Assembly (NCBI GenBank): GCA_023667395.1
Contig: JAMPAC010000007.1
Span: 28,504 to 92,503 of the forward strand
DNA: 64,000 bases
Direction of reading: 5' to 3'
From: Blautia sp.
GTDB taxonomy: Bacteria > Bacillota > Clostridia > Lachnospirales > Lachnospiraceae
Shown here: positions 1 to 64,000 of the stretch, in pieces
Layout: each line of letters opens with the position of its first letter
Numbering within the stretch: the stretch's first letter is position 1
Translations under genes and position numbers: made by a program
The notes under the pieces: generated by a model
The model's input: only the letters and a program-made list of their open reading frames with translations
Databases searched by the model: none
What the model was told of the DNA's origin: nothing

Positions 1-884
1 TTCCAGTTCTCCGTTCCCGCCTCGCAGCGGAAGATGCCGTCGCTGTCGGCGGAAATCAGCGTCCCGTCGGGCAGCGCGCAGAACTGCGGGCCGTTGGCGG
101 AACTCTGTCCCAGGGGGATTGTCACCGCATCTTTCATATTGCCGCCCTCCCACTTTTCCACACCGTCAAAATTTCCCGTCATACCGGTGGAAAGCAGGTA
201 TACATTTTCTCCATCCGTGACCATTTTCCCGTCATAATAGCCGGTAACGGGCGTGCTGTCCAGCACGCTTCCGTCCTCCCCGTCAATACGGTCTGCGGAA
301 AGGAATGAGGATGCCACCAGGGTGCCGTTTTCCAGCGCCGCGATACCGGTGATATATTCATAGGAACCGTATTCCTCGTTGACCACGGTCCACTTCTCAG
401 GCGTGATCTCTTTCGCCTCATCTCCGTTGCCTCTCCAGAGATGGCTTCTGTAAGCGTCCAGTTCCGTGTCGAGCATGCTGTAAAAAAGGTACTGCACGCC
501 GTTCCCGTCCTGCATCAGGCTGATATCCATCCAGGACTCGCCGGGTATAATAAAATCCGCCAGCCAGGGTTTCGTCACTTCCGCAAAAGTATCCTCCTGC
601 AGTTCCCATTCCCGGAGCCCGAAACCCCCGTCCTCATCCGCCGCAGTCACCAGATGCAGCTTATCGTCAACAGTGCACAGCTGTTTCAGCGTCGCTCCTT
701 CCGGTATGCCTGTGAGGGCGGCCTCCTTTTCCAGCCATGCCCCTTTCTCCGCTGTCCCGGCGTCGCCCGCCATGCCGCCGGAACCCTCCTGTCGGCTGCA
801 GCCCGCCAGGCTTCCCGCAAGAAGCAGGGCGCCAGCCAGCAGGGCCAGCCTCCTTTTCCATTTTGTGTTCGGATATCTCTTCAT
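1..884 (-). CDS. Putative lipoprotein, C-terminus beyond window edge
   Basis: The reading frame is open from an ATG at 884 to the window edge, about 294 codons. An AGGAGG-type ribosome site sits 8-14 nt upstream; the nearby ATG at 889 runs straight into a stop, which fixes the start. Residues 1-29 form a positively charged, hydrophobic signal peptide ending in a lipobox (Leu-Ala-Gly-Cys), so the mature protein should be lipid-anchored outside the membrane. The rest is rich in short Gly/Asp/Trp strand-like stretches (for example GTLVASSFLSAD), which suggests a beta-propeller-like sensor or binding protein. I do not recognise the family. It is transcribed divergently from the lipoprotein at 1079 and carries unusual tandem repeats in its promoter region. 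Confidence 0.8.
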   Translation of the reverse strand, partial: MKRYPNTKWKRRLALLAGALLLAGSLAGCSRQEGSGGMAGDAGTAEKGAWLEKEAALTGIPEGATLKQLCTVDDKLHLVTAADEDGGFGLREWELQEDTFAEVTKPWLADFIIPGESWMDISLMQDGNGVQYLFYSMLDTELDAYRSHLWRGNGDEAKEITPEKWTVVNEEYGSYEYITGIAALENGTLVASSFLSADRIDGEDGSVLDSTPVTGYYDGKMVTDGENVYLLSTGMTGNFDGVEKWEGGNMKDAVTIPLGQSSANGPQFCALPDGTLISADSDGIFRCEAGTENW

Positions 885-915
885 TTCATATGCCTCCTCG
901 TATGATATATGGTTC

Positions 916-980
916 ATAATACAGCATAGATAGAAAAAGTATCCTAATTGTGTCCTAACAATATCCTAATTGTATCTTAA
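916..980 (-). promoter_or_regulatory. Four 11-bp-phased repeats over a lipoprotein promoter
   Basis: On the plus strand, CCTAA occurs at 943, 954 and 965, and CTTAA at 976, each exactly 11 bp apart. On the minus strand these read as TTAGG/TTAAG half-sites once per helical turn. A TATTAT at 916-921 fits a -10 element for the lipoprotein gene starting at 884, and its -35 region would overlap the first repeat. Direct repeats with an 11-bp period touching a poor -35 are typical of activation by OmpR/PhoB-family response regulators. The repeats are seen directly; the regulator type is inferred and no such regulator lies in this window. Confidence 0.5.
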
Positions 981-1005
981 GAAACAATATTTCTTTTAAA
1001 AAGAA

Positions 1006-1034
1006 TTGTAAATATGCATAAAATATGATAATAT
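1006..1034 (+). promoter_or_regulatory. Candidate promoter of the 1079 lipoprotein gene
   Basis: TTGTAA at 1006-1011 and TAATAT at 1029-1034 are separated by 17 bp in a very AT-rich stretch about 45 bp before the start codon. Both hexamers are imperfect, so this is a modest call. Confidence 0.3.
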
Positions 1035-1078
1035 AGGCTCTGTGATATTTATATTTTATATTTATACGGAGGATCGAT

Positions 1079-1738
1079 ATGAAAAAATTTGCTTCACTTT
1101 TCTTGGCAACTGTAGTTATGGCGGCAGTTCTGGCAGGCTGTGGCAGTAATGGTACGCTTGGCAGTTCCGGTTCCAGGGAGTCCGACACTTCCAGTTCCAC
1201 GGGTTCCGGTTCTACCGCTTCCAGCATTGCGTCTTCCATCGCGTCAACAGGCAGCAGTGCAGCGGGCACGGCAAGCACGGCTGCAGGTTATCCCGACGAA
1301 TACGGCAACGCAGAGGGATATCTGGGCGACACCATGCACACTTACTTCTTTGATTATACTGTAAACAGTGCTTATCTCTGCGATGAATATGAAGGTTATA
1401 CACCGGCGGACGGCAATGAGATACTGGTAGCTGACATTACGATCAAAAATACCGTTACATCCACGCTCCCCATGTACGACACCGATTTCCAGATCCAGTG
1501 GAATGATACGGCGGATGACGCGTTCGGTTTCCCCATCACCCTCGAACTGGATGATGTGCTGAACGACCAGATGCTGCCTGGTGAGTACGAGTTATCCATT
1601 AACCAGACCGTAAACGGACTTCTGGTATACGAAGTTCCCGCAGGCCAGAAAGACTTCTCCATCTCCTACCTGGAAATGTTCGATGACGATTCCACAGGCG
1701 ATGTGTTCTTTGTTTATTTCTCTGCCAGCAAGCAGTAA
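1079..1738 (+). CDS. Lipoprotein with DUF4352-like (telokin-like) domain
   Basis: The 219-aa product begins with a lipoprotein signal peptide whose lipobox (Leu-Ala-Gly-Cys) ends at about Cys21. A Ser/Thr/Gly/Ala-rich linker follows (residues 22-70) and would hold the globular domain off the membrane. From about residue 80 there is a beta-rich domain with the pattern EILVADITIKN, then YELSINQTVNGLLVYEVP. This matches the immunoglobulin-like fold of DUF4352 proteins, found on many Gram-positive surface lipoproteins without a known substrate. An RBS (GGAGG, 1068-1072) is well placed. The gene is monocistronic, bounded by the hairpin terminator at 1754-1789. Confidence 0.7.
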   Translation: MKKFASLFLATVVMAAVLAGCGSNGTLGSSGSRESDTSSSTGSGSTASSIASSIASTGSSAAGTASTAAGYPDEYGNAEGYLGDTMHTYFFDYTVNSAYLCDEYEGYTPADGNEILVADITIKNTVTSTLPMYDTDFQIQWNDTADDAFGFPITLELDDVLNDQMLPGEYELSINQTVNGLLVYEVPAGQKDFSISYLEMFDDDSTGDVFFVYFSASKQ

Positions 1739-1753
1739 AATATAACAGGCCAT

Positions 1754-1789
1754 AAAAAAACCCACGGCCCGGTGCCGTGGGATTTTTTT
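1754..1789. terminator. Bidirectional intrinsic terminator
   Basis: CCCACGGC (1761-1768) pairs with GCCGTGGG (1774-1781). Seven T follow on the plus side and seven A precede on the left, so it can end both the lipoprotein transcript (plus) and the kdu operon (minus). Confidence 0.85.
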
Positions 1790-1792
1790 ATC

Positions 1793-2824
1793 TTATCTCT
1801 GCACCCTACCGGATGCGTCGCCGCCTGCCAGGGTCTCAACCTCTTTCCTGGATACCAGGTTGAAGTCGCCGGGGATGGTATGCTTCAATGCGGAAGCAGC
1901 CACGCCGTACTCAAGGGCAGCCTTGAAATCCTTGCCGTCAAGCATACCGCAGATCACGCCGCCTGCAAAGGAGTCGCCGCCGCCAACGCGGTCAACGATG
2001 GGGTGGATGCTGTACTCCTTGGAGTGATAGAACTCCTTGGTGTCTCTGGAGTAGATACATGCGGACCAACCGTTGTCGGAAGCGGAATGGCTCACGCGCA
2101 GGGAGGAGATGCAGTACTCAAAGTTGTAATCTGCCACCATCTGCTCGAAGATGGACTTGTAACCTGCCAACTCCAGATCGCCGCTGGTCACATCGGTGTT
2201 GCCGGGCTTGTAGCCCAGAACCAACTCTGCGTCTTCCTCGTTGCCGATGCAGACATCCACATACTTCATCAGATTCTTCATAACCTTCTGAGCCTTCTCG
2301 GAAGACCACAATTTCTTGCGGAAGTTCAAGTCAACGGAAACCTTCACGCCATGTTTCTTGGCAGCGATCAAAGCCTTCTCCGTCAACTCGGCAGCGCTGT
2401 CGGACACGGCGGGAGTGATGCCGGTGAAATGGAACCAGTCAGCGCCCTCAAAGATCTTGTCAAAATCGAAATCTGCCTCGGTCGCGGTGGAGATGGAGGA
2501 ATGAGCTCTGTCATACACAACCTTGGAGGGTCTCATGGAAGATCCGCTCTCCAGATAGTAGATGCCGAGTCTCTCGCCGCATCTTGCGATATTCTTGGTC
2601 TCCACGCCGTATTTTCTCAGTGCCGCAACCGCGCACTCACCGATCTCATTGTCGGGAACGGCAGTCACAAACTCCGCGTCATGGCCATAGTTGGCCAGAG
2701 ATACTGCCACATTGGCCTCGCCGCCTCCGTAACAAACATCAAACTCGTCCGCCTGAATGAATTTCTCGTTGTTGGGGGTGGACAGTCTCAGCATGATCTC
2801 ACCCATGGTAATTACTTTTGCCAT
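1793..2824 (-). CDS. kdgK: 2-keto-3-deoxygluconate kinase, PfkB family
   Basis: KdgK phosphorylates 2-keto-3-deoxygluconate to KDPG in the cytoplasm, the next-to-last step of hexuronate breakdown. The 343-aa product has the PfkB-family N-terminus MAKVITMGEIMLRLS, a Gly-Gly-Gly-Glu-Ala substrate-side motif near residue 34 (YGGGEANVA), and the signature GGGDSFAGG near residue 298 carrying the catalytic Asp and anion hole. I chose the ATG at 2824, preceded by AAGGAA; an in-frame start further upstream adds 20 residues not expected for the family. It is the last gene of the kdu operon and ends close to the shared terminator. Confidence 0.9.
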   Translation of the reverse strand: MAKVITMGEIMLRLSTPNNEKFIQADEFDVCYGGGEANVAVSLANYGHDAEFVTAVPDNEIGECAVAALRKYGVETKNIARCGERLGIYYLESGSSMRPSKVVYDRAHSSISTATEADFDFDKIFEGADWFHFTGITPAVSDSAAELTEKALIAAKKHGVKVSVDLNFRKKLWSSEKAQKVMKNLMKYVDVCIGNEEDAELVLGYKPGNTDVTSGDLELAGYKSIFEQMVADYNFEYCISSLRVSHSASDNGWSACIYSRDTKEFYHSKEYSIHPIVDRVGGGDSFAGGVICGMLDGKDFKAALEYGVAASALKHTIPGDFNLVSRKEVETLAGGDASGRVQR

Positions 2825-2898
2825 TTTGTTAGATTCCTTTCCTGATTTGATTGAAATGACTGCGGCGATCCTCAGCGGGATCACCGCAGATTTCTTTT

Positions 2899-3864
2899 TT
2901 ATTTCTGTACCAGATGCACTGCAAAGCCGCCGAACTCTTCTTTCAGGTAGACAGCCTTCAGGTTGCCCTTTGCGTCCCTCTTGGCGGTATCCTCCGCGAT
3001 CTCAACGCCCAGGACTGTGGACAGGTAATTCACCGCCCTGTCGATATAGTTGGTCCTTACGGCGATATGGCCGTGCTCGCCCAGATAAGGGGTCTTGTAC
3101 ACTTCCACTGCGCTTCCCGCGAATACGGAACTGTTGCCAACCTTTACGGGCATACCGAAGATGAAGCCGAAACGGTTCGCGATCTTGGTCGCTTCCTCCT
3201 CGCTGGTGCTGTTGATGCCGATATGGGCAAGTTCGAAGCCCAGCATGGTCTGAACCGCTTCCCTGGTCAGCTGCTCGATCTTATCCCACTCGCCCGCGTT
3301 GATCAGGTCGCCGGGAACCATCCAGGAACCGCCGCATGCGATGATCTTGGGGAAATCCAGGTAAGTGGTCAGGTTCTTGGCATTGACGCCGCCTGTGGGC
3401 ATGAACTTCATGTTCACATAGGGAGCCGCCATGGCCTTGATCTTAGCCAGCCCGCCGGACTGCTCCGCAGGGAAGAATTTCACCACGTCAAGACCCAGTT
3501 CGATCGCCTGCTCGATATCGGAGGGGCTGGAAGTACCGGGAGTGATGGGAACCCCTATCTCCATACAATACTTCACGGTCTTGGGATTCAGGCCGGGGCT
3601 TACGATGAACTTGGAACCCGCCGCAACCGCAGCGTCCACCTGCGCCGCGTTCAGGACAGTACCCGCGCCCACACACATATCGGGGAAGTTCTCGGTCATG
3701 ATCCTGATGGCGCCTGCCGCCGCGCCGGTACGGAAAGTCACTTCCGCACAGGGAAGTCCGCCTGCGCAGAGAGCCTTTGCAAGGGGCAGGGCATCCTCTT
3801 CTCTGTCAATCTTCACAACGGGAACAATACCAATCTTACTGATCTGCTCTAATACTGCGTTCAT
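2899..3864 (-). CDS. eda: KDPG/KHG aldolase with C-terminal glyoxalase-like domain
   Basis: This aldolase splits 2-keto-3-deoxy-6-phosphogluconate (and 2-keto-4-hydroxyglutarate) into pyruvate plus an aldehyde. Residues 1-210 are a full class I aldolase: GIVPVVKI, the EVTFRT strand with catalytic Glu, GAGTVL, and VKFFPAEQSGG with the Schiff-base Lys. Residues 215-321 are an added domain with alternating strands (ELAHIGINSTSEEEATKIA, then FGGFAVHLVQK) resembling a vicinal-oxygen-chelate fold. The plain enzyme is only about 210 aa. The ATG at 3864 follows GGAGG by 6 nt; an ATG at 3876 lies before that ribosome site and is unlikely. It sits between the isomerase-like gene and kdgK. Confidence 0.9.
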   Translation of the reverse strand: MNAVLEQISKIGIVPVVKIDREEDALPLAKALCAGGLPCAEVTFRTGAAAGAIRIMTENFPDMCVGAGTVLNAAQVDAAVAAGSKFIVSPGLNPKTVKYCMEIGVPITPGTSSPSDIEQAIELGLDVVKFFPAEQSGGLAKIKAMAAPYVNMKFMPTGGVNAKNLTTYLDFPKIIACGGSWMVPGDLINAGEWDKIEQLTREAVQTMLGFELAHIGINSTSEEEATKIANRFGFIFGMPVKVGNSSVFAGSAVEVYKTPYLGEHGHIAVRTNYIDRAVNYLSTVLGVEIAEDTAKRDAKGNLKAVYLKEEFGGFAVHLVQK

Positions 3865-3890
3865 TTTTTCCTCCATTATTCAAACTTTTA

Positions 3891-3990
3891 CTGTGAGAAG
3901 AACGCTGCTTTTGCGTTCTTCCGTGTGAGATTTAGAATTTCTCCGCGAAACAGCCCTTGCTGTGAGCGGTTAGAAATTCTTCTCACACTT
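3891..3990 (-). repeat. Structured intergenic element (nested inverted repeats)
   Basis: The gap between the RpiB-like gene and the aldolase gene contains three nested or adjacent hairpins. A long stem pairs GTGTGAGA and AGAATTTCT with AGAAATTCT and TCTCACAC (3923-3988) and encloses a small ACAGC/GCTGT hairpin. AGAACGC/GCGTTCT (3899-3917) lies beside it. There is no U tract, so it is more likely an mRNA-processing or stability element than a terminator. Confidence 0.5.
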
Positions 3991-4629
3991 TTACTTCAGG
4001 ACTTCCTTTACCGCCGCCGCGATCTCGTCGCACTTGCAGTTGGCGAAGAAATACTCCTGGAACTTCTCTCCGGAAAGGGCTCCCTTTACCAGTTCCCGGT
4101 CCAGATTTTTCAGGATGTCCGCCATACCCGTATGGGTTTCCTCCTTCACTTTGTCCAGGATCTTCTTGTTTCTCTGCTCGGGCTCCACTCTCTCAGGAGG
4201 ATAACCGCCTCCTCCGGGCTCACAGAACAGCTTCTCAAAGATATACTGGAGGTTCAGTTCGCCGCCCCAACCGAAGTTCTCCGCAAAGGGAAGAGCCACA
4301 CAGTTGCCGTCGTTCACCTGGGAGAACAGGTAAGCGTCCAGGGGGGACTCGATGTGTCCGCAGAGCACTTTGGGGAAAGAGTTGCAGGCCAGCATGGCGC
4401 CCTCGCCGGTGCCGCAGCCAGTGATCACATAATCCGCCGCGCCGGAGTTAAGCAGCGTGGCCGCCAGGATACCGTTCTGCACATAGGTCAGGGAATTGGG
4501 ATCCTCCGCGCCGTACATGCCGTAATTAAATACCTCATGATCCATGGGCTCCACTACCTTTTTCAGGGTAGCGCAGATCATCTCATTCTTGGCCGCCTGG
4601 CTGTTCTCATTTATCAATGCGATTTTCAT
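3991..4629 (-). CDS. RpiB/LacA/LacB-family sugar isomerase
   Basis: The 212-aa product starts MKIALINENSQAAKN and contains ADYVITGCGTGEGAMLACN around residue 70, the conserved Cys/Gly-rich catalytic loop of the RpiB/LacAB aldose-ketose isomerase family. It is longer than typical RpiB (about 150 aa) because of a C-terminal helical extension (residues 150-212). The ATG at 4629 has AGGAGG 9 nt upstream; a longer frame to 4701 runs into the previous gene. In the kdu operon it may isomerise a deoxyuronate such as 5-keto-4-deoxyuronate, which would make it redundant with KduI, or act on another keto-sugar. The substrate is an inference from context only. Confidence 0.75.
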   Translation of the reverse strand: MKIALINENSQAAKNEMICATLKKVVEPMDHEVFNYGMYGAEDPNSLTYVQNGILAATLLNSGAADYVITGCGTGEGAMLACNSFPKVLCGHIESPLDAYLFSQVNDGNCVALPFAENFGWGGELNLQYIFEKLFCEPGGGGYPPERVEPEQRNKKILDKVKEETHTGMADILKNLDRELVKGALSGEKFQEYFFANCKCDEIAAAVKEVLK

Positions 4630-4654
4630 GGGAAATAGCCTCCTGTTCCGCCTG

Positions 4655-5464
4655 TTACTCGGGCTGCTTGCCGATATAGGCAAGGATACCGCCGTCCACA
4701 TAGAGGATATGTCCGTTCACCGCGTTGGATGCCTCGGAAGCAAGGAATACGGCCGGACCTGCCAGTTCCTCCGCCTTCAGCCATCTGTTAGCGGGTGTCT
4801 TCGCGCAGATGAACTGATCGAAAGGATGTCTGCTGCCGTCAGGCTGCTTCTCGCGCAGGGGAGCGGTCTGGGGAGTCTCGATATAACCCGGTCCAAGGCC
4901 GTTACACTGGATGTTGTACTGGCCGTACTCGGAACAGATATTCCTAGTCAGCATCTTCAGGCCGCCCTTTGCAGCAGCGTATGCGGATACGGTCTCACGT
5001 CCCAGTTCGGACATCATGGAGCAGATGTTGATGATCTTGCCATGGCCTTTCTTGATCATGGAAGGGATCACTGCCTTGGATACGATGAAAGGCGCGTTCA
5101 GGTCCACGTCAACCACCTGTCTGAACTGCTCTGCGGTCATCTCGGTCATGGGGATTCTCTTGATGATGCCTGCGTTGTTCACCAGGATATCGATGACGCC
5201 CACTTCCTTCTCGATCTGGGCTACCAGGGCGTTTACAGCCTCCTCATTGGTAACGTCGCACACATAGCCGTGAGCCTTGATGCCTTTCTCCTCGTAAGCA
5301 GCCAGACCCTTGTCCACCAGTTCCTGCTTGATGTCGTTGAACACGATGGTTGCTCCCGCCTCAGCGTATGCGGACGCGATAGCGAACCCGATGCCGTAGG
5401 AAGCTCCTGTTACCAGGGCAACCTTGCCCTCCAGTGAAAAGTTGTTTACATAGTTGTTTGCCAT
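4655..5464 (-). CDS. kduD: 2-deoxy-D-gluconate 3-dehydrogenase / gluconate 5-dehydrogenase (SDR)
   Basis: This short-chain dehydrogenase (269 aa) should reduce 2,5-diketo-3-deoxygluconate to 2-keto-3-deoxygluconate with NAD(P)H. The Rossmann signature TGASYGIG is at residues 19-26 and NNAG near 94-97. The catalytic Ser is in the SMM segment, with the Tyr-x3-Lys pair in YAAAKGG. The substrate loop after GPGYIETPQT is long, as in KduD/gluconate 5-dehydrogenases. AAGGAGA lies just upstream of the ATG. It stands between kduI and the isomerase-like gene, exactly where the pathway needs it. The precise keto-sugar cannot be told from sequence alone. Confidence 0.85.
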   Translation of the reverse strand: MANNYVNNFSLEGKVALVTGASYGIGFAIASAYAEAGATIVFNDIKQELVDKGLAAYEEKGIKAHGYVCDVTNEEAVNALVAQIEKEVGVIDILVNNAGIIKRIPMTEMTAEQFRQVVDVDLNAPFIVSKAVIPSMIKKGHGKIINICSMMSELGRETVSAYAAAKGGLKMLTRNICSEYGQYNIQCNGLGPGYIETPQTAPLREKQPDGSRHPFDQFICAKTPANRWLKAEELAGPAVFLASEASNAVNGHILYVDGGILAYIGKQPE

Positions 5465-5491
5465 TTCTCTTCTCCTTTATTTTATTTTATA

Positions 5492-5513
5492 GGAAACGAC
5501 ATAAGTCGTTTCC
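5492..5513 (-). other. Intra-operon hairpin between kduI and kduD
   Basis: GGAAACGAC and GTCGTTTCC form a perfect 9-bp stem with an ATAA loop, directly after the kduI stop codon. No clear U tract follows, so it may tune relative expression or mRNA stability rather than terminate. Confidence 0.5.
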
Positions 5514-5515
5514 TT

Positions 5516-6376
5516 TTACATCAGATCTTTCATGGCCACGCCGTCCATGTCGTCGAAATCCTGGTTCTCGCCCACCATGCCCCAGATAAAGGTGTACGCC
5601 CTGGAGCCGCATCCGGAATGGATGGACCAGCTGGGGGAGATCACAGCCTCCTCGTTCCTCATGACGATATGGCGGGTCTCGTCGGGCTCGCCCATGTAGT
5701 GCATCACAAAGGCATCCTCAGGCATCTCAAAATAGAGATAGACCTCCATCCGTCTGTCGTGGGTATGACAGGGCATGGTATTCCACACGCTGCCCGGCTC
5801 CAGCCTGGTCATTCCCATTTCCAGCTGGCAGCTTTCCACCTGCCCGGGAAGGATGTACTTGCAGATCACTCTGTGGTTGGCATCCTCCAGGGAACCAAGT
5901 TCCACCTTGTTCTCATCCTTTACGATGACCACGCCCTCCTCCGGGGTACCCTCCGGCTTGATCAGCACGGTGGGACAGGTTCTGTGCGCGGGAGCGGAAT
6001 TCAGATAAAATTTTGCGGGCTCGGAAGCGTCGTCGCTTGCGAAAACGATGTCTTTGGAACCCATTCCGATGTACATTGCCTCTTTGAAGCCCACCTTGTA
6101 TGCCCTGCCGTCAACGGTGATGGTTCCGGCTCCTCCGATGTTGATCACGCCAAGTTCTCTTCTCTGGCAGAAATACTCCGCCCGGAGTTCATCCCCCGCC
6201 GTCAGGGTAATCGGCTCCACAGGCACTGCCGCGCCCGTGATGATTCTGTCGATGTGGCTGTACACCAGCTTGATCTCGCCGGGGACGAAGAGATTCTGGA
6301 TCAGGAACTCCTCTCTCAGACGCTCTGTGGTATAATGCTTCACATCTCTTGGTGATACTGCTGTTCTAAGTTCCAC
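5516..6376 (-). CDS. kduI: 5-keto-4-deoxyuronate isomerase
   Basis: KduI converts 5-keto-4-deoxyuronate, released from unsaturated uronates of pectin or glycosaminoglycans, to 2,5-diketo-3-deoxygluconate. The 286-aa product is close to the usual 278 aa. It has the N-terminal SPRDVKHYTTERLREEFL segment and the cupin metal site PCHTHDRRMEVYLYF (two His and a Glu), with the last metal His further on. The start is a GTG at 6376 behind AGAGAGG; no better ATG exists. It is the first gene of the kduI-kduD-isomerase-eda-kdgK operon and has a good promoter and a 5' UTR hairpin. No transporter or polysaccharide lyase is adjacent, so substrate import must be encoded elsewhere. Confidence 0.92.
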   Translation of the reverse strand: MELRTAVSPRDVKHYTTERLREEFLIQNLFVPGEIKLVYSHIDRIITGAAVPVEPITLTAGDELRAEYFCQRRELGVINIGGAGTITVDGRAYKVGFKEAMYIGMGSKDIVFASDDASEPAKFYLNSAPAHRTCPTVLIKPEGTPEEGVVIVKDENKVELGSLEDANHRVICKYILPGQVESCQLEMGMTRLEPGSVWNTMPCHTHDRRMEVYLYFEMPEDAFVMHYMGEPDETRHIVMRNEEAVISPSWSIHSGCGSRAYTFIWGMVGENQDFDDMDGVAMKDLM

Positions 6377-6396
6377 CTTACACGCCTCTCTTTCTT

Positions 6397-6437
6397 CAAT
6401 ATCCGGCCAGTGAAGTTTCAGGGAACGGCCGATATTG
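6397..6437 (-). promoter_or_regulatory. 5' UTR inverted repeat of the kdu operon
   Basis: CAATATCCGGCC (6397-6408) and GGCCGATATTG (6427-6437) form an 11-bp inverted repeat in the leader, between the predicted transcription start near 6458 and the kduI start. It could be an mRNA hairpin or an operator for a dimeric regulator; the sequence does not say which. Confidence 0.45.
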
Positions 6438-6464
6438 AGTGTCGCTTTTCATGAAAGCACTTAC

Positions 6465-6494
6465 ATTATAGCATACACAGGTAAGTATTTCCAA
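6465..6494 (-). promoter_or_regulatory. Promoter of the kduI-kdgK operon
   Basis: On the minus strand TTGGAA (6489-6494) and TATAAT (6465-6470) are separated by 18 bp, and the -10 carries an extended TGC immediately upstream. The predicted start is near 6458, giving a leader of about 80 nt before kduI. Confidence 0.75.
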
Positions 6495-6604
6495 TGAATT
6501 TTATGATTTTCCCTGAAACCTTTGTACAATTTGTACCTAAGATACAGTATAATCGAAATTTTTACCAAAGTCCATGTAAATATTAACAAAATATATGTAA
6601 CTTT

Positions 6605-8296
6605 TCATTTTCCCGCTTCTTTATGTTCCAGAGCCTGCGCCCGCATCTCCCTGGCGTTGGACAGGGCCGCCTCCGTCAGTTCGTCGCTGCCCAAAAGCCT
6701 TGCCAGTTCGCCCAGGGACTCTTCCGCCTCCAGCGCCCGGATATCCGTGATGGTATCGTCCCGGGTGCTGCTCTTCTCGATGACGAAATGGGTGTCCGCC
6801 ATGGCGGCGATCTGGGGCAGATGGGTGATGCAGATGACCTGGTGGGCTTTCCCCACGGTATCCAGCTGTTCCGACACCCTCCATGCCGTCTTTCCGCTGA
6901 TCCCGGCGTCAATCTCGTCGAAGATCAGGGTGTCGATATCGTCCTCTCCGGACAGCACCGTCTTGATGGCCAGCATCACCCTGGACAGTTCTCCCCCGCT
7001 GGCCACCTGCGCCAGCGGCTTCAGGCTCTCTCCCGGGTTGGTGGAGATCAGGAATTCCACGTCGTCGTACCCCTTTGAGGTGACGGTCTGCCCCGGCCGC
7101 ACCGCGATCTCGAATGCCACCGTCTGGAAATTCAGGTTCTCCAGCGCCTCTTTCAGCTTTTTCGTCAGCGTTTTCGCGTTCCTGCTACGGATGGCGGACA
7201 GTTTTTCACAGGCTTTCTGCAGCTTTTCCTCCGCCGCTTTGCATTTTTCCTCCAGTTCCCGCATATAGGCGTCATAGTCCGACAGCTTGTCCAGAAGCTG
7301 CTGCCTGCCCTCCCCATAGGCGATCACGGCTTCTATGGTGTTCCCATACTTTCCCTTCAGATGGTTCAGGGTGTTCAGCCGCTCCTCCACCCTGGCAAAC
7401 TCCCCGTCGTCAAACTCGCAGTCGCTCATATATTCCGACAGATCCCTGTTGTAATCGGCCAGCAGGCTGTCGATCTCCGCCAGCTGTCCCTCCAGCTCCT
7501 CCAGCCGCCCGTCATAGCCGGACACGCTGCGCAGAATCCGCAGGGCGCGGCTTAAGGATGCGCCTGCCCCGGCGTCATCGTCATTGCCCGTATAGCGGTA
7601 ACTTTCCGCCAGGTTCTCCGTGATCTTCTTGCTGTTTGCCATCAGACGGTAACGCTTCTCCAGTTCCTCGTCCTCGCCCGCCGTCAGCCTGGCCTGTTCG
7701 ATTTCTTTCCACTCAAACTCAGCCAGCGCCTTCTCCTTGTCCCTGGCTTCCTCATCCATGGCCTCCCCGGACAATTCCCTGTACAGCCGGTGGTATGCCT
7801 CATAAGCCTCCTCCACGGCCTGCGCCGCAGGACCATAGGTGCCGCCGCAGTAGGAATCCAGGATCTCCATATGTTTCTTCTTATGGAGCAGGGATTGGTG
7901 CTCATGCTGTCCGTGAATGTCGATCAGCGCCTCCGCCAGTTCTTTCACCTGCTTCGCCGTCACCGTCTCCCCGTTGATCCTGCAGACGCTCTTCCCCGCC
8001 TGCAGCTTCCGGCTGATGATGACGGTGCCGTCCTCCTCGGCTTCCAGTTCCATCTGTTCCAGCTTCCGCCTTACTTTCTCGCTCTGGGAGACGAAAACCA
8101 GTTCCACCAGGGCGCTGTCCGCCCCTTTGCGGAGCATCTCTTTGTCAAATTTCCCACCCAGGGCCAGGTTCACGGAGCCTATGAGCAGGGATTTCCCCGC
8201 TCCCGTCTCGCCGGTAAGGATATTCAGCCCCTGGCCGAACTCCACCTCCGTCTCCCGGATCAGCGCCAGATTTTTGACATGCAAACTTTGTAACAT
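6605..8296 (-). CDS. recN: DNA repair protein RecN
   Basis: RecN is an SMC-like ATPase that acts early at DNA double-strand breaks. The 563-aa product has Walker A GETGAGKS at residues 29-36, long coiled-coil arms in the middle, the ABC-type signature VASGGELSRVMLAIK and Walker B TLIFDEIDAGISG in the C-terminal third. The length matches the family (about 553-576 aa). ATG at 8296 follows AGGAGAGG. It is the last gene of the nusB-dxs-argR operon, a very common order in Clostridia; about 230 bp without a clear terminator separate it from kduI. Confidence 0.96.
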   Translation of the reverse strand: MLQSLHVKNLALIRETEVEFGQGLNILTGETGAGKSLLIGSVNLALGGKFDKEMLRKGADSALVELVFVSQSEKVRRKLEQMELEAEEDGTVIISRKLQAGKSVCRINGETVTAKQVKELAEALIDIHGQHEHQSLLHKKKHMEILDSYCGGTYGPAAQAVEEAYEAYHRLYRELSGEAMDEEARDKEKALAEFEWKEIEQARLTAGEDEELEKRYRLMANSKKITENLAESYRYTGNDDDAGAGASLSRALRILRSVSGYDGRLEELEGQLAEIDSLLADYNRDLSEYMSDCEFDDGEFARVEERLNTLNHLKGKYGNTIEAVIAYGEGRQQLLDKLSDYDAYMRELEEKCKAAEEKLQKACEKLSAIRSRNAKTLTKKLKEALENLNFQTVAFEIAVRPGQTVTSKGYDDVEFLISTNPGESLKPLAQVASGGELSRVMLAIKTVLSGEDDIDTLIFDEIDAGISGKTAWRVSEQLDTVGKAHQVICITHLPQIAAMADTHFVIEKSSTRDDTITDIRALEAEESLGELARLLGSDELTEAALSNAREMRAQALEHKEAGK

Positions 8297-8332
8297 ATAC
8301 CTCTCCTTATGTACCTTCTCCGCTGATCAAAA

Positions 8333-8782
8333 CTAATTTAACAGGATGCGGATCTGATCCATCAGCGCCTGCGTCTCTTCCACAGTGCGCACCGCCACGA
8401 ATATGGTGTCGTCCCCGGCTATGCAGCCCACGATCTCCGGGAACCTCATGGCGTCCAGCGCCGCAGCCACCGCCATGGCCATGCCGGACACCGTCTTGAC
8501 CACCAGGATGTTCTGCGCCATATTCATGGAGGAAAAACCGTCACGAAGTACACGGATGTACTTGTCGCCCAAATGACTGTCTTCCTGTTTTAAAATAATG
8601 TATTTCTGCCTGCCGTTGCGCAGGGCGATCTTGGAAAGCTTCAACTCCTTGATGTCCCTCGAGACGGTGGCCTGTGTCACCGCAAGACCGGCTTCCCGCA
8701 GATATTCCGCCAGTTCCTCCTGGGTCTCCACATCATGCTTCTGTATCGTCTCTATAATCTTGGCATGCCGTATCTTCTTCAT
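8333..8782 (-). CDS. argR: Arginine repressor
   Basis: ArgR senses arginine and controls its synthesis and breakdown genes. The 149-aa protein has an N-terminal winged helix (residues 1-70, with TQATVSRDIKELKL as the recognition segment) and a C-terminal oligomerisation/arginine-binding domain with VGCIAGDDTIFVAVR, the usual Asp-Asp pair. It lies between nadK (7 nt upstream) and recN, the typical clostridial order. The ribosome site is weak, so translation may depend on coupling to nadK. Confidence 0.95.
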   Translation of the reverse strand: MKKIRHAKIIETIQKHDVETQEELAEYLREAGLAVTQATVSRDIKELKLSKIALRNGRQKYIILKQEDSHLGDKYIRVLRDGFSSMNMAQNILVVKTVSGMAMAVAAALDAMRFPEIVGCIAGDDTIFVAVRTVEETQALMDQIRILLN

Positions 8783-8789
8783 CTGTACT

Positions 8790-9659
8790 TCAGTTTTCCC
8801 CCATCTTCTTGTGCAGCACCTCCAGGAAGCTTACCTGGTTCAGCTGCAGGAATTCCGTTGTCTTCTCGGACCTCACAATGCGGATCCTGTCCCCGGTCCG
8901 CATGGGGATCACATGGCAGCCGTCGAAATTGGCCTCCACGGTCTGCACCCTGCCGCCCCGGCCTTCGGGGATCTCAATTTCAATCACATCCTCCGGGGAG
9001 AGGATGATGCTGCGCTTATTCAGGGTATGGGGGCAGATGGGAGTCAGCATGATCAGCTTCGCTTTCGGCTCGATCAGCGGCCCGCCTGCGGACAGGTTGT
9101 AGCCCGTGGAGCCAGTGGGGGTGGTCACGATCATGCCATCCGCGTTGTAATGGTTCAAAAACTGTCCGTTTACATAGATGTTAAACCGGATGATCTGCAG
9201 GGAACCGCTCCGGGACACCACGATATCATTTAACGCCCATCCCTCCTCGGAACCGCCGTTGGCGCAGTAGACGCGTCCGTTGAGCATCATGCGGCTCTCC
9301 CTGATATAGTCCCCCGCGATCAGCTTTTCCAGGGACTCTTCCAGGGCGGACAGTTCGATCTCCGTCATATACCCCAGGGTGCCCAGGTTCACGCCGATGA
9401 TGGGAATGCTCAGCTTCTTGGTCTCCCTGGCCGCCTGCAGCACCGTGCCGTCGCCCCCCAGCACGATGATGCAGTCCACATCCGTGGGCATACCTGTCGG
9501 CGCTTCCTCGGTATCTACCCGCATATTTTCCTTCCAGTCCTCCTCTTCCACCCAGGACGTGGCTTTCTGCCCCTTTCCCTCCAGGAAATCGCAGATCCTT
9601 TGGGTAGTCTCCAGATTCCTGTCCTTATGACGGCTGGTAAATACTAAAAAATGTTTCAT
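8790..9659 (-). CDS. nadK: NAD kinase
   Basis: NadK makes NADP+ from NAD+ and is the only route to NADP in most bacteria. The 289-aa product contains the GGDGT motif (IIVLGGDGTVLQAAR), the second conserved segment TTPTGSTGYNLSAGGPL, and a C-terminal beta-sandwich. AGGAGG lies 9 nt before the ATG at 9659. It belongs to the tlyA-nadK-argR-recN stretch of the housekeeping operon. Confidence 0.96.
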   Translation of the reverse strand: MKHFLVFTSRHKDRNLETTQRICDFLEGKGQKATSWVEEEDWKENMRVDTEEAPTGMPTDVDCIIVLGGDGTVLQAARETKKLSIPIIGVNLGTLGYMTEIELSALEESLEKLIAGDYIRESRMMLNGRVYCANGGSEEGWALNDIVVSRSGSLQIIRFNIYVNGQFLNHYNADGMIVTTPTGSTGYNLSAGGPLIEPKAKLIMLTPICPHTLNKRSIILSPEDVIEIEIPEGRGGRVQTVEANFDGCHVIPMRTGDRIRIVRSEKTTEFLQLNQVSFLEVLHKKMGEN

Positions 9660-9671
9660 ATGATTCGCCTC

Positions 9672-10553
9672 CTATATTTTATGGGAGTTCTCCACCGTCT
9701 CCCCGATCAGCTTCCCCCACTCTTCCCGGCGGGACAGCCCGCTTTTCTCCTCCAGGATGCGCTGCAGTCTGTCCTCCGCCCCGCGTTCCGTCAGTTCCCG
9801 GATCTCCTCCGAGGGCTCCCGTTCCTTTTTCAGGTGGAGCAGGTACTCGATGTTTCCCTCAGGTCCCCTGATGGGGGAAAATTCCAGGTGCAGCACATCG
9901 AACCCGATGCTGTCCGCGTAATCCACGATCTTCCCGATCACTTCCCTGTGAATTTCCGGCTCCCGCACCACGCCGTTCTTGCCCACCTTGCCGCGCCCCG
10001 CCTCAAACTGGGGCTTGATCAGGCACACCATCTCCCCGCCTGTCTTTAACAGGTTCCGGGCAGGGATCAATATTTTGGTCAGGGAAATAAAGGAGACGTC
10101 CACGCTGGCGAAATCCAGTTCCTCCTGAATATCCTCCCTCGCCATGTAACGGAAATTTGTCTGCTCCATGCAGACCACTTTTGGGTCGTTTCTCAGCTTC
10201 CAGGCCAGCTGCCCGTGCCCCACATCCACGGCATAGACCTTTGCCGCGCCGTTCTGCAGCATACAGTCCGTGAAGCCCCCTGTGGAGGAGCCGATATCCA
10301 TGCACACCTTTCCCGCCAGTTCGAATTGCCACTTCTCCATGGCCTTTTCCAGCTTTAAGCCGCCCCGGCTCACATATTTCAGGGAACTGCCCCGGACTTC
10401 CAGGCTGATCTTCCCCGGATCGAAAGATGTGCCCGCCTTGTCCTCCCTCTGCCCGTCCACGTAGACATTGCCCGACATAATGACGGCCTTGGCTTTCTCC
10501 CGGGATTCGGCGTAGCCCTGATCCACCAGAATCACGTCCAGACGTTCTTTCAT
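9672..10553 (-). CDS. tlyA: TlyA-family rRNA 2'-O-methyltransferase
   Basis: TlyA/FtsJ-like enzymes methylate ribose 2'-O of cytidines in 16S and/or 23S rRNA, which affects capreomycin-type drug sensitivity. The 293-aa protein has an S4 RNA-binding domain (residues 1-60, LDVILVDQGYAESREKAKA) and a Rossmann methyltransferase domain with the SAM motif MDIGSSTGGFTDCMLQNGA near residue 85. The ATG at 10553 lies 6 nt after the dxs stop, and its ribosome site is made of the last dxs codons. This dxs-tlyA-nadK order is widespread in Clostridia. Confidence 0.93.
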   Translation of the reverse strand: MKERLDVILVDQGYAESREKAKAVIMSGNVYVDGQREDKAGTSFDPGKISLEVRGSSLKYVSRGGLKLEKAMEKWQFELAGKVCMDIGSSTGGFTDCMLQNGAAKVYAVDVGHGQLAWKLRNDPKVVCMEQTNFRYMAREDIQEELDFASVDVSFISLTKILIPARNLLKTGGEMVCLIKPQFEAGRGKVGKNGVVREPEIHREVIGKIVDYADSIGFDVLHLEFSPIRGPEGNIEYLLHLKKEREPSEEIRELTERGAEDRLQRILEEKSGLSRREEWGKLIGETVENSHKI

Positions 10554-10559
10554 ATGATA

Positions 10560-12425
10560 TCATCCCCCTGCTGCCAGCGCCGCCAGTATCTTCTCCACAA
10601 TACTGTCCGCGTCAATGCCGATCTCCTGCTTTAAGAGCTCCACATTGCCATGCTCCACATAGGCGTCGGGGATACTGATGTTCAGGTATTGGTTCCGGAG
10701 TCCCTCCCGGTTCATGTAATCCAGCACTTTCTCGCCGTAGCCCCCGCAGGCCACATTCTCCTCCATGGTGACGATGAGCATATGATCCCTGCAGGCCTCT
10801 TTCACCGCTTCCTCGTCGATGGGCTTGACAAAGCGGGCATTGATCAGGCTCACCGCCCTGCCCCGGGCTTTCAGCACGTCCCGCACCGCCTCCCCGGTCT
10901 TGACCATGCTGCCCACCGCAAACAGCGCAATCTCCCACTCCTTATAAATCCACTCCGCTTTCCCCATCTCCACGGGAGCACGGTACTCTTTCAACCCCGC
11001 ATAGGCCGTGCCCCGGGGATAGCGTACCGCTATGGGTCCCCCGAACTGCACCGCAAATTTCAGCATATCCGAAAGTTCCCACTTATTCTTGGGAGCGCAG
11101 ATATGCATATTGGGGATGCCGGATAAATAGGTAAAATCAAAGATTCCCTGATGGGTCTCGCCATCGCTGCCCACCAGCCCCGCCCGATCGATGGCGAACA
11201 CCACGGGCAGGTTCTGGATGCACACGTCATGCAGGATCTGGTCGTAGGCTCTCTGTAAAAAGGAGGAATACACCGCCACAATGGGCTTCATGCCGCCCGC
11301 CGCAAGCCCCGCCGCAAAGGTCACCGCATGTTCCTCCGCAATACCCACGTCAAAGAACCGGTCGGGGTACATATTGCGGAACCGCTTTAACCCCGTGCCG
11401 TCGGGCATGGCTGCGGTGATCGCCACGATCTTCTCATCCCGCTGTCCCAGCTTGCACATGACCGTGGAAAAAATATCCGTATAATTGGCCGCCGTCCTGG
11501 GGTGGGAGGGGATCCCCGTCTCGATGTCAAAAGGCTCCGCGCCGTGAAACCTGGCGGGATGGCGTTCCGCCGGGAGATAGCCCTTGCCTTTCTGGGTGAT
11601 TACATGGATGAGCACCGCCCGTTTCACCCGTTTCGCCTCGTTGATCACTTTCACCATGCCCTCGATATCGTGGCCGTCCACGGGACCCAGGTAGGCAAGC
11701 CCCATATCTTCAAATAACATTCCGGGGATCACCAGCTGCTTGAAGCTGTTCTTGACCCGACGGATACGGCTGATGGTGCTGTCGCCGCGCCTGGTTCTCA
11801 CCAGGGCGTTATAAATGCTTTCTTTCAGGTCCAGATACCCGCTGGCCGTGCGGATATTGTTCAGATATTTTGACATACCGCCCACGTTCTCGGAAATGGA
11901 CATATTGTTGTCATTCAGGATGATGATGAAATTGCTCTCCAGCTTTGCCGCGTTGTTCAGCGCCTCGTAAGCCATGCCGCCCGTCAGGGAGCCGTCGCCG
12001 ATCACGGACACGATGGCGCTTTTTTCCCCTTTCAGTTCCCGCGCCTTCACCATTCCCAGTCCTGCGGAGATGGAAGTGGAACTGTGCCCCGTGTCAAACA
12101 CATCGCAGCTGCTTTCCTTTCTCTTGGGAAAACCGCTCATGCCATGGAACTGCCTCAATGACTCAAAACCGTCCCGCCGCCCCGTGAGAAGCTTATGGGT
12201 GTAGGACTGATGCCCCACGTCCCAGATGATCTTGTCCTCCGGCAGGTTCAGCGCCAGGTGCAGGGCCATGGTCAGTTCCACCGCTCCCAGGTTGGAGCCC
12301 AGATGCCCTCCTGTGACGCTGATGGTCCGGATCAGGAAATCCCGGATCTCCTGGGCCAGTTCCCCGTAATCCTCCCTGGCTATACTTTTGATATCATTGG
12401 GTTTCTCGATGGTTTCCAAAAACAT
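10560..12425 (-). CDS. dxs: 1-deoxy-D-xylulose-5-phosphate synthase
   Basis: Dxs condenses pyruvate and glyceraldehyde 3-phosphate, using thiamine diphosphate, to start the MEP isoprenoid pathway. The 621-aa product is full length. It shows the TPP/Mg motif GDGSLTGGMAYEALNNA, the N-terminal catalytic His region (GGHLGSNLG), the transketolase pyrimidine domain with IAEEHAVTFAAG, and a C-terminal transketolase domain. AGGGAGAA precedes the ATG. The adjacent prenyl synthase gene uses its downstream product. Confidence 0.97.
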   Translation of the reverse strand: MFLETIEKPNDIKSIAREDYGELAQEIRDFLIRTISVTGGHLGSNLGAVELTMALHLALNLPEDKIIWDVGHQSYTHKLLTGRRDGFESLRQFHGMSGFPKRKESSCDVFDTGHSSTSISAGLGMVKARELKGEKSAIVSVIGDGSLTGGMAYEALNNAAKLESNFIIILNDNNMSISENVGGMSKYLNNIRTASGYLDLKESIYNALVRTRRGDSTISRIRRVKNSFKQLVIPGMLFEDMGLAYLGPVDGHDIEGMVKVINEAKRVKRAVLIHVITQKGKGYLPAERHPARFHGAEPFDIETGIPSHPRTAANYTDIFSTVMCKLGQRDEKIVAITAAMPDGTGLKRFRNMYPDRFFDVGIAEEHAVTFAAGLAAGGMKPIVAVYSSFLQRAYDQILHDVCIQNLPVVFAIDRAGLVGSDGETHQGIFDFTYLSGIPNMHICAPKNKWELSDMLKFAVQFGGPIAVRYPRGTAYAGLKEYRAPVEMGKAEWIYKEWEIALFAVGSMVKTGEAVRDVLKARGRAVSLINARFVKPIDEEAVKEACRDHMLIVTMEENVACGGYGEKVLDYMNREGLRNQYLNISIPDAYVEHGNVELLKQEIGIDADSIVEKILAALAAGG

Positions 12426-12490
12426 ACTTTTCTCCCTGTTCTCTTGCGCAGCCTTTCCCCGCAGATGCCATGAAAGGACAGGCGGCCGCC

Positions 12491-13450
12491 TTACCTGCGC
12501 CGCTGTACCAGTGACAACAGCAATTCCTTCAGGAAGTCGTTCCTGCCTTCCATGGAATCCAGTATCCCTATCGCTTCCTTCGTCAGTTCCGCCACATCCT
12601 GCCTGGACTGTTCCAGGCCGTTGACTGTCACGTAAGTCTGCTTGTGGTTCTGTTCATCGCTGCCCACGGGTTTTCCCAGTTCCTCACTGTCCCCCACCAC
12701 GTCCAGGATATCGTCCTGTATCTGGAATGCAATGCCGACATTGTATGCGCATTTCCCGATCCGCGCCAGCCGCTCCTCCTCCGACACTCCGGCGATCACC
12801 GCGCCGATCAGCATGGAGGCCTGCACCAGCGCCGCCGTCTTATGCGCATGGATAAATAACAGCTGTTCCTTTTGCAGGCTTCCCGCCTGGCCTTCCGCCT
12901 CCACATCCGCCGTCTGCCCGCCGATCATGCCGTGGATGCCCGCCTTTTTCGCAAGGATCCTCATGGCTTTCGTGACCCGCTGCATATTGTATTCCGGGGA
13001 GGGAGCCGTGGTCAGATATTCCCTGTCCCCACCGTCGCAGAATTCCAGCGCCTGCAGCGCCGTCTCGAAAGCATAGTTCAACAGGCCGTCCCCCGCCAGG
13101 ATCCCCATATTTTCCCCATAGACGCTCCAGGTGGTCTTCTTTCCCCTGCGGTACTCGTCATTGTCCATGGCAGGAAGATCGTCATGGACCAGCGAGTAGG
13201 TATGTATCATCTCAATGGCCGCCATGAAAGGCTCCAGAAGGGGCATGTCCTCCTCCCGGCCGCCGCAGAAATGGAACGTCTCCTCCATCAACAGGGGACG
13301 CAGTCTCTTCCCGCCCACGGTAATGCTGTAGTTCATGGCCTCAATCACCGTTTTCTGGTATCCCTTCTCCTCCGGAAGAAAACTTCTGATGATCCGCTCG
13401 GTCATCCTGGTCTTTTCCTGCAGAATCTCATTGAATTCCTGTGCTTCCAT
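12491..13450 (-). CDS. ispA: Polyprenyl (farnesyl) diphosphate synthase
   Basis: This prenyltransferase couples IPP to allylic diphosphates to make farnesyl (or geranyl) diphosphate. The 319-aa product has both Asp-rich metal sites, LVHDDLPAMDND and QIQDDILDVVGD, and the GGKRLRP loop that binds IPP. It is slightly longer than typical IspA because of an insert around residues 135-165. I chose ATG at 13450, 9 nt after GGAGG, over a TTG two codons upstream. It overlaps the end of xseB by 23 nt, which implies coupled translation. Confidence 0.92.
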   Translation of the reverse strand: MEAQEFNEILQEKTRMTERIIRSFLPEEKGYQKTVIEAMNYSITVGGKRLRPLLMEETFHFCGGREEDMPLLEPFMAAIEMIHTYSLVHDDLPAMDNDEYRRGKKTTWSVYGENMGILAGDGLLNYAFETALQALEFCDGGDREYLTTAPSPEYNMQRVTKAMRILAKKAGIHGMIGGQTADVEAEGQAGSLQKEQLLFIHAHKTAALVQASMLIGAVIAGVSEEERLARIGKCAYNVGIAFQIQDDILDVVGDSEELGKPVGSDEQNHKQTYVTVNGLEQSRQDVAELTKEAIGILDSMEGRNDFLKELLLSLVQRRR

Positions 13451-13667
13451 TGTCAAATTCCTCCAATTGCCCGTCCTCGTTCAGCTTCAATACCTGCTTT
13501 TCCACACGGTCTATCTGGTCGTTACACTGCTTCAGGATCGCCATTCCCTGGCTGTATGCCCGGAAAGCCTCCTCCAGGGGAATGTCCTCCCTCTCCAGCT
13601 GCTCCATGGTATCTTCCAGCCTGGCGAAATTTTCCTCCAGACTATAGGTTTCCTTTTCTTTTCCCAT
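13428..13667 (-). CDS. xseB: Exodeoxyribonuclease VII small subunit
   Basis: XseB is the small subunit that coats the large XseA subunit of exonuclease VII, which degrades single-stranded DNA. The 79-aa product has the typical SLEENFARLEDTMEQLE and LEEAFRAYSQGMAILKQC helices. The ATG at 13667 shares its A with the xseA stop codon (TGATG), and its GGAGG site lies inside xseA. The frame could also begin at a GTG one codon earlier. Confidence 0.93.
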   Translation of the reverse strand: MGKEKETYSLEENFARLEDTMEQLEREDIPLEEAFRAYSQGMAILKQCNDQIDRVEKQVLKLNEDGQLEEFDNGSTGIQ

Positions 13668-14881
13668 CACAAAATGCCTCCCTGTATGTCTGTGACCGTT
13701 GCGCCGATCTGTCCGTCCTTCACCTGTATCCGTATTTTTTCTCCCACGGATACCTGCGAGATGGAGCGGATATTTTCACCCTTTTCACCCGTCATGTAGG
13801 CGTAACCGCTGCCCAGCTTCTCCAGAGGTGAAAGCCCTTTCAGCCGCTCCAGACAGATCATAAGCCTGTTCTTCCTGCTCTCCAGGATGCGCCCCATCCG
13901 CCCCTGGAGCCTCTCCTCCATCTGCAGCGCCTGCATTTTCTGTTCCCGGATCCGGTTTTCCGGTGAAAACAGCTTCATGCGCAGCTGTGCCTGACGCAGC
14001 CGCATCCTCTTCTCCTCCAGCTTACGGCCCATAAGCCTGTCCATGGTATCCCTCAGGGACGCGAATTCCCTGAAAATATCCCTTACGTCCGCCACCGCCA
14101 GTTCCGCCGCCGCAGACGGCGTGGGGGCGCGCAGGTCGGACACAAAATCGATGATGGTGGTGTCCGTCTCATGACCCACCGCTGAAATAACGGGGACGGA
14201 GCAGTCGAACACCGCCTGGGCCACCTCCCTCTCATTAAAAGCCCAGAGATCCTCGATGGAACCGCCGCCCCTGCCCACGATCATCACGTCCACGCCCAGC
14301 CGCTCCAGCCTGCGGATGCCGCTCACAATGCTGGGAACCGCCGCTTCCCCCTGGACAATGGCGGGGCAGAGGATGATCTGCACATAGGGATTCCGCCTGC
14401 GGGCAATCTGGATGATATCCCGCACTGCAGCGCCGGTATCCGCAGTAACCACCCCCAGGGTTTTGATGTACCGGGGGATGGGCTGCTTGTATTCCGCCGC
14501 GAACATGCCCTGCTCTTCCAGTTCCCGCTTCAGCTGCTCATACTTCTCATAAAGCTGCCCGCTGCCGTCCAGGGAAATCTGTTTCGCGTACAGCTGGTAC
14601 TTTCCGTCCCGCTCATAGACGTCCACCGTGCCGCCCACGATCACCTGCTGGCCATCCGTCAGACGAAAAGAAAGACCCGCCCGGTTCCCTGCGAACATGA
14701 CGCAGCTGACGGTGCCCTTAGGGTCCTTTAAGGAAAAATAAATATGTCCCGACGTATGATATTTGCAGTTGCTGACCTCTCCTTTTACAAAAAGCCTCTG
14801 CAGCAGATAATCCTGCGTGAACATATTTTTGATATAGGAATTCAGTTGTCCTACCGTATATACGCTCCGAATATCAATCAC
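13667..14881 (-). CDS. xseA: Exodeoxyribonuclease VII large subunit
   Basis: XseA carries the nuclease activity of exonuclease VII. The 404-aa protein has an N-terminal OB-fold (residues 1-100, VYTVGQLNSYIKNMF, then SNCKYHTSGHIYFSLKD), a catalytic core with GGGSIEDLWAFN and SAVGHETDTTIIDFVSD, and a C-terminal coiled coil that receives XseB. Its start overlaps the end of nusB by 8 nt. Confidence 0.96.
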   Translation of the reverse strand: MIDIRSVYTVGQLNSYIKNMFTQDYLLQRLFVKGEVSNCKYHTSGHIYFSLKDPKGTVSCVMFAGNRAGLSFRLTDGQQVIVGGTVDVYERDGKYQLYAKQISLDGSGQLYEKYEQLKRELEEQGMFAAEYKQPIPRYIKTLGVVTADTGAAVRDIIQIARRRNPYVQIILCPAIVQGEAAVPSIVSGIRRLERLGVDVMIVGRGGGSIEDLWAFNEREVAQAVFDCSVPVISAVGHETDTTIIDFVSDLRAPTPSAAAELAVADVRDIFREFASLRDTMDRLMGRKLEEKRMRLRQAQLRMKLFSPENRIREQKMQALQMEERLQGRMGRILESRKNRLMICLERLKGLSPLEKLGSGYAYMTGEKGENIRSISQVSVGEKIRIQVKDGQIGATVTDIQGGIL

Positions 14882-15284
14882 CCAATTTCACGATCTTTGC
14901 GAGGATCCCGTTGACAAAACTCCCGGCATTCTCCTGTCCGTATTTCTTGGCGATCTCCACCGCTTCGTTGATGGCCACACCGACGGGGATATCGTCGTCA
15001 AACAGCATCTCATAGACAGCCAGCCTGAGAACGGTCAGTTCCACTTTTCCCATACGGGCGGTGTCCCACCCCTCCGTGTTCTCGTCGATGATCCTGTCTA
15101 TCTCCGGCAGCCTCTCACGGACAGCCTTTTCCCTCTCTTCAATGTAGGCGGCGTCCTTTTCCAGGGTGATCGCTTCATTGTCCTCCAGGAACAGCTTCTC
15201 CTGCTGCGGCATGTCCGCGGAATCGTGAAACTCCACACGGAATAGAAGCATGAAAACCTGTTCTCTCTGCTCGTGTCGTCCCAT
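14874..15284 (-). CDS. nusB: Transcription antitermination factor NusB
   Basis: NusB joins NusE (S10) on boxA RNA and supports rRNA transcription antitermination. The 136-aa, all-helical product shows the family pattern: REQVFMLLFRVEF at the N-terminus, then LRLAVYEMLFDDDIPVGVAINEAVEIAKKYG and the C-terminal FVNGILAKI. It lies 6 nt downstream of the Asp23 gene and starts the nusB-xseA-xseB-ispA-dxs run. Confidence 0.95.
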   Translation of the reverse strand: MGRHEQREQVFMLLFRVEFHDSADMPQQEKLFLEDNEAITLEKDAAYIEEREKAVRERLPEIDRIIDENTEGWDTARMGKVELTVLRLAVYEMLFDDDIPVGVAINEAVEIAKKYGQENAGSFVNGILAKIVKLGD

Positions 15285-15290
15285 TTGATC

Positions 15291-15668
15291 TTACCTTACT
15301 TTCACACCTGCAATGCGGATATTGACGTCCGTACAGGTAAGGCCGGTCATGTTCTCAATGGCTGCCTTGACCTTGTTCTGGACTTTCTGGCAGGTGGCGG
15401 GAATATTGTAGCCATACTCCATGGTCAGCGCCAGATCCACGTTCACATTGCCATTCTGCACGTTCACCCTGACGCCCTTGGTCAGCTTCTTCATGCCTGC
15501 CCTGCTCATCAATTCATTGGTGATATTGCCCGCCATGGCGCTGACGCCCTCCACCTCCGTGGTGGCAAGGGAAGCGATCATGGCCACCACATCATCAGCG
15601 ATCTGCACCACGCCGGTATTTTCCTCTTCTTTCAATACCACCGCACTCTTATCTATTTCTTTTTCCAT
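15291..15668 (-). CDS. Asp23/Gls24 family envelope stress protein
   Basis: The 125-aa product has the Asp23 core: GVVQIADDVVAMIASLATTEV, VEGVSAMAG, and the strand-rich VNVDLALTMEYGYNIPATCQKVQNKV. Family members associate with the membrane and help cells deal with envelope stress; the biochemical role is not settled. I use the ATG at 15668; longer in-frame starts (15680, 15725) give an odd basic leader, and AAAGG lies 13 nt before the chosen ATG. Position directly before nusB is conserved in Clostridia. Confidence 0.85.
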   Translation of the reverse strand: MEKEIDKSAVVLKEEENTGVVQIADDVVAMIASLATTEVEGVSAMAGNITNELMSRAGMKKLTKGVRVNVQNGNVNVDLALTMEYGYNIPATCQKVQNKVKAAIENMTGLTCTDVNIRIAGVKVR

Positions 15669-15733
15669 ACAGATAACCATACCTTTCCGTACTCTGCGGC
15701 CCCGGACCGCAGGCACAATCTTCATTACTGTTT

Positions 15734-15835
15734 AGTATACCATGCTTCTGTGCGCTTCAGCGCACACTCAATTCAGAAGTTGACACAATGTCCTTCCGTG
15801 TCAACATTATACCATATCCTCTACTCATTTGTCAC
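15734..15835 (-). promoter_or_regulatory. Promoter region and hairpins before the asp23-nusB operon
   Basis: A minus-strand TATAAT (15806-15811) has an extended TGG and a GTGACA 18 bp upstream. A second extended -10, TGG plus TATACT, lies at 15734-15742, and the same TGGTATACT occurs before deoB. Between them lie an inverted repeat GTTGACAC/GTGTCAAC (15779-15805) and a perfect hairpin GTGCGC-TTCA-GCGCAC (15750-15765) without a U tract. This suggests two start sites with a folded leader or operator between. Confidence 0.55.
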
Positions 15836-17080
15836 CCAAAATGTCAGGGAAAGCTGATTGTCGTTTTGCGCATACGCCACTTTTCCGTCTTTTTCCGGCA
15901 GATAATCGAAAATCTCCCGTCCGAAGATCATGGCGGAGATCATCTCCTGATAGCATTCCCCGTCCGCGCATTTCACGGCCACATCCGTTCTTCCCTGCTC
16001 CGCAGCCTTTCTGAACACCTCCGCCATCTGTTCTTTATCATACTGCTGGAAAAAGGCGCCCTCCTGTACATAGTAATTGTTTTCCGTGGCGTCGCACAGG
16101 GGCATGGGCAGCAGTCCGCTGAAAGCGTGGGTCCGGGTCAGTTCCGCAGTCGTCACGCAGAGATAGTCGTAATTGATCTCCGGTATGCCATAGCCCGGCG
16201 CTTCCTCCCCTCCGCCGCAAAGCTGGTAGGAAGCGTCGCCCCAGGTGGCGTCCACATAGTAATAACCGTCCTCCAGCTTCACCAGGTTCCAGGCGTGCAT
16301 CTCGCCCGTATCCACCGTTCCCTGTACCAGGGTGCATTCTATGCCCATCCTTTCCAGCAGATACTGGAAAGCCTTGGCGTAACCCTGGCAGACCGAAGCG
16401 TGATTGACAAACACGGAATAGATATTCTGGTCGTCCGGGGCGTCCAGCCGGTACTCCGTATCCCGGATCAGCGTCTCATAGACGGATTTTACTTTCTCAT
16501 AATCGGAGGCATCCTCCGGGATCCGGGCAAGGATCCCGTCCGCCGCCGCTTCGATCTCAACCCTGCGTTCCGCCGCCGTGTCATAGTCCATGGAATAGCT
16601 TCCCGAGAACACGATGGACGTGGTCTGATCGCCCCGGGTGTATTTCACATAGGAATATCCCTCCACGTAAAAAAGTTCCGGATGGTCATTCAGCACATAC
16701 TGGAAAATCCTGTCCACATCCGAATCGTCCAGGCCGCTTCTCAGGCAGACGCCGGAAATCTTCCGATCCACCCCAAACGTCCCCAGGATCTCCTCGATAT
16801 CCCGGTACCACACCCTCTCCATATCCGTCAGGCTGTTATAGGCATAGACGGAGGCGGTCGGAGACAGAAAAGAATCGGAGGATTCTTCCTGCTCCTCCGG
16901 CAGGCTTTCGGCTTCCGGCTCCTCTTTCGTCCGCTTTTCTTTTGAGGAAGCTTCCGCTGCGGCTATGGCGTAATCCCCGGAAACTTTCTCCGGAGGATTC
17001 TCCTGTCCACAGCCACACAACACAAGACTCAGCAAAATGCCTGAAAGAAATATCCTCGCCTGTCTCCCTGTTTCCAACAC
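15821..17080 (-). CDS. Lipoprotein with transglutaminase-like domain
   Basis: The protein has a lipoprotein signal (SGILLSLVLCGC) and then an acidic Glu/Ser-rich linker to about residue 85. A transglutaminase-like fold follows, with the triad visible as ASVCQGYAKAFQYLLE (Cys), MHAWNLVKL (His) and YYVDATWGD (Asp). Such exported domains are usually peptidases or transferases acting at the cell surface. Start choice is uncertain: GGAGG at 17086-17090 fits a GTG at 17080 (used here, 419 aa) or a TTG at 17077, while the ATG at 17092 overlaps the SD itself. A related protein is encoded at 25545. Confidence 0.75.
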   Translation of the reverse strand: MLETGRQARIFLSGILLSLVLCGCGQENPPEKVSGDYAIAAAEASSKEKRTKEEPEAESLPEEQEESSDSFLSPTASVYAYNSLTDMERVWYRDIEEILGTFGVDRKISGVCLRSGLDDSDVDRIFQYVLNDHPELFYVEGYSYVKYTRGDQTTSIVFSGSYSMDYDTAAERRVEIEAAADGILARIPEDASDYEKVKSVYETLIRDTEYRLDAPDDQNIYSVFVNHASVCQGYAKAFQYLLERMGIECTLVQGTVDTGEMHAWNLVKLEDGYYYVDATWGDASYQLCGGGEEAPGYGIPEINYDYLCVTTAELTRTHAFSGLLPMPLCDATENNYYVQEGAFFQQYDKEQMAEVFRKAAEQGRTDVAVKCADGECYQEMISAMIFGREIFDYLPEKDGKVAYAQNDNQLSLTFWVTNE

Positions 17081-17146
17081 ACCAACCTCCATGTGGATCT
17101 GTCCGCATTTTGTCTTCCGACAACACAAGCCGCCAATGGGAAAATG

Positions 17147-18742
17147 TCAGTTACGGCTGAATTCCGCCAACACCAGCCCCTTATTGCGGTCCAGCGTCAT
17201 TCCCACGCTCCAGGCGTTGACGAACAGGAGCAGCGGGTTTCCTTTCATATCCTTGACCTTCTTCATGTCCGAGGTTCCGGTCAGCTTCTCCAGATCCACC
17301 TCGTCCTTATTCTCGATCCACCGGATATGCTCATAGGGCAGGTTCTCCAGGCGGATTTCCACATTGTATTCGTTTTCCAGACGGTATTTCAGCACGTCGA
17401 ACTGGAGCACGCCCACCACGCCCACGATGATCTCCTCCAGACCCGTGTTGAACTCCTGGAAGATCTGGATGGCGCCCTCCTGGGCGATCTGCTGGATCCC
17501 TTTCACAAACTGCTTCCTCTTCATGGTATCCAGCTGGCGCACCCTGGCAAAATGCTCCGGGGCAAAGGTGGGGATGCCCTCGTACTGGAACTTTTCCCTG
17601 GGCATACAGAGCGTGTCCCCGATGGAAAAGATACCCGGGTCGAACACGCCGATGATATCTCCCGCGTATGCTTCGCTTAAGACCTTTCTCTCGTCCGCCA
17701 TGATCTGCTGGGGCTGGGAAAGGCGCATCACCTTATTCCCCTGCACATGGCGCACCTCCATCTGGGCATCGAACTTCCCGGAACAGATCCGCATGAAAGC
17801 GATCCTGTCCCTGTGGGCCTTGTTCATATTGGCCTGTATCTTGAACACAAAGGCGCTGAACCCATTCTCCGCAGGGTCGATGAGCCCGGTATCCGCCCTC
17901 CTGGGCAGGGGCGCGGTAGCCATGGTTAAAAAATGCTTCAGGAAAATCTCCACGCCGAAATTGGTCAAAGCGGAGCCGAAACAGACGGGGGTCAGCTTTC
18001 CCGCCCGCACCTCGCTTAAGTCAAACTCCGCGCTGGCGCCGTCCAGCAGTTCCACTTCCTCCAGCAGCTTGTCCGCCGCCTCAGCGCCGATCAGTTCCCG
18101 CAGCCGTGCCTCGTCCCGGACGGGAATCTCCGTGGCTGTGCCCTCTTTCGTCCCCTTTTCCGTGTCAGAATAGGAGATCACACACTTTTTCTCCCTGTCG
18201 TAGACTCCCTTGAAGCCCTTGCCGGAACCGATGGGCCAGTTGACGGGACAGGTGGCGATGCCAAGTTCCTTCTCGATCTCGTCCAGCAGGTCAAAGGTGT
18301 CGTTGGCGTCCCTGTCCAGCTTGTTGATAAAGGTAAAAATGGGAATCCCCCTCATGCCGCAGACCTTGAACAGCTTCCTGGTCTGGGCCTCCACTCCCTT
18401 GGACGCGTCAATGACCATGACTGCGGAATCCGCCGCCATCAGGGTGCGGTAAGTATCCTCGGAGAAGTCCTGGTGCCCCGGCGTGTCCAAAATGTTGATA
18501 CAATAACCGTCATACTCAAACTGCAGCACGGAGGAGGTGACGGAAATACCCCTCTCCTTCTCGATCTCCATCCAGTCGGACACGGCGTGTCTGGCCGTGG
18601 CCTTGCCCTTGACGCTTCCCGCCAGGTTGATGGCTCCCCCGTAAAGCAGGAATTTCTCGGTCAGGGTGGTCTTGCCCGCGTCGGGGTGGGAAATAATGGC
18701 AAAAGTCCGGCGGCGGTTGATTTCTTCTGTATAATTGCTCAT
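17147..18742 (-). CDS. prfC: Peptide chain release factor 3
   Basis: RF3 is a translational GTPase that removes RF1/RF2 from the ribosome. The 531-aa product contains G1 SHPDAGKTT, G3 DTPGHQDF and G4 NKLD, and the RF3-specific start TEEINRRRTFAIISHPDAGKTTLTE; length equals the family norm. GGAGG lies about 10 nt before the ATG. A 7-bp inverted repeat (CCTGCCC/GGGCAGG) lies between it and deoB, without a U tract. Confidence 0.95.
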   Translation of the reverse strand: MSNYTEEINRRRTFAIISHPDAGKTTLTEKFLLYGGAINLAGSVKGKATARHAVSDWMEIEKERGISVTSSVLQFEYDGYCINILDTPGHQDFSEDTYRTLMAADSAVMVIDASKGVEAQTRKLFKVCGMRGIPIFTFINKLDRDANDTFDLLDEIEKELGIATCPVNWPIGSGKGFKGVYDREKKCVISYSDTEKGTKEGTATEIPVRDEARLRELIGAEAADKLLEEVELLDGASAEFDLSEVRAGKLTPVCFGSALTNFGVEIFLKHFLTMATAPLPRRADTGLIDPAENGFSAFVFKIQANMNKAHRDRIAFMRICSGKFDAQMEVRHVQGNKVMRLSQPQQIMADERKVLSEAYAGDIIGVFDPGIFSIGDTLCMPREKFQYEGIPTFAPEHFARVRQLDTMKRKQFVKGIQQIAQEGAIQIFQEFNTGLEEIIVGVVGVLQFDVLKYRLENEYNVEIRLENLPYEHIRWIENKDEVDLEKLTGTSDMKKVKDMKGNPLLLFVNAWSVGMTLDRNKGLVLAEFSRN

Positions 18743-18839
18743 GGGTTACAATCCTCCATCTAATCTCTGATTTCCTGTTACGCGCAAATTCCTATTCGCC
18801 TGCCCTGGGCTTTGCTTCCGGGCAGGGTTTCCTGTCCCG

Positions 18840-20003
18840 TCAGGTCGGACTGCTTCCGAATTTTGGCGTAATACCGAAACATTGTAACACAGTCTCCCCA
18901 ATTTTGGCAAATGTATCCAGTGTTCCGAGGTTTTCCGGCGCAAAATGCCGTTTGGAGGGCGCATACATGAGGAAAGGCACATATTCCCTGGTGTGGTCCG
19001 TGGTCGCCGTATAGGCCGGATCGCAGCCGTGATCCGCAGTGATCATCAGGATGTCGTCCTCACGCATCTTTCCCATGATCCCGGGCAGTTTCCCGTCAAA
19101 ATAACTCAGCGCTTTCGCGTAGCCGTCCACGTCCCGTCTGTGTCCGTACAGCATATCAAAGTCCACCAGGTTCACAAAACAGAGTCCCTCAAAATCCTTA
19201 TCCAGATACTCCAATGTCCGCCGGATCCCCTCCTCGTTGCCGCCGGTGGGCACAGCTTCCGTGATCCCTTTTCCCGCGAAGATATCCCTGATCTTCCCCA
19301 CGGCGATCACGTCCTTCCCCGCTTCCTTTAACTGATCCAGCATGGTCACGGCGGGCGGCTCCATGGAATAGTCATGGCGGCGGGGCGTCCTCACGAAATT
19401 TCCCGCCTCCCCTGTAAAAGGCCGGGCGATCACCCTGCCCACGCCGTGCCTGCCCTGGAGGATCTTCCGGGCAGTCTCACAGTACTGATAAAGCTGCTCC
19501 ACCGGAACCACATCCTCATGGGCCGCGATCTGGAACACGCTGTCTGCGGAGGTATAGACGATCAGGTCTCCCGTCCGCATATGTTCCTCCCCATAGTCGG
19601 CGATTACTTTCGTGCCGGAATAAGGCCGGTTGCAGAGCACTCCCCTGCCCGTCTGTTTCCGGAAAGGCTCCAGCACCTCCTGGGGAAATCCCTCCGGGTA
19701 AGTGGGCAGCGGCTCGGGGGAATACACTCCCGCAATCTCCCAATGGCCGATGGTGGTGTCCTTGCCCCTGGAGGCTTCCCTGACGCGGGCGATGGCAGCC
19801 CTGTGCTTCCCCGCCCCCATGGGCTCGCCCACGGTGACGCCCTGGATATCAAACAGTCCCAGTTCCCTCAGATTCGGGACATGGAAAAAAGGACTGGCGG
19901 ACACGCTCCTTAAGGTATTCACATCCACATCCCCATAAGAAGCCGCGTCCTCCATGGCCCCGATCCCCAAACTGTCCAGTACGATCAAAAATACTCTCTT
20001 CAT
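18840..20003 (-). CDS. deoB: Phosphopentomutase
   Basis: DeoB interconverts ribose-1-P/deoxyribose-1-P and the 5-phosphates in nucleoside salvage. The 387-aa protein belongs to the alkaline-phosphatase superfamily: metal ligands are in LDSLGIGAMEDA (first Asp) and TADHGCDPAYTATTDHTREYVPFL (Asp, His, His), and GKDTTIGHWE holds the phosphorylated Thr. I start at ATG 20003 (MKRVFLIV), the usual family N-terminus, rather than three codons upstream, where AGGA would be only 2 nt from the start. No other nucleoside genes are adjacent. Confidence 0.94.
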   Translation of the reverse strand: MKRVFLIVLDSLGIGAMEDAASYGDVDVNTLRSVSASPFFHVPNLRELGLFDIQGVTVGEPMGAGKHRAAIARVREASRGKDTTIGHWEIAGVYSPEPLPTYPEGFPQEVLEPFRKQTGRGVLCNRPYSGTKVIADYGEEHMRTGDLIVYTSADSVFQIAAHEDVVPVEQLYQYCETARKILQGRHGVGRVIARPFTGEAGNFVRTPRRHDYSMEPPAVTMLDQLKEAGKDVIAVGKIRDIFAGKGITEAVPTGGNEEGIRRTLEYLDKDFEGLCFVNLVDFDMLYGHRRDVDGYAKALSYFDGKLPGIMGKMREDDILMITADHGCDPAYTATTDHTREYVPFLMYAPSKRHFAPENLGTLDTFAKIGETVLQCFGITPKFGSSPT

Positions 20004-20043
20004 GTAACTCATAATCCTTTCACGGTCTTTGGCCTTTACGGAC

Positions 20044-20052
20044 AGTATACCA
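20044..20052 (-). promoter_or_regulatory. Extended -10 promoter of deoB
   Basis: TATACT (20044-20049, minus strand) preceded by TGG makes an extended -10. No good -35 is present 17-18 bp upstream, and the surrounding region is very AT-rich. Confidence 0.4.
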
Positions 20053-20079
20053 TATTATTTATGTAATTTATACCCAAAT

Positions 20080-20883
20080 TTACTGCACCACAGTACTTAT
20101 GATGATATTTTCCGCCGGGACTTCCGTCTTTCTCTTTACGATATCTTCTATCTGCGCCCTCATCACATCATCCAGTTCCGCCGCGTTCACTACCACGTCC
20201 ACTGCGTTGCCGTTGATGCTTACCACAACATCCTTGAATCCCTTTGCTTCCAGCAGGATCTCCGCAGCCGCTTCCTTTTCCGCGATGGCGGTCATCTGTA
20301 CCATGGTATCCACCGCCTCCTGCTTCTGGGCGTCGGTCAGGCCTTCGCTGCTGATGATCTCCAGAAGGGTCTCCTTATTCCTGGCCCTGGTCTGTTCCTT
20401 TAAAAGCTTTGCGTCGGAAAGGACTGTCACGCCGTTGGTGGATGTGAACACGGCTTCGCCGGGAACCTCATCCTCATCGGGCGTCGCCCCGGTCACCTGA
20501 TCCGTCCCGGCGGTCTGCGCTTCGGCCAGTTCCGTCCCGGCTGTCTGGTCTTCCGCCGCATTTTCCATTCCTATGATCTCCATCCCGTCCTCCAGGTAAT
20601 CTTCCACGATGATGTCCACGTCAGAGTCCAGACTCTCGATTTCCGTCAGTCCCTCCATCAGCAGATCCTCCTCGGAAAGATCCAGAAGTCCGTCCGCCGT
20701 GTAATTCTCCGTGATGATGCCGCCGGAATCCACTGCGCTGGCGCCTCCGGCGCTGGCATCCCCCTCCGTGGTAAGATATTCCTCCTCCAGTCCTGTACCC
20801 GCAAACTGCAGATAGCCTGCAATGGCGATCATAATGGCAAGTGCGGTGATCATAAGCTGATTTTTTTTGATTAGGTTTTTCAC
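20080..20883 (-). CDS. spoIIIAH: Stage III sporulation protein AH
   Basis: SpoIIIAH sits in the mother-cell membrane and pairs with forespore SpoIIQ to build the feeding-tube channel. The 267-aa product has one N-terminal membrane helix (residues 10-28), a long acidic Glu/Asp/Thr linker (30-145, longer than in Bacillus) and the conserved ring-building YscJ-like domain at the end (TDAQKQEAVDTM, then VVVSINGNAVDVVVN). The start is a GTG at 20883 after AAGGAG. It is the last gene of the spoIIIA operon. Confidence 0.93.
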   Translation of the reverse strand: MKNLIKKNQLMITALAIMIAIAGYLQFAGTGLEEEYLTTEGDASAGGASAVDSGGIITENYTADGLLDLSEEDLLMEGLTEIESLDSDVDIIVEDYLEDGMEIIGMENAAEDQTAGTELAEAQTAGTDQVTGATPDEDEVPGEAVFTSTNGVTVLSDAKLLKEQTRARNKETLLEIISSEGLTDAQKQEAVDTMVQMTAIAEKEAAAEILLEAKGFKDVVVSINGNAVDVVVNAAELDDVMRAQIEDIVKRKTEVPAENIIISTVVQ

Positions 20884-20953
20884 TTCTTTCTCCTTTTTTG
20901 CGATTTACTACTTCATTGTATGAGCCTTTCCACAGATATATGCTACCTGTATG

Positions 20954-21589
20954 CTACTCTGCAGGCTCCATTTTTACCACTTTTACTTTATGCGCCTCCA
21001 CCCCGAACAGTGTCTGTACCAACTCCACAATGGTGCGGTTTATGGTCCCGCTCCCTGCCCCTTCCGCGACCACCACCACGCCCTCGACCTGGGGCGGCAG
21101 TGTCTTGATCACATAGGGCTCGCTGACGCTTCCGTCCGTCCTGTAAACCGTGTTGTCCTGCGACTCCAGCTGGTTCACGGAGCGGTTTCCCCCCTGGGCG
21201 TCATTCTCGTTGGTGGAGGAGCGGAGAAAGGGCTGCTCTTTCTCCACCACCAATTCCCGGGAGGATTTCAGGGTGATCATGACGCGCACTTTCCCCACGC
21301 CCTCCATCCCGGTCAGGATTTCCCGCAGCCGCTGTTCCAGCTGCGCGGCGTATTCCTGGTCTGTATCCACAGGTTCCGCGTCTGTAGCTGCTGTGCCGTT
21401 ATTTTCAGGATCCCTGTCGGGCGCTTCTCCCGCCTGGGGGGGATCCGTTTTCGTTTCCCCGTTATCCTTTGTGGGCAGTGCGATAATGACCAGCAGTACC
21501 CCCGCCAGGATCAGGATGATGAGATTGTCCTTTTTGAACCACTTTTTGAAATCTGTGTTTTTGCGCCATTTTTCCAGAAAATTAATCAT
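20954..21589 (-). CDS. spoIIIAG: Stage III sporulation protein AG
   Basis: SpoIIIAG forms the large ring of the mother cell-forespore channel. The 211-aa product has an N-terminal membrane helix (LIILILAGVLLVIIALP, about residues 22-38), a Pro/Asp-rich linker, and the ring domain with VGKVRVMITLKSSRELVVEKE and VEGVVVVAEGAGSG. The ATG at 21589 has TAGGAG 5 nt upstream; the longer frame to 21625 would translate part of a repeat element. Confidence 0.93.
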   Translation of the reverse strand: MINFLEKWRKNTDFKKWFKKDNLIILILAGVLLVIIALPTKDNGETKTDPPQAGEAPDRDPENNGTAATDAEPVDTDQEYAAQLEQRLREILTGMEGVGKVRVMITLKSSRELVVEKEQPFLRSSTNENDAQGGNRSVNQLESQDNTVYRTDGSVSEPYVIKTLPPQVEGVVVVAEGAGSGTINRTIVELVQTLFGVEAHKVKVVKMEPAE

Positions 21590-21603
21590 ATTTACTCCTA
21601 TTT

Positions 21604-21760
21604 TATTCCAGTGCCGTCTCTGCACTGCAACGCCCTTTGCGGGGGAGCAATTTTCATCTGCAAAGAACGCATCTGAAAATTCTCCCAGGCGTTTCCGTTC
21701 CGAGACTGTTCTTTATTCAATCGCCGTTTACGGCAATTTGTTCCGGTCTCTCCACTTCAA
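21604..21760 (-). repeat. Dispersed structured repeat element, copy A
   Basis: 21604-21712 (109 bp) shares its ends and layout with two copies at 37498-37731. One end carries TATTCCAGT-CCGTCTCTGCACT, the other GTTTCCGTTCCGAGACTGTTCT. A central inverted repeat pairs AATTTTCATCTGC with GCATCTGAAAATT. Its stem sequence differs from that of the other copies but keeps pairing. A further conserved flank (AATCGCC...GGCAATTTG...GGTCTCT) continues to about 21760 and supplies the last codons of spoIIIAF. It lies between spoIIIAF and spoIIIAG without ending the operon. Confidence 0.6.
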
Positions 21761-22256
21761 CGCCCGGGATCTGCACCCTGATTTCCTCCACCTGGATCTG
21801 GTCGATCTGCACGGTATCGTCCGCCATGCCGATTTCCGCATCGTCGGTTTTCACGCCGCCAGTTTCTGTGCCGCTGGTGTCCGCGCCGCCAATCTCCGCA
21901 CCGCCGGTTTCCTGCCCTGCCTCCGCCTGGGCGGCCTGAGCCTCTTCCACGCGCCTGCGGATCTCCTCCAGCGTCATCTGCTCCAGCAGGGCGTCCGCCT
22001 CCTGCGCCCGGCTCTCCGCCGCCCGCATTTCCGTCTCCAGTCCCTCCAGAAAGGCCTGGGAAGTGATCGCGGTCTCTCCGCCGTCCCCATGGAACAGAAA
22101 CCTGCTGATGGGGAGGAACAGCTGGATCAGCACCATGGCGCTGACCAGAAGCTTTAAATATTTTTCATAGGCCTCCTGGGGGCGGAAATGAACCACCGCC
22201 TGGGCGCAGATCATAAAAATGCCTATCCGGCAAATGGTTTGAAATAAATGAGTCAT
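21717..22256 (-). CDS. spoIIIAF: Stage III sporulation protein AF
   Basis: SpoIIIAF is a small membrane protein of the channel complex. The 179-aa product has two predicted N-terminal membrane helices (residues 5-25 and 35-55), the family motif EAYEKYLKLLVSAMVLIQLFLPI, and a Glu/Gln-rich helical tail. The C-terminal residues 110-179 are low-complexity Gly/Thr/Ala-rich, and the last about 15 codons lie inside a dispersed repeat element. Confidence 0.85.
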   Translation of the reverse strand: MTHLFQTICRIGIFMICAQAVVHFRPQEAYEKYLKLLVSAMVLIQLFLPISRFLFHGDGGETAITSQAFLEGLETEMRAAESRAQEADALLEQMTLEEIRRRVEEAQAAQAEAGQETGGAEIGGADTSGTETGGVKTDDAEIGMADDTVQIDQIQVEEIRVQIPGVEVERPEQIAVNGD

Positions 22257-22281
22257 ATTAGGCTTCCGTTCCGAGACTGAT
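22257..22281 (-). repeat. Partial end of the dispersed repeat element
   Basis: The 25-bp gap between spoIIIAE and spoIIIAF contains CTTCCGTTCCGAGACTG, identical in its core to one end of the repeat elements at 21604 and 37498. Only this end is present. Confidence 0.45.
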
Positions 22282-23337
22282 TTAAAATTTTCTGAGGGAG
22301 GCGGTGCATACGGCTATGGCGATCAGGAAGAGGAGCATCGCCGTTCCCGCAGTCCGCAGCAGCAGCAGGGCCCCGTCCCCGGTGCGGTTGGCGCAGGCGG
22401 TGATCCGCTTGTCGCTGACGATCTCCATGAAGGCGGCGGCGCATTTTAAGATAAACGCGATCATGGCGATCTTAAACAGGGGCGCCGCGCACAGCAGAAG
22501 CAGCAGAAGCAGCAGCACCACCCCGATGCTGTTCTTCAGTATCATGGCCGACCCCAGCACCAGTTCCACCGCCCCGTCGGCCAAGTTGCCCACTCCCGGC
22601 AGGGAGGACAGCGCCTTTTGCAGCGCCGAGGATTTGGCGGAATCCACCAGGGGCGTGATCAGCGCCTGAAAAAAGCTGATCCCCGTGACGACGCCAATGG
22701 CCGCCTTCAGGATCCAGCCCACCACTTTCCCCAGAAGATCAATCAGCAGGGTCAACTTTTCCTCCGCCCAGATGCCGTTGATCATGGACAGCATGACATA
22801 GCTGTAGATCAGGGGCAGGAGCGCGCTCATCAGGATATACTCCACCCCGTAGATGACCAGGAGCATCATCTGATAGGAAGCCCCCGCCGTAACCGCTCCC
22901 GCCGCCACCCCCACGGAGATCAGGTAGGCGGGCACCAGCAGCTTCACGAACAGGATCACGTTCTCCATGGTTTCCTCCGCCACCTGCGCCGCCTGGGAGA
23001 AGCTTCCCAGCAGAACCGCCGAGAACAGCAGGTACATGAAATAAAAACTGATGTCCGCCACCTGATGCCTGTCGAATATTTCCACAAAGTGATTCATCAG
23101 CGACGAAAGGATCCCCAGGATCAACAGCCACACCAGGATATTTTTCATGCCGGAAAACTGCGCCTGGATCCCCGCAATGCTTCCCGTAAACAATTCCGTA
23201 AGCGCCCCCAGGATATCGCCGGATATCACTTTCCCGAGAAGCTGTTCCAGGGACAGGCTTTTCTGGGGGAACAGCTCGTTCATGCCCTCCTGCAGCCTGT
23301 CCAGCCCGTAATCCTGCCATACGACGCTCAAATCCAT
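22282..23337 (-). CDS. spoIIIAE: Stage III sporulation protein AE
   Basis: SpoIIIAE is the polytopic membrane component of the SpoIIIA complex. The 351-aa product has a short soluble N-terminus (GLDRLQEGMNELFP) and seven or eight hydrophobic helices between residues 60 and 345, including a very Leu-rich one (GVVLLLLLLLLCAAPLFK). GGGGG precedes the ATG. Length is a little under the 399 aa of Bacillus because a cleaved signal-like N-terminal segment is missing. Confidence 0.93.
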   Translation of the reverse strand: MDLSVVWQDYGLDRLQEGMNELFPQKSLSLEQLLGKVISGDILGALTELFTGSIAGIQAQFSGMKNILVWLLILGILSSLMNHFVEIFDRHQVADISFYFMYLLFSAVLLGSFSQAAQVAEETMENVILFVKLLVPAYLISVGVAAGAVTAGASYQMMLLVIYGVEYILMSALLPLIYSYVMLSMINGIWAEEKLTLLIDLLGKVVGWILKAAIGVVTGISFFQALITPLVDSAKSSALQKALSSLPGVGNLADGAVELVLGSAMILKNSIGVVLLLLLLLLCAAPLFKIAMIAFILKCAAAFMEIVSDKRITACANRTGDGALLLLRTAGTAMLLFLIAIAVCTASLRKF

Positions 23338-23355
23338 GACACAACGCCCCCTTTT

Positions 23356-23742
23356 TCATAAAAATCCCTGTATCTGATCGATCACGGTGAACAGGATCGG
23401 AAGTCCTGCGAACATGACCGCCAGCTTCCCCAGGATCTCGATCTGCCCTGCCACGGACTGATATCCGGCATCCTTGCAGATGCTGGAACTGAACTCGCAT
23501 ATGTATGTGATCCCGATGACCCTGAGGAGAATGGACAGGTAACTTCCCGCGCTCCCCAGATAATCCCGGATCCGCTGGAACTGAAGCAGGACCGCCTCCA
23601 CCTGCCTTAAGCAGAAAGCGAAGATCAATATCCCTATGCCAAGGCCTATGTAGATCCCATATTCCGGCTTCTGGCTCTTAAACTGCACCGCCAGAAGCAC
23701 GCCCGCAATCCCCAGGAACGACACTTTGACCAATTCCGCCAT
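23356..23742 (-). CDS. spoIIIAD: Stage III sporulation protein AD
   Basis: The 128-aa membrane protein has four hydrophobic helices and matches the SpoIIIAD pattern, with KPEYGIYIGLGIGILIFAF and GITYICEFSSSICKDAGY. SpoIIIAD and AC are related small proteins of the channel base. GGAGGAGG lies just before the ATG. It sits between spoIIIAC and spoIIIAE in conserved order. Confidence 0.94.
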   Translation of the reverse strand: MAELVKVSFLGIAGVLLAVQFKSQKPEYGIYIGLGIGILIFAFCLRQVEAVLLQFQRIRDYLGSAGSYLSILLRVIGITYICEFSSSICKDAGYQSVAGQIEILGKLAVMFAGLPILFTVIDQIQGFL

Positions 23743-23764
23743 CCTGATCCCTCCTCCAACATGA

Positions 23765-23959
23765 TCATATCGAAAACAGTGTCTCTATGGTCTGGAACAG
23801 TTCATATATGTAGGGCACGATCCACGTCAGCACTAGGATCAGTCCCGCAAGGCTGATGAGGAAAGCGTGTTCTTCCCTGCCGCTGTGCTTCAGGATCTGG
23901 CTGAGTATGGTCACCAGGATCCCCACCGCCGCTATTTTAAATATCAGACTTACACCCAT
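23765..23959 (-). CDS. spoIIIAC: Stage III sporulation protein AC
   Basis: The 64-aa protein has two membrane helices (residues 5-22 and 33-55) around a short polar turn (KHSGREEHAF). This is the standard size and sequence pattern of SpoIIIAC. GAGGTGAAGAGG precedes the ATG. Confidence 0.93.
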   Translation of the reverse strand: MGVSLIFKIAAVGILVTILSQILKHSGREEHAFLISLAGLILVLTWIVPYIYELFQTIETLFSI

Positions 23960-23978
23960 TGCCTCTTCACCTCTGCCT

Positions 23979-24497
23979 TCACCACAATATCAGAACCAGC
24001 AGCATCCCGCTCATCGCCCCCAGGCCTAACGCCAGCCTGCATTTTTCCGCACTTTCTTTCTCCAGCTTCCCCAGGGCGCCCTCCAGCAGCGCCCTGCTCC
24101 GCTGTATGGATAAAAGCTGCATCTGCCCGTCCATGTATCCGTTCTCCGGCATGAACTGAAGAAAGGCGTCCCTGTCCTCCTGCTGCAGGGGCAGGTCCCG
24201 CATCCCCTCCGCCAAAACCGTCCTGAATATTTTCCCGCAGGATTCCCCGTCCGCCTCCCCCAGTTTCTCATTGATCCGCTCAAAGCAGCTTCTGAAAGGC
24301 TCCCGAAGCTGCCTTTGCATATGCAGGCAGCATTCCCCCAGCGTGGCCTTGCCATATCGCACCTCGCTCTCCCAGAGATCCAGGATCTGCCGCAGCATAT
24401 ACAGATTCCTTATCCTGCCCAGGAACTGGCTCCGGTACCACAGTCCCAGTCCCAGACATCCAAGCAATATCATCACCGCCCCTGCCGTCTTCAACAT
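23979..24497 (-). CDS. spoIIIAB: Stage III sporulation protein AB
   Basis: The 172-aa product has terminal membrane helices (residues 4-22 and 155-172) around a helical soluble part with LDLWESEVRYGKATLGECC and the FLQFMPENGYMDGQMQLLSIQ segment, resembling the cytoplasmic domain of type II secretion GspF proteins. Its first 218 nt also encode the C-terminus of the spoIIIAA frame in another phase, an unusually long overlap. Confidence 0.93.
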   Translation of the reverse strand: MLKTAGAVMILLGCLGLGLWYRSQFLGRIRNLYMLRQILDLWESEVRYGKATLGECCLHMQRQLREPFRSCFERINEKLGEADGESCGKIFRTVLAEGMRDLPLQQEDRDAFLQFMPENGYMDGQMQLLSIQRSRALLEGALGKLEKESAEKCRLALGLGAMSGMLLVLILW

Positions 24498-25428
24498 GCG
24501 CTTTTCCCTTTCTCCAGACCGGCTCCGCCAGAAATCTCCCCGACCGCCTCCGTATGCGTAAAACCACCTGGAACATCCGTCTCAGTTCCGATTGTGTGAT
24601 CCCAAAGCGTCTTTCCATATCGTCAGGCGTCTCCCCATGGGCGGTGGCAAGTATCCCGCATCCGCAGGCCTCGGCCCGGTACAGCGCCTCCATCTCCGCC
24701 CTGATCCCCAATTCGTCTATGGCCAGCACCCTGGGGGACATGGTGCGAAGCAAAAGCAGCATTCCTTCCGCTTTCGGGCAGCCGTCCAGCACATCCGTGC
24801 GGAGCCCCAGATCGTTCCGGGGCTCTCCCAGAAAGGAACCCGCCAGTTCCGACCGCTCGTCCACAACTCCCACCGTCCGCCCGGCTCCAAAGGCATTCCC
24901 ATCCGATACCTGCCGGATCAGTTCCCGGAGCAGGGTTGTCTTCCCGCATCCCGGGGGCGCGATGATCAGCGTATTGAGGAATTCCCCCCTGTCATACACA
25001 AAGGGCAGCAGCCCCTCCGCTGCGTCCTTCACCTGCCTGGCTATCCTGATATTGACGAAAGCAATGTTTTTGATGGTCCTTACCCTGCCCTGTCCGTCCA
25101 GCACCGCTTGTCCCGAAATGCCCACCCGGTGTCCTCCCGCCGCAGTCAGGAAACCCTGTTTCAACTCATCCTCGAAAGCATAAAAGGAATCCTGGCAGAT
25201 ATGTTTTAACACGGCTTCCAGCCCCTGCCTGTCCATGCAGAACGCCTCTTTGGGGCATTTTACCGGACTGCCGCAGGAATCCAGGAAATATTCATTCCCG
25301 GACGCATAAAGGATCACCGGACGTCCGGCTCTCAGCCTGATCTCCTGCAGACCTTCCAGTTCCCGTACCGCCCTTTTCCAAAAGGTTCTCTGCTCCGCCG
25401 GGAACAGCTGTAAAATATTTTCTTCCAT
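24280..25428 (-). CDS. spoIIIAA: Stage III sporulation protein AA (ATPase)
   Basis: SpoIIIAA is the secretion-type ATPase proposed to power the sporulation channel. The 382-aa frame has the family region QEIRLRAGRPVIL, Walker A APPGCGKTT at about residues 180-188, Walker B RVLAIDELG, and TAHGETPDDMERRFG. Homology ends near residue 310. The remaining about 72 residues are read inside spoIIIAB in a different frame and look unlike any family extension (Bacillus SpoIIIAA is 307 aa). A stop codon may have been lost by mutation or by a sequencing error. ATG at 25428 follows GGGGG. A sigma-E-like promoter lies just upstream. Confidence 0.9.
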   Translation of the reverse strand: MEENILQLFPAEQRTFWKRAVRELEGLQEIRLRAGRPVILYASGNEYFLDSCGSPVKCPKEAFCMDRQGLEAVLKHICQDSFYAFEDELKQGFLTAAGGHRVGISGQAVLDGQGRVRTIKNIAFVNIRIARQVKDAAEGLLPFVYDRGEFLNTLIIAPPGCGKTTLLRELIRQVSDGNAFGAGRTVGVVDERSELAGSFLGEPRNDLGLRTDVLDGCPKAEGMLLLLRTMSPRVLAIDELGIRAEMEALYRAEACGCGILATAHGETPDDMERRFGITQSELRRMFQVVLRIRRRSGRFLAEPVWRKGKAHVEDGRGGDDIAWMSGTGTVVPEPVPGQDKESVYAAADPGSLGERGAIWQGHAGGMLPAYAKAASGAFQKLL

Positions 25429-25447
25429 GGCGTGTCCCCCTTTCACA

Positions 25448-25475
25448 AATATATGAAAACCTTTCCCGGATATTC
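25448..25475 (-). promoter_or_regulatory. Putative sigma-E promoter of the spoIIIA operon
   Basis: On the minus strand GAATAT (25470-25475) and CATATATT (25448-25455) are 14 bp apart. This fits the mother-cell sigma-E pattern (ATA-rich -35, 14-bp spacer, CATA-AT -10). spoIIIA is a known sigma-E operon in Bacillus, and the predicted start lies about 13 nt before the gene. Confidence 0.6.
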
Positions 25476-25486
25476 CTCCCGCGCAC

Positions 25487-25524
25487 AAAAAAAGACGATG
25501 CGGTCTTTTGATAACCGTATCGCC
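25487..25524 (-). terminator. Intrinsic terminator of the transglutaminase gene
   Basis: GGCGATACGGTT pairs with GACCGCATCGTC (one mismatch and one G-U pair) and is followed by seven T on the minus strand (25493 down to 25487). It separates the PilZ/transglutaminase pair from the spoIIIA operon. Confidence 0.85.
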
Positions 25525-25544
25525 TTTATCCTGCCATAAATCCA

Positions 25545-27089
25545 TCAATCGGTATATACCGTGTGGTAGAGCCGGTAATACCCTCCGCCCAGGCGCTGGG
25601 CCTGTACCTGGATCGCGAAATGATCCGCTTTCAGTTCCTTCAGGACGGTCTCCACATAGCCTTTCCAGTAAGCGTTGCTGCTGTACGCGTTTTCCACGGC
25701 GGACCAGAAAGATTCCGGAACCACATTGGTAAACTGCTGTTCGCCCGTGCCTACCGTTTTCATCTGCTCCACACAGTCCTTATAATATTCCTCCAGGCTG
25801 TCCAGAACCTGATCCTCCGTGATTCCTGCCGCCCGCAGGTTTTCTTCTTTCAAAGCCTGCGCCGCCGCGTCGGCCTCCGAGAGATTGGGTCTGCCCCTGC
25901 TGATCCAGCCCAGCGGCTGCTGGGGATTTTCATTGATCAGGTCACGGACTCCCGAACTGGTCTCCCCCGTGCTGCCCGCCACGCTGGCTCCGCAGGCGGG
26001 CAGATAGACCGACAGGCTGTTCCGCACATGGGTGCCCGCGAATTCCTGGTCCGACTTGTTAAAATAATCGTAAGTGGCCGGATCGGTGTCGTCCCAGGTG
26101 ACATCCACATTGTAATACGCCTGATCCAGTTTTATGATATTCCACGCGTGGTCTTCCCCGGATGTGCCCGTACAGTAATAGCAGGGAACACCCAGCTGCT
26201 GCATCAGGTACTGGAACGACCTGGCGTAACCCGCGCAGACGCTTCTCCCCAGAACCAGCGCGCTGTACGCGCTCTGGTTCATGGAAGCGTTCTCGTCATA
26301 TTCCACCATCTCCATCAGTGCGTCGTGGACATATTTCTCCTGGTCGAAAACGCTGCCCTGGGACCTGGCGCCGGACAGGATCACTTCCGCCTGCTCGTTG
26401 AACTGCGCTTTCGCCTGCTCCAGGTAATCCGCCGTATCGTTATATTTCAAAAGGATCTCCACGCATTTCCCATTTCCCAGATATTTGCAGGAGTAACCGG
26501 CCTCCACCCAGAACATTTCCGGATGGTCGTTGTAAACCGCCTCGAAAGCCGTTCTCACCTGATTGACGTCGGCCTCCATCGCCGGGACGAAAGACGCGTT
26601 CAAGTTCTGGGCGTTGGCATAGATCTGACGGTACAGCGGCTGCAGTTGTGGTTCCAACATGGCATAATAGGGATACATGGCGGCGTCAAAGGAAAGCCCC
26701 TCCCCCAGTTCGCCCGTGGCGATCACGTCGGAGAGATTATCCGCTTCCTCCTCCAGTATCTGCTCCAGTTCCCCGCTGACAGGCTCGTAGCCTCCCCTGC
26801 CGTTCACCGTCTCCGGCGCCGACGGCTTATTGCCCGGCGTCACATAACCGGAATTCCCCTGATCCCGGATCCAGCCGGTATTGATCCCTGCGCCGCCCTG
26901 GCCTCCGTCAGCCTGGCCGATGGAAAGCCCGTTGTCCGACAATACCGGCTGCCGCCCCGCCTCCACGGCGCTCACAACCTCCGCCAGCCGGGACGTAAGA
27001 TCCGGGTTAAGCGCACAGACCAGAACCGCCACGCACAGGGACATGATCAAAAATACGATTCCAAAAAAAAGTTTTTTTAAGATTTTCAA
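25545..27089 (-). CDS. Exported transglutaminase-like protein
   Basis: The 514-aa product has an uncleaved or cleaved N-terminal hydrophobic segment (LFFGIVFLIMSLCVAVLVCA), a Gly/Pro-rich linker, and a transglutaminase-like domain with triad segments GRSVCAGYARSFQYLM (Cys), DHAWNIIKL (His) and YNVDVTWDD (Asp). The domain is followed by about 130 residues that are poorly conserved. It starts with TTG at 27089, behind GAGGTGG and overlapping the stop of the PilZ gene by 4 nt, so the two are translationally coupled. This suggests a surface activity governed together with cyclic-di-GMP sensing. It is a paralogue of the lipoprotein at 15821. Confidence 0.75.
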   Translation of the reverse strand: MKILKKLFFGIVFLIMSLCVAVLVCALNPDLTSRLAEVVSAVEAGRQPVLSDNGLSIGQADGGQGGAGINTGWIRDQGNSGYVTPGNKPSAPETVNGRGGYEPVSGELEQILEEEADNLSDVIATGELGEGLSFDAAMYPYYAMLEPQLQPLYRQIYANAQNLNASFVPAMEADVNQVRTAFEAVYNDHPEMFWVEAGYSCKYLGNGKCVEILLKYNDTADYLEQAKAQFNEQAEVILSGARSQGSVFDQEKYVHDALMEMVEYDENASMNQSAYSALVLGRSVCAGYARSFQYLMQQLGVPCYYCTGTSGEDHAWNIIKLDQAYYNVDVTWDDTDPATYDYFNKSDQEFAGTHVRNSLSVYLPACGASVAGSTGETSSGVRDLINENPQQPLGWISRGRPNLSEADAAAQALKEENLRAAGITEDQVLDSLEEYYKDCVEQMKTVGTGEQQFTNVVPESFWSAVENAYSSNAYWKGYVETVLKELKADHFAIQVQAQRLGGGYYRLYHTVYTD

Positions 27090-28510
27090 TGTTTTCCACC
27101 TCTGTTCCCATTCGCCGCATCAGGCTCCAGTATGATCCAAAGCAGCCTCCACGGAGCGATTTCCTGATAAATCTCCTCCTTCACGGCGAGTATGGGATGT
27201 TCCACGTCATTGGGCAGCACATACAGCAGCTGACCGATGGTCTGATCCGCCAGAAGGATCTTTCTATGTAAAATGCAATGCAATATGTTTTCGGCCAATA
27301 CCCACTCCAGCATCTTCACGGAGCCGGTGGGCTGGTCAATGCCCCGGTAACGCATCTGCTCCAGAAACATAAGCGGGATCCCCGCCTTTTCATGATTGGG
27401 ATGGGCCGCCCTTGCGTCGTAGAGATCCGCCACCATCAGGATCCTGGCGCAGAGCGCCTCTTTTTTGCTCTCCATGGGAGCATCCTCGTCCGTCTGCCCC
27501 AGAATTCCCATCTCGATCAGTTTTCTGGCCAGGGATTCGTCAAAACGGAGCCATTTCCCCATCAATGCGCCCAACAACGCAAGGTTCAGCAAATGCCTGG
27601 ACTCCCTTTCCTCCTCCGGACGCTTCCTGTGGATACAGTTCAGGATCACGGCTTCATCCATATTCCTGACGCGCCGGAAAATATCCTCTGACAGGGTATG
27701 CAGCCTCTCTTCAAAGGCCGCCTGCCCCACGCTGCCCTGTATTTCAGCCACCCTGTTCCTCCAGTCCGTATATCCGTACGCCTGCTCCATCTGCTGCTGC
27801 AAAATATCATAGGAAGCCTCTCCATCCTCCAACGGGAACACGGTTTCCACCCTGCTGACTTTTTCCCCGTTCCTGATCTTCCTCCTGGCGGCTTCCTCCC
27901 TGCGCAGCTTGGGATCCTGGATCTCTTCCTCCCCATCATCCCCCTGCTCGCCCTGGGGCAGGATATTGCGGCATCCGTATTCAGCGGTTTCCTTGTTCCG
28001 GTTCTGTGACCTCACGATCTCATACTCGCCCACGAAAGAATTCTGCTTTAGTCCCACGCGGACGCGCACTTTGGAACCCCTCCGGAAAGCGTCGATATCC
28101 CCCCGAAAAAGGATCCCGTTAGCGCTGATATTCAGGATGGAAACGGGAACCGGCTTACGCAGGTCGATGCGGGTATCCCCGATCAGCAGCGCTTCCACAC
28201 GTCCTTCCGTCTTCATTTCATACCGGGTAAAGTTCCTGTTTTCCTTTTTCCGCTCCCCATACAGCGCGATTTCCGCCATGCCGCCTGATATTTTCCGCAG
28301 GTTTCCCGAATATTCCAGCACGCCGCTTTTGGCCAGCGCCAGCAGCGACAGCCTGTTTTTCGCGGAACCGTTCAGCGCTCCCGCAAAGATGGTAAGCACA
28401 TTCCGCTTCGCGTCATATCCCTCGATCGTGGTGTCCGCCACCAGTTCCCCTGATATACTGTCCCGGACCAATACCCTGCAGTTTATAAGATTTTTACTGT
28501 GATCAGCCAT
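27086..28510 (-). CDS. PilZ-domain protein with degenerate HD-GYP domain
   Basis: The 474-aa protein has an N-terminal YcgR-like beta domain (residues 1-90) and then a PilZ-like domain with R-x(3)-R-like residues around NRNFTRYEMKTEGRV and ILNISANGILFRG (about 100-200). From 260 on it shows the outline of an HD-GYP phosphodiesterase (RHLLNLALLGALMGKWL, ARILMVADLYDARAAHP, LLADQTIGQLLYVLPND). The catalytic His-Asp pair after GILG and the GYP loop are missing, so the second half is probably a non-catalytic sensor or binding module. It is coupled to the transglutaminase-like gene. ATG at 28510 follows GGGGGAG. Confidence 0.7.
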   Translation of the reverse strand: MADHSKNLINCRVLVRDSISGELVADTTIEGYDAKRNVLTIFAGALNGSAKNRLSLLALAKSGVLEYSGNLRKISGGMAEIALYGERKKENRNFTRYEMKTEGRVEALLIGDTRIDLRKPVPVSILNISANGILFRGDIDAFRRGSKVRVRVGLKQNSFVGEYEIVRSQNRNKETAEYGCRNILPQGEQGDDGEEEIQDPKLRREEAARRKIRNGEKVSRVETVFPLEDGEASYDILQQQMEQAYGYTDWRNRVAEIQGSVGQAAFEERLHTLSEDIFRRVRNMDEAVILNCIHRKRPEEERESRHLLNLALLGALMGKWLRFDESLARKLIEMGILGQTDEDAPMESKKEALCARILMVADLYDARAAHPNHEKAGIPLMFLEQMRYRGIDQPTGSVKMLEWVLAENILHCILHRKILLADQTIGQLLYVLPNDVEHPILAVKEEIYQEIAPWRLLWIILEPDAANGNRGGKH

Positions 28511-28602
28511 TTATCACTCCCCCTGACCCAGTTATATCATATCATAAAATATCTGTCAAAAAAAGTCCTGCTGTAAACTTCCTTCCGGTTTTTGCCGATA
28601 TT
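28511..28602. other. Promoter-side gap before PilZ gene
   Basis: This AT-rich gap holds the presumed upstream region of the PilZ gene (minus) and of the small broken frame (plus). I see no convincing promoter hexamers. Confidence 0.3.
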
Positions 28603-28841
28603 ATGGATAGAAAGATCAAAAAGACACTGTTGAAATATGCAGCCAGGGAGGGATTAAAGCAGCAGGCGGATTTACGGATTTCAGGGTGTATCGGGTTCAG
28701 ATGGTTTCCCAGGTTCCCAAAACAAGGCGGGAAAACGGCGGCTCTCCGCAGCGTGACCCCAATTCTTCCAAAGCGGCGTCCTTTGCGCTGACCTTGGAAA
28801 AGGCATTGGACGAGAGCAGACCCGGGGAATACGTTTTCTGA
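28603..28841 (+). pseudogene. Small ORF broken by a frameshift
   Basis: Frame 1 starts at ATG 28603 and reads MDRKIKKTLLKYAAREG, basic and helical. From about 28670 the good codon pattern moves to another frame (FTDFRVYRVQMVSQVPKTRR, later FALTLEKALDESRPGEYVF) ending at a TGA at 28839-28841. Adding one T to the TTT at about 28669-28671 would join both into a 79-aa protein. It is thus either a one-base deletion or a sequencing slip. No clear ribosome site is seen. The family is unknown to me. Confidence 0.4.
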
Positions 28842-28846
28842 CCGAT

Positions 28847-28889
28847 AAAAGGGCGCACACTCTCATCTCAGGTGAGGTGTGCGCCCTTT
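28847..28889. terminator. Bidirectional intrinsic terminator
   Basis: GGGCGCACAC (28851-28860) pairs with GTGTGCGCCC (28876-28885), with extra pairing inside, flanked by AAAA on the left and TTTT on the right. It ends the glycerol-1-phosphate dehydrogenase transcript and any plus-strand transcript of the small ORF. Confidence 0.85.
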
Positions 28890-29954
28890 TCATGCCAGGA
28901 TTTCCTTAAGGTGCGCGTCTGTCCGAAGCAGTTCTTTCGCCTTTTCGCGGTAGGCTTCCTCGTGGAGGTAGGTGTGCCGGAAAGGCTTTATGGAGGGTGC
29001 CATGTCTATGGCCTTTTCAAAATCGCCCCTCTTCATCCCCAGCGTACCCACATAATCCCAGAAACCCGTCTGCGTGAAGATGGTATCCACCCTTTGATAC
29101 CGGTGATCCTGCACCAGGCTCATCAGGTATGTGGCGATGCCCACCTGCACCCCATGCAGCTGGGGTTGTTCCAGCAGCTTGTCCAGCGCATGGGAGATCA
29201 GATGCTCGCTGCCGCTGGTGGGGGCGCTGCTGCCCGCTATCTCATTGGCGATACCGCTCATGGCAAGGGAATCCAGAAGTTCCTTCAGGAACAGATCCTC
29301 TTTGATACCGGTAAAGGGGGTGCGCACAAAGCTGTTCACCGCTTTCTTGGCAATCATCATGGCGAAATCGTTGACCTCCGCGTAACCCCGATCCCCCTCG
29401 TACTTCCAGTCATACAGCGCCGTGATCTTCGCCACCATATCACCGATGCCGGAATACAGGAATTTATCCGGCGCGCTCCTGATGACCTCCGTGTCCACTA
29501 TGATGCCGTATGCCAGCCTGGCGGGCACGGACTTCCTGCGCCCCTCCACGATCAGGGACGCGCTGGAAGAGGAAAAACCATCGCTGGAGGAAGATGTGGG
29601 CACACTGATGAAGGGAAGGTTCAGCAGATAGCCGCAGTATTTCGCCGCGTCGATCACCTTTCCGCCCCCCAGACCGACCACCGCCTGGGTCTCATTCGGC
29701 ATGGAAAAAGCCAGGCTGATCAGGTCGTCGATGCATACCGTATCCATCTCCTGATACTCCAGCACCTCCACCCCCGCCCGCTTCAGGGACGCCATGACCC
29801 TGTCCCCGAACATGTCGATCAGGCCGTTGCCAAACAGAATGACCGTTCTGGTCAATCCCATTTCCTTTAAATACGTTCCAATATACTCCAATGTCCCCGC
29901 GCCTATTTTTAACAGGTTGGGGATATTGATCTCCTTTGCTGCCGCTCTGCCCAT
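28890..29954 (-). CDS. sn-Glycerol-1-phosphate dehydrogenase-like (AraM/EgsA family)
   Basis: The 354-aa product belongs to the iron-containing alcohol dehydrogenase/glycerol-1-phosphate dehydrogenase group. It has the NAD-binding loop VGLGGGKVIDAAKY (about 93-106), the PTSSSSDGFSS loop, and metal ligands in the SGIGDMVAK Asp, the GSEHLISHALD His and the LHGVQVGIATY His. AraM-type bacterial enzymes reduce dihydroxyacetone phosphate to sn-glycerol-1-phosphate; the role in this organism is unknown. AAGGAG lies 8 nt before the ATG. It is a single gene ended by the terminator at 28847. Confidence 0.82.
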   Translation of the reverse strand: MGRAAAKEINIPNLLKIGAGTLEYIGTYLKEMGLTRTVILFGNGLIDMFGDRVMASLKRAGVEVLEYQEMDTVCIDDLISLAFSMPNETQAVVGLGGGKVIDAAKYCGYLLNLPFISVPTSSSSDGFSSSSASLIVEGRRKSVPARLAYGIIVDTEVIRSAPDKFLYSGIGDMVAKITALYDWKYEGDRGYAEVNDFAMMIAKKAVNSFVRTPFTGIKEDLFLKELLDSLAMSGIANEIAGSSAPTSGSEHLISHALDKLLEQPQLHGVQVGIATYLMSLVQDHRYQRVDTIFTQTGFWDYVGTLGMKRGDFEKAIDMAPSIKPFRHTYLHEEAYREKAKELLRTDAHLKEILA

Positions 29955-30052
29955 AATGAATCTCCTTCCATTTATGATCTGTTATCCATTATAAGCAGGA
30001 TTGGCGGGAAATACAACCGGTAGATTTACAGGCGGAACGAAAGCGACAGCTG

Positions 30053-30292
30053 TTATCTCCCGCTTTCATTCCGCTTTTGAAAATCGTCCAGTATCTGTTT
30101 CAGTTTCTCGATCTCTTCTTTTCGCAATTCCTCGATCTCTTCCTCCGAATGCCTATGGTAAACGGAAGGCGGGAACAGTCCGAAACAGCTGCCTCCGTAG
30201 AGACTCCAGATCTCGTCCATCCCCTTTAACTTTCTTTGGAACTGCACCTTTTCAAAAATGTTCCGGATCTTCCCTTTGATTTGACTGTCCAT
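30053..30292 (-). CDS. Small helical protein of unknown function
   Basis: The 79-aa product begins MDSQIKGKIRNIFEKVQFQ and ends in a strongly charged helix with HSEEEIEELRKEEIEKLKQ, probably a coiled coil. A middle segment (WSLYGGSCFGLFPPSVYH) is aromatic and Gly-rich. GGGG lies 5 nt before ATG 30292, so the longer frame to 30325 is not used. I do not recognise the family. Confidence 0.6.
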   Translation of the reverse strand: MDSQIKGKIRNIFEKVQFQRKLKGMDEIWSLYGGSCFGLFPPSVYHRHSEEEIEELRKEEIEKLKQILDDFQKRNESGR

Positions 30293-30325
30293 ATTTACCC
30301 CTTTCCTGCCGGATGCCGATACCAT

Positions 30326-30651
30326 CGCATTTTTTGATAGTTATTTATAGCATGCACAATTGTGTTATGCTTTCATGTACAAGTTCAATCTTCTTAAGAC
30401 AATTATTAGCACTTATCTCCCTTGCCTAATTATATAACATTATTTGACTATTGTCATCCTAAAAATTATTAAATATCCAAAATTTTACCTGTTTTGCGCC
30501 AAATATGAATTTTGGACATAACAAAGGACGCATGGACTGCGATTCCCGCAGCTTCCTATAAAATATGGACTTGCCGCACACTTTCAGTATCTGATACGTT
30601 ATACATAATGAAGCGCATATAGAATGGAATGGGAACAGGAGGCCGCGCAGC
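30326..30651. other. Long AT-rich intergenic region
   Basis: This 326-bp stretch separates divergent genes. It carries the palindrome at 30350-30370 and an extended -10 (TGC plus TATAAA on the minus strand, about 30345-30350) for the 79-aa gene. I could not identify a convincing promoter for the sigma-factor gene in 30560-30640, although an ECF-dependent promoter would not match housekeeping hexamers. The short frames here look like noise. Confidence 0.4.
30350..30370. promoter_or_regulatory. Palindromic operator-like site
   Basis: CACAATTGTG (30355-30364) is a perfect 10-bp palindrome flanked by GCAT and ATGC, overlapping the promoter region of the 79-aa gene. It has the shape of a site for a small dimeric repressor. 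Confidence 0.4.
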
Positions 30652-31107
30652 ATGTCCATGGATCCGGAAGAACAGTACGATAAGATTTACCGCTACTGCT
30701 ATTTCAAACTGCATCACCGGGAAACCGCCGAAGATATCACCCAGGAGACTTTCCTGCGGTATTTCCGGAACTATGGCCGCGCCTCCGGGGAACAGGCGCT
30801 GAAACGCCTGTATGTCATCGCCAGGAATCTCTGCATAGACGAATACCGCAGACGTTCCCTTTCGCCGCTGGACGAATCCATGCCGGAACCGCCAAAGGAA
30901 GAACAACTCCTTACAACCCTCACGGTAAGGGCGGCGCTGTCGGAACTGGGACAGGAAGAGCAGGAATTACTGCTGCTGCGGTATGTGAACGAAGTCCCCG
31001 TCTCCGCCATCGGCCGGATGCTCGGCATCTCCCGGTTCGCGGCACACCGCAGGATTCAGGCCGCCGTCCGAAAGTTGAAAGAGAAACTGGGAAAGGAGCC
31101 CTTTTGA
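30652..31107 (+). CDS. ECF-type sigma-70 family factor
   Basis: The 151-aa product has sigma region 2 (DKIYRYCYFKLHHRETAEDITQETF, with the AEDITQETFLR promoter-melting motif) and region 4 (ALSELGQEEQELLLLRYVNEVPVSAIGRMLGIS plus a C-terminal helix), the two-domain plan of extracytoplasmic-function sigma factors. AGGAGG lies 9 nt before ATG 30652. It overlaps the next gene by one base and probably heads an operon with a membrane protein and an ABC transporter. No classic anti-sigma factor is visible; the next gene product may serve that purpose. Confidence 0.85.
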   Translation: MSMDPEEQYDKIYRYCYFKLHHRETAEDITQETFLRYFRNYGRASGEQALKRLYVIARNLCIDEYRRRSLSPLDESMPEPPKEEQLLTTLTVRAALSELGQEEQELLLLRYVNEVPVSAIGRMLGISRFAAHRRIQAAVRKLKEKLGKEPF

Positions 31108-31811
31108 TGAAACAATCGTTAAAAACAGAATTATCCCGGATTTTGGAAGCCCCGCCGCCCCGGCATAAAAGGGAATTCCTGCTGGAACTGAAGCTTCCTG
31201 GAATGACCCTGGCGGAAGTTGTCTTCTCACAGGCCAGTTATATCCGCAGATGGGTCTGGGGCGTTTCCGCGCTGGTCTTCCTGGCTGCGCTGGCAGGATC
31301 CCTGCTGCTCTCTGCGGATATGCTGTGGGCGATCTCCGCCTTTACCCCGCTGCTGGCTCTGGCGTTCCTCTCGGAGAGCGGACGCTCGGAAAACTACGGG
31401 ATGGCCGAGCTGGAGATGGCCACGCGGTTTTCCCTGCGCAGCGTCCTGCTGGCCAGAACCGGAATACTGGGCGTGGAAAACCTGGCGCTCCTCTGCCTGC
31501 TGATCCCCTTGGGACTGCGGAATAATGCGTTCAGCCCCCTGCAGGCAGGAGTGTATATCCTGACGCCCTTTCTGCTGACTACCTTTACGGGATTGTGGAT
31601 TGTCCGCAGGTCAGGGGGACGGGAGGGCATGTATCTTTGCGTGGGGATTGCGGCCTGTGTCAGCGTTTCCGTATTCTTTTTCCATAGAACCGTTCCGCAG
31701 ATTTACGGGAGAAACCATCTTGCCTGGTGGATGGCGGGGGCGCTGCTGCTCTGCATGGGAACCGTCAGGCAATATTACAGAATCATAAACGGCATGGAAA
31801 ACCCGCACTGA
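31107..31811 (+). CDS. Polytopic membrane protein, possible regulator of the sigma factor
   Basis: The 234-aa product has a cytoplasmic N-terminus of about 50 residues (ILEAPPPRHKREFLLELKLP) and six hydrophobic segments. The ATG at 31107 shares its A with the sigma-factor stop (TGATG), so the two are translationally coupled. That arrangement is common for sigma/anti-sigma pairs, but there is no zinc-binding anti-sigma motif. I do not recognise the family. It may instead be a partner of the ABC transporter encoded downstream. Confidence 0.65.
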   Translation: MKQSLKTELSRILEAPPPRHKREFLLELKLPGMTLAEVVFSQASYIRRWVWGVSALVFLAALAGSLLLSADMLWAISAFTPLLALAFLSESGRSENYGMAELEMATRFSLRSVLLARTGILGVENLALLCLLIPLGLRNNAFSPLQAGVYILTPFLLTTFTGLWIVRRSGGREGMYLCVGIAACVSVSVFFFHRTVPQIYGRNHLAWWMAGALLLCMGTVRQYYRIINGMENPH

Positions 31812-31871
31812 TTCAAATGATTTATCATGGGAATTTCATGCCGGAGTCCGCACTTTGGAGAGGAGGAGCAC

Positions 31872-32558
31872 ATGAAACTTGTCATAGACCGTCTGACAAA
31901 ACAATACCAGAACCGGATCGCCGTGGACCGCGTTTCCTTCAGCCTGCACAAGGGCGTATACGGCCTGCTGGGCGCAAACGGCGCGGGCAAGACCACCTTG
32001 ATGAGAATGATCTGCGGCATCTTAAAGCCCACCGGCGGCACCGTCGCCTTTGACGGCATGGATGTAAGCGAGGAAAGCTATCGCGCCGTTCTGGGCTACC
32101 TGCCCCAGGATTTCGGCTACTACCCCGAATTCAGCGCGACCGATTTCCTGCTGTATCTGGCGGCGCTGAAAGGCATTCCCAGGGCGCAGGCAAAACGGAA
32201 AGCGGCACAGCTGCTGGAACTGGTCTCCTTGCAGGAGGTAAGCCGGAAAAAGATCAAAACCTTTTCCGGGGGCATGAAGCAGCGGCTGGGCATCGCCCAG
32301 GCCCTGTTGAACAACCCGAAGCTGCTGATCCTGGACGAACCCACCGCAGGGCTTGACCCGAAAGAACGGGTGCGCTTCCGCAGACTGATCGAGGATCTGG
32401 GAAAGGATAATATCGTCCTGCTGTCCACCCACATTGTCTCGGATATCGAACAGATCGCGGACGAAGTGCTCATGATGAAAGACGGGCAGCTGATCTTTCA
32501 GGGAAAATGGGATGAACAAAAAGGGAATCTGGAAGAATTTTATCTGGAACAGTTTTAG
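31872..32558 (+). CDS. ABC transporter ATP-binding protein
   Basis: The 228-aa ATPase has Walker A GANGAGKTT (about 32-40), Q-loop in YLPQDFGYYPE, signature FSGGMKQRLGIAQ, Walker B LLILDEPTAGLD and a switch His in LLSTHIVSD. It resembles export-type (CcmA/drug or peptide) ATPases. ATG at 31872 follows GGAGGAG; a longer frame from 31827 is unlikely. Its permease is encoded immediately downstream. Confidence 0.92.
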   Translation: MKLVIDRLTKQYQNRIAVDRVSFSLHKGVYGLLGANGAGKTTLMRMICGILKPTGGTVAFDGMDVSEESYRAVLGYLPQDFGYYPEFSATDFLLYLAALKGIPRAQAKRKAAQLLELVSLQEVSRKKIKTFSGGMKQRLGIAQALLNNPKLLILDEPTAGLDPKERVRFRRLIEDLGKDNIVLLSTHIVSDIEQIADEVLMMKDGQLIFQGKWDEQKGNLEEFYLEQF

Positions 32559-32574
32559 ATACGGAGGTATGGCT

Positions 32575-33771
32575 ATGAACCAATTTGGGGTCCTTTACCG
32601 GTATGAACTGAAAAAGATCGTAAAACGCAGGCTTGTGCAGGTCACCTTTCTGGTCTGCCTGCTCCTGATCCTGTTGATGGCATCCACAGGACTGATCGGC
32701 AAGTATTATGTTGACGGCAAGGTGGCGGATACCCATTATCACATGTTCCTGGTGGACAGGGCATACGCCAGAAATCTGTCCGGCCGGAAGATCAATCAGG
32801 CGCTGCTGGAGGAAACGGCGGCGGCTTACGGGCGGATCCCGCCTGATGCGGACCGCTATACGCTGACGGAGGAATACCAGACCTACGCCCGCCCCTACAG
32901 CGCTGTTTTCAATATCATCCGCTCATGGACGCAACAGGGCCTCTCCGGGGTTACGGAATGGGAGCCGGATGAAAACGCCCTCTATTCCGCAAGGGGCGAT
33001 CTGCTGGAAGCGGACTGGGAATCCATGCTTCTCTCTGACGCGGAGAAAGCCTATTGGCGGGAAAAGGAAGCGCAACTGGAGATCCCCATGACCTTTTATT
33101 ATTATGACGGTTACAACACCCTGTTGCAAACTTTCACACCCATGGGACTGATCGTCCTCCTGTTCGTTGCCATAGCCCTGTCCGGCGTTTTCCCGGAAGA
33201 ACATGTACGGAAAACGGATCAGCTGATGCTAAGCAGCGCCAGGGGAAAGGACACCGTTTACTTTTCCAAGATATGCGCCGGCATGACCGTGGCGGCGGTC
33301 TTCTCCCTGCTGGCCACACTGCTGAACGGGGCACTGACCCTGGGGATCTATGGAACCGACGGCTTTGGAGCCGCCCTGCAGATACGGTATGACTACTCCT
33401 ATCCGCTTACTTTCGGCCAGGCCTGCATCCTCGCCTACGGGATCCTGATCCTTACGGCGGTTTTCATGGGCGTGCTGGTCATGATCCTGTCCGAGGCGCT
33501 GCACAATGGCATGGCGACCCTTGCGGTTTCCGTGGGCTTCCTGATCATGGGCGGCATATTCCGCATTCCCGCGCAATATCGGTTCCTGTCACAGTTATGG
33601 GCCTCACTGCCCACCAGCTTTCTGGACATAGAACGCATCTTCACCATACAGCCGGTCAGCCTGTTTGGCCGCTGCTGCACCCTCTGGCAGGCGGCGCCGC
33701 TTGCCTATCTTCTGTGCGGCATTGCCGCCGTGGCGGCAGGGAAGCGTATTTTCGCGGGGTATCTTGCTTAA
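32575..33771 (+). CDS. ABC transporter permease (ABC-2-like)
   Basis: The 398-aa protein has one N-terminal membrane helix (residues 20-40), a large extracytoplasmic domain (45-190) and then five or six hydrophobic segments (190-395). This is the plan of ABC-2 type exporters with a big outer loop. GGAGGT directly abuts an ATG at 32569, so the ATG at 32575, 6 nt away, is the better start. It pairs with the preceding ATPase. The substrate is unknown. Confidence 0.8.
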   Translation: MNQFGVLYRYELKKIVKRRLVQVTFLVCLLLILLMASTGLIGKYYVDGKVADTHYHMFLVDRAYARNLSGRKINQALLEETAAAYGRIPPDADRYTLTEEYQTYARPYSAVFNIIRSWTQQGLSGVTEWEPDENALYSARGDLLEADWESMLLSDAEKAYWREKEAQLEIPMTFYYYDGYNTLLQTFTPMGLIVLLFVAIALSGVFPEEHVRKTDQLMLSSARGKDTVYFSKICAGMTVAAVFSLLATLLNGALTLGIYGTDGFGAALQIRYDYSYPLTFGQACILAYGILILTAVFMGVLVMILSEALHNGMATLAVSVGFLIMGGIFRIPAQYRFLSQLWASLPTSFLDIERIFTIQPVSLFGRCCTLWQAAPLAYLLCGIAAVAAGKRIFAGYLA

Positions 33772-33876
33772 ATTGTATCATTTTTAAGCGAGAAAGTAAA
33801 GATGTACAAGACAACTGTTTTGTGGTATGCTTTAATCAAAATTTGCGCAGCAATCCGGGTTATGGGAGAAACAGCA

Positions 33877-34317
33877 ATGCGGTATGGTTCCATTTACTTG
33901 ATCGTTAAGGACTTTGACAAATCGGTTTCATTTTATGAGAAACTCTTTGATATGAAAGTAAGCGCTGTAAACGGAACACGTTTCGCCATGTTTCATAATA
34001 AAGGGCTCAACCTCTGCCTCATGAACGGTTATTATGACAGTGAAAATCCTGAGCAGGTAGTAACGAAAGGTGAGTATTGGGAAATATATGATAACCAAAG
34101 TGAAATTGCGAATAGTATAAATACCCGTAAGGTATTTATCAACTTAGGAGTGGAAGACCTGAAGGCAGAATACAATAGGATAAAAGAATTGGGAATTGCC
34201 GTGCAGATGACAGAAATCCGGTTTATAAATGTTTTTTCGCCATACTGGTATTTTACCTTTATGGATCCTGACGGAAATCCTATTGAAATCACAGGCGGCT
34301 ATACAGAAAAACTATGA
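33877..34317 (+). CDS. VOC (glyoxalase/bleomycin-resistance) family protein
   Basis: The 146-aa product has paired beta-alpha-beta motifs: YGSIYLIVKDFDKSVSFYEKLF at the N-terminus and WYFTFMDPDGNPIEITGGY at the C-terminus, whose Glu is the usual metal ligand. Such proteins include glyoxalases, dioxygenases and drug-binding proteins; no substrate can be assigned. GGGAGA lies 8 nt before ATG 33877. It begins an AT-rich stretch of three plus-strand genes unlike the flanking core genome, suggesting acquisition. Confidence 0.75.
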   Translation: MRYGSIYLIVKDFDKSVSFYEKLFDMKVSAVNGTRFAMFHNKGLNLCLMNGYYDSENPEQVVTKGEYWEIYDNQSEIANSINTRKVFINLGVEDLKAEYNRIKELGIAVQMTEIRFINVFSPYWYFTFMDPDGNPIEITGGYTEKL

Positions 34318-34333
34318 GAGGAGTATCAAATCT

Positions 34334-34834
34334 ATGGAAAAGGATATTCATTTATCGATAGACGGAATGGGAATCGTGTTTTATTCACCTGAAACAAATA
34401 AGAATATTCCTGAAGGCTGCAATTTTTTTGACGAAGAATACTCAAAACCGGAGGATGTGGCAAGGCACATCAAAAAGGGCGACGTGGTAGGTTTCTGTAC
34501 GGGGAGCAGCGGAAAGTTCACTCTAAAGTTCAGAGAGGGATACCCGGCGGAAGACCTGCTGGCAGAATATCCTGTTGCAATCCGTTTAGGTATTGACATC
34601 CAGGACACAAGGTTATGTGTGATCGATCTGTTTTGGCTGATGGAGTGGAGTACAGAGTGTCCTTCGGAACAGACTGTTTCCATAGATCCGGGATATTATC
34701 ATATAACATTATGCACAAGGAAACCGGATTCGGGGATCTGGGGAGATCAACAGACCATATTTGTCTATTTAAACAAGTTGGATTCCATGCCGGAATTGAT
34801 GTGGCCCGGCGTACCTTTGCTACTTCCACAGTGA
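34334..34834 (+). CDS. Hypothetical protein (166 aa)
   Basis: The product begins MEKDIHLSIDGMGIVFYSPE and is beta-rich with several aromatic and acidic residues, no membrane segment and no motif I recognise. AGGAG lies about 12 nt before the ATG at 34334; a longer frame from 34229 overlaps the VOC gene and is unlikely. Size, acidity and location beside another orphan resemble immunity proteins of polymorphic toxin systems, but this is only a guess. Confidence 0.6.
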   Translation: MEKDIHLSIDGMGIVFYSPETNKNIPEGCNFFDEEYSKPEDVARHIKKGDVVGFCTGSSGKFTLKFREGYPAEDLLAEYPVAIRLGIDIQDTRLCVIDLFWLMEWSTECPSEQTVSIDPGYYHITLCTRKPDSGIWGDQQTIFVYLNKLDSMPELMWPGVPLLLPQ

Positions 34835-34850
34835 CCCTTGGGGGCAAAAA

Positions 34851-35456
34851 ATGGATACACTACAACAGGAAATCAAGTATTTTCATGATATGCTGCAGCC
34901 AATACTGAAAAAGATTTTGCAACAGTATGATCAGAAAAACACACGGAAAATCTATCATACGATTGTCATGCCCTGCAAAAAGCTGATTCAAAAATGCTCC
35001 TGCAAAAGCAGTTCGGATACAGACCGTTTATGCTCCTTGGCATATTGGCTCTATATTTACGGCGATAAAGAACTGGCGTTGGAGATCTGTGAAATTGCCC
35101 ATAAAGCAAAGTTTTCATTTGAATTTCAAGCCTGGAATCACGGTATCCAAAATATTTACGGTCTTGAAATCCGTATCGCAAGAGAACTATTGGGTGAAGA
35201 TCGCAGAAATGATCTTCCATCAGATTTATTGGAATACTGTTTCTCAAAAAGGGTAAAAGAGGAACTCCGGTATCCACAGATTTTACGGGAAGATGAAATT
35301 GCTGCTTCCAGCAGCGGCTTTCTGGATACGGAATTATTTCTGGCTCTCACTAATATGATTGGTTTTGGCGAAACAGGATTGTATCCTGAGTTGAATCAGA
35401 ATTGGGAGAAAATGGAGGAAACCATAAGCATTTATATCGGCTGCCTGAAGGAATAG
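34851..35456 (+). CDS. Hypothetical helical protein (201 aa)
   Basis: The product is predicted almost entirely helical, with segments such as CSLAYWLYIYGDKELALEICEIAH that look TPR-like and suggest a protein-binding scaffold. It lies 16 nt after the previous gene and ends before a strong terminator. No catalytic motif is visible. Its low GC matches its upstream neighbour rather than the core genome. Confidence 0.6.
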   Translation: MDTLQQEIKYFHDMLQPILKKILQQYDQKNTRKIYHTIVMPCKKLIQKCSCKSSSDTDRLCSLAYWLYIYGDKELALEICEIAHKAKFSFEFQAWNHGIQNIYGLEIRIARELLGEDRRNDLPSDLLEYCFSKRVKEELRYPQILREDEIAASSSGFLDTELFLALTNMIGFGETGLYPELNQNWEKMEETISIYIGCLKE

Positions 35457-35486
35457 AAAAACATAATCCGTATTCATAATTGAGCA

Positions 35487-35526
35487 GAAAATTCCCCGGC
35501 TTCCTGTGACCTGCCGGGGAATTTTC
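35487..35526. terminator. Bidirectional intrinsic terminator
   Basis: AAAATTCCCCGG (35488-35499) pairs perfectly with CCGGGGAATTTT (35514-35525). The A/T-rich outer arms supply a U tract on both strands. It separates the plus-strand orphan genes from the minus-strand ankyrin gene. Confidence 0.8.
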
Positions 35527-35566
35527 TACCAATATCAATTTTGCATGGATATAGAATACACAAAAT

Positions 35567-36853
35567 TCAGACCATCAGTTCCAGCACATCCTCCAGCCCT
35601 TCTTCCACGGCAATCTGCATGGGCGTCACCTGCTGCTCGTTGGCGATATTATAGTCCGCGCCTTTCTTGATCAGGTATCTCGCTTCCTCGCAGCTTTTGT
35701 TTTTCAGCGCCAGATGGAGGATGGTGTTGCCAGCCTTATTCCTGGCGTTGAGATCCAGCCCCGCTTTCACCATGGGCTTCACCACACTCATATGGCACTG
35801 CCACTGCGCGTAAAGCAGGATCGCGGTGTTTCCGTTATTATCTTTCCGGTTCACATCGGCGCCTTTCTCGATCAGCAGCGGGGTGAGCACATTGGAGATA
35901 AATAAATGATAGTCCTGGGCAAGCATCAGCGGCGTCTGCCCGCCTTTGCCCGGGATATCGATATTCTTCAGGGCCTTGATCATCTCCGCCCGCTCTTCCA
36001 CGGTGATCTTTTTGAACCTGATCTTCTCGGAAACGGCCACATGGGCGGGCGTTTCTTCCTCCACGTTCTTCATGGTGTCGTCCGCTCCCGCATCCATAAG
36101 CATCTGCACGATCTTCGGGAAACCGTAGGCGCAGGCCGTATGCAGGGGAGTGGTTCCCCCTACGGCGGGCTGATCCTCCGTGATATTCACATCGATCCCC
36201 TTTTTGATCATGGCCTCCAGCGATTCAAAGTGATTGTTTTTGACCGCCGTGTGGATAGCGGAACTTCCGTCCCTGTCCAGCGCTTCCATGGATTCCACGC
36301 TGAAAAAGTCCATGGTTCGCGCCAGTTCCTGCTCCTCTTTTCCCCCCTGGAAAAAGGAGTTCATCCGGTTCCGGGACATCAGGATATGCGCCGGGGTTTT
36401 GCCGTTGACCAGAGCCTCGTCCAGATCGAGCCCCATCCGGGACAGCTTTTCGATCAGGGAATATTTGTCAAAGACCTGCTCGATCAGATGATCCCTGAAA
36501 TTCGTCCTGTTTCCGCGGTAATACCTTGCCTCGGTAAAGTCGATGTCCGATTCCGCCATAACATCCAGGAGTTCAAGCATCTTATCACTGTCAGTATCGT
36601 CGCTGTCAAAATGGCTGGAAAAATTCAGCAGTTTGGGCAGGGCTTCAAAAATATATTTTGTCTCGTCGTCATCATCCAAGTCTGCCTTGGCTATCATTCC
36701 CCGGAACATCTTCTTCATGTTCTCCGCGCGATCATCTTCCTCACCGTTCCTTATGTTATAGAACTGCAGCCGCTCGATCTCTTTCAGCAGCGTTTCCAGC
36801 GCTTTCTCACTTGGCAGGGTCATTACATCCACATCGTTTATGATTATTTCCAT
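35567..36853 (-). CDS. Ankyrin-repeat protein
   Basis: The 428-aa protein has an N-terminal helical region (1-130) and then about seven ankyrin repeats from about residue 165 to the end, visible as SAIHTAVKNNHFESLEAMIKKG, TPLHTACAYGFPKIVQMLM, TPLMLAQDYH, TAILLYAQWQC, TILHLALKNKSCEEARYLIK and TPMQIAVEEG. Ankyrin arrays bind proteins; the partner is unknown. There is no signal peptide, so it should be cytoplasmic. AGGAG precedes the ATG. It lies in an accessory region near the type-VII-like cluster. Confidence 0.85.
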   Translation of the reverse strand: MEIIINDVDVMTLPSEKALETLLKEIERLQFYNIRNGEEDDRAENMKKMFRGMIAKADLDDDDETKYIFEALPKLLNFSSHFDSDDTDSDKMLELLDVMAESDIDFTEARYYRGNRTNFRDHLIEQVFDKYSLIEKLSRMGLDLDEALVNGKTPAHILMSRNRMNSFFQGGKEEQELARTMDFFSVESMEALDRDGSSAIHTAVKNNHFESLEAMIKKGIDVNITEDQPAVGGTTPLHTACAYGFPKIVQMLMDAGADDTMKNVEEETPAHVAVSEKIRFKKITVEERAEMIKALKNIDIPGKGGQTPLMLAQDYHLFISNVLTPLLIEKGADVNRKDNNGNTAILLYAQWQCHMSVVKPMVKAGLDLNARNKAGNTILHLALKNKSCEEARYLIKKGADYNIANEQQVTPMQIAVEEGLEDVLELMV

Positions 36854-36915
36854 CTTTTTCTCCTGTCTTCCGCCTGGCCGTTTCTATGACAGCGGTGTCA
36901 CATACTGCCCCGGCT

Positions 36916-37485
36916 CTATTGTTCATTCAGCAGATGCTGGACAGCCTCCCACTGGATCACCGGAAGATTCTGCGCGCCGGAAGATGTCTGCTTCTTCTTC
37001 TGGTTGACCTTATTGATATTCAAAAGCAGGCTGACTATGGCAGCCACCGCTCCCGCAGCAAAGACCGCCAGGGGCAGGAGAATCGACTCATCCGAATAGC
37101 CGAAAAATGCTATCACGGCAAATACGATGCCGCACCCCAGAAAGACGATCGGATTCGTATACATGTCATCCTTCACACCTGACACCGCCCAGGACTGGGG
37201 CTTGTGGCAGAAAGGGCAGTTATCGTGGAATTCCGAAGTATATACCTTCTTTTCCGTCACGTTTTTATGTACGTTCTTGATCTCCTTCACAAGGTATTGG
37301 TGAGCCTGCTTGCGCAGCTTCTCATCCTGCGCGTCGCTGATCGTCTTAAAATGACTGTTATGGGTAGCGTTCGCCCCGGTAATGACCGCTACCATGGGAC
37401 CGCTGTCCTTCCCGCACTGCTCGCATTGAAACGAATACGGCAGTTCCACTTTTTCATTTCTCCTATGCTCGTAATATGAACCCAT
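36916..37485 (-). CDS. Zinc-ribbon membrane protein of unknown function
   Basis: The 189-aa product has two separated CxxC pairs (FQCEQCGK near residue 22 and NCPFCHKP near 95) that should bind zinc, then two adjacent membrane helices (about 115-155) and a basic Lys/Gln-rich tail. It is cytosolic-domain-first, membrane-anchored. The ATG at 37485 has AGGAGG 8 nt upstream; a longer frame to 37557 would translate part of the repeat element. I do not recognise the family. Confidence 0.65.
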   Translation of the reverse strand: MGSYYEHRRNEKVELPYSFQCEQCGKDSGPMVAVITGANATHNSHFKTISDAQDEKLRKQAHQYLVKEIKNVHKNVTEKKVYTSEFHDNCPFCHKPQSWAVSGVKDDMYTNPIVFLGCGIVFAVIAFFGYSDESILLPLAVFAAGAVAAIVSLLLNINKVNQKKKQTSSGAQNLPVIQWEAVQHLLNEQ

Positions 37486-37497
37486 TTGTAATCCTCC

Positions 37498-37777
37498 TAT
37501 TCCAGTTCCGTCTCTGCACTTCAACGCCCCTTGTTCTGAAAGAAATTTCATCTGCACAATTCGCAGCTGAAATTCCTTTCGGGCGTTTCCGTTCCGAGAC
37601 TGTTCTTATTCCAGTTCCGGTCTCTGCACTTCAACGCCCCTTGTTCTGAAAGAAATTTCATCTGCACAATTCGCAGCTGAAATTCCTTTCATGTGCCTTG
37701 GCACATTGCGCTCCCGTTCCGAGACTGTTCTTTTTTCTAATCGCCACTTGTGGCAATTTGCTTTGGTCTCTGCACCC
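37498..37777 (-). repeat. Tandem copies of the dispersed structured repeat
   Basis: Copy 1 (37498-37606, 109 bp) and copy 2 (37607-37731, 125 bp) share an identical block of about 70 bp and the same ends as the element at 21604. The middle forms a stem of about 18 bp (GAAAGAAATTTCATCTGC against GCAGCTGAAATTCCTTTC). Copy 2 differs by an added hairpin ATGTGC-CTTG-GCACAT. The conserved flank (AATCGCC...GGCAATTTG...GGTCTCT) runs to about 37777. It fills the gap between two minus-strand genes; I see no gene in it. Confidence 0.65.
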
Positions 37778-38704
37778 TTATTTACAGGTTAATATATCCA
37801 GTTCCTTATACTGCGCAATCCGTTGGTTGATGTCGTCCCAGGTGATCCTAGAGCGGACAAATTCGTAGTCGTCCTGAATGCGCGCCGTCTCCTGGCTGAT
37901 CTGGGGCAGCTGGGACAGATCCGTATTGCAGGTGCGCAGATAATAGTCCGGCAGGAGGGCACAGGGCACCAGCCCCATCTCCGCCTCGCTGTTCTCCTGC
38001 CCCTGGGTCAGGAGCCGCAGATGGCTGTCCAGGTACAGGTTCAGTTCCGTCAGCACCAGCAGGCCGTTTAAGTCAAAGGCCTGGATTGGCATACCGCCGG
38101 GAACCTCCGCCTGCTGCGTCATATCGGAAAAGCATTCATCGTCCCCCAGTTCATAAAGCCGGTCGCAGGTGTCCGCAAGGAATTGGAACTCCTCCTGCGT
38201 GATACGCTCCTGCAGAGAACGCAGGATCAGATCCACCGCCTGTCCCAGATTCCCCAGCACCTCGCAGCCGGGCAGTCCGGACAGACGCTCTCCCACCCTG
38301 ACCAGGCGCGCCATGGTCATCAGGCCCCACAGCCGGATCTGCAGGTCGTCCAGGAAAAGTCCAGCCTGTTCCTCCAGCCGCTCCGGAATCTCATTGGTCA
38401 AAAGGGGCATCTCCTCCAGTTTCCCGATCCGCTCGGAACAGTCGTCACAGAGGGACTCCGGTACCTGGTCGTACACATCGTCCCGGGAACTGAAAATAGT
38501 GTCTGACCGGCTCAGATACATCATCGCCCGGTTGGGGTCGTTGTTCTTCATGCAGTGAACCCCCATGTCATAGTAGATCTTTGCCAGCGCGGGCAGGTCG
38601 TTCCTCTCCTGCGCCCTTGCCAGCCGCTGCTCCAGTTCTTCCATATTCCGGGTGGGAAGGACATCCCGGAACAACTGCAGCAGGTCAAACAATTTGGAAC
38701 CCAT
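37778..38704 (-). CDS. Helical (TPR-like) protein of unknown function
   Basis: The 308-aa product is helical, with LAKIYYDMGVHCMKNNDPNRAMMYLSRSD resembling a TPR unit, followed by a CDDC pair (about 85-88) and an acidic C-terminal half. No signal peptide or membrane segment is seen. AGGAGG lies 9 nt before the ATG. Its downstream gap carries tandem repeat elements. I cannot assign a function; a scaffold or adaptor role is possible. Confidence 0.6.
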   Translation of the reverse strand: MGSKLFDLLQLFRDVLPTRNMEELEQRLARAQERNDLPALAKIYYDMGVHCMKNNDPNRAMMYLSRSDTIFSSRDDVYDQVPESLCDDCSERIGKLEEMPLLTNEIPERLEEQAGLFLDDLQIRLWGLMTMARLVRVGERLSGLPGCEVLGNLGQAVDLILRSLQERITQEEFQFLADTCDRLYELGDDECFSDMTQQAEVPGGMPIQAFDLNGLLVLTELNLYLDSHLRLLTQGQENSEAEMGLVPCALLPDYYLRTCNTDLSQLPQISQETARIQDDYEFVRSRITWDDINQRIAQYKELDILTCK

Positions 38705-38840
38705 AGTTACTACCTCCTATATGTATTGATATTTAAAACCCTCTCAAAGGCCAAACGGATCCGCATGATCCCAAGCGTCACCATCCCTATCATAGCACCT
38801 GAAAGAAGTATATTCAAGGAATTTGTTTCCAGTTCTGTTG

Positions 38841-38869
38841 TTGACTGACTTGTTTTCACGTGCTATGCT
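38841..38869 (+). promoter_or_regulatory. Promoter of the MBOAT/AlgX-like operon
   Basis: TTGACT (38841-38846) and TATGCT (38864-38869) are separated by 17 bp, about 37 bp before the MBOAT start codon. This is a good housekeeping promoter. Confidence 0.7.
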
Positions 38870-38905
38870 GATTTTGCCAAAACAATTTGCGAAAGGGTTT
38901 TTATC

Positions 38906-40306
38906 ATGCTTTTCAGTTCTGTTATGTTTATATGGATTTTTCTGCCCATAGTGCTGACGGTCAATCTCATACTGTCCTGCATCCGGTTCCAGAAGGAGGA
39001 AAACCGGTTCCGCGCCAAGAACCTGTTCCTCCTGTTTGCCAGCATGGTCTTTTATGCCTGGGGCGGCATCGGCTACCTGTTCCTTATGCTGTTTTCCATC
39101 CTGCTCAATTTCGTCGGCGGATACGCGGTGGGACGGCTGGCCCGCTCCCCGTCCCGGAAAAAGGCCTTTCTGGGGGCGGTTGTGGCGGTGAACCTGGGAC
39201 TGCTCTTTTATTTCAAATACTTTAACATGCTGGGGCTGTGGGAAGTGGCGCTGCCCATCGGCATTTCCTTTTTTACGTTCCAGGCAATGTCCTATGTCTT
39301 TGACGTTTACCGGGAAAAGACGCCCGTGCAGAGCCGTCTCTCCGATTTCGCGCTGTACGTCTCCCTTTTTCCCCAGCTGATCGCAGGCCCCATCGTCCAG
39401 TACGGGGACATAGAGGAGCAGCTGAAAAGCCGCCGGGAATCCCTGACCCTCTTTTTCGCCGGGCAGAAAAGGTTCTGCTATGGCATGGCAAAAAAGGTTG
39501 TGATCGCCAACGCCATGGCGGAAGCGGCCGACCAGATCTGGGCGCTGGAGACGACGGAACTGGGCGCTCCCGTGGCATGGCTGGGCATGATCGCCTATAC
39601 GCTGCAGATTTATTATGATTTTTCAGGCTATTCCGATATGGCCATCGGGATCGGGCGGATGCTGGGCTTCCAGTTTAAGGAAAATTTCCGCTACCCCTAT
39701 ACCTCCCTGTCCGTCCGGGAATTCTGGCGCAGATGGCATATCTCCCTGTCCTCCTGGTTTCGCGAATACGTCTACATACCCCTGGGAGGCAGCCGGGGGA
39801 CGCTTTTCCTGACCTGTCGGAATCTTTTTATCGTCTTTCTGCTGACAGGCATCTGGCATGGCGCCAACTTTACTTTCTGGGCATGGGGTCTTTACTATGC
39901 GGCGCTGATGCTGCTGGAAAGACTGTTCCTGGGCAGGCTGCTGGACAAGAATCCCCTTAAGCCGCTGAACTGGGTCTACACGATATTTGCCGTGATGGTG
40001 GGATGGGTATTCTTCCGCTCCGACAGCCTTATGGCGGCATGTGAATATATCAGGCAGCTGTTCAACTTTAACGCTTCCGAATACAGCGTTCTTTCGTTTC
40101 TGTCCATGAAAATGCTCCTGACACTGGCGGCTGCAGTGCTCTGCTCCGGGTTCCTGCAGCGGGCGCTTCAGGGACTTTGGGTCAAAATCCGGGGCAATAT
40201 CGTGATCATGACGGCGGATTCCGTCTTACAGCTGGCGCTGTTTGCCTATTCCATTGTGCTCATTGTCAGCGGCACGTACAACCCGTTCATCTATTTTCAG
40301 TTTTAG
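38906..40306 (+). CDS. MBOAT-family O-acyltransferase (AlgI-like)
   Basis: The 466-aa protein has 11 or so membrane segments and the MBOAT landmarks: PIGISFFTFQAMSYVFDVYR, YYDFSGYSDMAIGIGRMLGF, REFWRRWHISLSSWFREYVYIPLGG and the catalytic His in LTGIWHGANFTFWAWG. AlgI/PatA-like proteins pass acetyl groups across the membrane to a partner that modifies exopolysaccharide or cell wall glycans. The partner is very likely the next gene. It has its own promoter and is divergent from 37778. Confidence 0.92.
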   Translation: MLFSSVMFIWIFLPIVLTVNLILSCIRFQKEENRFRAKNLFLLFASMVFYAWGGIGYLFLMLFSILLNFVGGYAVGRLARSPSRKKAFLGAVVAVNLGLLFYFKYFNMLGLWEVALPIGISFFTFQAMSYVFDVYREKTPVQSRLSDFALYVSLFPQLIAGPIVQYGDIEEQLKSRRESLTLFFAGQKRFCYGMAKKVVIANAMAEAADQIWALETTELGAPVAWLGMIAYTLQIYYDFSGYSDMAIGIGRMLGFQFKENFRYPYTSLSVREFWRRWHISLSSWFREYVYIPLGGSRGTLFLTCRNLFIVFLLTGIWHGANFTFWAWGLYYAALMLLERLFLGRLLDKNPLKPLNWVYTIFAVMVGWVFFRSDSLMAACEYIRQLFNFNASEYSVLSFLSMKMLLTLAAAVLCSGFLQRALQGLWVKIRGNIVIMTADSVLQLALFAYSIVLIVSGTYNPFIYFQF

Positions 40307-40438
40307 GGAAACCGGGAAAGCAGCGTCCCAAAATTCCCACTATTCCAAATGCCGCTTGCGCGGTATGACGGGAAGTTTGGAGGCAAACTTCCAACTATTG
40401 AAATCAGTGCCTGCCGGAGGCGGGCATGGGGGTGTAAT

Positions 40439-42004
40439 ATGAAAATAAGGTACAAAATAAAACTTGTCATGATAGCGGCATTTATGGCTGTGCTGATCCT
40501 CCCGCCCCTTGCCTGGGGCATCTTACGGCTGGTCAGCCTGAAAGATCCCGCCGTGATGGAAAAACTGGACTATGATCTGGGCGAGAACAGAAACAAAGCG
40601 TCTTTCCCGGAAAGCTTCGACCTCAATGAATACCCGAAACAGCTGGAAGCATACTACAATGACCGCGCCCCTTTCCGAAGCGTCCTGATCCGATGGAACC
40701 AGAAATTTTCCGGAATGCTGGAGGCCGCTTATCAGGCGGATATCGAGCCTGCGCTGATCGCATGGCTGTACGGAAACGGCGGTTCAGGGAACGTGCAGAC
40801 CCCGGGCCTGCCCTCTGCCCTCCCGGAAGGCACCGCCCCGCCGGAACAGACGCCGGAAAATGAACCCTCCGCCACGCTGCCTCCGGCGGACGGCCACGAT
40901 TATCTTGTGGTGGAACAGACCCCGCCGACCTGTGTGGAAGAAGGCAGCGTCACCTACCGCTGCGAGGACTGCGGCGACACCTACACAGAAATATTGCCCG
41001 CAGCAGGCCATACCACGGAGACGGAAGTGGTGGAACCTTCCTATACAAATTACGGTTACACCGTCTATTCCTGTACGGTCTGTGGGAGGACGTGGCGGGA
41101 CGACTTTGTGGCAAAGCCCCTGGACGATTCCTATTTCCCGCCCAAACAGGCAGGGGATTACACGATCCTGGGGCGGTACAACTGGCTCTTTTACCGGGGA
41201 AATGCAACCCTCTCCTATTACCGGGGAACAAATATCCTGACGGAAGAAGAGATGGCCGATTACCTGGCAATCCTGCAGCAGCTTCAGGATGTGTGCGACG
41301 AAAAGGGAATCCAACTTTGTTTTATGGTGCTCCCCAACAAGGAAGAGGTGTATGACGAATACATGCCCACCTATCAGATTGCAAACACGCCCAGGCGGGA
41401 TGAGCGGCTGGCCGCCTATATCGCGGAACATTCGGACATTCATTTTGTCTATCCGCTGGAGGAACTGAGAGCGGGAAAAATCTGCTACGATATGTATTAT
41501 CAATATGACAGCCACTGGAACAACGCAGGCGGCTTTGTGGGCGCGCAGGCGCTGTATGAGGCCCTGGGGATGCAGGTGACGGATTTCGCGGACTGGAACA
41601 TCACCCAGACTGCAGGCGCTCCCACCGGGCTGATCGCCACAGGCGGGCTGGATCCGGCCAATTACCCGGAAGACCACGACTATGCCATCGACTACAGGCC
41701 GGAGGTACAGCTGACAAACACAGAGGGGGAGAAAAGCATTCTCTGCGCCTCGGGCATCTATCGCGCATGGTCCGACTGTGGCAATGACCGGAAGCTGGTT
41801 TTTGTGGGGGATTCTTTCCGGGCGGCCATGCTGCCTTACCTGGAAAAAGATTTCGCGGAGATCTGTGCCGCCCACCGGGATGAAAGGCGGGATATCAAAC
41901 AGGATATCAAAGAGGCGGACGTGCTGGTGGTGGCCGCCGTGGAACGCTTTGACAGGACGATCTTCGAGGTTGCGCAGACATTGACCGGCTATCTGCAGGA
42001 ATAG
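40439..42004 (+). CDS. AlgJ/AlgX-like SGNH acetyltransferase with Cys-rich insert
   Basis: The 521-aa product has an N-terminal membrane anchor (residues 9-30) and an extracytoplasmic AlgX/AlgJ-like (DHHW) domain. Its catalytic motif is YQYDSHWNNAGG (about 355), with a Ser in LVFVGDSFRAAML and the C-terminal fold. Between about residues 155 and 225 is an inserted module with CxxC-type pairs (CEDCG, CTVCGR) resembling Clostridial zinc- or glycan-binding repeats. It should receive acetyl groups from the MBOAT partner encoded 132 nt upstream. The ATG at 40439 follows GGGGGTG. Confidence 0.82.
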   Translation: MKIRYKIKLVMIAAFMAVLILPPLAWGILRLVSLKDPAVMEKLDYDLGENRNKASFPESFDLNEYPKQLEAYYNDRAPFRSVLIRWNQKFSGMLEAAYQADIEPALIAWLYGNGGSGNVQTPGLPSALPEGTAPPEQTPENEPSATLPPADGHDYLVVEQTPPTCVEEGSVTYRCEDCGDTYTEILPAAGHTTETEVVEPSYTNYGYTVYSCTVCGRTWRDDFVAKPLDDSYFPPKQAGDYTILGRYNWLFYRGNATLSYYRGTNILTEEEMADYLAILQQLQDVCDEKGIQLCFMVLPNKEEVYDEYMPTYQIANTPRRDERLAAYIAEHSDIHFVYPLEELRAGKICYDMYYQYDSHWNNAGGFVGAQALYEALGMQVTDFADWNITQTAGAPTGLIATGGLDPANYPEDHDYAIDYRPEVQLTNTEGEKSILCASGIYRAWSDCGNDRKLVFVGDSFRAAMLPYLEKDFAEICAAHRDERRDIKQDIKEADVLVVAAVERFDRTIFEVAQTLTGYLQE

Positions 42005-42036
42005 GAAACAGCGGAACCTTTCAGTCCCGCTGTTCC
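42004..42036 (+). terminator. Hairpin after the AlgX-like gene
   Basis: GGAAACAGCGG pairs with CCGCTGTTCC directly at the stop codon. There is no U tract, so termination would be weak or need a factor. Confidence 0.45.
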
Positions 42037-42058
42037 AGAAATTTCCTCCGTATCCACT

Positions 42059-45000
42059 CTAAAAATAAATTCTGTTGACTTCATTCTCCCCGCTCACCAT
42101 CTCGTCCGGAGTGGCAACCGTATACTCGATCGCGGAAGGCTCACAGGGCTTGATAAAAATAAACGCATCCTTCCGGGGTTCGATGGCAATCTCCTTGTAG
42201 GGAATATTATCGATCACAGGAGGCTCTTCCCGGACGTCAGCCGTGGGATTGGTGGTATAGTAAATGCGCACCGTCTGTCTGGCAGCGCCCTGGAAACGGA
42301 TCCAGGTGCCGTAGTCCGTTTCCGCAGGGGACAGCCTGCAGTCAAAGTGATGTCTTCTCTCACGTCCCAGATAGTACTTGAAGCGGGTCTGTTCCTCGGC
42401 ATCCGTCTCAAAGTTCTTTTCCACCTTGATGGAACTTCCCTCCCTGCTCTTGATCAGTCCGTATGCCACGCTGGTCTTGCCGTTAGGCACATACTCGTCC
42501 CCGTTCTCCCCGTTCAGCGGTTCCACCAGCTTAAATCCGGATTCTCCCGAACCGGAAGTACGATTCTGGATCGCCTCCTCAAACAATTCCTTTACAAAGA
42601 TGGATTTGCTGGAATTGCCCGCCAGGAAAATATACATGGGACCGTTATAATTCCCAGCCCTGTTTTCCCTCTGGAACGCCTTGCCCATGCATTTAAAGAA
42701 CGCGTCGATTCCCTTTTGGATCCTGGCTTTTATCAGGGTTATCAGGCCTTTCGTATCAACCGCGAACCTGCAGTCGGACAGCTTGTTCCCTTCCATATCG
42801 TACAGGGCGGGTTCAATGTATTCCTCATATTCCAGATCTGCGCCAAGTCCGCTTCCATCGGCTTCATGCCGGTACTTCTGCTCCCAGTTCTCCTCCTGAT
42901 GCCAGAGGGGCCTGAGTTCCTCTTTCAAAATGGACATGTTACGCTGCGCGATCTGGGAGTTGGAAATCAGGGTCTCGCTGCCCAGGAATGCCTGTTCCCC
43001 ATAAGGCAGGGAGCATGTGATCCTCTTCCTCCTGGCCACTCCGCGGTTCTTCTTGAATACGGCATATGCCAGCAGTTCCAGGATCTTCTCGCCGCCCAGC
43101 GTCACATCGGAATCCGCGCCGAAACATTCCAGCACATAATCGTAGCCTTCCACCTCGTACTCGTCCTCGCTGGCGCCCCTCCAGATACCGAAGCCAAAGT
43201 CCGCCGTGCCGCCGCCGAAATCGAAAATGCCGTACCTATACCTGTCATTCTCATCCTCCGGCTCCAGATCGCTCATCTCCAGGGCCGTCACCGCATACGC
43301 CGCCGGTTCGCTGATCCCCAGCCGGACGCTGAACTCTTTCATGCAGTTCTCATCATCCAGGATGCACTGGGGAAGAGATTTCCTGATTCCCTGCTCGAAG
43401 CTTGCAACGATCAGCTGCCTTGTCCTCTTCGGATAACCCACGGGGAATGACATCAGGTATTTCATGTAAATCCCGTTCCGCATATTGTTGATATACATAC
43501 CGATATAATAGGCGTAAAGTTCAATGGGATTTATGATCCTGTCCTCTTTCACGCTGAACGGTCCAAACTGGTATTCCTGTTTCTGTTTATCCCAGATTAT
43601 GATATTTTCTTTTTCATGGTTCGCCCACTGTTTCAGATCCGCATAATAGGCGTAAAATTCGTTGGGCGCGCAGGAACGGTAATCCGTATACGCGTCATAG
43701 GAAACGAAAAAGTCGTCGCAGCTGGTCTCCGGTCTTCCCTCCTGCTCGAAGTACTTGCGCATGAACTCATCCAGATTCGTGCACTCAATGATGGTGGGGT
43801 TCTCGTAATCGTTCTCCTTCAGTTCGGCGGAAAGATCGCCTGCGCCGATACGGATGGGAATGATCGCGCTGGTGTCGTCCTGATGCACCACCACCGTGCT
43901 CTTTGTCCCGAAATCAATACCCACGATGCCGGTTCTGATATCCTTTCTGGGATCCCTTGCCACCAGCCTCCCTTTCCCGGGAATCTCCACATTTTCCCCA
44001 CAACCGCACAGATCCCAGTGTCCACGCTTGATATCGTACAGCATGTTCTCCTCGTAGGATTCCAGGCGGCATCTCCGTTTGTCGCAGTCCAGCAGGTCCC
44101 TGATATTGACAGACGGTTGTTCCGTCCGGGGCGGAAGCGCTGCGGTTCCCAGGGCGGATTCCCGCGCCAGTGTTCCTTCCGGCTCCGATGCCTGGGCCGG
44201 GATTTGGCCTGGCGCTGCTTCCACTGCCTGCGTTCCTTCCGGCTCCGATGCCTGGGCCGGGATTTGGCCTGGCGCTGCTTCCTGCGTCAGCGTTCCTTCC
44301 GGTTCCGATGCCTGCGCTGACGTTGTTTCTGGAGCGGTTCCCTGTCCGAACAACTCGTTCAACAGAGCCTCCTGAAGTTCTTCTTTATTCTGTTCAAAAG
44401 CCTGTCCCGGAACAGTGTCCGATATGGATTCCTGCACTGCCCCTGCCCCGGAAACAGCTCCCTGGGAGGAAGGTTCATTCGCCGCTTTCTGTGATTCTTC
44501 TTCCGTCCCTGCTGCCTGTTTCAGGGCAGTGTCCGGTGCAGGTTCCTGTGCCGTTCCTGTCTCTGGGGCAGCTCCCTGTAAAGAGGATTCGTTCGTCCCT
44601 GCTGCCTGTTCCGTAATAGGCTCTGACGCAGGTTTCTGTGTCGAAGCTTCCCCCGATTCCATCTCCTGCGCCGCATCCGGCCTGTTTCCCCGGCTCGCCG
44701 CATCTTCCGGCTTCGCCTCCCACATCGGAGCCGCATCAGTCGCAGGTTCCTGAGAAGACGCTTCTTCCGCTGCTTCCTCTTCTTCCGGAACCTCCTGGGG
44801 CAGAAACAGATTTCCATTGGCATCCATTTCATAGGAGTCAATATATTCCCAACCGTCAAAATTGGTAAAATTACGTCTGTTCGTTGCACGGTCTTTTACA
44901 TACGCGCACTTTAAAGTGCTTACACTGTCCAGGAACTGTTCCGGCCGTGTCATCCTGATAGGCGCGTCATACAGCACGGAAGATGTGCTCTCGATCTTCC

Positions 45001-45343
45001 ACAGCTGGCTCCCAATCCCCAAGTCAGCGCATTCGCCGATCCTGCCCAGTCCGGAGAAGAAATCTTTCGCGCACTCCTCCGATGGCAGGCCGCAGTCGCA
45101 CAGATCCGCCCCGATCCTGATCTTCCTGTTTCCGGACAGTGCGTCCCGCGTTCCATAGGTTCTGTTGATATTGTCCTGCTGTCCCGGTACCAAAAGGCCT
45201 TCCTTTTTATACAGATACCAGTAATTGCCACCCCCGTCCCTGAACGCCACAAAGCCGGTCTCCGTAAATAACAGATCGCTTTCCAACATTCTCTTGATAT
45301 TGCTGTCATTCCTGTAAATGATATCATACACACTGTATTTCAT
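42059..45343 (-). CDS. Hsp70/actin-like ATPase with long repetitive linker
   Basis: The 1094-aa protein has an N-terminal domain of about 180 residues that I do not recognise. A Glu/Pro/Ala/Gln-rich low-complexity linker follows (about 185-410, with 20-residue repeats such as ASEPEGTLAQEAAPGQIPAQ), then an Hsp70-fold ATPase. The phosphate-1 loop is GIDFGTKSTVVV (about 470) and phosphate-2 YGIFDFGGGTADFG (about 705); the adenosine motif is MYIFLAGNSSKS (about 905). The DnaK substrate-binding domain is replaced by a beta-rich tail. It lies at the downstream end of the type-VII-like/ubiquitin-like cluster, separated from it by two orphans. It may be a chaperone-like or regulatory ATPase of that system. 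Confidence 0.75.
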   Translation of the reverse strand: MKYSVYDIIYRNDSNIKRMLESDLLFTETGFVAFRDGGGNYWYLYKKEGLLVPGQQDNINRTYGTRDALSGNRKIRIGADLCDCGLPSEECAKDFFSGLGRIGECADLGIGSQLWKIESTSSVLYDAPIRMTRPEQFLDSVSTLKCAYVKDRATNRRNFTNFDGWEYIDSYEMDANGNLFLPQEVPEEEEAAEEASSQEPATDAAPMWEAKPEDAASRGNRPDAAQEMESGEASTQKPASEPITEQAAGTNESSLQGAAPETGTAQEPAPDTALKQAAGTEEESQKAANEPSSQGAVSGAGAVQESISDTVPGQAFEQNKEELQEALLNELFGQGTAPETTSAQASEPEGTLTQEAAPGQIPAQASEPEGTQAVEAAPGQIPAQASEPEGTLARESALGTAALPPRTEQPSVNIRDLLDCDKRRCRLESYEENMLYDIKRGHWDLCGCGENVEIPGKGRLVARDPRKDIRTGIVGIDFGTKSTVVVHQDDTSAIIPIRIGAGDLSAELKENDYENPTIIECTNLDEFMRKYFEQEGRPETSCDDFFVSYDAYTDYRSCAPNEFYAYYADLKQWANHEKENIIIWDKQKQEYQFGPFSVKEDRIINPIELYAYYIGMYINNMRNGIYMKYLMSFPVGYPKRTRQLIVASFEQGIRKSLPQCILDDENCMKEFSVRLGISEPAAYAVTALEMSDLEPEDENDRYRYGIFDFGGGTADFGFGIWRGASEDEYEVEGYDYVLECFGADSDVTLGGEKILELLAYAVFKKNRGVARRKRITCSLPYGEQAFLGSETLISNSQIAQRNMSILKEELRPLWHQEENWEQKYRHEADGSGLGADLEYEEYIEPALYDMEGNKLSDCRFAVDTKGLITLIKARIQKGIDAFFKCMGKAFQRENRAGNYNGPMYIFLAGNSSKSIFVKELFEEAIQNRTSGSGESGFKLVEPLNGENGDEYVPNGKTSVAYGLIKSREGSSIKVEKNFETDAEEQTRFKYYLGRERRHHFDCRLSPAETDYGTWIRFQGAARQTVRIYYTTNPTADVREEPPVIDNIPYKEIAIEPRKDAFIFIKPCEPSAIEYTVATPDEMVSGENEVNRIYF
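44161..44330 (-). repeat. 60-bp tandem repeat within the Hsp70-like gene
   Basis: Three successive units (starting 44161, 44221 and 44281, exactly 60 bp apart) encode 20-residue linker repeats. The first two are nearly identical at the DNA level, so the array could change length by slippage while staying in frame. Confidence 0.8.
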
Positions 45344-45542
45344 ATGCTTCCCTTCCCCTTCCGCCTGCGTTGTCCTGATCGGACTCCCCTGGATTCTGCG
45401 TCAGCAGAATCATTATACCTCATTGCCCGTTTATTATCAATCTGTAACTGTTTGAAATCAGGTGAAAAAAGTGTAAAGCCTTTATTCACAGTCATCGCCC
45501 CAGCGAAAAAATATAATTCAGTCCCACAATATCACACAGGTT

Positions 45543-45911
45543 TTAAATAGTTTGCGCATTGAGAATGATATCAAGCAATGCCTCATATATTTTATCATCT
45601 ACCTCAGCAATTCCCTGCCTGCCGTCAATAAACGTTAATTTCACTTTATATATTGTTTTCCTCTTAGCCGTGGATGTTCCGGCAATCATTCCAAGCCAAC
45701 CGAAGATTCCAGAAAGGATATACCCCCTGAATAACATGTTTAACAAGCTTGGTGTTTCATTTCTATCTATCTCGCTGACAGATTGCAGTGTCATTTCATT
45801 TAAACATATTTGTCTTTCCAGACACTGTAAATAAAGTCTGCCATATTTAATGGAAAACTTAAATTCTTTATATTGACCTGCTATCATTTTATTTCTCGCT
45901 TTGATAATCAT
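45543..45911 (-). CDS. Hypothetical protein with central hydrophobic segment (122 aa)
   Basis: The product begins with MIIKARNKMIAGQYKEFKFSIKYGRLYLQ, a strand-rich region common to small bacterial proteins of unknown role. It has a Gly-rich hydrophobic stretch (GYILSGIFGWLGMIAGTSTAK, about 66-86), then another strand-rich region. I use the ATG at 45911; an alternative start is 45887. It lies downstream of a clear terminator and is probably expressed separately. The family is unknown to me. Confidence 0.55.
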   Translation of the reverse strand: MIIKARNKMIAGQYKEFKFSIKYGRLYLQCLERQICLNEMTLQSVSEIDRNETPSLLNMLFRGYILSGIFGWLGMIAGTSTAKRKTIYKVKLTFIDGRQGIAEVDDKIYEALLDIILNAQTI

Positions 45912-45920
45912 CACCTCAAC

Positions 45921-45963
45921 AAAAAAGCGGGATACAGATTATTGCCACTAAATCCGATCCCGC
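45921..45963 (-). terminator. Intrinsic terminator after the 160-aa orphan gene
   Basis: On the minus strand GCGGGAT and ATCCCGC (45957-45963 and 45927-45933) pair around a 23-nt loop and are followed by six T. It should end transcription after the gene at 45989. Confidence 0.75.
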
Positions 45964-45988
45964 ATCATTCTGATCCTAAAAATGTTCC

Positions 45989-46471
45989 TTATGAAACAAT
46001 TTCATCAAACATTTCCATAACGCACTGATAGTACATCTGTTCTTCCTCAAGTTTGGCTTTATTCTTTCCTATGGTTGTAACTGCCTGGCCAATCATTGAG
46101 CCAATTTTGTAACTCATGTCTTTCCCCTGTCTATCCTGCTGATATGCTTCTGCCCTGCCTGCCTTTGCCATCTGTTTGCTGTTACCAAAGTCATTCACAG
46201 ATACATAGGCATATGTACCCTGTTTTCTTACGCGGATACAAAACTTGAAGTAATCGTTCTCGTGCTCAGGATGGTACATAACAATGCAATCGCCGACAGA
46301 GGAATTGAAAAGTCCGCCAGACTTTACCTGGTCTCCCCGGAAAGCAACCTGAATGCCCATCTTCATTGCACAATCTTTCAGCGCCTCCTGCACTGTCTGG
46401 AGAGTAATGCCTTCTCCATTCTGATAACGAACCATGTCCCTGAATTCTCTTAAATCATTCTCTTTGATCAT
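45989..46471 (-). CDS. Hypothetical protein (160 aa)
   Basis: The product starts MIKENDLREFRDMVRYQNG and contains an alpha/beta region with VAFRGDQVKSGGLFNSSVGDCIVMYHPEH, then FKFCIRVRKQGTYAYVSVNDFGNS, ending in a helix. No membrane segment or catalytic motif is seen. GGAGG lies 9 nt before ATG 46471; the longer frame to 46507 lacks one. It is between the Sel1 genes and a terminator and could be part of the cluster, but its function is unknown. Confidence 0.6.
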   Translation of the reverse strand: MIKENDLREFRDMVRYQNGEGITLQTVQEALKDCAMKMGIQVAFRGDQVKSGGLFNSSVGDCIVMYHPEHENDYFKFCIRVRKQGTYAYVSVNDFGNSKQMAKAGRAEAYQQDRQGKDMSYKIGSMIGQAVTTIGKNKAKLEEEQMYYQCVMEMFDEIVS

Positions 46472-46695
46472 TGAAATATCCTCCGTTTTTAATATTTTGA
46501 GGAACACACCTCATGAAAATTGTACATCAGCTTCAGCCTTTTTACCTTTGGTACTACATAAGTCCATTCTCCTCCTTCATAAGATTTTTATGTAAATCTG
46601 CATTCTACCCTACCTTTCCAATGACAGTATCAGCAGACTTCCCACAAATGCAATATTCATACCCGCTTTTTGCATTACTGCAAGGCTTCGCCGCC
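46472..46695. other. Intergenic gap inside the cluster
   Basis: This AT-rich 224-bp gap separates the Sel1 gene from the 160-aa orphan gene. It contains an 18-codon minus-strand frame (46511-46567) behind AAGGAGGAG, which could be a remnant or leader. I see no terminator. Confidence 0.35.
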
Positions 46696-47550
46696 TCAAT
46701 CAGGTATATAATAAGTACCATACAAACTCTTTCTATATATTTTAAGGTGCTCCTGGGCAAATTCATTCCCATTATCAGCAGCTATCTGGATATATTTATG
46801 TGCCATGTCATAATCACGGGGCACGACTTCTCCCCTCTCATAAAACCAGCCGACAATAAGATGCGCTTCCACATTGCCCTTCTCCACAGCTTTCCCTGCG
46901 TAGAAAAAAGCTTCATTTAACATATCTCCCGTTGGCCTGATACCAAAACATTCGTATGGGTCAGCGAGACATAGGGCAATTCTTAACATCGCTTCACCAT
47001 CATCAGGTTCATAATTCAAGTACTCTTTATACCATGTATATGCCGCTCCGGCATCTCTGTTTGTTCCCAATCCGTCATCATAGCAGATAGCGGCTACATG
47101 GATACCGTTCACATCCCCAAGCTTTGCTGCCCTGATGGCATAATCAAACGCCTTGGAATTATTTTCAGGCGTACCGCTTCCAAACAGATAGCACTGGGCA
47201 AGCGCTCCCATACAACTTACATCACCCAGGGCGGCGCCTTTCTCGAATATGGCAACAGCTTTGCTGCGATCCTGGCCCAGTTCCGAATTAACATTGTAGT
47301 ACTGCCTGCCCAGTTCCCACGCAGCTTCACCGCACCCCATACTGATCGCTTTTTCAAATAATTCCACGGCAAGTTCAGCATCTTTAGCGATTCCAATCCC
47401 AAACAGATAAAACTGGGCCAAAACAGCAACTGCAGCAGCATCTCCGTTGCTTTCCAATGATCTTAGTTCATCATACGCCTCATCCCAGTACCCCGCATTT
47501 ATCTGTGCAAGTATCCTGTCAGAAAGCTGCTCATAAGAACTCATTCCCAT
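46696..47550 (-). CDS. Sel1-repeat protein
   Basis: The 284-aa protein consists of Sel1-like (SLR) helical repeats of 36-38 residues, visible as AAAVAVLAQFYLFGIGIAKDAELAVELFEKAI, GCGEAAWELGRQYYN and SCMGALAQCYLFGSGTPENNSKAFDYAIRAA. Such repeats bind other proteins. No signal peptide is seen, so it is probably a cytosolic adaptor or effector-binding factor. The ATG at 47550 follows GGAGG, 12 nt after the preceding Sel1 gene, with which it shares family and operon. Confidence 0.8.
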   Translation of the reverse strand: MGMSSYEQLSDRILAQINAGYWDEAYDELRSLESNGDAAAVAVLAQFYLFGIGIAKDAELAVELFEKAISMGCGEAAWELGRQYYNVNSELGQDRSKAVAIFEKGAALGDVSCMGALAQCYLFGSGTPENNSKAFDYAIRAAKLGDVNGIHVAAICYDDGLGTNRDAGAAYTWYKEYLNYEPDDGEAMLRIALCLADPYECFGIRPTGDMLNEAFFYAGKAVEKGNVEAHLIVGWFYERGEVVPRDYDMAHKYIQIAADNGNEFAQEHLKIYRKSLYGTYYIPD

Positions 47551-47562
47551 ATGATCATCCTC

Positions 47563-48957
47563 CTACATTTTTTTCCATCCAAACAGGGTCTTTTTGAATT
47601 TGGATGCCTCGACGCCAGCCAATCCATATCCCTGCGCAGCGCTCTGCGTATATAATTGGAACGCCAACTCCAGATTTTTCGCCGTTCCGAGCCCATGCTC
47701 TGTCATATATGCGATCCAATAGATAATCTCACCTTTTCGTGGCTTATTATAATAATCGTCCTCTGCCTCAGATAACTGTTTTGCCTGTTGAAGCAATGAC
47801 ATGATCCTGTTATGATCTCCCGTGGCATCACCCTTCTTTAAGTAACAGACTGCCAGGGGCAGGAAAACCTGATCATGTTCATAATCCGCACCATCTGCCA
47901 AAACAGCTTCATAGTACTTAATTGCCTTTTGGTAATCGGTTATATTCCCATCGTTATAGTAAAAATCGGCAATATCTTTTCTGATGAATGTATTCTTTCC
48001 CGATTCCACTGACCTCTCTGCCCAGTAGATCGCTTTCGGCTTATTATGTTCATGATAGGAATAATATCTGTATAATTCATACATCGCATCTGCACTACCG
48101 TTTTCCGCCGCGGCCAGAAGATACTTATGCCCCTTTTCAGGATCTGTGATAAATTCACTGTCATAATCGACCAGCTGCTTCCCCAATTCGAGAATCGCCT
48201 CATAATTACCGGCATCTGCGGATTTTTGGAGTAATTCCTGTGCCTTATACGCATCTTTTTCAACCCCGGCGCCAACCAAATACGAAATACCAAGATCATA
48301 TTGGACATCCGCTTTGCCTTCATCCGCCATCCGGGTCATTTTATCCAGTATTTTTACATATTCCGCCTCATCCCCAAAGCATCGCGCCCTTAGCAGATAC
48401 CTCACCGCTGAGTAATTATCCTCAGCTGCAGCCTCGGACAAATATTTGTGGGCAAGCTTCTGGCTCTGTGGCAGACCGCCGTAACCGTTATCATAAAAAT
48501 ATCCCATAAAATATTTTCCGGCGGCGCTGCCTTTATCCGCAGCACGTTGAAACCATTTTGCTGCAGTCCGCTCATCATTCGGAGTAATGTCGCCAAAAGC
48601 ATATATCCAGCCAATGTCTGAAGCGGCATCCACATAGCCATGCTGCCAGGCATCTTCATATTTACTGATGGCGCTCTCATGGCTTTTAGGAACCCCGTAA
48701 CCGTAAAAATGACAGTCCGCTATCTTTTCCCAGATTGCCCCGTTATCAGGATACATGGATACAATTCTATGAAATAGCTCATATGCACGCGGCTCATCCA
48801 TTTCCACATGGACGCCCCTATAGTAACAGTCGGCCACAAATTTCATCGCTTCTTCGTTACCGGCATCCGATAACTCCATGATCACAGCCCATCCAGATGA
48901 AAAATCCGTATCCAGCTTATTTTTTGCATTTTCAAATCTTAGTGTATTCGCATCCAT
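47563..48957 (-). CDS. Large Sel1-repeat protein
   Basis: The 464-aa protein is built of about ten Sel1-like repeats (for example AMKFVADCYYRGVHVEMDEPRAYELFHRIV, AASDIGWIYAFGDITPNDERTAAKWFQRAA, ADVQYDLGISYLVGAGVEKDAYKAQELLQKSA). It is soluble, without a signal peptide. Its ATG shares a base with the stop of the previous gene (TGATG), so it is translationally coupled. Sel1 proteins often assemble complexes or act as immunity or adaptor proteins next to effectors; here that is inference from location. Confidence 0.8.
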   Translation of the reverse strand: MDANTLRFENAKNKLDTDFSSGWAVIMELSDAGNEEAMKFVADCYYRGVHVEMDEPRAYELFHRIVSMYPDNGAIWEKIADCHFYGYGVPKSHESAISKYEDAWQHGYVDAASDIGWIYAFGDITPNDERTAAKWFQRAADKGSAAGKYFMGYFYDNGYGGLPQSQKLAHKYLSEAAAEDNYSAVRYLLRARCFGDEAEYVKILDKMTRMADEGKADVQYDLGISYLVGAGVEKDAYKAQELLQKSADAGNYEAILELGKQLVDYDSEFITDPEKGHKYLLAAAENGSADAMYELYRYYSYHEHNKPKAIYWAERSVESGKNTFIRKDIADFYYNDGNITDYQKAIKYYEAVLADGADYEHDQVFLPLAVCYLKKGDATGDHNRIMSLLQQAKQLSEAEDDYYNKPRKGEIIYWIAYMTEHGLGTAKNLELAFQLYTQSAAQGYGLAGVEASKFKKTLFGWKKM

Positions 48958-49454
48958 CAGCCGCCATTTCCTTTCATGTGGTCCAGTTCTTTAACCATGC
49001 TCTCCCTTTCAGCGATCAGCTTGCTCCTTTTTGAAAATCCCACTGCAATCATTATTCCTGTGAATATTGCCGGAACGAGCAAAAAGAAGAGTCCCATCAG
49101 GGCAAGCACACACAGTACAACGGTCGCAATGATCCACTGTTTGGGAAATGCATTCCTTATTCTTCCATCGATCATCTGTATATCATATTCCTTTTCCTTG
49201 ATTGCCTGGGAACCGACTACCGTATTGGCTGCTCCCGGCGTTGATCCCACAGACGAACCGATATTATGATTTCTTCCCTCTAACGGTGAAGCAGGCGGCG
49301 CATTATATCCGCCGCGATGTATCGGCGCCGCGCTTCCGCCAACACTGGTTGAAACAATCGTTCCGTCATCCCCTATAACGGTTCTGTTATCGGATGAAAC
49401 CACCTGGTCATCTTTTAATATGGTTCCGTCAGGTCCAATCCGTACATTAGACAT
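48957..49454 (-). CDS. Small membrane protein with N-terminal repeat motif
   Basis: The 165-aa product has two strand-like N-terminal copies of a Gly-Pro/Asp-Asp-Gly-Thr-Ile motif (RIGPDGTILKDD and VIGDDGTIVSTS), a Gly/Pro/Ser linker, then two hydrophobic helices (about 108-145) and a charged helical tail. This looks like a membrane-bound, cytosol-facing protein. ATG at 49454 follows GGAGGG and overlaps the previous gene by 8 nt. Its role in the cluster is unknown. Confidence 0.65.
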   Translation of the reverse strand: MSNVRIGPDGTILKDDQVVSSDNRTVIGDDGTIVSTSVGGSAAPIHRGGYNAPPASPLEGRNHNIGSSVGSTPGAANTVVGSQAIKEKEYDIQMIDGRIRNAFPKQWIIATVVLCVLALMGLFFLLVPAIFTGIMIAVGFSKRSKLIAERESMVKELDHMKGNGG

Positions 49455-49950
49455 CAATAATCCCTCCCTCTGCCTGGGCCAGTCTGCGCAGATCTTTCGT
49501 CAAAACAAAATAAAATTCCCACAGAGACCCATCCACATATTTTTCCAAAAGGCTTAAATAGTCAGCCACACATTTACTGTTGCATTCCTGGTATTTGCCT
49601 GTCAGTAAATTCTGCCTCAGCAATTCATACGCGGCTGCATAGTCGTCATAATAGATGGCACTTTCCTCATCCCAGTCTTCCGGTCTGACTATGTCGTCTG
49701 CAGACTTTTCAAAATGAAAGCTTTCTGCATCAGCCTTAAACGCTACTTGCCTGTTTTCGAAATCAATCCCAAATACGGAAACAGGGCCGGAATATTGTTT
49801 TTCCTCATAGTTTATTGAATATGTAAAGAAAACATCCACCCATCTGCCCTTTACTGACATCAAAACAGGTTCTGAGTAGCACATACCATCCTTTATGACG
49901 TCATATAGGTCGAACGTAGTGACCAAAGCGTTTACTTCCTCAAGTTTCAT
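49447..49950 (-). CDS. Candidate immunity/partner of the peptidase-like protein
   Basis: The 167-aa acidic protein begins MKLEEVNALVTTFDLYDVIK and mixes beta strands (GRWVDVFFTYSINYE) with helices. It has no membrane segment and no motif I know. It starts at ATG 49950 after AGAGGGG, 11 nt downstream of the peptidase-like gene and upstream of the Sel1 proteins. A small acidic gene right behind a putative toxin is the usual place for an immunity protein, hence this inference; a chaperone for secretion is equally possible. Confidence 0.5.
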   Translation of the reverse strand: MKLEEVNALVTTFDLYDVIKDGMCYSEPVLMSVKGRWVDVFFTYSINYEEKQYSGPVSVFGIDFENRQVAFKADAESFHFEKSADDIVRPEDWDEESAIYYDDYAAAYELLRQNLLTGKYQECNSKCVADYLSLLEKYVDGSLWEFYFVLTKDLRRLAQAEGGIIDV

Positions 49951-49961
49951 ATCATTCCCCT

Positions 49962-51266
49962 CTACCTGATGATCTGGTACGTCACATTCATTGGCGCTCC
50001 GGTTAAAGATCCGATCAAAACATCTGACGGATAATACTGCGTGCCCCCGATACCGGTATCGCATACGTAAAAACCCGCTATGTTGCCCTGCGCATCTTTT
50101 TCAACGCTTGTAACTGTAATTGCATGGAAGTCATTCTTCGAATTCTTTTTTCCATGCCACAGGGCATATGCATGCACTGAGATAATCACGCCCCTGCCTT
50201 CAGACACATATTGCGCAATTGCCGCCGCATTATCTGATGACACCATTCCCCTTGCGTCCCTTTTCATTTCAAAGATACCGCTGTCTATACCAAAATGATC
50301 CAAGATTGCTTTTCTGTCAGCAGGACTTGTCGCCCCGTTAGACGCCGGGTTGAGATGCCCTGTCTCACACAGTCTATTCACGGAACCCGGTGCGTTTGTT
50401 TTGGATGCATAATCAATTATATTGCCTTCTTTTACATCCACACCGGATAATCGAATCACATTTGCACACGAGCACAAACCGCACGTCCCTTTAAATCCCA
50501 TTCTTGCATATCCCTGCTTGGGACATAATGCCCCGCCTGTCTCGATTGGCGAATCATAGACCATGTTTCCGTTGTCTGATTTGGTGAATCCATATTGTGT
50601 AACCGGCAGATCCCTTGGCGATCTCCGGTTGGGCGTAAAAAGATTCTGTCCCGGTTCCCCGGTACTGTTATCAGTATTTAACCCATCTACCTTATCTTTT
50701 TTTTGAACGCTTTCATTATCTACATCATCTGATAACCGGACCGCACTATAATCCCCCAATGTTTCCAACCACTTATCAAGTGTCAGGACACAGGCCTCAA
50801 TATTGAATCCATTATTCCCGGCGGAACCACTTGTGTGCAAAAGTGATATAACATATTCGCCATAATCATCTAATTGATTACGGGTTCTGCCTAACTCTTC
50901 TTTACGTTGTTCCAAAACATCCCGTTTTCTGCGATTCTCCTGAACCTTGGCATTGTCATAGACCCTGCGGGCCACCCCGTCGCAGCCTGCCTCCCTGCAA
51001 TGGGTTTCATCGCCCGGAATCTTCAGCATTATTCTTCCACCGCATTTCTGGCAGCAAAATGAATCCGTCCTTCCATCCGCATCGGAATCTTGTGCCATGG
51101 AGTCCATTTCTGAATCCAGCTTCACCATATGATCTGAAATCTGATCGCTTATCTGCCCAAAACTTCTCTGAAAATTACTTTGGGCAGTTGACATTTGCTC
51201 TCCCAATTTTATTACGGCTTCGCGAATTTCATATAATGCCTCGGCATCAGTATGTACTTTCGCCAT
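49962..51266 (-). CDS. Putative effector: helical N-terminus, zinc ribbon, C39/papain-like peptidase domain
   Basis: The 434-aa protein has three parts. Residues 1-60 form a helical region similar in length to WXG/LXG-type targeting domains (EALYEIREAVIKLGEQ). Residues 70-96 hold a zinc ribbon (Cys71/72/75 and Cys90/95). From about 225 there is a papain/C39-like fold: KGTCGLCSCANVIRLSG (catalytic Cys262 or 265), NDFHAITVTSV (His381) and FYVCDTGIGG (Asp403), the order expected for a cysteine peptidase or papain-fold toxin. It follows the WXG100 gene directly and precedes a small acidic gene, which fits a secreted effector. It could instead process proteins inside the cell, for example modifier conjugates. 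Confidence 0.65.
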   Translation of the reverse strand: MAKVHTDAEALYEIREAVIKLGEQMSTAQSNFQRSFGQISDQISDHMVKLDSEMDSMAQDSDADGRTDSFCCQKCGGRIMLKIPGDETHCREAGCDGVARRVYDNAKVQENRRKRDVLEQRKEELGRTRNQLDDYGEYVISLLHTSGSAGNNGFNIEACVLTLDKWLETLGDYSAVRLSDDVDNESVQKKDKVDGLNTDNSTGEPGQNLFTPNRRSPRDLPVTQYGFTKSDNGNMVYDSPIETGGALCPKQGYARMGFKGTCGLCSCANVIRLSGVDVKEGNIIDYASKTNAPGSVNRLCETGHLNPASNGATSPADRKAILDHFGIDSGIFEMKRDARGMVSSDNAAAIAQYVSEGRGVIISVHAYALWHGKKNSKNDFHAITVTSVEKDAQGNIAGFYVCDTGIGGTQYYPSDVLIGSLTGAPMNVTYQIIR

Positions 51267-51275
51267 GATCTACTC

Positions 51276-51554
51276 CTAACTCATATGTTGAGATAAATAA
51301 TCTTCCATGATTGACTTCAATTGTTGGATCTTAGTGATGCTTGATGACAGCGTTGCATAGCTTCCTTTTATCGCTGTTGTCGCCTGGGAAATGACATCGC
51401 CTAATTCCTCGTATTTTTTGTCATCCCACTCATCGCCCACATTCTGGTAATTGGACTGCAGAGTCTCCACCACGCTGTCCTGGACCTCAATAAACCTAGT
51501 TATCGTCTGAATCATTTTGTCCATTGCTTCTGGATTTGCGCCGCTTTTTGCCAT
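51276..51554 (-). CDS. WXG100-family protein
   Basis: The 92-aa helical hairpin protein fits the WXG100 (ESAT-6-like) family by size and pattern. Two long helices surround a turn DEWDDKKYEELG, where Trp43-Asp-Asp replaces the Trp-x-Gly motif. Most relatives are type VII secretion substrates or chaperones. AGGAGG lies 9 nt before the ATG. It lies 18 nt after the FtsK-like ATPase gene and 9 nt before the peptidase-like gene, the standard neighbours of a type VII substrate. Confidence 0.85.
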   Translation of the reverse strand: MAKSGANPEAMDKMIQTITRFIEVQDSVVETLQSNYQNVGDEWDDKKYEELGDVISQATTAIKGSYATLSSSITKIQQLKSIMEDYLSQHMS

Positions 51555-51572
51555 AATTATTCCTCCTCGTCA

Positions 51573-54500
51573 TCACATTTTAGATACATATTCTTTTATT
51601 CCTGCAAACGGCTTGAACTGGTATGCAGGATTGATCCCATCATAAAAAATAACTATGTTGTTTCTTAAATTCTCCGTTTTGGCTTCCGGGATGACCCTGC
51701 CTGCATCCGCATTGTTCAGAGAGAATACAATGCGATTTCCAAATTTCGGAACCACTCCATACATATATTCCTTGATCGAAATAAAATCCGGGCTGCTTAG
51801 GACAACATTTATGCCATAGGTATATCCGCTTTCTATCAGGGTCAGTAATTTTGAATTGTAAGATACATTTTTATTGGCCTTTCTTTCTTGTTTTTCCTGT
51901 TTCATATCCGTAAGGAAAGAATCCATCAAAGATAACGTTGCAGAAGTAGAATCGTTCAAAAAGCCAAACGGATCCGATTTGTCAACCTTTTTTTCCGCCT
52001 CTTTGCTGACAACAAATTCACTTACGCTCTTATTCTGGAGTATAAGGTTGATCGATTCTATCCATTGGATATTGTTAATGATCATATGAACGGCATGGTA
52101 TTTCTTTCTGTTACCGGAAAGCCTTGCAGATCGACGTTCTTCGTAAATCGCATAAAGATCATCGATGCAGCTTATGATGTCTTCATTGGTATCAGCCGCT
52201 TTTATATCCTGCCTGCAGGCATGGACCACACTGCCAATACAGTCTGAGTAATTCTCGCCAATAATGTGTAAACCGTCAAACAGATATACGGATTCTTCAC
52301 GGACACCTAATGATTTGGCAGGCCGGGTTTTTACTGAACCGATCATATATAATGATACCAATTGGTCTATCATTCTCTGCTCGCTCCCTACGATAAGCAG
52401 ATTGCTTCTTTTTGTCCTGCTTACATTAAGCTTGACCGGACTCGCTATTCGTATAGGTTCACCAAAAAGAATCGAGACCGTTGAGTAGGCTTCCTCGGGG
52501 TCAACCTCATAAAACTCCTTGCAATCACGTATATCCGGGATGGAGTTACCTGCAAAGATCTTTGTTTTTTCCCTTGGCTCCAACAGGCTGAAATGTGCTT
52601 CAATTTCTGAAAGCAGTTCCTCCTGTGTGGCTTCATCACAGTAAGCAACCTTAAATCCGACAGGCTTTCCCTGTACATAATCTTCACAATAAACAGCCGA
52701 ACCCTTTTCGGTACCCATCTTTCCAAAAGCCGTTCTTCCGTTTTTTTCCCCAAAAAGAAGATTGCATTCGCTTTCCGTACACTTCAATCCGATTCGCACA
52801 TACATTTCATTCAGTGTGGATTTCCGGATGGAAAAACCGCTTGAAAGCCGACTCAACGTCTGTGTTGCCAGCAGGAAATGCATTCCGTATACACGTGCCA
52901 GGGAAATAAAATCCGCCAATTTCCCACCGCAATACGCCGCAATTTTCCTGTTATCTTCCTCACTGAACAGGATTTGGAATTCATCGGCAACCACAAGTAT
53001 CCTTGGAAGTTTTTTCCCGGTCAGCCTCCTGTAGTCCTCAATATCTTTCACATTGAGCCCCTGGGAAATGAGTTCGTTAAATAAATTGCTTCTGCGATTC
53101 ATCTCCGCCCACAAATTATCCAAGATACTCTGCCCGAATTCCTGCATTGCGTCAAGAGCCAGGAGTTTTATATGCGGGATCTGCTTTTCCGCATATACCT
53201 TGAATTCTGTTCCGCTCTTGAAATCCATCAAATACAGATTAAGTTCATCCGGACTGAATGTCGTCAGCGCACTCATAATGATAGTGTGCAATAGCGTTGA
53301 TTTACCCGAGCCCGTAGATCCTATGACAAGCGCATAATGGGATGTTCCCTGCCCGAATATCAATTCCTGCAGATTGCCATCCTCATTTTTCCCGATAGGG
53401 ATTGCCAGCTTTTCAGCGGAACTTGCCTCAAACCAATTCTCCCTGGGAATGATCTTTTTAATCGGCAGACTGGTATTTGTAATCTCCTTATACTGTTCAG
53501 CAAATAATTCCTCAAAATCCCTCAGGAAAGATCTGTCCGGCAAGGGTCGCAAGTTCAATGTAACCCCATTATAGAATTTCCACTGACCAAATACATTTTC
53601 CAGCTGAATACATTCCGTGACAATTCTTGAAATACTTTCTATTAAGGAATCACTTCGCCTTTCCCCAAGCACATCCTCATTAAAATGGACAAGCACCTGT
53701 ACTCCGTATTCCGATCCGTTTCGGACAATGTTATATAAGCAGTCCAGCATCTCCTCATCAAAATACTTGGGGAAATCCAATAAGCACAGGCATTTCAGGG
53801 ATTCTTGCTTATCAACAACTTCAGCGTTATATTCAAATATGTCATGATACCCCACAAACTTTGTCTGCCCGATCTCGTCAACATACCGGCTTAATTCCCG
53901 CAGGGAATCCTTTATATTGTCTTTGGTTGTCAGCACCTTGTCCCCCATCACATCCGGATGCTGCCTAAGGAAGTCCAGGTATGCGTCAAACCCCCTCGAA
54001 CGGCCTTCCGGATCCGATAAGATAAATTTCTGTCTGGATGCAGGCTGATTTTTCAGAAGTGAAAACATAATCGAATGTATCGCTTCTTTTGCCGGCGTAG
54101 AATATCCTCTGCTGGAAAAGCAAAAGTTCATTCCTTGGGCAATTTCAAACAGTGCGGGCAACACTAAATTTGTACCGCTAATATGCCCTGCAAAATATGG
54201 ATTAATATAATCAAGGACATTTTCATACTGCCTGATCCCAGACAGATCCAGGCTTAATTCACCTATATAAATCTGTTCGCAGCACTCTTCCGGCAATATA
54301 TTATTATCGCCTAAAAGCCCCGCCAATTCCGTTATTACGCTCACATCGCCACTTGACAGCACGCTTTCCAAAGACGCATTGACCCTGTAAATAAGATTCG
54401 ATATATCTTCTTGTTCACGTTCTTCTATCATTTGGAGTATTTCCGCAGTCTCAGCCGCCGCTCTGTCTATCTCGGCTTCTTTCTTTGCACTCCAATTTGA

Positions 54501-55067
54501 CCTGACATTGGAATCGCTGAGCGATAGTTTTTCCTCCGCCAGTTTTTTCAGCTTTTTTGACTCGGCAAGAAGCAGGAACAAGCGCTCATACATATCCCTG
54601 CGTTTACTTGAGAAAAGCATTCCTATCTCTTGCAAGGCCTGGGCTTTAACAGTCAGTGAACATTCCCTTGCAATGCTGATTGCCTCGTCGTGAATCTCCT
54701 TTAGCTTTGAGTAATAATCATCTACAGAGTCATGATCGAACAAGTCCTCCGACGACAGCAGGGCGAACTCTCCGTTCCTTCGCTTTTCATAACTTTTATC
54801 AACTCTGCACAGCTGCTCTTCCAAACTTTCCAGACCGGATATCATTTCCTGCATCTTTTGCTTTTTTTCATTCGAAAGTCCGCATGTGGCGCTGATAGCC
54901 TGGCTTTCTTTTTCACTCCAAATGCGCCGGCTTTCTGTAAAAGCTTCATCAGCCTCCCGCCTCATGCCATCATAAGAAGCCTGAATACCTGCAATTTCCA
55001 GGTTCATATCATTGAAAATCGAATTAAGTTTTGCCATGCTCTCATATAATCGATTTATGTTCAGCAA
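51573..55067 (-). CDS. FtsK/SpoIIIE-type ATPase with N-terminal coiled coil, no membrane anchor
   Basis: The 1164-aa protein has a long N-terminal coiled coil (1-235), a degenerate ATPase-like region (about 300-520, without Walker A) and one canonical FtsK domain. The last has Walker A GSTGSGKS at 583-590 and Walker B RILVVADEF at 689-697, with an Arg-finger segment RIGLKCTE near 755. A second degenerate domain forms the C-terminus (about 870-1164). Type VII EssC/EccC ATPases also chain several such domains, but they have FHA domains and two membrane helices, both absent here. A TTG at 55067 behind GAGGGGG is the best start. In the operon it precedes the WXG100 gene, so it probably moves WXG-type or related proteins. 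Confidence 0.85.
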   Translation of the reverse strand: MLNINRLYESMAKLNSIFNDMNLEIAGIQASYDGMRREADEAFTESRRIWSEKESQAISATCGLSNEKKQKMQEMISGLESLEEQLCRVDKSYEKRRNGEFALLSSEDLFDHDSVDDYYSKLKEIHDEAISIARECSLTVKAQALQEIGMLFSSKRRDMYERLFLLLAESKKLKKLAEEKLSLSDSNVRSNWSAKKEAEIDRAAAETAEILQMIEEREQEDISNLIYRVNASLESVLSSGDVSVITELAGLLGDNNILPEECCEQIYIGELSLDLSGIRQYENVLDYINPYFAGHISGTNLVLPALFEIAQGMNFCFSSRGYSTPAKEAIHSIMFSLLKNQPASRQKFILSDPEGRSRGFDAYLDFLRQHPDVMGDKVLTTKDNIKDSLRELSRYVDEIGQTKFVGYHDIFEYNAEVVDKQESLKCLCLLDFPKYFDEEMLDCLYNIVRNGSEYGVQVLVHFNEDVLGERRSDSLIESISRIVTECIQLENVFGQWKFYNGVTLNLRPLPDRSFLRDFEELFAEQYKEITNTSLPIKKIIPRENWFEASSAEKLAIPIGKNEDGNLQELIFGQGTSHYALVIGSTGSGKSTLLHTIIMSALTTFSPDELNLYLMDFKSGTEFKVYAEKQIPHIKLLALDAMQEFGQSILDNLWAEMNRRSNLFNELISQGLNVKDIEDYRRLTGKKLPRILVVADEFQILFSEEDNRKIAAYCGGKLADFISLARVYGMHFLLATQTLSRLSSGFSIRKSTLNEMYVRIGLKCTESECNLLFGEKNGRTAFGKMGTEKGSAVYCEDYVQGKPVGFKVAYCDEATQEELLSEIEAHFSLLEPREKTKIFAGNSIPDIRDCKEFYEVDPEEAYSTVSILFGEPIRIASPVKLNVSRTKRSNLLIVGSEQRMIDQLVSLYMIGSVKTRPAKSLGVREESVYLFDGLHIIGENYSDCIGSVVHACRQDIKAADTNEDIISCIDDLYAIYEERRSARLSGNRKKYHAVHMIINNIQWIESINLILQNKSVSEFVVSKEAEKKVDKSDPFGFLNDSTSATLSLMDSFLTDMKQEKQERKANKNVSYNSKLLTLIESGYTYGINVVLSSPDFISIKEYMYGVVPKFGNRIVFSLNNADAGRVIPEAKTENLRNNIVIFYDGINPAYQFKPFAGIKEYVSKM

Positions 55068-55078
55068 AAATATCCCCC

Positions 55079-55306
55079 TCAGCTTTCCTCAATAATTCCA
55101 CTGTCTTTCAAGTTTTTTATCATTGGCTCCATGCTGTCAAATGCCTGTAAAAGATTCTGTCCGATCTGTGCAACAGGAATGACGACTGTATTTCGAATAT
55201 CCTCTAGTTTGGGATCATTAAGATTATCCTGATATGTCTGGTAAACCTGGGAAAACTCCCTGATTGCTCCAATGATATCCACTTCATCATTATGAATATT
55301 TCCCAT
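55079..55306 (-). CDS. Small helical protein (75 aa)
   Basis: The product begins MGNIHNDEVDIIGAIREFSQ and forms two helices (about 8-32 and 45-68) with a short turn, the size of WXG100-like proteins but without the Trp-x-Gly motif. Its ribosome site AGGAGG lies inside the last three Arg codons of the preceding gene, 2 nt after whose stop it starts. It may be a partner of the WXG100 protein or of the ATPase. The family is unknown to me. Confidence 0.6.
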   Translation of the reverse strand: MGNIHNDEVDIIGAIREFSQVYQTYQDNLNDPKLEDIRNTVVIPVAQIGQNLLQAFDSMEPMIKNLKDSGIIEES

Positions 55307-55308
55307 GG

Positions 55309-55722
55309 TCACCGCCTCCTAAACATCCTTGTTACAATAACGCACATATAAACAACCAGGAAAATGACGCTTACCGGTACAATGCATATACTAAAAACGA
55401 AAGATATAAGAAGCACCCTGAGTACATTCTGTATTCCATAAACAACCGAGTTGACCACCTGAAACAGCTGATAATCTTCACCATATACATATTTATGCTT
55501 TGATATGTAGAAAACAGTGCCGCCTATATGCGCCGCGAAACTTATCAGCGACACTAATCCTCCCGGAATAAACCCGCAGCAAAATGGCGCTAAAAGCGGT
55601 ACAATCAAAAAACATATGAAAGAAGCACAAATACATGACAGAAGCATACATCCCGCAATAAAACCATTTCTTGAAAGCTTCCTGTTTTTTCTTGGGAGAA
55701 TATAATCTGTTTCCTGCTGCAT
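55309..55722 (-). CDS. Four-helix membrane protein
   Basis: The 137-aa product has a basic N-terminus (DYILPRKNRKLSRNG) and four hydrophobic segments, several Cys-rich (GFIAGCMLLSCICASFICFLI, then APFCCGFIPGGLVSLISFAA), ending RMFRRR. It starts at ATG 55722 after AGGAGG, 10 nt downstream of the E1-like gene. It is the only obvious integral membrane protein in the front part of the operon, so it might be the channel or anchor for the soluble FtsK-like ATPase. No relation to EssA/EssB/EsaA is visible. Confidence 0.65.
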   Translation of the reverse strand: MQQETDYILPRKNRKLSRNGFIAGCMLLSCICASFICFLIVPLLAPFCCGFIPGGLVSLISFAAHIGGTVFYISKHKYVYGEDYQLFQVVNSVVYGIQNVLRVLLISFVFSICIVPVSVIFLVVYMCVIVTRMFRRR

Positions 55723-55732
55723 ATGGCGCCTC

Positions 55733-56857
55733 CTAGCCTTCATATTCGCATGGCGGGCAATTACATCCATGGGAAACCTCCAATGAGGTTGTAACCTGTA
55801 ATGGATAACTGAAAATCTCAGCCATATCCCCGCCAACCTCCGTTTTATTTGTATTGCATACCAGCGTATATTGCTTCAGCGAGTCCAATACTCTTGGCGT
55901 AAATTTGTCATTTCCCATATTCAAAATATCTAAAATCAGTTTTATCCCAACTGTTGTCACAAAGTTAATATCAATCGATATGCCAGGCTCAAAATTAACT
56001 TTTTCCAAATCTTCTTCATTCGTATAGATTCTTCTGTTTGTAGATACCCTGTTTGAAAATTCTCCTCCATCTCCCAAGGCGCATTTATAACAGGGCATGT
56101 TACGATTCGGCAGATAGTAGAAGATTTCGCCGGCAAACGCCCTTTCCCAAAAGCCGACGCTTATAAAAGGAATCTTATACATTACGGCAATGCTGTTCGC
56201 ATACACATCTGCGGCCCTGTTATCGGCGCAGCCAATGATAATGCTTTTTTCTTCCATGCAATGTTCATCGAAAATTTCCTTCGGGGCAGTTTCCACTGTC
56301 CCTATCCACACGGCGACGTCAGCCGCCGGATTAACGGCCAGTATTCTCTCTTTCAAAGCGTTGACTTTGTACTTTCCAACATCATATATATTGCACTGGT
56401 GCCTGCATAAATTGTGATACTCCACAACATCATTATCCATAAGCAAAAAATTTCCCACACCCGCCCTGCATAGTTCAAGCGCGACAAGGCTGCCCACGGA
56501 ACCGCAGCCCAATATTACGGCAGTCTTCTCTATCATGATGGCAGACTCTAATATTCCCGTGTTTCTTGAAAATATATTTTGCATCAGGCTGTAGACTTCT
56601 ACCTGATATTCTTCTTTGCCCTTTCTGAATTTTAATTGATCGCCAGCCCAGTAACCACATAACTGATCGTCATTTCCGTCAGCGGATTCCCTGATATAAC
56701 CTATGGGCGTACCGCCCAGGTTTTCCCTCATCGCATCGTCATATATATTCGCAATGCCGGAATCTTCAACGTAATTTCCATAGATTTCACCTGTATATCC
56801 GGATGTTATCATACTTTCCGGCACTAATACCTTATTATGTCTTCTTCGCATCCCCAT
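55733..56857 (-). CDS. E1/ThiF-like adenylating enzyme
   Basis: The 374-aa protein has an N-terminal domain of about 105 residues and then a ThiF/E1 Rossmann domain. ILGCGSVGSLVALELCRAGVG (112-132) binds ATP, LLMDNDVVEYHNLCRHQ supplies the conserved Asp and Arg/Asn residues, and VGCADNRAA-type residues follow. Two Cys pairs (CYKC near 258 and CNCPPC at 365-370) should hold a zinc. No isolated catalytic Cys is obvious. Such enzymes activate the C-terminus of a ubiquitin-like protein. The neighbours encode E2-like and JAMM proteins, so it belongs to a conjugation module. Start ATG 56857 follows GAGGTG. Confidence 0.85.
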   Translation of the reverse strand: MGMRRRHNKVLVPESMITSGYTGEIYGNYVEDSGIANIYDDAMRENLGGTPIGYIRESADGNDDQLCGYWAGDQLKFRKGKEEYQVEVYSLMQNIFSRNTGILESAIMIEKTAVILGCGSVGSLVALELCRAGVGNFLLMDNDVVEYHNLCRHQCNIYDVGKYKVNALKERILAVNPAADVAVWIGTVETAPKEIFDEHCMEEKSIIIGCADNRAADVYANSIAVMYKIPFISVGFWERAFAGEIFYYLPNRNMPCYKCALGDGGEFSNRVSTNRRIYTNEEDLEKVNFEPGISIDINFVTTVGIKLILDILNMGNDKFTPRVLDSLKQYTLVCNTNKTEVGGDMAEIFSYPLQVTTSLEVSHGCNCPPCEYEG

Positions 56858-56864
56858 CAGGCAA

Positions 56865-57779
56865 TCACCTCTTCACATAACTGCTTAATACCTTTGAAAA
56901 CAAGCCTTTAGAGTACTTATAAGTCAATTCATTGTATGTAAAAACAATCTTATCCCTGTCTTCACCAAAGGCTACACACCAGGGTATTTTTCCTTTATCA
57001 TTTCCATATAAATGCAGCAGACCGTCTTCTGCTATTTCAAGGTTATAACTGATTTTCTTTTTTTCAAAGGCCTCCAGGTCTTCAGCCAGACAATCAAGAA
57101 TTTTCTCGACAGGCAATTCTCCAATATGATTTTGGGGATCGTAACTGCGGATATCCGCCATTGTCCTCTTCCTTAAATATTCGTGTAATGCCTTTCCAAA
57201 AAATATGTCAGGATCTTTTGGGGCGAATGATTCAAAAAAGGACTTCTTACGGGCATCCTGACCATTGTTTTGATCTGCTAACTGCCTTTTCAAGTCATTG
57301 ATTGACTTGAGTTCCATTACTTCTTCCAAGGTTTTATTATCAGCAACCGAATACTCAACCTTGGTATATTTCAAAGGTAATGTAACATGATATACTGTCA
57401 GCCTGAACTCCGGATCAATATTTACCAATGCCGAAATAGCGCCGTTTTTTGATAACTCTGCATACTTGGCATTTGTCCCGTCATCCGTATTTGAAAATCT
57501 GTCCAGCGATCCAGGATGCCTGTGCCATAAACCGACCAGATCCAGCTGTTTCTTATATATGCGGGATAACTTATTTATCAAATGATTGATATAGTCCACG
57601 TCATATTCAAAATAGGTGGGTGTAAATATTGAATTGGGACCAGGATCAACAGCCTCTACCACGTAACAGACATCATCTTTAAATTCACCCAAAAACACGC
57701 CTCCGGTTTCAGTTGTTATTTTTTCTTTTGTTTCGACAAGCAATGAAGTCATAGCTCGATCGCTAAAAACAACTTTCAT
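56865..57779 (-). CDS. JAMM/JAB-family isopeptidase-like protein
   Basis: The 304-aa protein has a complete JAMM motif: Glu24 in TTETGGVFLGE, His86-x-His88 in GLWHRHPGSLDRFSNTDD, Ser96 and Asp99, the zinc site of deubiquitinase-type JAB peptidases. After the JAB domain (1-140) comes a domain of about 165 residues rich in helix and strand (RSYDPQNHIGELPVEKILDCL) that I do not recognise. JAB proteins in bacterial conjugation operons process or remove a ubiquitin-like modifier. It lies between E2-like and E1-like genes, 7-11 nt apart. Confidence 0.88.
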   Translation of the reverse strand: MKVVFSDRAMTSLLVETKEKITTETGGVFLGEFKDDVCYVVEAVDPGPNSIFTPTYFEYDVDYINHLINKLSRIYKKQLDLVGLWHRHPGSLDRFSNTDDGTNAKYAELSKNGAISALVNIDPEFRLTVYHVTLPLKYTKVEYSVADNKTLEEVMELKSINDLKRQLADQNNGQDARKKSFFESFAPKDPDIFFGKALHEYLRKRTMADIRSYDPQNHIGELPVEKILDCLAEDLEAFEKKKISYNLEIAEDGLLHLYGNDKGKIPWCVAFGEDRDKIVFTYNELTYKYSKGLFSKVLSSYVKR

Positions 57780-57790
57780 CGGCCATCCCC

Positions 57791-58255
57791 CTAATATGTA
57801 TGCTCAAATACTTCGTCACCTATTTCACCCGCCAGCCATCCTTCCACTGCAAAAATCCATTTGGCCGCCCATCCCAAGGCCTTTGCTGCAGATGTAGTCC
57901 GATTCCCGGAATCAATATCTTCTTTTCTTGCAGTGCACATATAGAGATCGCCATTGGAATCCTTAAGCACATGCGGCAAAGTTCCTGCCGCCCGATATAA
58001 TTCATTCAAATCCGGCTGGACAGAATATACCCTCAATGACCCGCCATAAGTATTATTATGCGGATGGTTATGATCATACACAACCATGAGGGTCCATGTA
58101 CCTCCATCAGCCCCTCTTGGATTCAGTGTTCCAACCCAGCATATCCTTCCGTCTTCCAGCTTATCCAAAACAAAATTAGGAAAATACGTCTGCATAGCCA
58201 GTTTTTCACTGTTAAATAATTCCGGATCCCTTTCGTACCAATAAAATCCTGCCAT
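57791..58255 (-). CDS. E2-like (UBC-fold) conjugating enzyme
   Basis: The 154-aa product matches prokaryotic E2 proteins: strands RICWVGTLNPRG and TWTLMVVYDHNHPHN, then LPHVLKDSNGDLYMCTARKED with the candidate catalytic Cys107. The C-terminal AKALGWAAKWIFAVEGWLAG corresponds to the A-x-x-x-x-x-W-L...E-W helix typical of bacterial E2s. It should carry a modifier thioester from the E1-like enzyme to a target. It lies 11 nt before the JAMM gene. No ubiquitin-like gene is found beside it, which leaves the modifier in question. Confidence 0.78.
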   Translation of the reverse strand: MAGFYWYERDPELFNSEKLAMQTYFPNFVLDKLEDGRICWVGTLNPRGADGGTWTLMVVYDHNHPHNNTYGGSLRVYSVQPDLNELYRAAGTLPHVLKDSNGDLYMCTARKEDIDSGNRTTSAAKALGWAAKWIFAVEGWLAGEIGDEVFEHTY

Positions 58256-58275
58256 ACTTTATATATCCCTCCCGA

Positions 58276-58473
58276 TCATGCCAATTTACCCTCTGGGGCC
58301 TTAAGTGTTTTTCCGGCTTCTGCCAGGGGATCATTAGGAGCAACTACCTGTCCTGAAGGAGTCACACTAACTGCCTCACCCCTTTTTAAGCGTTCCGCCA
58401 ACTCTTTTCTTTTCTGCGCTGCAGCATCATCACTGCCAAAAATACCCACAGGAACTGCCATAGTTCTTCCCAT
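58276..58473 (-). CDS. 65-aa first gene of the conjugation operon
   Basis: The product begins MGRTMAVPVGIFGSDDAAAQ, has a charged middle helix (KRKELAERLKRGEAVSV) and a loose C-terminus ending EGKLA. ATG 58473 is preceded by AAAGGAGGT; the longer frame from 58509 has AAGG touching the start. It does not show a beta-grasp fold and lacks a C-terminal Gly-Gly, so I cannot call it the modifier. As first gene it is a candidate substrate, modifier precursor or regulator. Confidence 0.6.
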   Translation of the reverse strand: MGRTMAVPVGIFGSDDAAAQKRKELAERLKRGEAVSVTPSGQVVAPNDPLAEAGKTLKAPEGKLA

Positions 58474-58537
58474 ATATCGCTTACCTCCTTTTATCCGGTA
58501 ATCAGGCATCCTTATTATCCGAATGCCGCTTTATTGC

Positions 58538-58573
58538 AAAAAAATGTTTCGTAGAATTTGCTATTCTACGAAA
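58538..58573 (-). terminator. Recombination site 1 doubling as a hairpin terminator
   Basis: Read on the minus strand, TTTCGTAGAAT and ATTCTACGAAA pair perfectly over 11 bp around an AGCAA loop and are followed after 2 nt by seven T (58544 down to 58538). It lies right at the integrase stop codon and before the operon start. In the present orientation it should stop integrase transcripts from entering the operon. Confidence 0.55.
58547..58573. repeat. Recombination-type site 1 (inverted relative to site 2)
   Basis: Arms TTTCGTAGAAT and ATTCTACGAAA flank core TTGCT, the shape of a tyrosine-recombinase core site (inverted 11-bp arms around a short spacer). It overlaps the stop codon of the recombinase gene. 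Confidence 0.75.
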
Positions 58574-59535
58574 AGCGTCTGATATTTTTTGTCAAGCAAT
58601 CCCATTTGTTTCTTCTTTTGTGATAAGGAACTGTGCACATATTTGTTTAACGTAAAATTCACACTGGAATGTCCAAGCAATTCACTTAAGGTTTTAATGT
58701 CAAACCCGAGTTCAACGCAATTGGTTGCGAACGTGTGCCTTAATGAATGGAAATTACGATCTTCAAGCTTACATTTTTTCAATACTGCTTTGAACGCATA
58801 CTGTAATGTCCTCGGTTCATAAGGAATGAAAGAACCTGTTAAAACATAGTTTTCCGGTTTTATATCCGGTACGTTCATTTCTTTCATATAGTCCAGAACG
58901 ATATATGGCAATGGAACATATCGCTTGGACTTTTTGCTTTTGGGCGGATTGGACATGAGTCGCGTACCTGTTTCCATTTGTAATCTTTGCGCTGTTTCAC
59001 AAATATGTATTATCTTTCTTTCAAAATCTATATGTTCCCGCTTCAGGGCACATATTTCCCCGATTCGCATTCCCGTAGTTAATGATAGCAGTATTCCCAG
59101 ATTGTTTTTATTCACTATTCTGGTCAGTTCATGTAGGATTTGCTTTTCTTCACATGGGGTAAGAACTTCGCACTCCCTTTCTTCGGAATCTCTAAATTCA
59201 AACACGATATCTAAATTAAGATTATATGAATGTCTCGTGCCGTATTTAATGATGGCTCTGATTAAATATAAAATCGACTTCATGGTACTCTTTGAATATT
59301 GAACTTCATTTTTCTGGGAAATAATGATCAAGCCCTGTTCAAACCGGAAAGCACTGAATTCATTTGCCCTCAGGCTGCCAAATTCCGGCAGAATGATATT
59401 TGACAGAAGATTCCGATACTTTATGTAGGTGGACGATTTTACTGCTGATTTTTTTTGAGCCAGCCATTCGTTAGCAATGTATTCAAATGTATGTCCCAAT
59501 TCCTGTGATTCATGGTTTTCTGTACCTCTTTTCAT
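58561..59535 (-). CDS. Tyrosine recombinase inside an invertible segment
   Basis: The 324-aa product is a complete tyrosine recombinase: N-terminal core-binding domain (FEYIANEWLAQKKSAVKSST), catalytic Arg in TTGMRIGEICALKREH, Lys-bearing hairpin, HSLRHTFATN (His, Arg), GHSSVNFTLNKYVH (His and nucleophile Tyr). ATG 59535 follows TAGGAGG. It lies alone between two inverted recombination-type sites and carries no sign of a phage or conjugative element around it. This is the layout of a self-inverting switch; it probably acts on those two sites. After inversion the stop codon is unchanged, because the core and inner arm stay the same. Confidence 0.9.
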   Translation of the reverse strand: MKRGTENHESQELGHTFEYIANEWLAQKKSAVKSSTYIKYRNLLSNIILPEFGSLRANEFSAFRFEQGLIIISQKNEVQYSKSTMKSILYLIRAIIKYGTRHSYNLNLDIVFEFRDSEERECEVLTPCEEKQILHELTRIVNKNNLGILLSLTTGMRIGEICALKREHIDFERKIIHICETAQRLQMETGTRLMSNPPKSKKSKRYVPLPYIVLDYMKEMNVPDIKPENYVLTGSFIPYEPRTLQYAFKAVLKKCKLEDRNFHSLRHTFATNCVELGFDIKTLSELLGHSSVNFTLNKYVHSSLSQKKKQMGLLDKKYQTLFVE

Positions 59536-59583
59536 GATTACCTCCTAAAATTTGCACAATAACCAGTCAAAAAAGAAAAAATA

Positions 59584-59612
59584 TTGACAAATGATTGGTC
59601 AGATATTAAAAT
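59584..59612 (+). promoter_or_regulatory. Strong promoter inside the invertible segment, pointing away from the operon
   Basis: TTGACA (59584-59589) and TAAAAT (59607-59612) are exactly 17 bp apart, the best housekeeping promoter in the region. Its start near 59619 lies in the inner arm of site 2. In this orientation it reads right, into the hairpin at 59671; after inversion it would read left into the operon at 58473. Confidence 0.8.
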
Positions 59613-59639
59613 TATCGTTGAATAGCAAATTCTACGAAA
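59613..59639. repeat. Recombination-type site 2
   Basis: Arms TATCGTTGAAT and ATTCTACGAAA flank core AGCAA, the reverse complement of the site 1 core. The outer 20 bp (59620-59639) are an exact inverted copy of 58547-58566. The inner arm matches the consensus arm at 9 of 11 positions. Confidence 0.75.
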
Positions 59640-59660
59640 TAATTGTAGACAGAATATTCT

Positions 59661-59705
59661 TCCAAAAATAAGACCGCCGCTATGGTTCCCCATATACGGC
59701 GGTCT
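59661..59705 (-). terminator. Terminator of the DUF1538/P-II-like operon
   Basis: AGACCGCCG and CGGCGGTCT (59671-59679 and 59697-59705) with an inner CTATGG/CCATA stem form a strong hairpin, followed on the minus strand by TATTTTT. It insulates the invertible segment from upstream transcripts and may also stop the outward promoter. Confidence 0.8.
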
Positions 59706-59751
59706 GAAAACACGGCATATTCAGCGCACGTTCCTATATCTAATCCTCCGT

Positions 59752-60447
59752 TCAGTCCAGTCCCACGCTCTCGTCAACGGGCAGTGAAAATACCATCCCC
59801 TGGGCCTCGCTCTGAGCACCGCACGCCTGCCCGATGGCCTGCATGATGGCCAGCTTATCTTCTTTCCGGGCCAGTATCAGAACCACTTCCCGCTCCTCCT
59901 GCACGCTGATCTTCCAGAACTTCATGGCCTCCTCGCTCCCGATCTGCCTGCTGTGGAACACTGTTCCGCCGGAAGCCCCCGCCGGCCTTGCCGCTGCCAT
60001 GACCGCTCCGCTGAACCCCTGATTCACGATCGCCATGATCATATAATATCTGTTCTCTGACATTTCCATCCTGTTCCTTCCTAAAAGCTGTTGTTTGATC
60101 TCCGGCTGCAGGCTCTCCATGATCTGCACGAGACGGCCGCTTCCGCCGGATATATTGACCGTAAACGCGATACCGGTGTTAGGCGCTCCCAGGTGCAGCT
60201 TTTTGCGCAGCCTGATCAGCATCTCATCCGCAAAGAACCTGGGCGCCATGCACATCAGCACATTTTTATCAATCCCATCAAGTCCCAGCATATCCATGAC
60301 TTCGCTGGACGCGGTGCCCTGCGCATGGACGAAATACTGGACGGGCACGTTGCCCTGTTTATAGAGTTCCACCGCCTTTTTCGCCAGCTTTGGCGTGGCA
60401 ATGAGGATCAGCAGCCGGAAAGCCGGTTTTGGATTATTGTTCGTCAT
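59752..60447 (-). CDS. P-II-like regulatory protein, tandem domains
   Basis: The 231-aa product holds two successive ferredoxin-like halves (RLLILIATPKLAKKAVELYKQGNVPVQYFVH, then NRYYMIMAIVNQGFSGAVMAAARPAGASGGTVFHSR, ending VVLILARKEDKLAIMQAI). The GASGGT loop and the strand order resemble P-II/CutA-type signal proteins. The DUF1538 membrane protein encoded upstream overlaps its start by 14 nt, a combination seen in other Firmicutes, so this protein probably regulates that transporter-like partner. ATG 60447 follows GAGGAG. The ligand is unknown. Confidence 0.7.
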   Translation of the reverse strand: MTNNNPKPAFRLLILIATPKLAKKAVELYKQGNVPVQYFVHAQGTASSEVMDMLGLDGIDKNVLMCMAPRFFADEMLIRLRKKLHLGAPNTGIAFTVNISGGSGRLVQIMESLQPEIKQQLLGRNRMEMSENRYYMIMAIVNQGFSGAVMAAARPAGASGGTVFHSRQIGSEEAMKFWKISVQEEREVVLILARKEDKLAIMQAIGQACGAQSEAQGMVFSLPVDESVGLD

Positions 60448-61978
60448 CTGCACACTCCTCCTCAAACTCAAAGATTTCATCCACAGCATCCGGCGAGATC
60501 GGCTCCATTACGGCCGCCATCTCCGCCCTGTTCAGCTTGTACTGATATACCATTCCCATGATCTGGACGGCGATCAGCGGCGTAAGAGCCACCAGCGCCA
60601 CCACGCCGAACGCGTCCGTCATGATGTTTCCGTTTGCGGCATCACAGGCTCCGATACTTAAGGGAAGCAGGAATGTGGTGGTCATGGGGCCGCTGGCCAC
60701 GCCGCCGGAGTCGAAAGCGATACCCACGAACATTTTCGGCACAAGCCTGGAAAGCGCCAGCGCAATGAGATAGCCGGGAATAATGATATAGTAGATGGGC
60801 AGCCCCGTCAGCACCCGCAGCATGGCCAGACCCACGCTGGCGGATACGCCCACGGACAGGCAGCGGTTCATGGCTTTCGCGGATACCGCGCCGTTGGTCA
60901 CATCCTCCACCTGATGGTTCAGCACCTGTATGGCGGGCTCCGCCTTTACAATATAATATCCGATCAGCATCCCGATGGGCACCAGCAGCCATTTCCAGCT
61001 TGCGGAAGCGATCTCGCTCCCCATGGCGGAACCCACCGGCGCGAATCCCACATTCACCCCGCAGAGGAAAAGCACCAGCCCGATGTATGTATACGCAAAC
61101 CCCACCAGGACACGCTTGATCTGGCGCTTCCGGTAACGACGGCTGAACACCTGGAAAATGGCGAACACCGCCGCCACGGGAAGCAGCGAGACCAGAACTT
61201 CCTTGACATAAGGCGGCATACTGGCCAGGAATTCCCATACCACATCCCGGGTGGTCACTACGTCCGCCACCGCAGCCGCCGTGTAGGAAGCTTCGGTGGG
61301 ATTGTAGAAACAGCCCAGGATCATGACCGCCAGAACCGGCCCCACGCTGGCAAGCGCCACCAGACCGAAACTGTCGCTGGAAGCGTTCCTGTCGCCTCTG
61401 ACCGATGCCAGACCCACACCCATGGCCATGATAAAGGGGACTGTCATGGGACCCGTCGTGACACCGCCGGAGTCAAAGGCCACCGCCAGGAAATCCCTGG
61501 AGACTAGGAACGATATCCCGATCAGGACAAGATAAAGCACGGTCAGTATGGTCGGCAATTTAATCTGGAACAGGATCCTGACAATCGCCAGCGCCAGGAA
61601 GAGCCCGACTCCCACCGCCACCGTCAGAATCAGCGTGTAATTGGGAATGGAGGGAACCTGCTGCGCCAGCACCTGCAGATCCGGCTCGGAGATCGTTATG
61701 ATCGTACCCATGGAAAATCCGATCAGCAGGATCAGTATGATCTTACGCGTCTTGGATATCTGGACGCCGATACCCTCTCCCAGGGGGGTCATGGACATCT
61801 CCGCCCCCAGCTGGAAAAAGCCCATTCCCACCACCAGCATGATCGCGCCCACAAGGAACAGCACCATTGTGCCCAGTTCCACGGGAACAAGCAGGATGCT
61901 GAGCAGCAGCACGATACCCGTGATCGGGAGGACTGCAGAGACTGATTCCAGTATTTTTTCTTTCAGTTTTTGGTTCAA
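60434..61978 (-). CDS. DUF1538 family membrane protein (duplicated)
   Basis: The 514-aa protein has about 12 membrane helices arranged as two related halves. Each contains the segment AFDSGGVTTGPMTVPFIMAMGVG or AFDSGGVASGPMTTTFLLPLSIG, the DUF1538 signature, with conserved Asp/Ser/Gly residues in a likely pore. The repeated halves suggest a transporter with inverted topology. The substrate is unknown. It starts with TTG 61978 behind GGGGTG. It is coupled to the P-II-like gene, which suggests regulation by a small-molecule signal. Confidence 0.85.
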   Translation of the reverse strand: MNQKLKEKILESVSAVLPITGIVLLLSILLVPVELGTMVLFLVGAIMLVVGMGFFQLGAEMSMTPLGEGIGVQISKTRKIILILLIGFSMGTIITISEPDLQVLAQQVPSIPNYTLILTVAVGVGLFLALAIVRILFQIKLPTILTVLYLVLIGISFLVSRDFLAVAFDSGGVTTGPMTVPFIMAMGVGLASVRGDRNASSDSFGLVALASVGPVLAVMILGCFYNPTEASYTAAAVADVVTTRDVVWEFLASMPPYVKEVLVSLLPVAAVFAIFQVFSRRYRKRQIKRVLVGFAYTYIGLVLFLCGVNVGFAPVGSAMGSEIASASWKWLLVPIGMLIGYYIVKAEPAIQVLNHQVEDVTNGAVSAKAMNRCLSVGVSASVGLAMLRVLTGLPIYYIIIPGYLIALALSRLVPKMFVGIAFDSGGVASGPMTTTFLLPLSIGACDAANGNIMTDAFGVVALVALTPLIAVQIMGMVYQYKLNRAEMAAVMEPISPDAVDEIFEFEEECADDEQ

Positions 61979-61991
61979 AGCATCACCCCAT

Positions 61992-63412
61992 TTAATAATT
62001 TGTTTTCCTTATTGCAGCAATTTCCTCTATCACACACTGATGCACCTTTTTCCCGGTATCATAGCTAAGACCCACAGCAAGGATCCGTTCCACGTTTTCC
62101 GCCCTCAGTTTCTCACAATACTCCTTATCCCTGATCTGGGAGATTGCCGCTTCCGGCGTATCATTGGCTTTCAGTTCCAGAATGATTCCCGGCAGATTTT
62201 TCCGCTTTGGGTGGAAAATGAAATCCGCAAACCCCTTTCCGCTTTTCTCTTCCCGTTCTATCCTGAATTTATTCCGGGCGGAAAGATAGGCAAGGGTTAG
62301 CACTTTTCCAAAGCTTTCTGGAACTCCAGCATAAGTTCTTTGTTGGGTATCCTGATCTCGCCATTATAATATGACAGCAGGCCGTAGACAATCATGGCTG
62401 CATAAGTTTCTTTCCTGTTTTTAGGGTTTTCCTGTCCGGCGGAATATTCTTCCTCAATATCTATCCTGACAGGAATGTCATTTATCATTCTGACAATATC
62501 ATCCCGCACTTCTCCAATATTATATTGCAGAAAAAACAGCACCTCGTCCATTTTTCCGGTTCTGGTCCAATAACTCTGACAGACTGCATCCTCAAGCGCG
62601 CATACGACAGATCTTGGATTATACAGTCTCTCCCCGCACCTTGTCTGGTAACCGTTGTACCATTCATTGATCTCGTCCATAGTCAGCACCGACTGTTTTC
62701 CACAGAGCATTCCGACCTCGCTTTCCGTAAATCCAAAATATTCCTCAAAAAGCGGATCTTTCAGCATGGTATACTCTTTGAACATGTTCAGGGCGGAACC
62801 GGTACTGTACTTTTTGAGCGGCAGCACCCCAGTCATATAAGCGAAAGCCACATAGGGCTGGTCTTTCAGCAGGTTCCTCAGGAATTCCAGAAATTCCCCA
62901 TGGTGCTCCACATACAGTTCATGGCTGAAGATATAATCCCACTCATCGATGATAAAAATAAACTGATCCTCTGTGGCAGCCAGCATATCGGCGATACTGT
63001 CGAATTCCCTGCTTTGCAGCCGTGGATAGGCCTCCATTATGTCACGTTTTATGGAATTCCTGATGAGTCCGATATAGTCGTCATATGCGCTGCCCCTGTC
63101 CGATAACCGGTTCAGGCACAGGTGAATGACATTATACTGATTCAAATGCCGCGCATAGGTTTCACTTTTACTGATATGCAATCCATCAAACAGGGATGCC
63201 GTATCATATGCCTTGCAATAATATGCACCAAGCATGTTGATCACGGAAGTCTTTCCAAAACGGCGCGGTTTCGTAACGCAGACATACTTCATATTGGTAC
63301 AGATGCGCCTGTTTATGTTTTCGATCATAGCGGATTTATCAACAAAATACTGGCTGTTGGCCAACTCCCCGTATAAGATCATCGCCGTTCTGGTGTTTAA
63401 ACATACAGCCAT
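61992..63412 (-). pseudogene. Split AAA-ATPase / PD-(D/E)XK protein gene
   Basis: The first part (62297-63412, 371 aa) is an AAA-ATPase-like protein: VDKSAMIENI, Walker A-like CVTKPRRFGKTSVINML, FIIDEWDYIF, TGVLPLKKY. The second part (61992-62303, 103 aa, another frame) holds the nuclease-like end: LTLAYLSARNKFRIERE, GKGFADFIFHPKR, GIILELKAND. Full relatives are single proteins of about 520-570 aa. The first frame stops at EKC, exactly where the second frame begins in another phase, and about 45 residues between them are missing. This is a deletion plus frameshift. The ATPase half still has a good start (ATG 63412 behind GGAGGCC). Confidence 0.75.
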
Positions 63413-63436
63413 AACAGGCCTCCTTTTTTTCTTCTT

Positions 63437-63889
63437 TCACACATTAATATCCAGATTCTTCCCCTCAATATCTTCCACAAAAATATTTTCCTGCATTGTC
63501 AGGCACTTTTTCAACTTGTATGCCTGGACTTTTGACAAGGGTGCATGAAAACCGATCTTTCCTTTCTGATATCTGCCTGCCAGTATGGCTTCATGCAGAT
63601 CTTTCACAAAAGAATACCACCGGGATTCCTGCCCGGTATCGGTTTTGTCCGATAAATAGCGCTCCCCGTCCGCCATGTAAAAGATCAGCAGCGCCGTGCT
63701 CAACTCGCATTTCTTATGATCCAGGATTGCCTGCGGGATGTCAAATCCGTCGTCCCAGTTATAATTATACGCATACATGTATAATATTTCCGGATCCTCT
63801 GTCTGCGCAAGTTCCGCCCGTATTTTGTCCTTGTCCTCATATTCGTACAGCCATGATTCCAGCTTTGAGATTCTCGTTTTGTCATTCAT
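63437..63889 (-). CDS. DUF4274-domain protein
   Basis: The 150-aa product has the DUF4274 pattern: EDPEILYMYAYNYNWDDGFDIPQAILDHKKCELSTALLIFYMADG, then a C-terminal helical part with a WYSFVKDLHEAILAGRYQKG segment. Family members are small, soluble proteins of unknown role, sometimes near toxin genes. GGAGA lies just before ATG 63889. No operon partner is evident. Confidence 0.75.
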   Translation of the reverse strand: MNDKTRISKLESWLYEYEDKDKIRAELAQTEDPEILYMYAYNYNWDDGFDIPQAILDHKKCELSTALLIFYMADGERYLSDKTDTGQESRWYSFVKDLHEAILAGRYQKGKIGFHAPLSKVQAYKLKKCLTMQENIFVEDIEGKNLDINV

Positions 63890-63908
63890 GCGGTTTCTCC
63901 TTCGAAAA

Positions 63909-64000
63909 TTATATTTTACGCAGCACCCGGATCACGGCGTCATAGTTTTCAGGACGGTGGGGGAAAGTACAGTCCATGCAGTTCTTGATCCTCTTTCCGT
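63909..64000 (-). CDS. C-terminal end of a gene cut by the window
   Basis: The frame is open to the window edge and ends at a TAA at 63909-63911. The visible 30 residues include KNCMDCTFP (a Cys-x-x-Cys pair) and end YDAVIRVLRKI. Codon use looks coding, but the fragment is too short to identify. Confidence 0.55.
   Translation of the reverse strand, partial: GKRIKNCMDCTFPHRPENYDAVIRVLRKI

Follow-up and report, generated by a model that had tools for sequence, protein, structure and literature searches.

A predicted self-contained promoter inversion cassette, probably assembled in the OFF arrangement, beside a ubiquitin-like/type-VII-like gene cluster of Blautia sp.

Invertons are a known kind of genetic switch, and the cassette described here is a variation on that kind. 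The fim switch comprises a promoter between short inverted sites, a tyrosine recombinase and an adjacent operon that is turned ON or OFF, with the recombinases FimB and FimE being encoded outside the segment; invertases of the Hin/Gin type are serine recombinases. The Hin recombinase is encoded inside its own invertible segment, and a fimbrial invertible segment of Providencia stuartii (844 bp) encloses a recombinase ORF as well (PMC5903667). In the case of C. difficile cwpV, an orientation-dependent hairpin followed by poly-U was proposed as a terminator of the OFF state, the published genome being OFF and ∼5% of cells ON (PMC2784873). Clostridial inverton group 139 (invertase group 35) has a tyrosine-type recombinase within 5 kb, and its orientation changes were measured in reads (PMC11892184).

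The locus analysed here lies in a 64,000-nt stretch of Blautia sp. DNA (the window), and all coordinates are positions in that stretch. It resembles fim in having a promoter between short inverted sites, a tyrosine recombinase and an adjacent operon with predicted ON and OFF states, but its recombinase gene is located inside the segment, with the stop codon in the site. A recombinase gene within its own segment is shared with Hin/Gin, from which the window protein differs in being a tyrosine recombinase (PF00589). The P. stuartii element likewise holds its recombinase ORF inside a putative invertible segment; it is, however, an isolated example from the Gammaproteobacteria, located ahead of fimbriae and bounded by imperfect repeats of 14 bp (PMC5903667). 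The hairpin and poly-U terminator idea and the OFF state of the published genome are common to cwpV, although the promoter there is outside a 195-bp segment holding neither the promoter nor the ORF of cwpV, whereas the window promoter itself would flip (PMC2784873). Group 139, too, represents clostridial invertons linked to a tyrosine-type recombinase, yet the two examples quoted have slightly more than 200 bp between the repeats, whereas window-type elements measure 1.08-1.76 kb and hold the recombinase (PMC11892184). Among titles and abstract starts of mainly open-access literature, neither a description of this family in papers on tyrosine-recombinase invertons nor a paper on this target, type VII secretion with phase variation, was found, an absence that is weak evidence. 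A limit on segment size in common inverton callers could explain why segments longer than 1 kb are missed.

According to the earlier note, a complete tyrosine recombinase gene lies here between two inverted sites composed of 11-bp arms and a central 5-bp core, and this arrangement was borne out (Table 1). The top inverted match between the two 400-nt regions scored 23.0, as against 13.0 for the best of 100 shuffles; the inverted sites at this locus are far above chance. A repeat search returned the pair as 58542-58574 / 59612-59644 (33 nt, 88% complementary). The core of the operon-side site (TTGCT, 58558-58562) and that of the distal site (AGCAA, 59624-59628) are reverse complements, and the cores and outer arms of both sites are exact inverted copies, the numbers given earlier being confirmed; the inner arm of the distal site has mismatches at 2 of 11 positions. 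The TAG stop codon of the recombinase spans the arm/core border of the operon-side site and would survive a flip, the core and outer arm there being matched exactly in inverted form at the other site. Paired inverted recombination sites thus flank the segment in the window, as they do in invertons. An integrated mobile element with end repeats was rejected as an explanation, because the end sites of such an element are in direct orientation, whereas here they are inverted with inverted cores.

Table 1. Coordinates of the features of the locus, given as positions in the window.
Feature	Position	Strand	Details
Operon-side recombination site	58547-58573		11-bp arm, 5-bp core, 11-bp arm; perfect palindrome
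Distal recombination site	59613-59639		11-5-11, 27 bp; inverted relative to the operon-side site
Tyrosine recombinase	58561-59535	-	324 aa; whole gene inside the segment; PF00589, E=1.3e-27
Sigma-70-type promoter motif TTGACA-17-TAAAAT	59584-59612	+	-35 at 59584-59589, -10 at 59607-59612
Stable hairpin outside the distal site	59671-59705		- strand reading followed by TTATTTTT; + strand reading without T run
First operon gene	58276-58473	-	65 aa from ATG at 58473
E2-like (ubiquitin-conjugating) protein	57791-58255	-	154 aa; PADLOC E2, E=5.5e-13
JAB-domain protein	56865-57779	-	304 aa; PF14464
E1-like (ThiF) protein	55733-56857	-	374 aa; PF00899
FtsK/SpoIIIE ATPase, EccC/EssC-like	51573-55067	-	1164 aa; TIGR03924 E=3.2e-32, TIGR03928 E=1.7e-28, both under the cut-offs
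WXG100-like protein	51276-51554	-	92 aa; weak, under the cut-off
Remaining cluster	45543-51266	-	434-aa protein, small proteins, two Sel1-repeat proteins

The window recombinase matches PF00589 (Phage_integrase) with 97.1 bits, well above the cut-off of 27.1, and R157, H263-x-x-R266, H289 and Y299, which we take to be the catalytic residues, are all present. No arm-binding N-terminal domain was found among its Pfam matches, and the fim-type DNA invertase models of NCBIfam, PRK09870 and PRK09871, remained below their cut-offs (23.3 bits versus 221 and 16.4 versus 222, respectively). The Pfam domains are those of integrases and the closest PDB sequence match is an integrase as well (Int protein 6en0/6emy/6emz), as would suit an integrase gene that has binding sites of its own for autoregulation or integration; recombination between the inverted sites would then not occur, and there would be no switch. 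This explanation seems very improbable, given that both the sites and their cores have inverted orientation, the arrangement seen in most of the family and not the direct one at the ends of an integrated element, and that opposite orientations exist beside homologous flanks (see below); we infer instead that the recombinase acts on the two sites. The placing of the recombinase inside its own switch, as proposed earlier, holds insofar as the whole gene is in the segment, but it is not unusual here, because the same is common in this recombinase family. Within the genus of the window genome, the best other match to the recombinase is 41% identical, and no second copy of the locus was found for a comparison of orientation.

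The promoter motif, which matches 11 of the 12 consensus bases, was confirmed directly inside the distal site, facing outward and away from the operon. If the segment is turned around between the cores, the end of the -10 element would lie beside the operon-side site and the predicted start would be at ∼58567, 94 nt ahead of the ATG at 58473, in agreement with the distance of ∼94 nt that had been claimed; this ATG is preceded by AAGGAGG. The predicted promoter is thus internal to the segment and would face the target in one orientation only, and with the motif pointing away from the operon the assembly would represent the OFF arrangement, as was also proposed.

Judging from these sequence features and the family comparisons below, the locus is probably a self-contained promoter inversion cassette, assembled OFF and predicted to flip. 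The recombinase would recombine the two inverted 27-bp sites and flip the ∼1.06-kb segment between the cores, its own gene being located inside and remaining intact in either orientation. In the assembled state the predicted strong promoter faces away from the operon (OFF), while after a flip it would read into the E2/JAB/E1/FtsK operon (ON) from a start inside the operon-side site, ∼94 nt before the start codon. The OFF state would be the default, with flips being rare or conditional.

In the direction of the operon, an 11-bp hairpin of -11.4 kcal/mol can form from the operon-side site, with CA and seven U (seven T in the DNA) behind it, and the operon-side site of the inverted state would fold at -5.3 kcal/mol; the ON transcript, beginning within the site, would be without the 5' arm. 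The site may thus act as a terminator which, in the OFF state, ends recombinase transcripts ahead of the operon and blocks read-through, a hypothesis that is local to the window since the corresponding site in G273, a genome with a related element (see below), is by eye an imperfect palindrome. That a terminator follows the recombinase in every element was not borne out: of the 55 elements covered by a strict scan without shuffle control (six of the 61 were left out), 19 had a terminator-like structure behind the recombinase, and the site of the window was not flagged. It could also be supposed that the assembled orientation is ON by read-through from the recombinase gene, inversion then turning the operon off or uncoupling it. 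The recombinase and its target are indeed co-directional here and in 37 of the 42 non-redundant elements with a 3'-side gene call, and no terminator was found after the recombinase in 36 of the 55 elements scanned. However, the operon-side site presents a hairpin and seven T in precisely that direction, terminator-like structures occur there in 19 of the 55 relatives, and a near-consensus outward promoter is kept at the other end, so that this alternative appears improbable beside the reading of an OFF assembly. The hairpin beyond the distal site offers no obvious intrinsic terminator to the promoter in its assembled OFF direction, as the T-rich tail is found only in the - strand reading; in that reading, the hairpin is terminator-like for the P-II gene which runs toward it.

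The operon beside the switch had been taken for a conjugation/type-VII-like one. Conjugation was rejected, as neither a relaxase nor mating-pair proteins were found among the operon proteins scanned. The type-VII-like label was retained as a likeness. The FtsK ATPase has EccCa (112 bits against a cut-off of 509) and EssC (99 bits against 778) as its best NCBIfam matches and one FtsK stretch in Pfam, the WXG100-like match is weak and under its cut-off (19.9 versus 27.3 bits), and the cluster does not qualify as a full T7SSb. Pfam and NCBIfam scans of operon proteins (nine in the case of NCBIfam) gave no match to EssB/YukC, EsaA or EsaB/YukD. In addition, E1, E2 and JAB genes are present together, as in bacterial ubiquitin-like conjugation operons; no beta-grasp modifier was identified for them, and a sequence search returned no solved structure for the E2-like protein. 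Judged by these matches, the operon is a ubiquitin-like/type-VII-like cluster. The product of the first operon gene carries a C-terminal P-x-GKLA tail conserved in all three aligned sequences (its own and those of two relatives).

The E2-JAB-E1-FtsK gene order was also found in three further genomes (G026, G201 and G453), and no recombinase of the window type is present in the stretches examined from them. Of 41 genus genomes, G750 is the closest as judged by the DUF1538 protein next to the block (92%). There, the ∼45.5-59.7 kb block is not at this place, and by eye a polysaccharide deacetylase is located between the same neighbours instead. Since G750 has these neighbours without the block, the switch and the operon occur together as one block in the window.

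A protein search of 397 genomes of the bacterial family (E 1e-70) revealed one relative of the window recombinase outside its own genome, namely in G273. This protein, 42% identical, is encoded between inverted sites with a TTTCGTAGAA arm, and TTGACA-17-TAAAAT is located just inside the distal site in the outward direction, which is the same layout as that of the window. The element adjoins a cluster of FHA, radical SAM, ClpB-type AAA, PP2C and Ser/Thr kinase genes. Relatives of the operon FtsK (E 1e-60) occur in five genomes including its own, G273 among them, where the FtsK relative and the recombinase share a strand and are ∼15 kb apart. At the level of the order, a search with both recombinases (E 1e-50) gave 109 places in 63 of 392 genomes, and stretches were examined for 80 of these, together with loci from other searches. 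An inverted pair flanks 65 of the 95 recombinase matches (none at the other 30), as against 0 of 63 shuffled flanks; the arm motif TCG(T/C)A is present in 45 of 61 site pairs, and the elements measure 1.08-1.76 kb, recombinase included. Plasmids of Ruminococcus albus 7 and Vescimonas fastidiosa are among the named records with flanking pairs. A later search of the genus added inverted pairs at five of six new loci, three of the five having a promoter of at least 10/12. Among loci in viral contigs, the inverted pair was found in two of nine, with both flanks long enough in five of the nine; a protein search of viral contigs with the window recombinase returned no relative, and the exact site pattern was likewise absent from them. 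L010 (Faecalicatena) was rejected as a relative, its recombinase showing no TTTCG-arm inverted sites.

The promoter count was made on 61 elements, i.e. the 65 paired ones after exclusion of L085, L088 and L133, whose repeats are very long, and of L113, in which the frame continues; the promoter controls further omitted L051 and L107, leaving 59. An outward promoter of at least 10/12 was found at the 5' end of the recombinase in 55 of the 61 elements and at the other end in two, whereas the controls gave 7/61 for the opposite strand of the region and 7% for shuffles. After clustering, the corresponding numbers were 40 and two of 46 non-redundant elements. Flank genes, taken by a crude method as the closest ORF (minimum 120 aa) no more than 1 kb away, were sought for 45 of the 46 clusters, one representative being L051, and were called in 42 on the 3' side and in 40 on the other. 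The gene beside the 3' end of the recombinase reads away from the element in 37 non-redundant cases and toward it in five (sign test, p = 2e-7), while the direction on the other flank is even (21 versus 19). The probable target is thus nearly always on the side opposite to the promoter direction, and most assembled copies look OFF.

The targets, as assigned by eye, comprise adhesin-like proteins, chemotaxis receptors, a peptide-synthetase-like protein, capsule genes, glycosyltransferases and XRE regulators. Eleven loci (L104, L105, L107, L124, L121, L122, L115, L112, L125, L131 and L106) precede genes of methyl-accepting chemotaxis receptors (by eye), and clostridial inversion signatures near chemotaxis genes have been reported, in line with such targets (PMC5903667). 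The window genome itself harbours at least two further recombinase-in-segment elements, L092 (G000:C177) and L100 (G000:C121), both of which precede a CpsB-like PHP phosphatase gene (by eye). On the right flank of L057 and L058, an Erm-like rRNA methylase gene (by eye) is found ∼450 nt past the 3' side, after a short ORF, and L067, L071, L072 and L077 are each followed by another tyrosine recombinase gene that points the same way. Much longer inverted repeats (scores >130) flank the recombinase genes of L085, L088 and L133, which are perhaps gene-altering rather than promoter switches.

Stretches of E. raffinosus plasmids (L146-L150) also contain related recombinases between inverted pairs, perfect over 25-26 bp in four and weaker in L150; no inverted pair was found at E. 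gilvus L151, where the next gene encodes a WxL-domain protein. At 10/12, a promoter is present at both ends in L146, L147 and L150 and at neither end in L148 and L149. With the one-sided promoter rule of the main family failing there, no OFF state can be assigned to the E. raffinosus copies.

Two sets of homologous loci indicate that segments of the window recombinase family have flipped. In one genome, L111 and L130 share a 3.7-kb flank at 93.5% identity and their recombinase segments are opposite; these segments are 73% identical and represent paralogues, not alleles. In the second set, the viral contigs L136 and L137, identical over 8.4 kb, have in common with L057 a flank that extends as far as the site (80% over 554 nt), and the recombinase segment is reversed; L138 has the arrangement of L057, on weaker matches. 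By eye, the left site of L136/L137 is lost, and hence they do not demonstrate a working switch. Inverted matches between the flanks of MCP genes were not counted as inversions, their source being paralogous receptor genes. Seven orthologous groups, meanwhile, keep one orientation, and at three loci of the E. raffinosus plasmids the orientation agrees in 4/4, 3/3 and 2/2 segment-covering records. The invertible promoter switch of the earlier note is thus supported in part, by the family-wide sites, promoter and target side, the G273 layout and the opposite orientations elsewhere, but the fixed orientations speak against frequent flipping. We conclude from these comparisons that one orientation is probably the default and that flipping is rare, conditional, biased or, in many loci, lost.

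Contig ends near the sites lend weak support only to inversion: they fall within 40 nt of sites in two of 41 elements, as against 0.29 expected, and for one of the two, L034, the contig size was set to 10,000. In G692, contigs C12 and C16 (L114, L115, L107) have ends at the inverted sites of two elements; one contig begins right at a site, and an overlap of 1,730 nt between two contigs was found at a further element, which could reflect reads of mixed orientation in the assembly.

One may ask whether the cassette of the window is a locked relic, which once flipped and is now fixed OFF, the operon being silent or served by another promoter. The two mismatches in the inner arm of the distal site would agree with this, as would the predominance of one orientation among the assembled relatives and the existence, in L136/L137, of a locus with one site lost. 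Such a fate is nevertheless unlikely for a locus whose recombinase ORF is intact with its catalytic residues, whose cores and outer arms are exact inverted copies and whose promoter retains 11 of 12 consensus bases. We retain the reading of a cassette that is still predicted to flip, with transcription of the operon ensuing.

As to the broader population of these elements, we put forward, as a proposal on which our own judgement is evenly balanced, that they constitute widespread and so far unnamed autonomous promoter cassettes of Clostridia-like bacteria, OFF by default, each consisting of a recombinase, an outward near-consensus promoter and TTTCG-arm sites within 1.08-1.76 kb and placed before very different targets, with the site in the window doubling as an orientation-dependent terminator. 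These targets range from the ubiquitin-like/T7SS-like operon and the kinase/FHA/ClpB cluster to chemotaxis receptors, adhesins, capsule and peptide-synthetase-like genes. Because the cassette recurs in relatives, a testable rule follows: wherever TTTCG-arm inverted sites enclose a member of this recombinase family, the gene on the 3' side of the recombinase would be marked as default-OFF and phase-variable, and the rule extends to genes of unknown role. If the proposed switch is real, the ubiquitin-like/type-VII-like cluster of this Blautia would be phase variable; it could seem silent in culture and would be deployed by only some cells of a clone.
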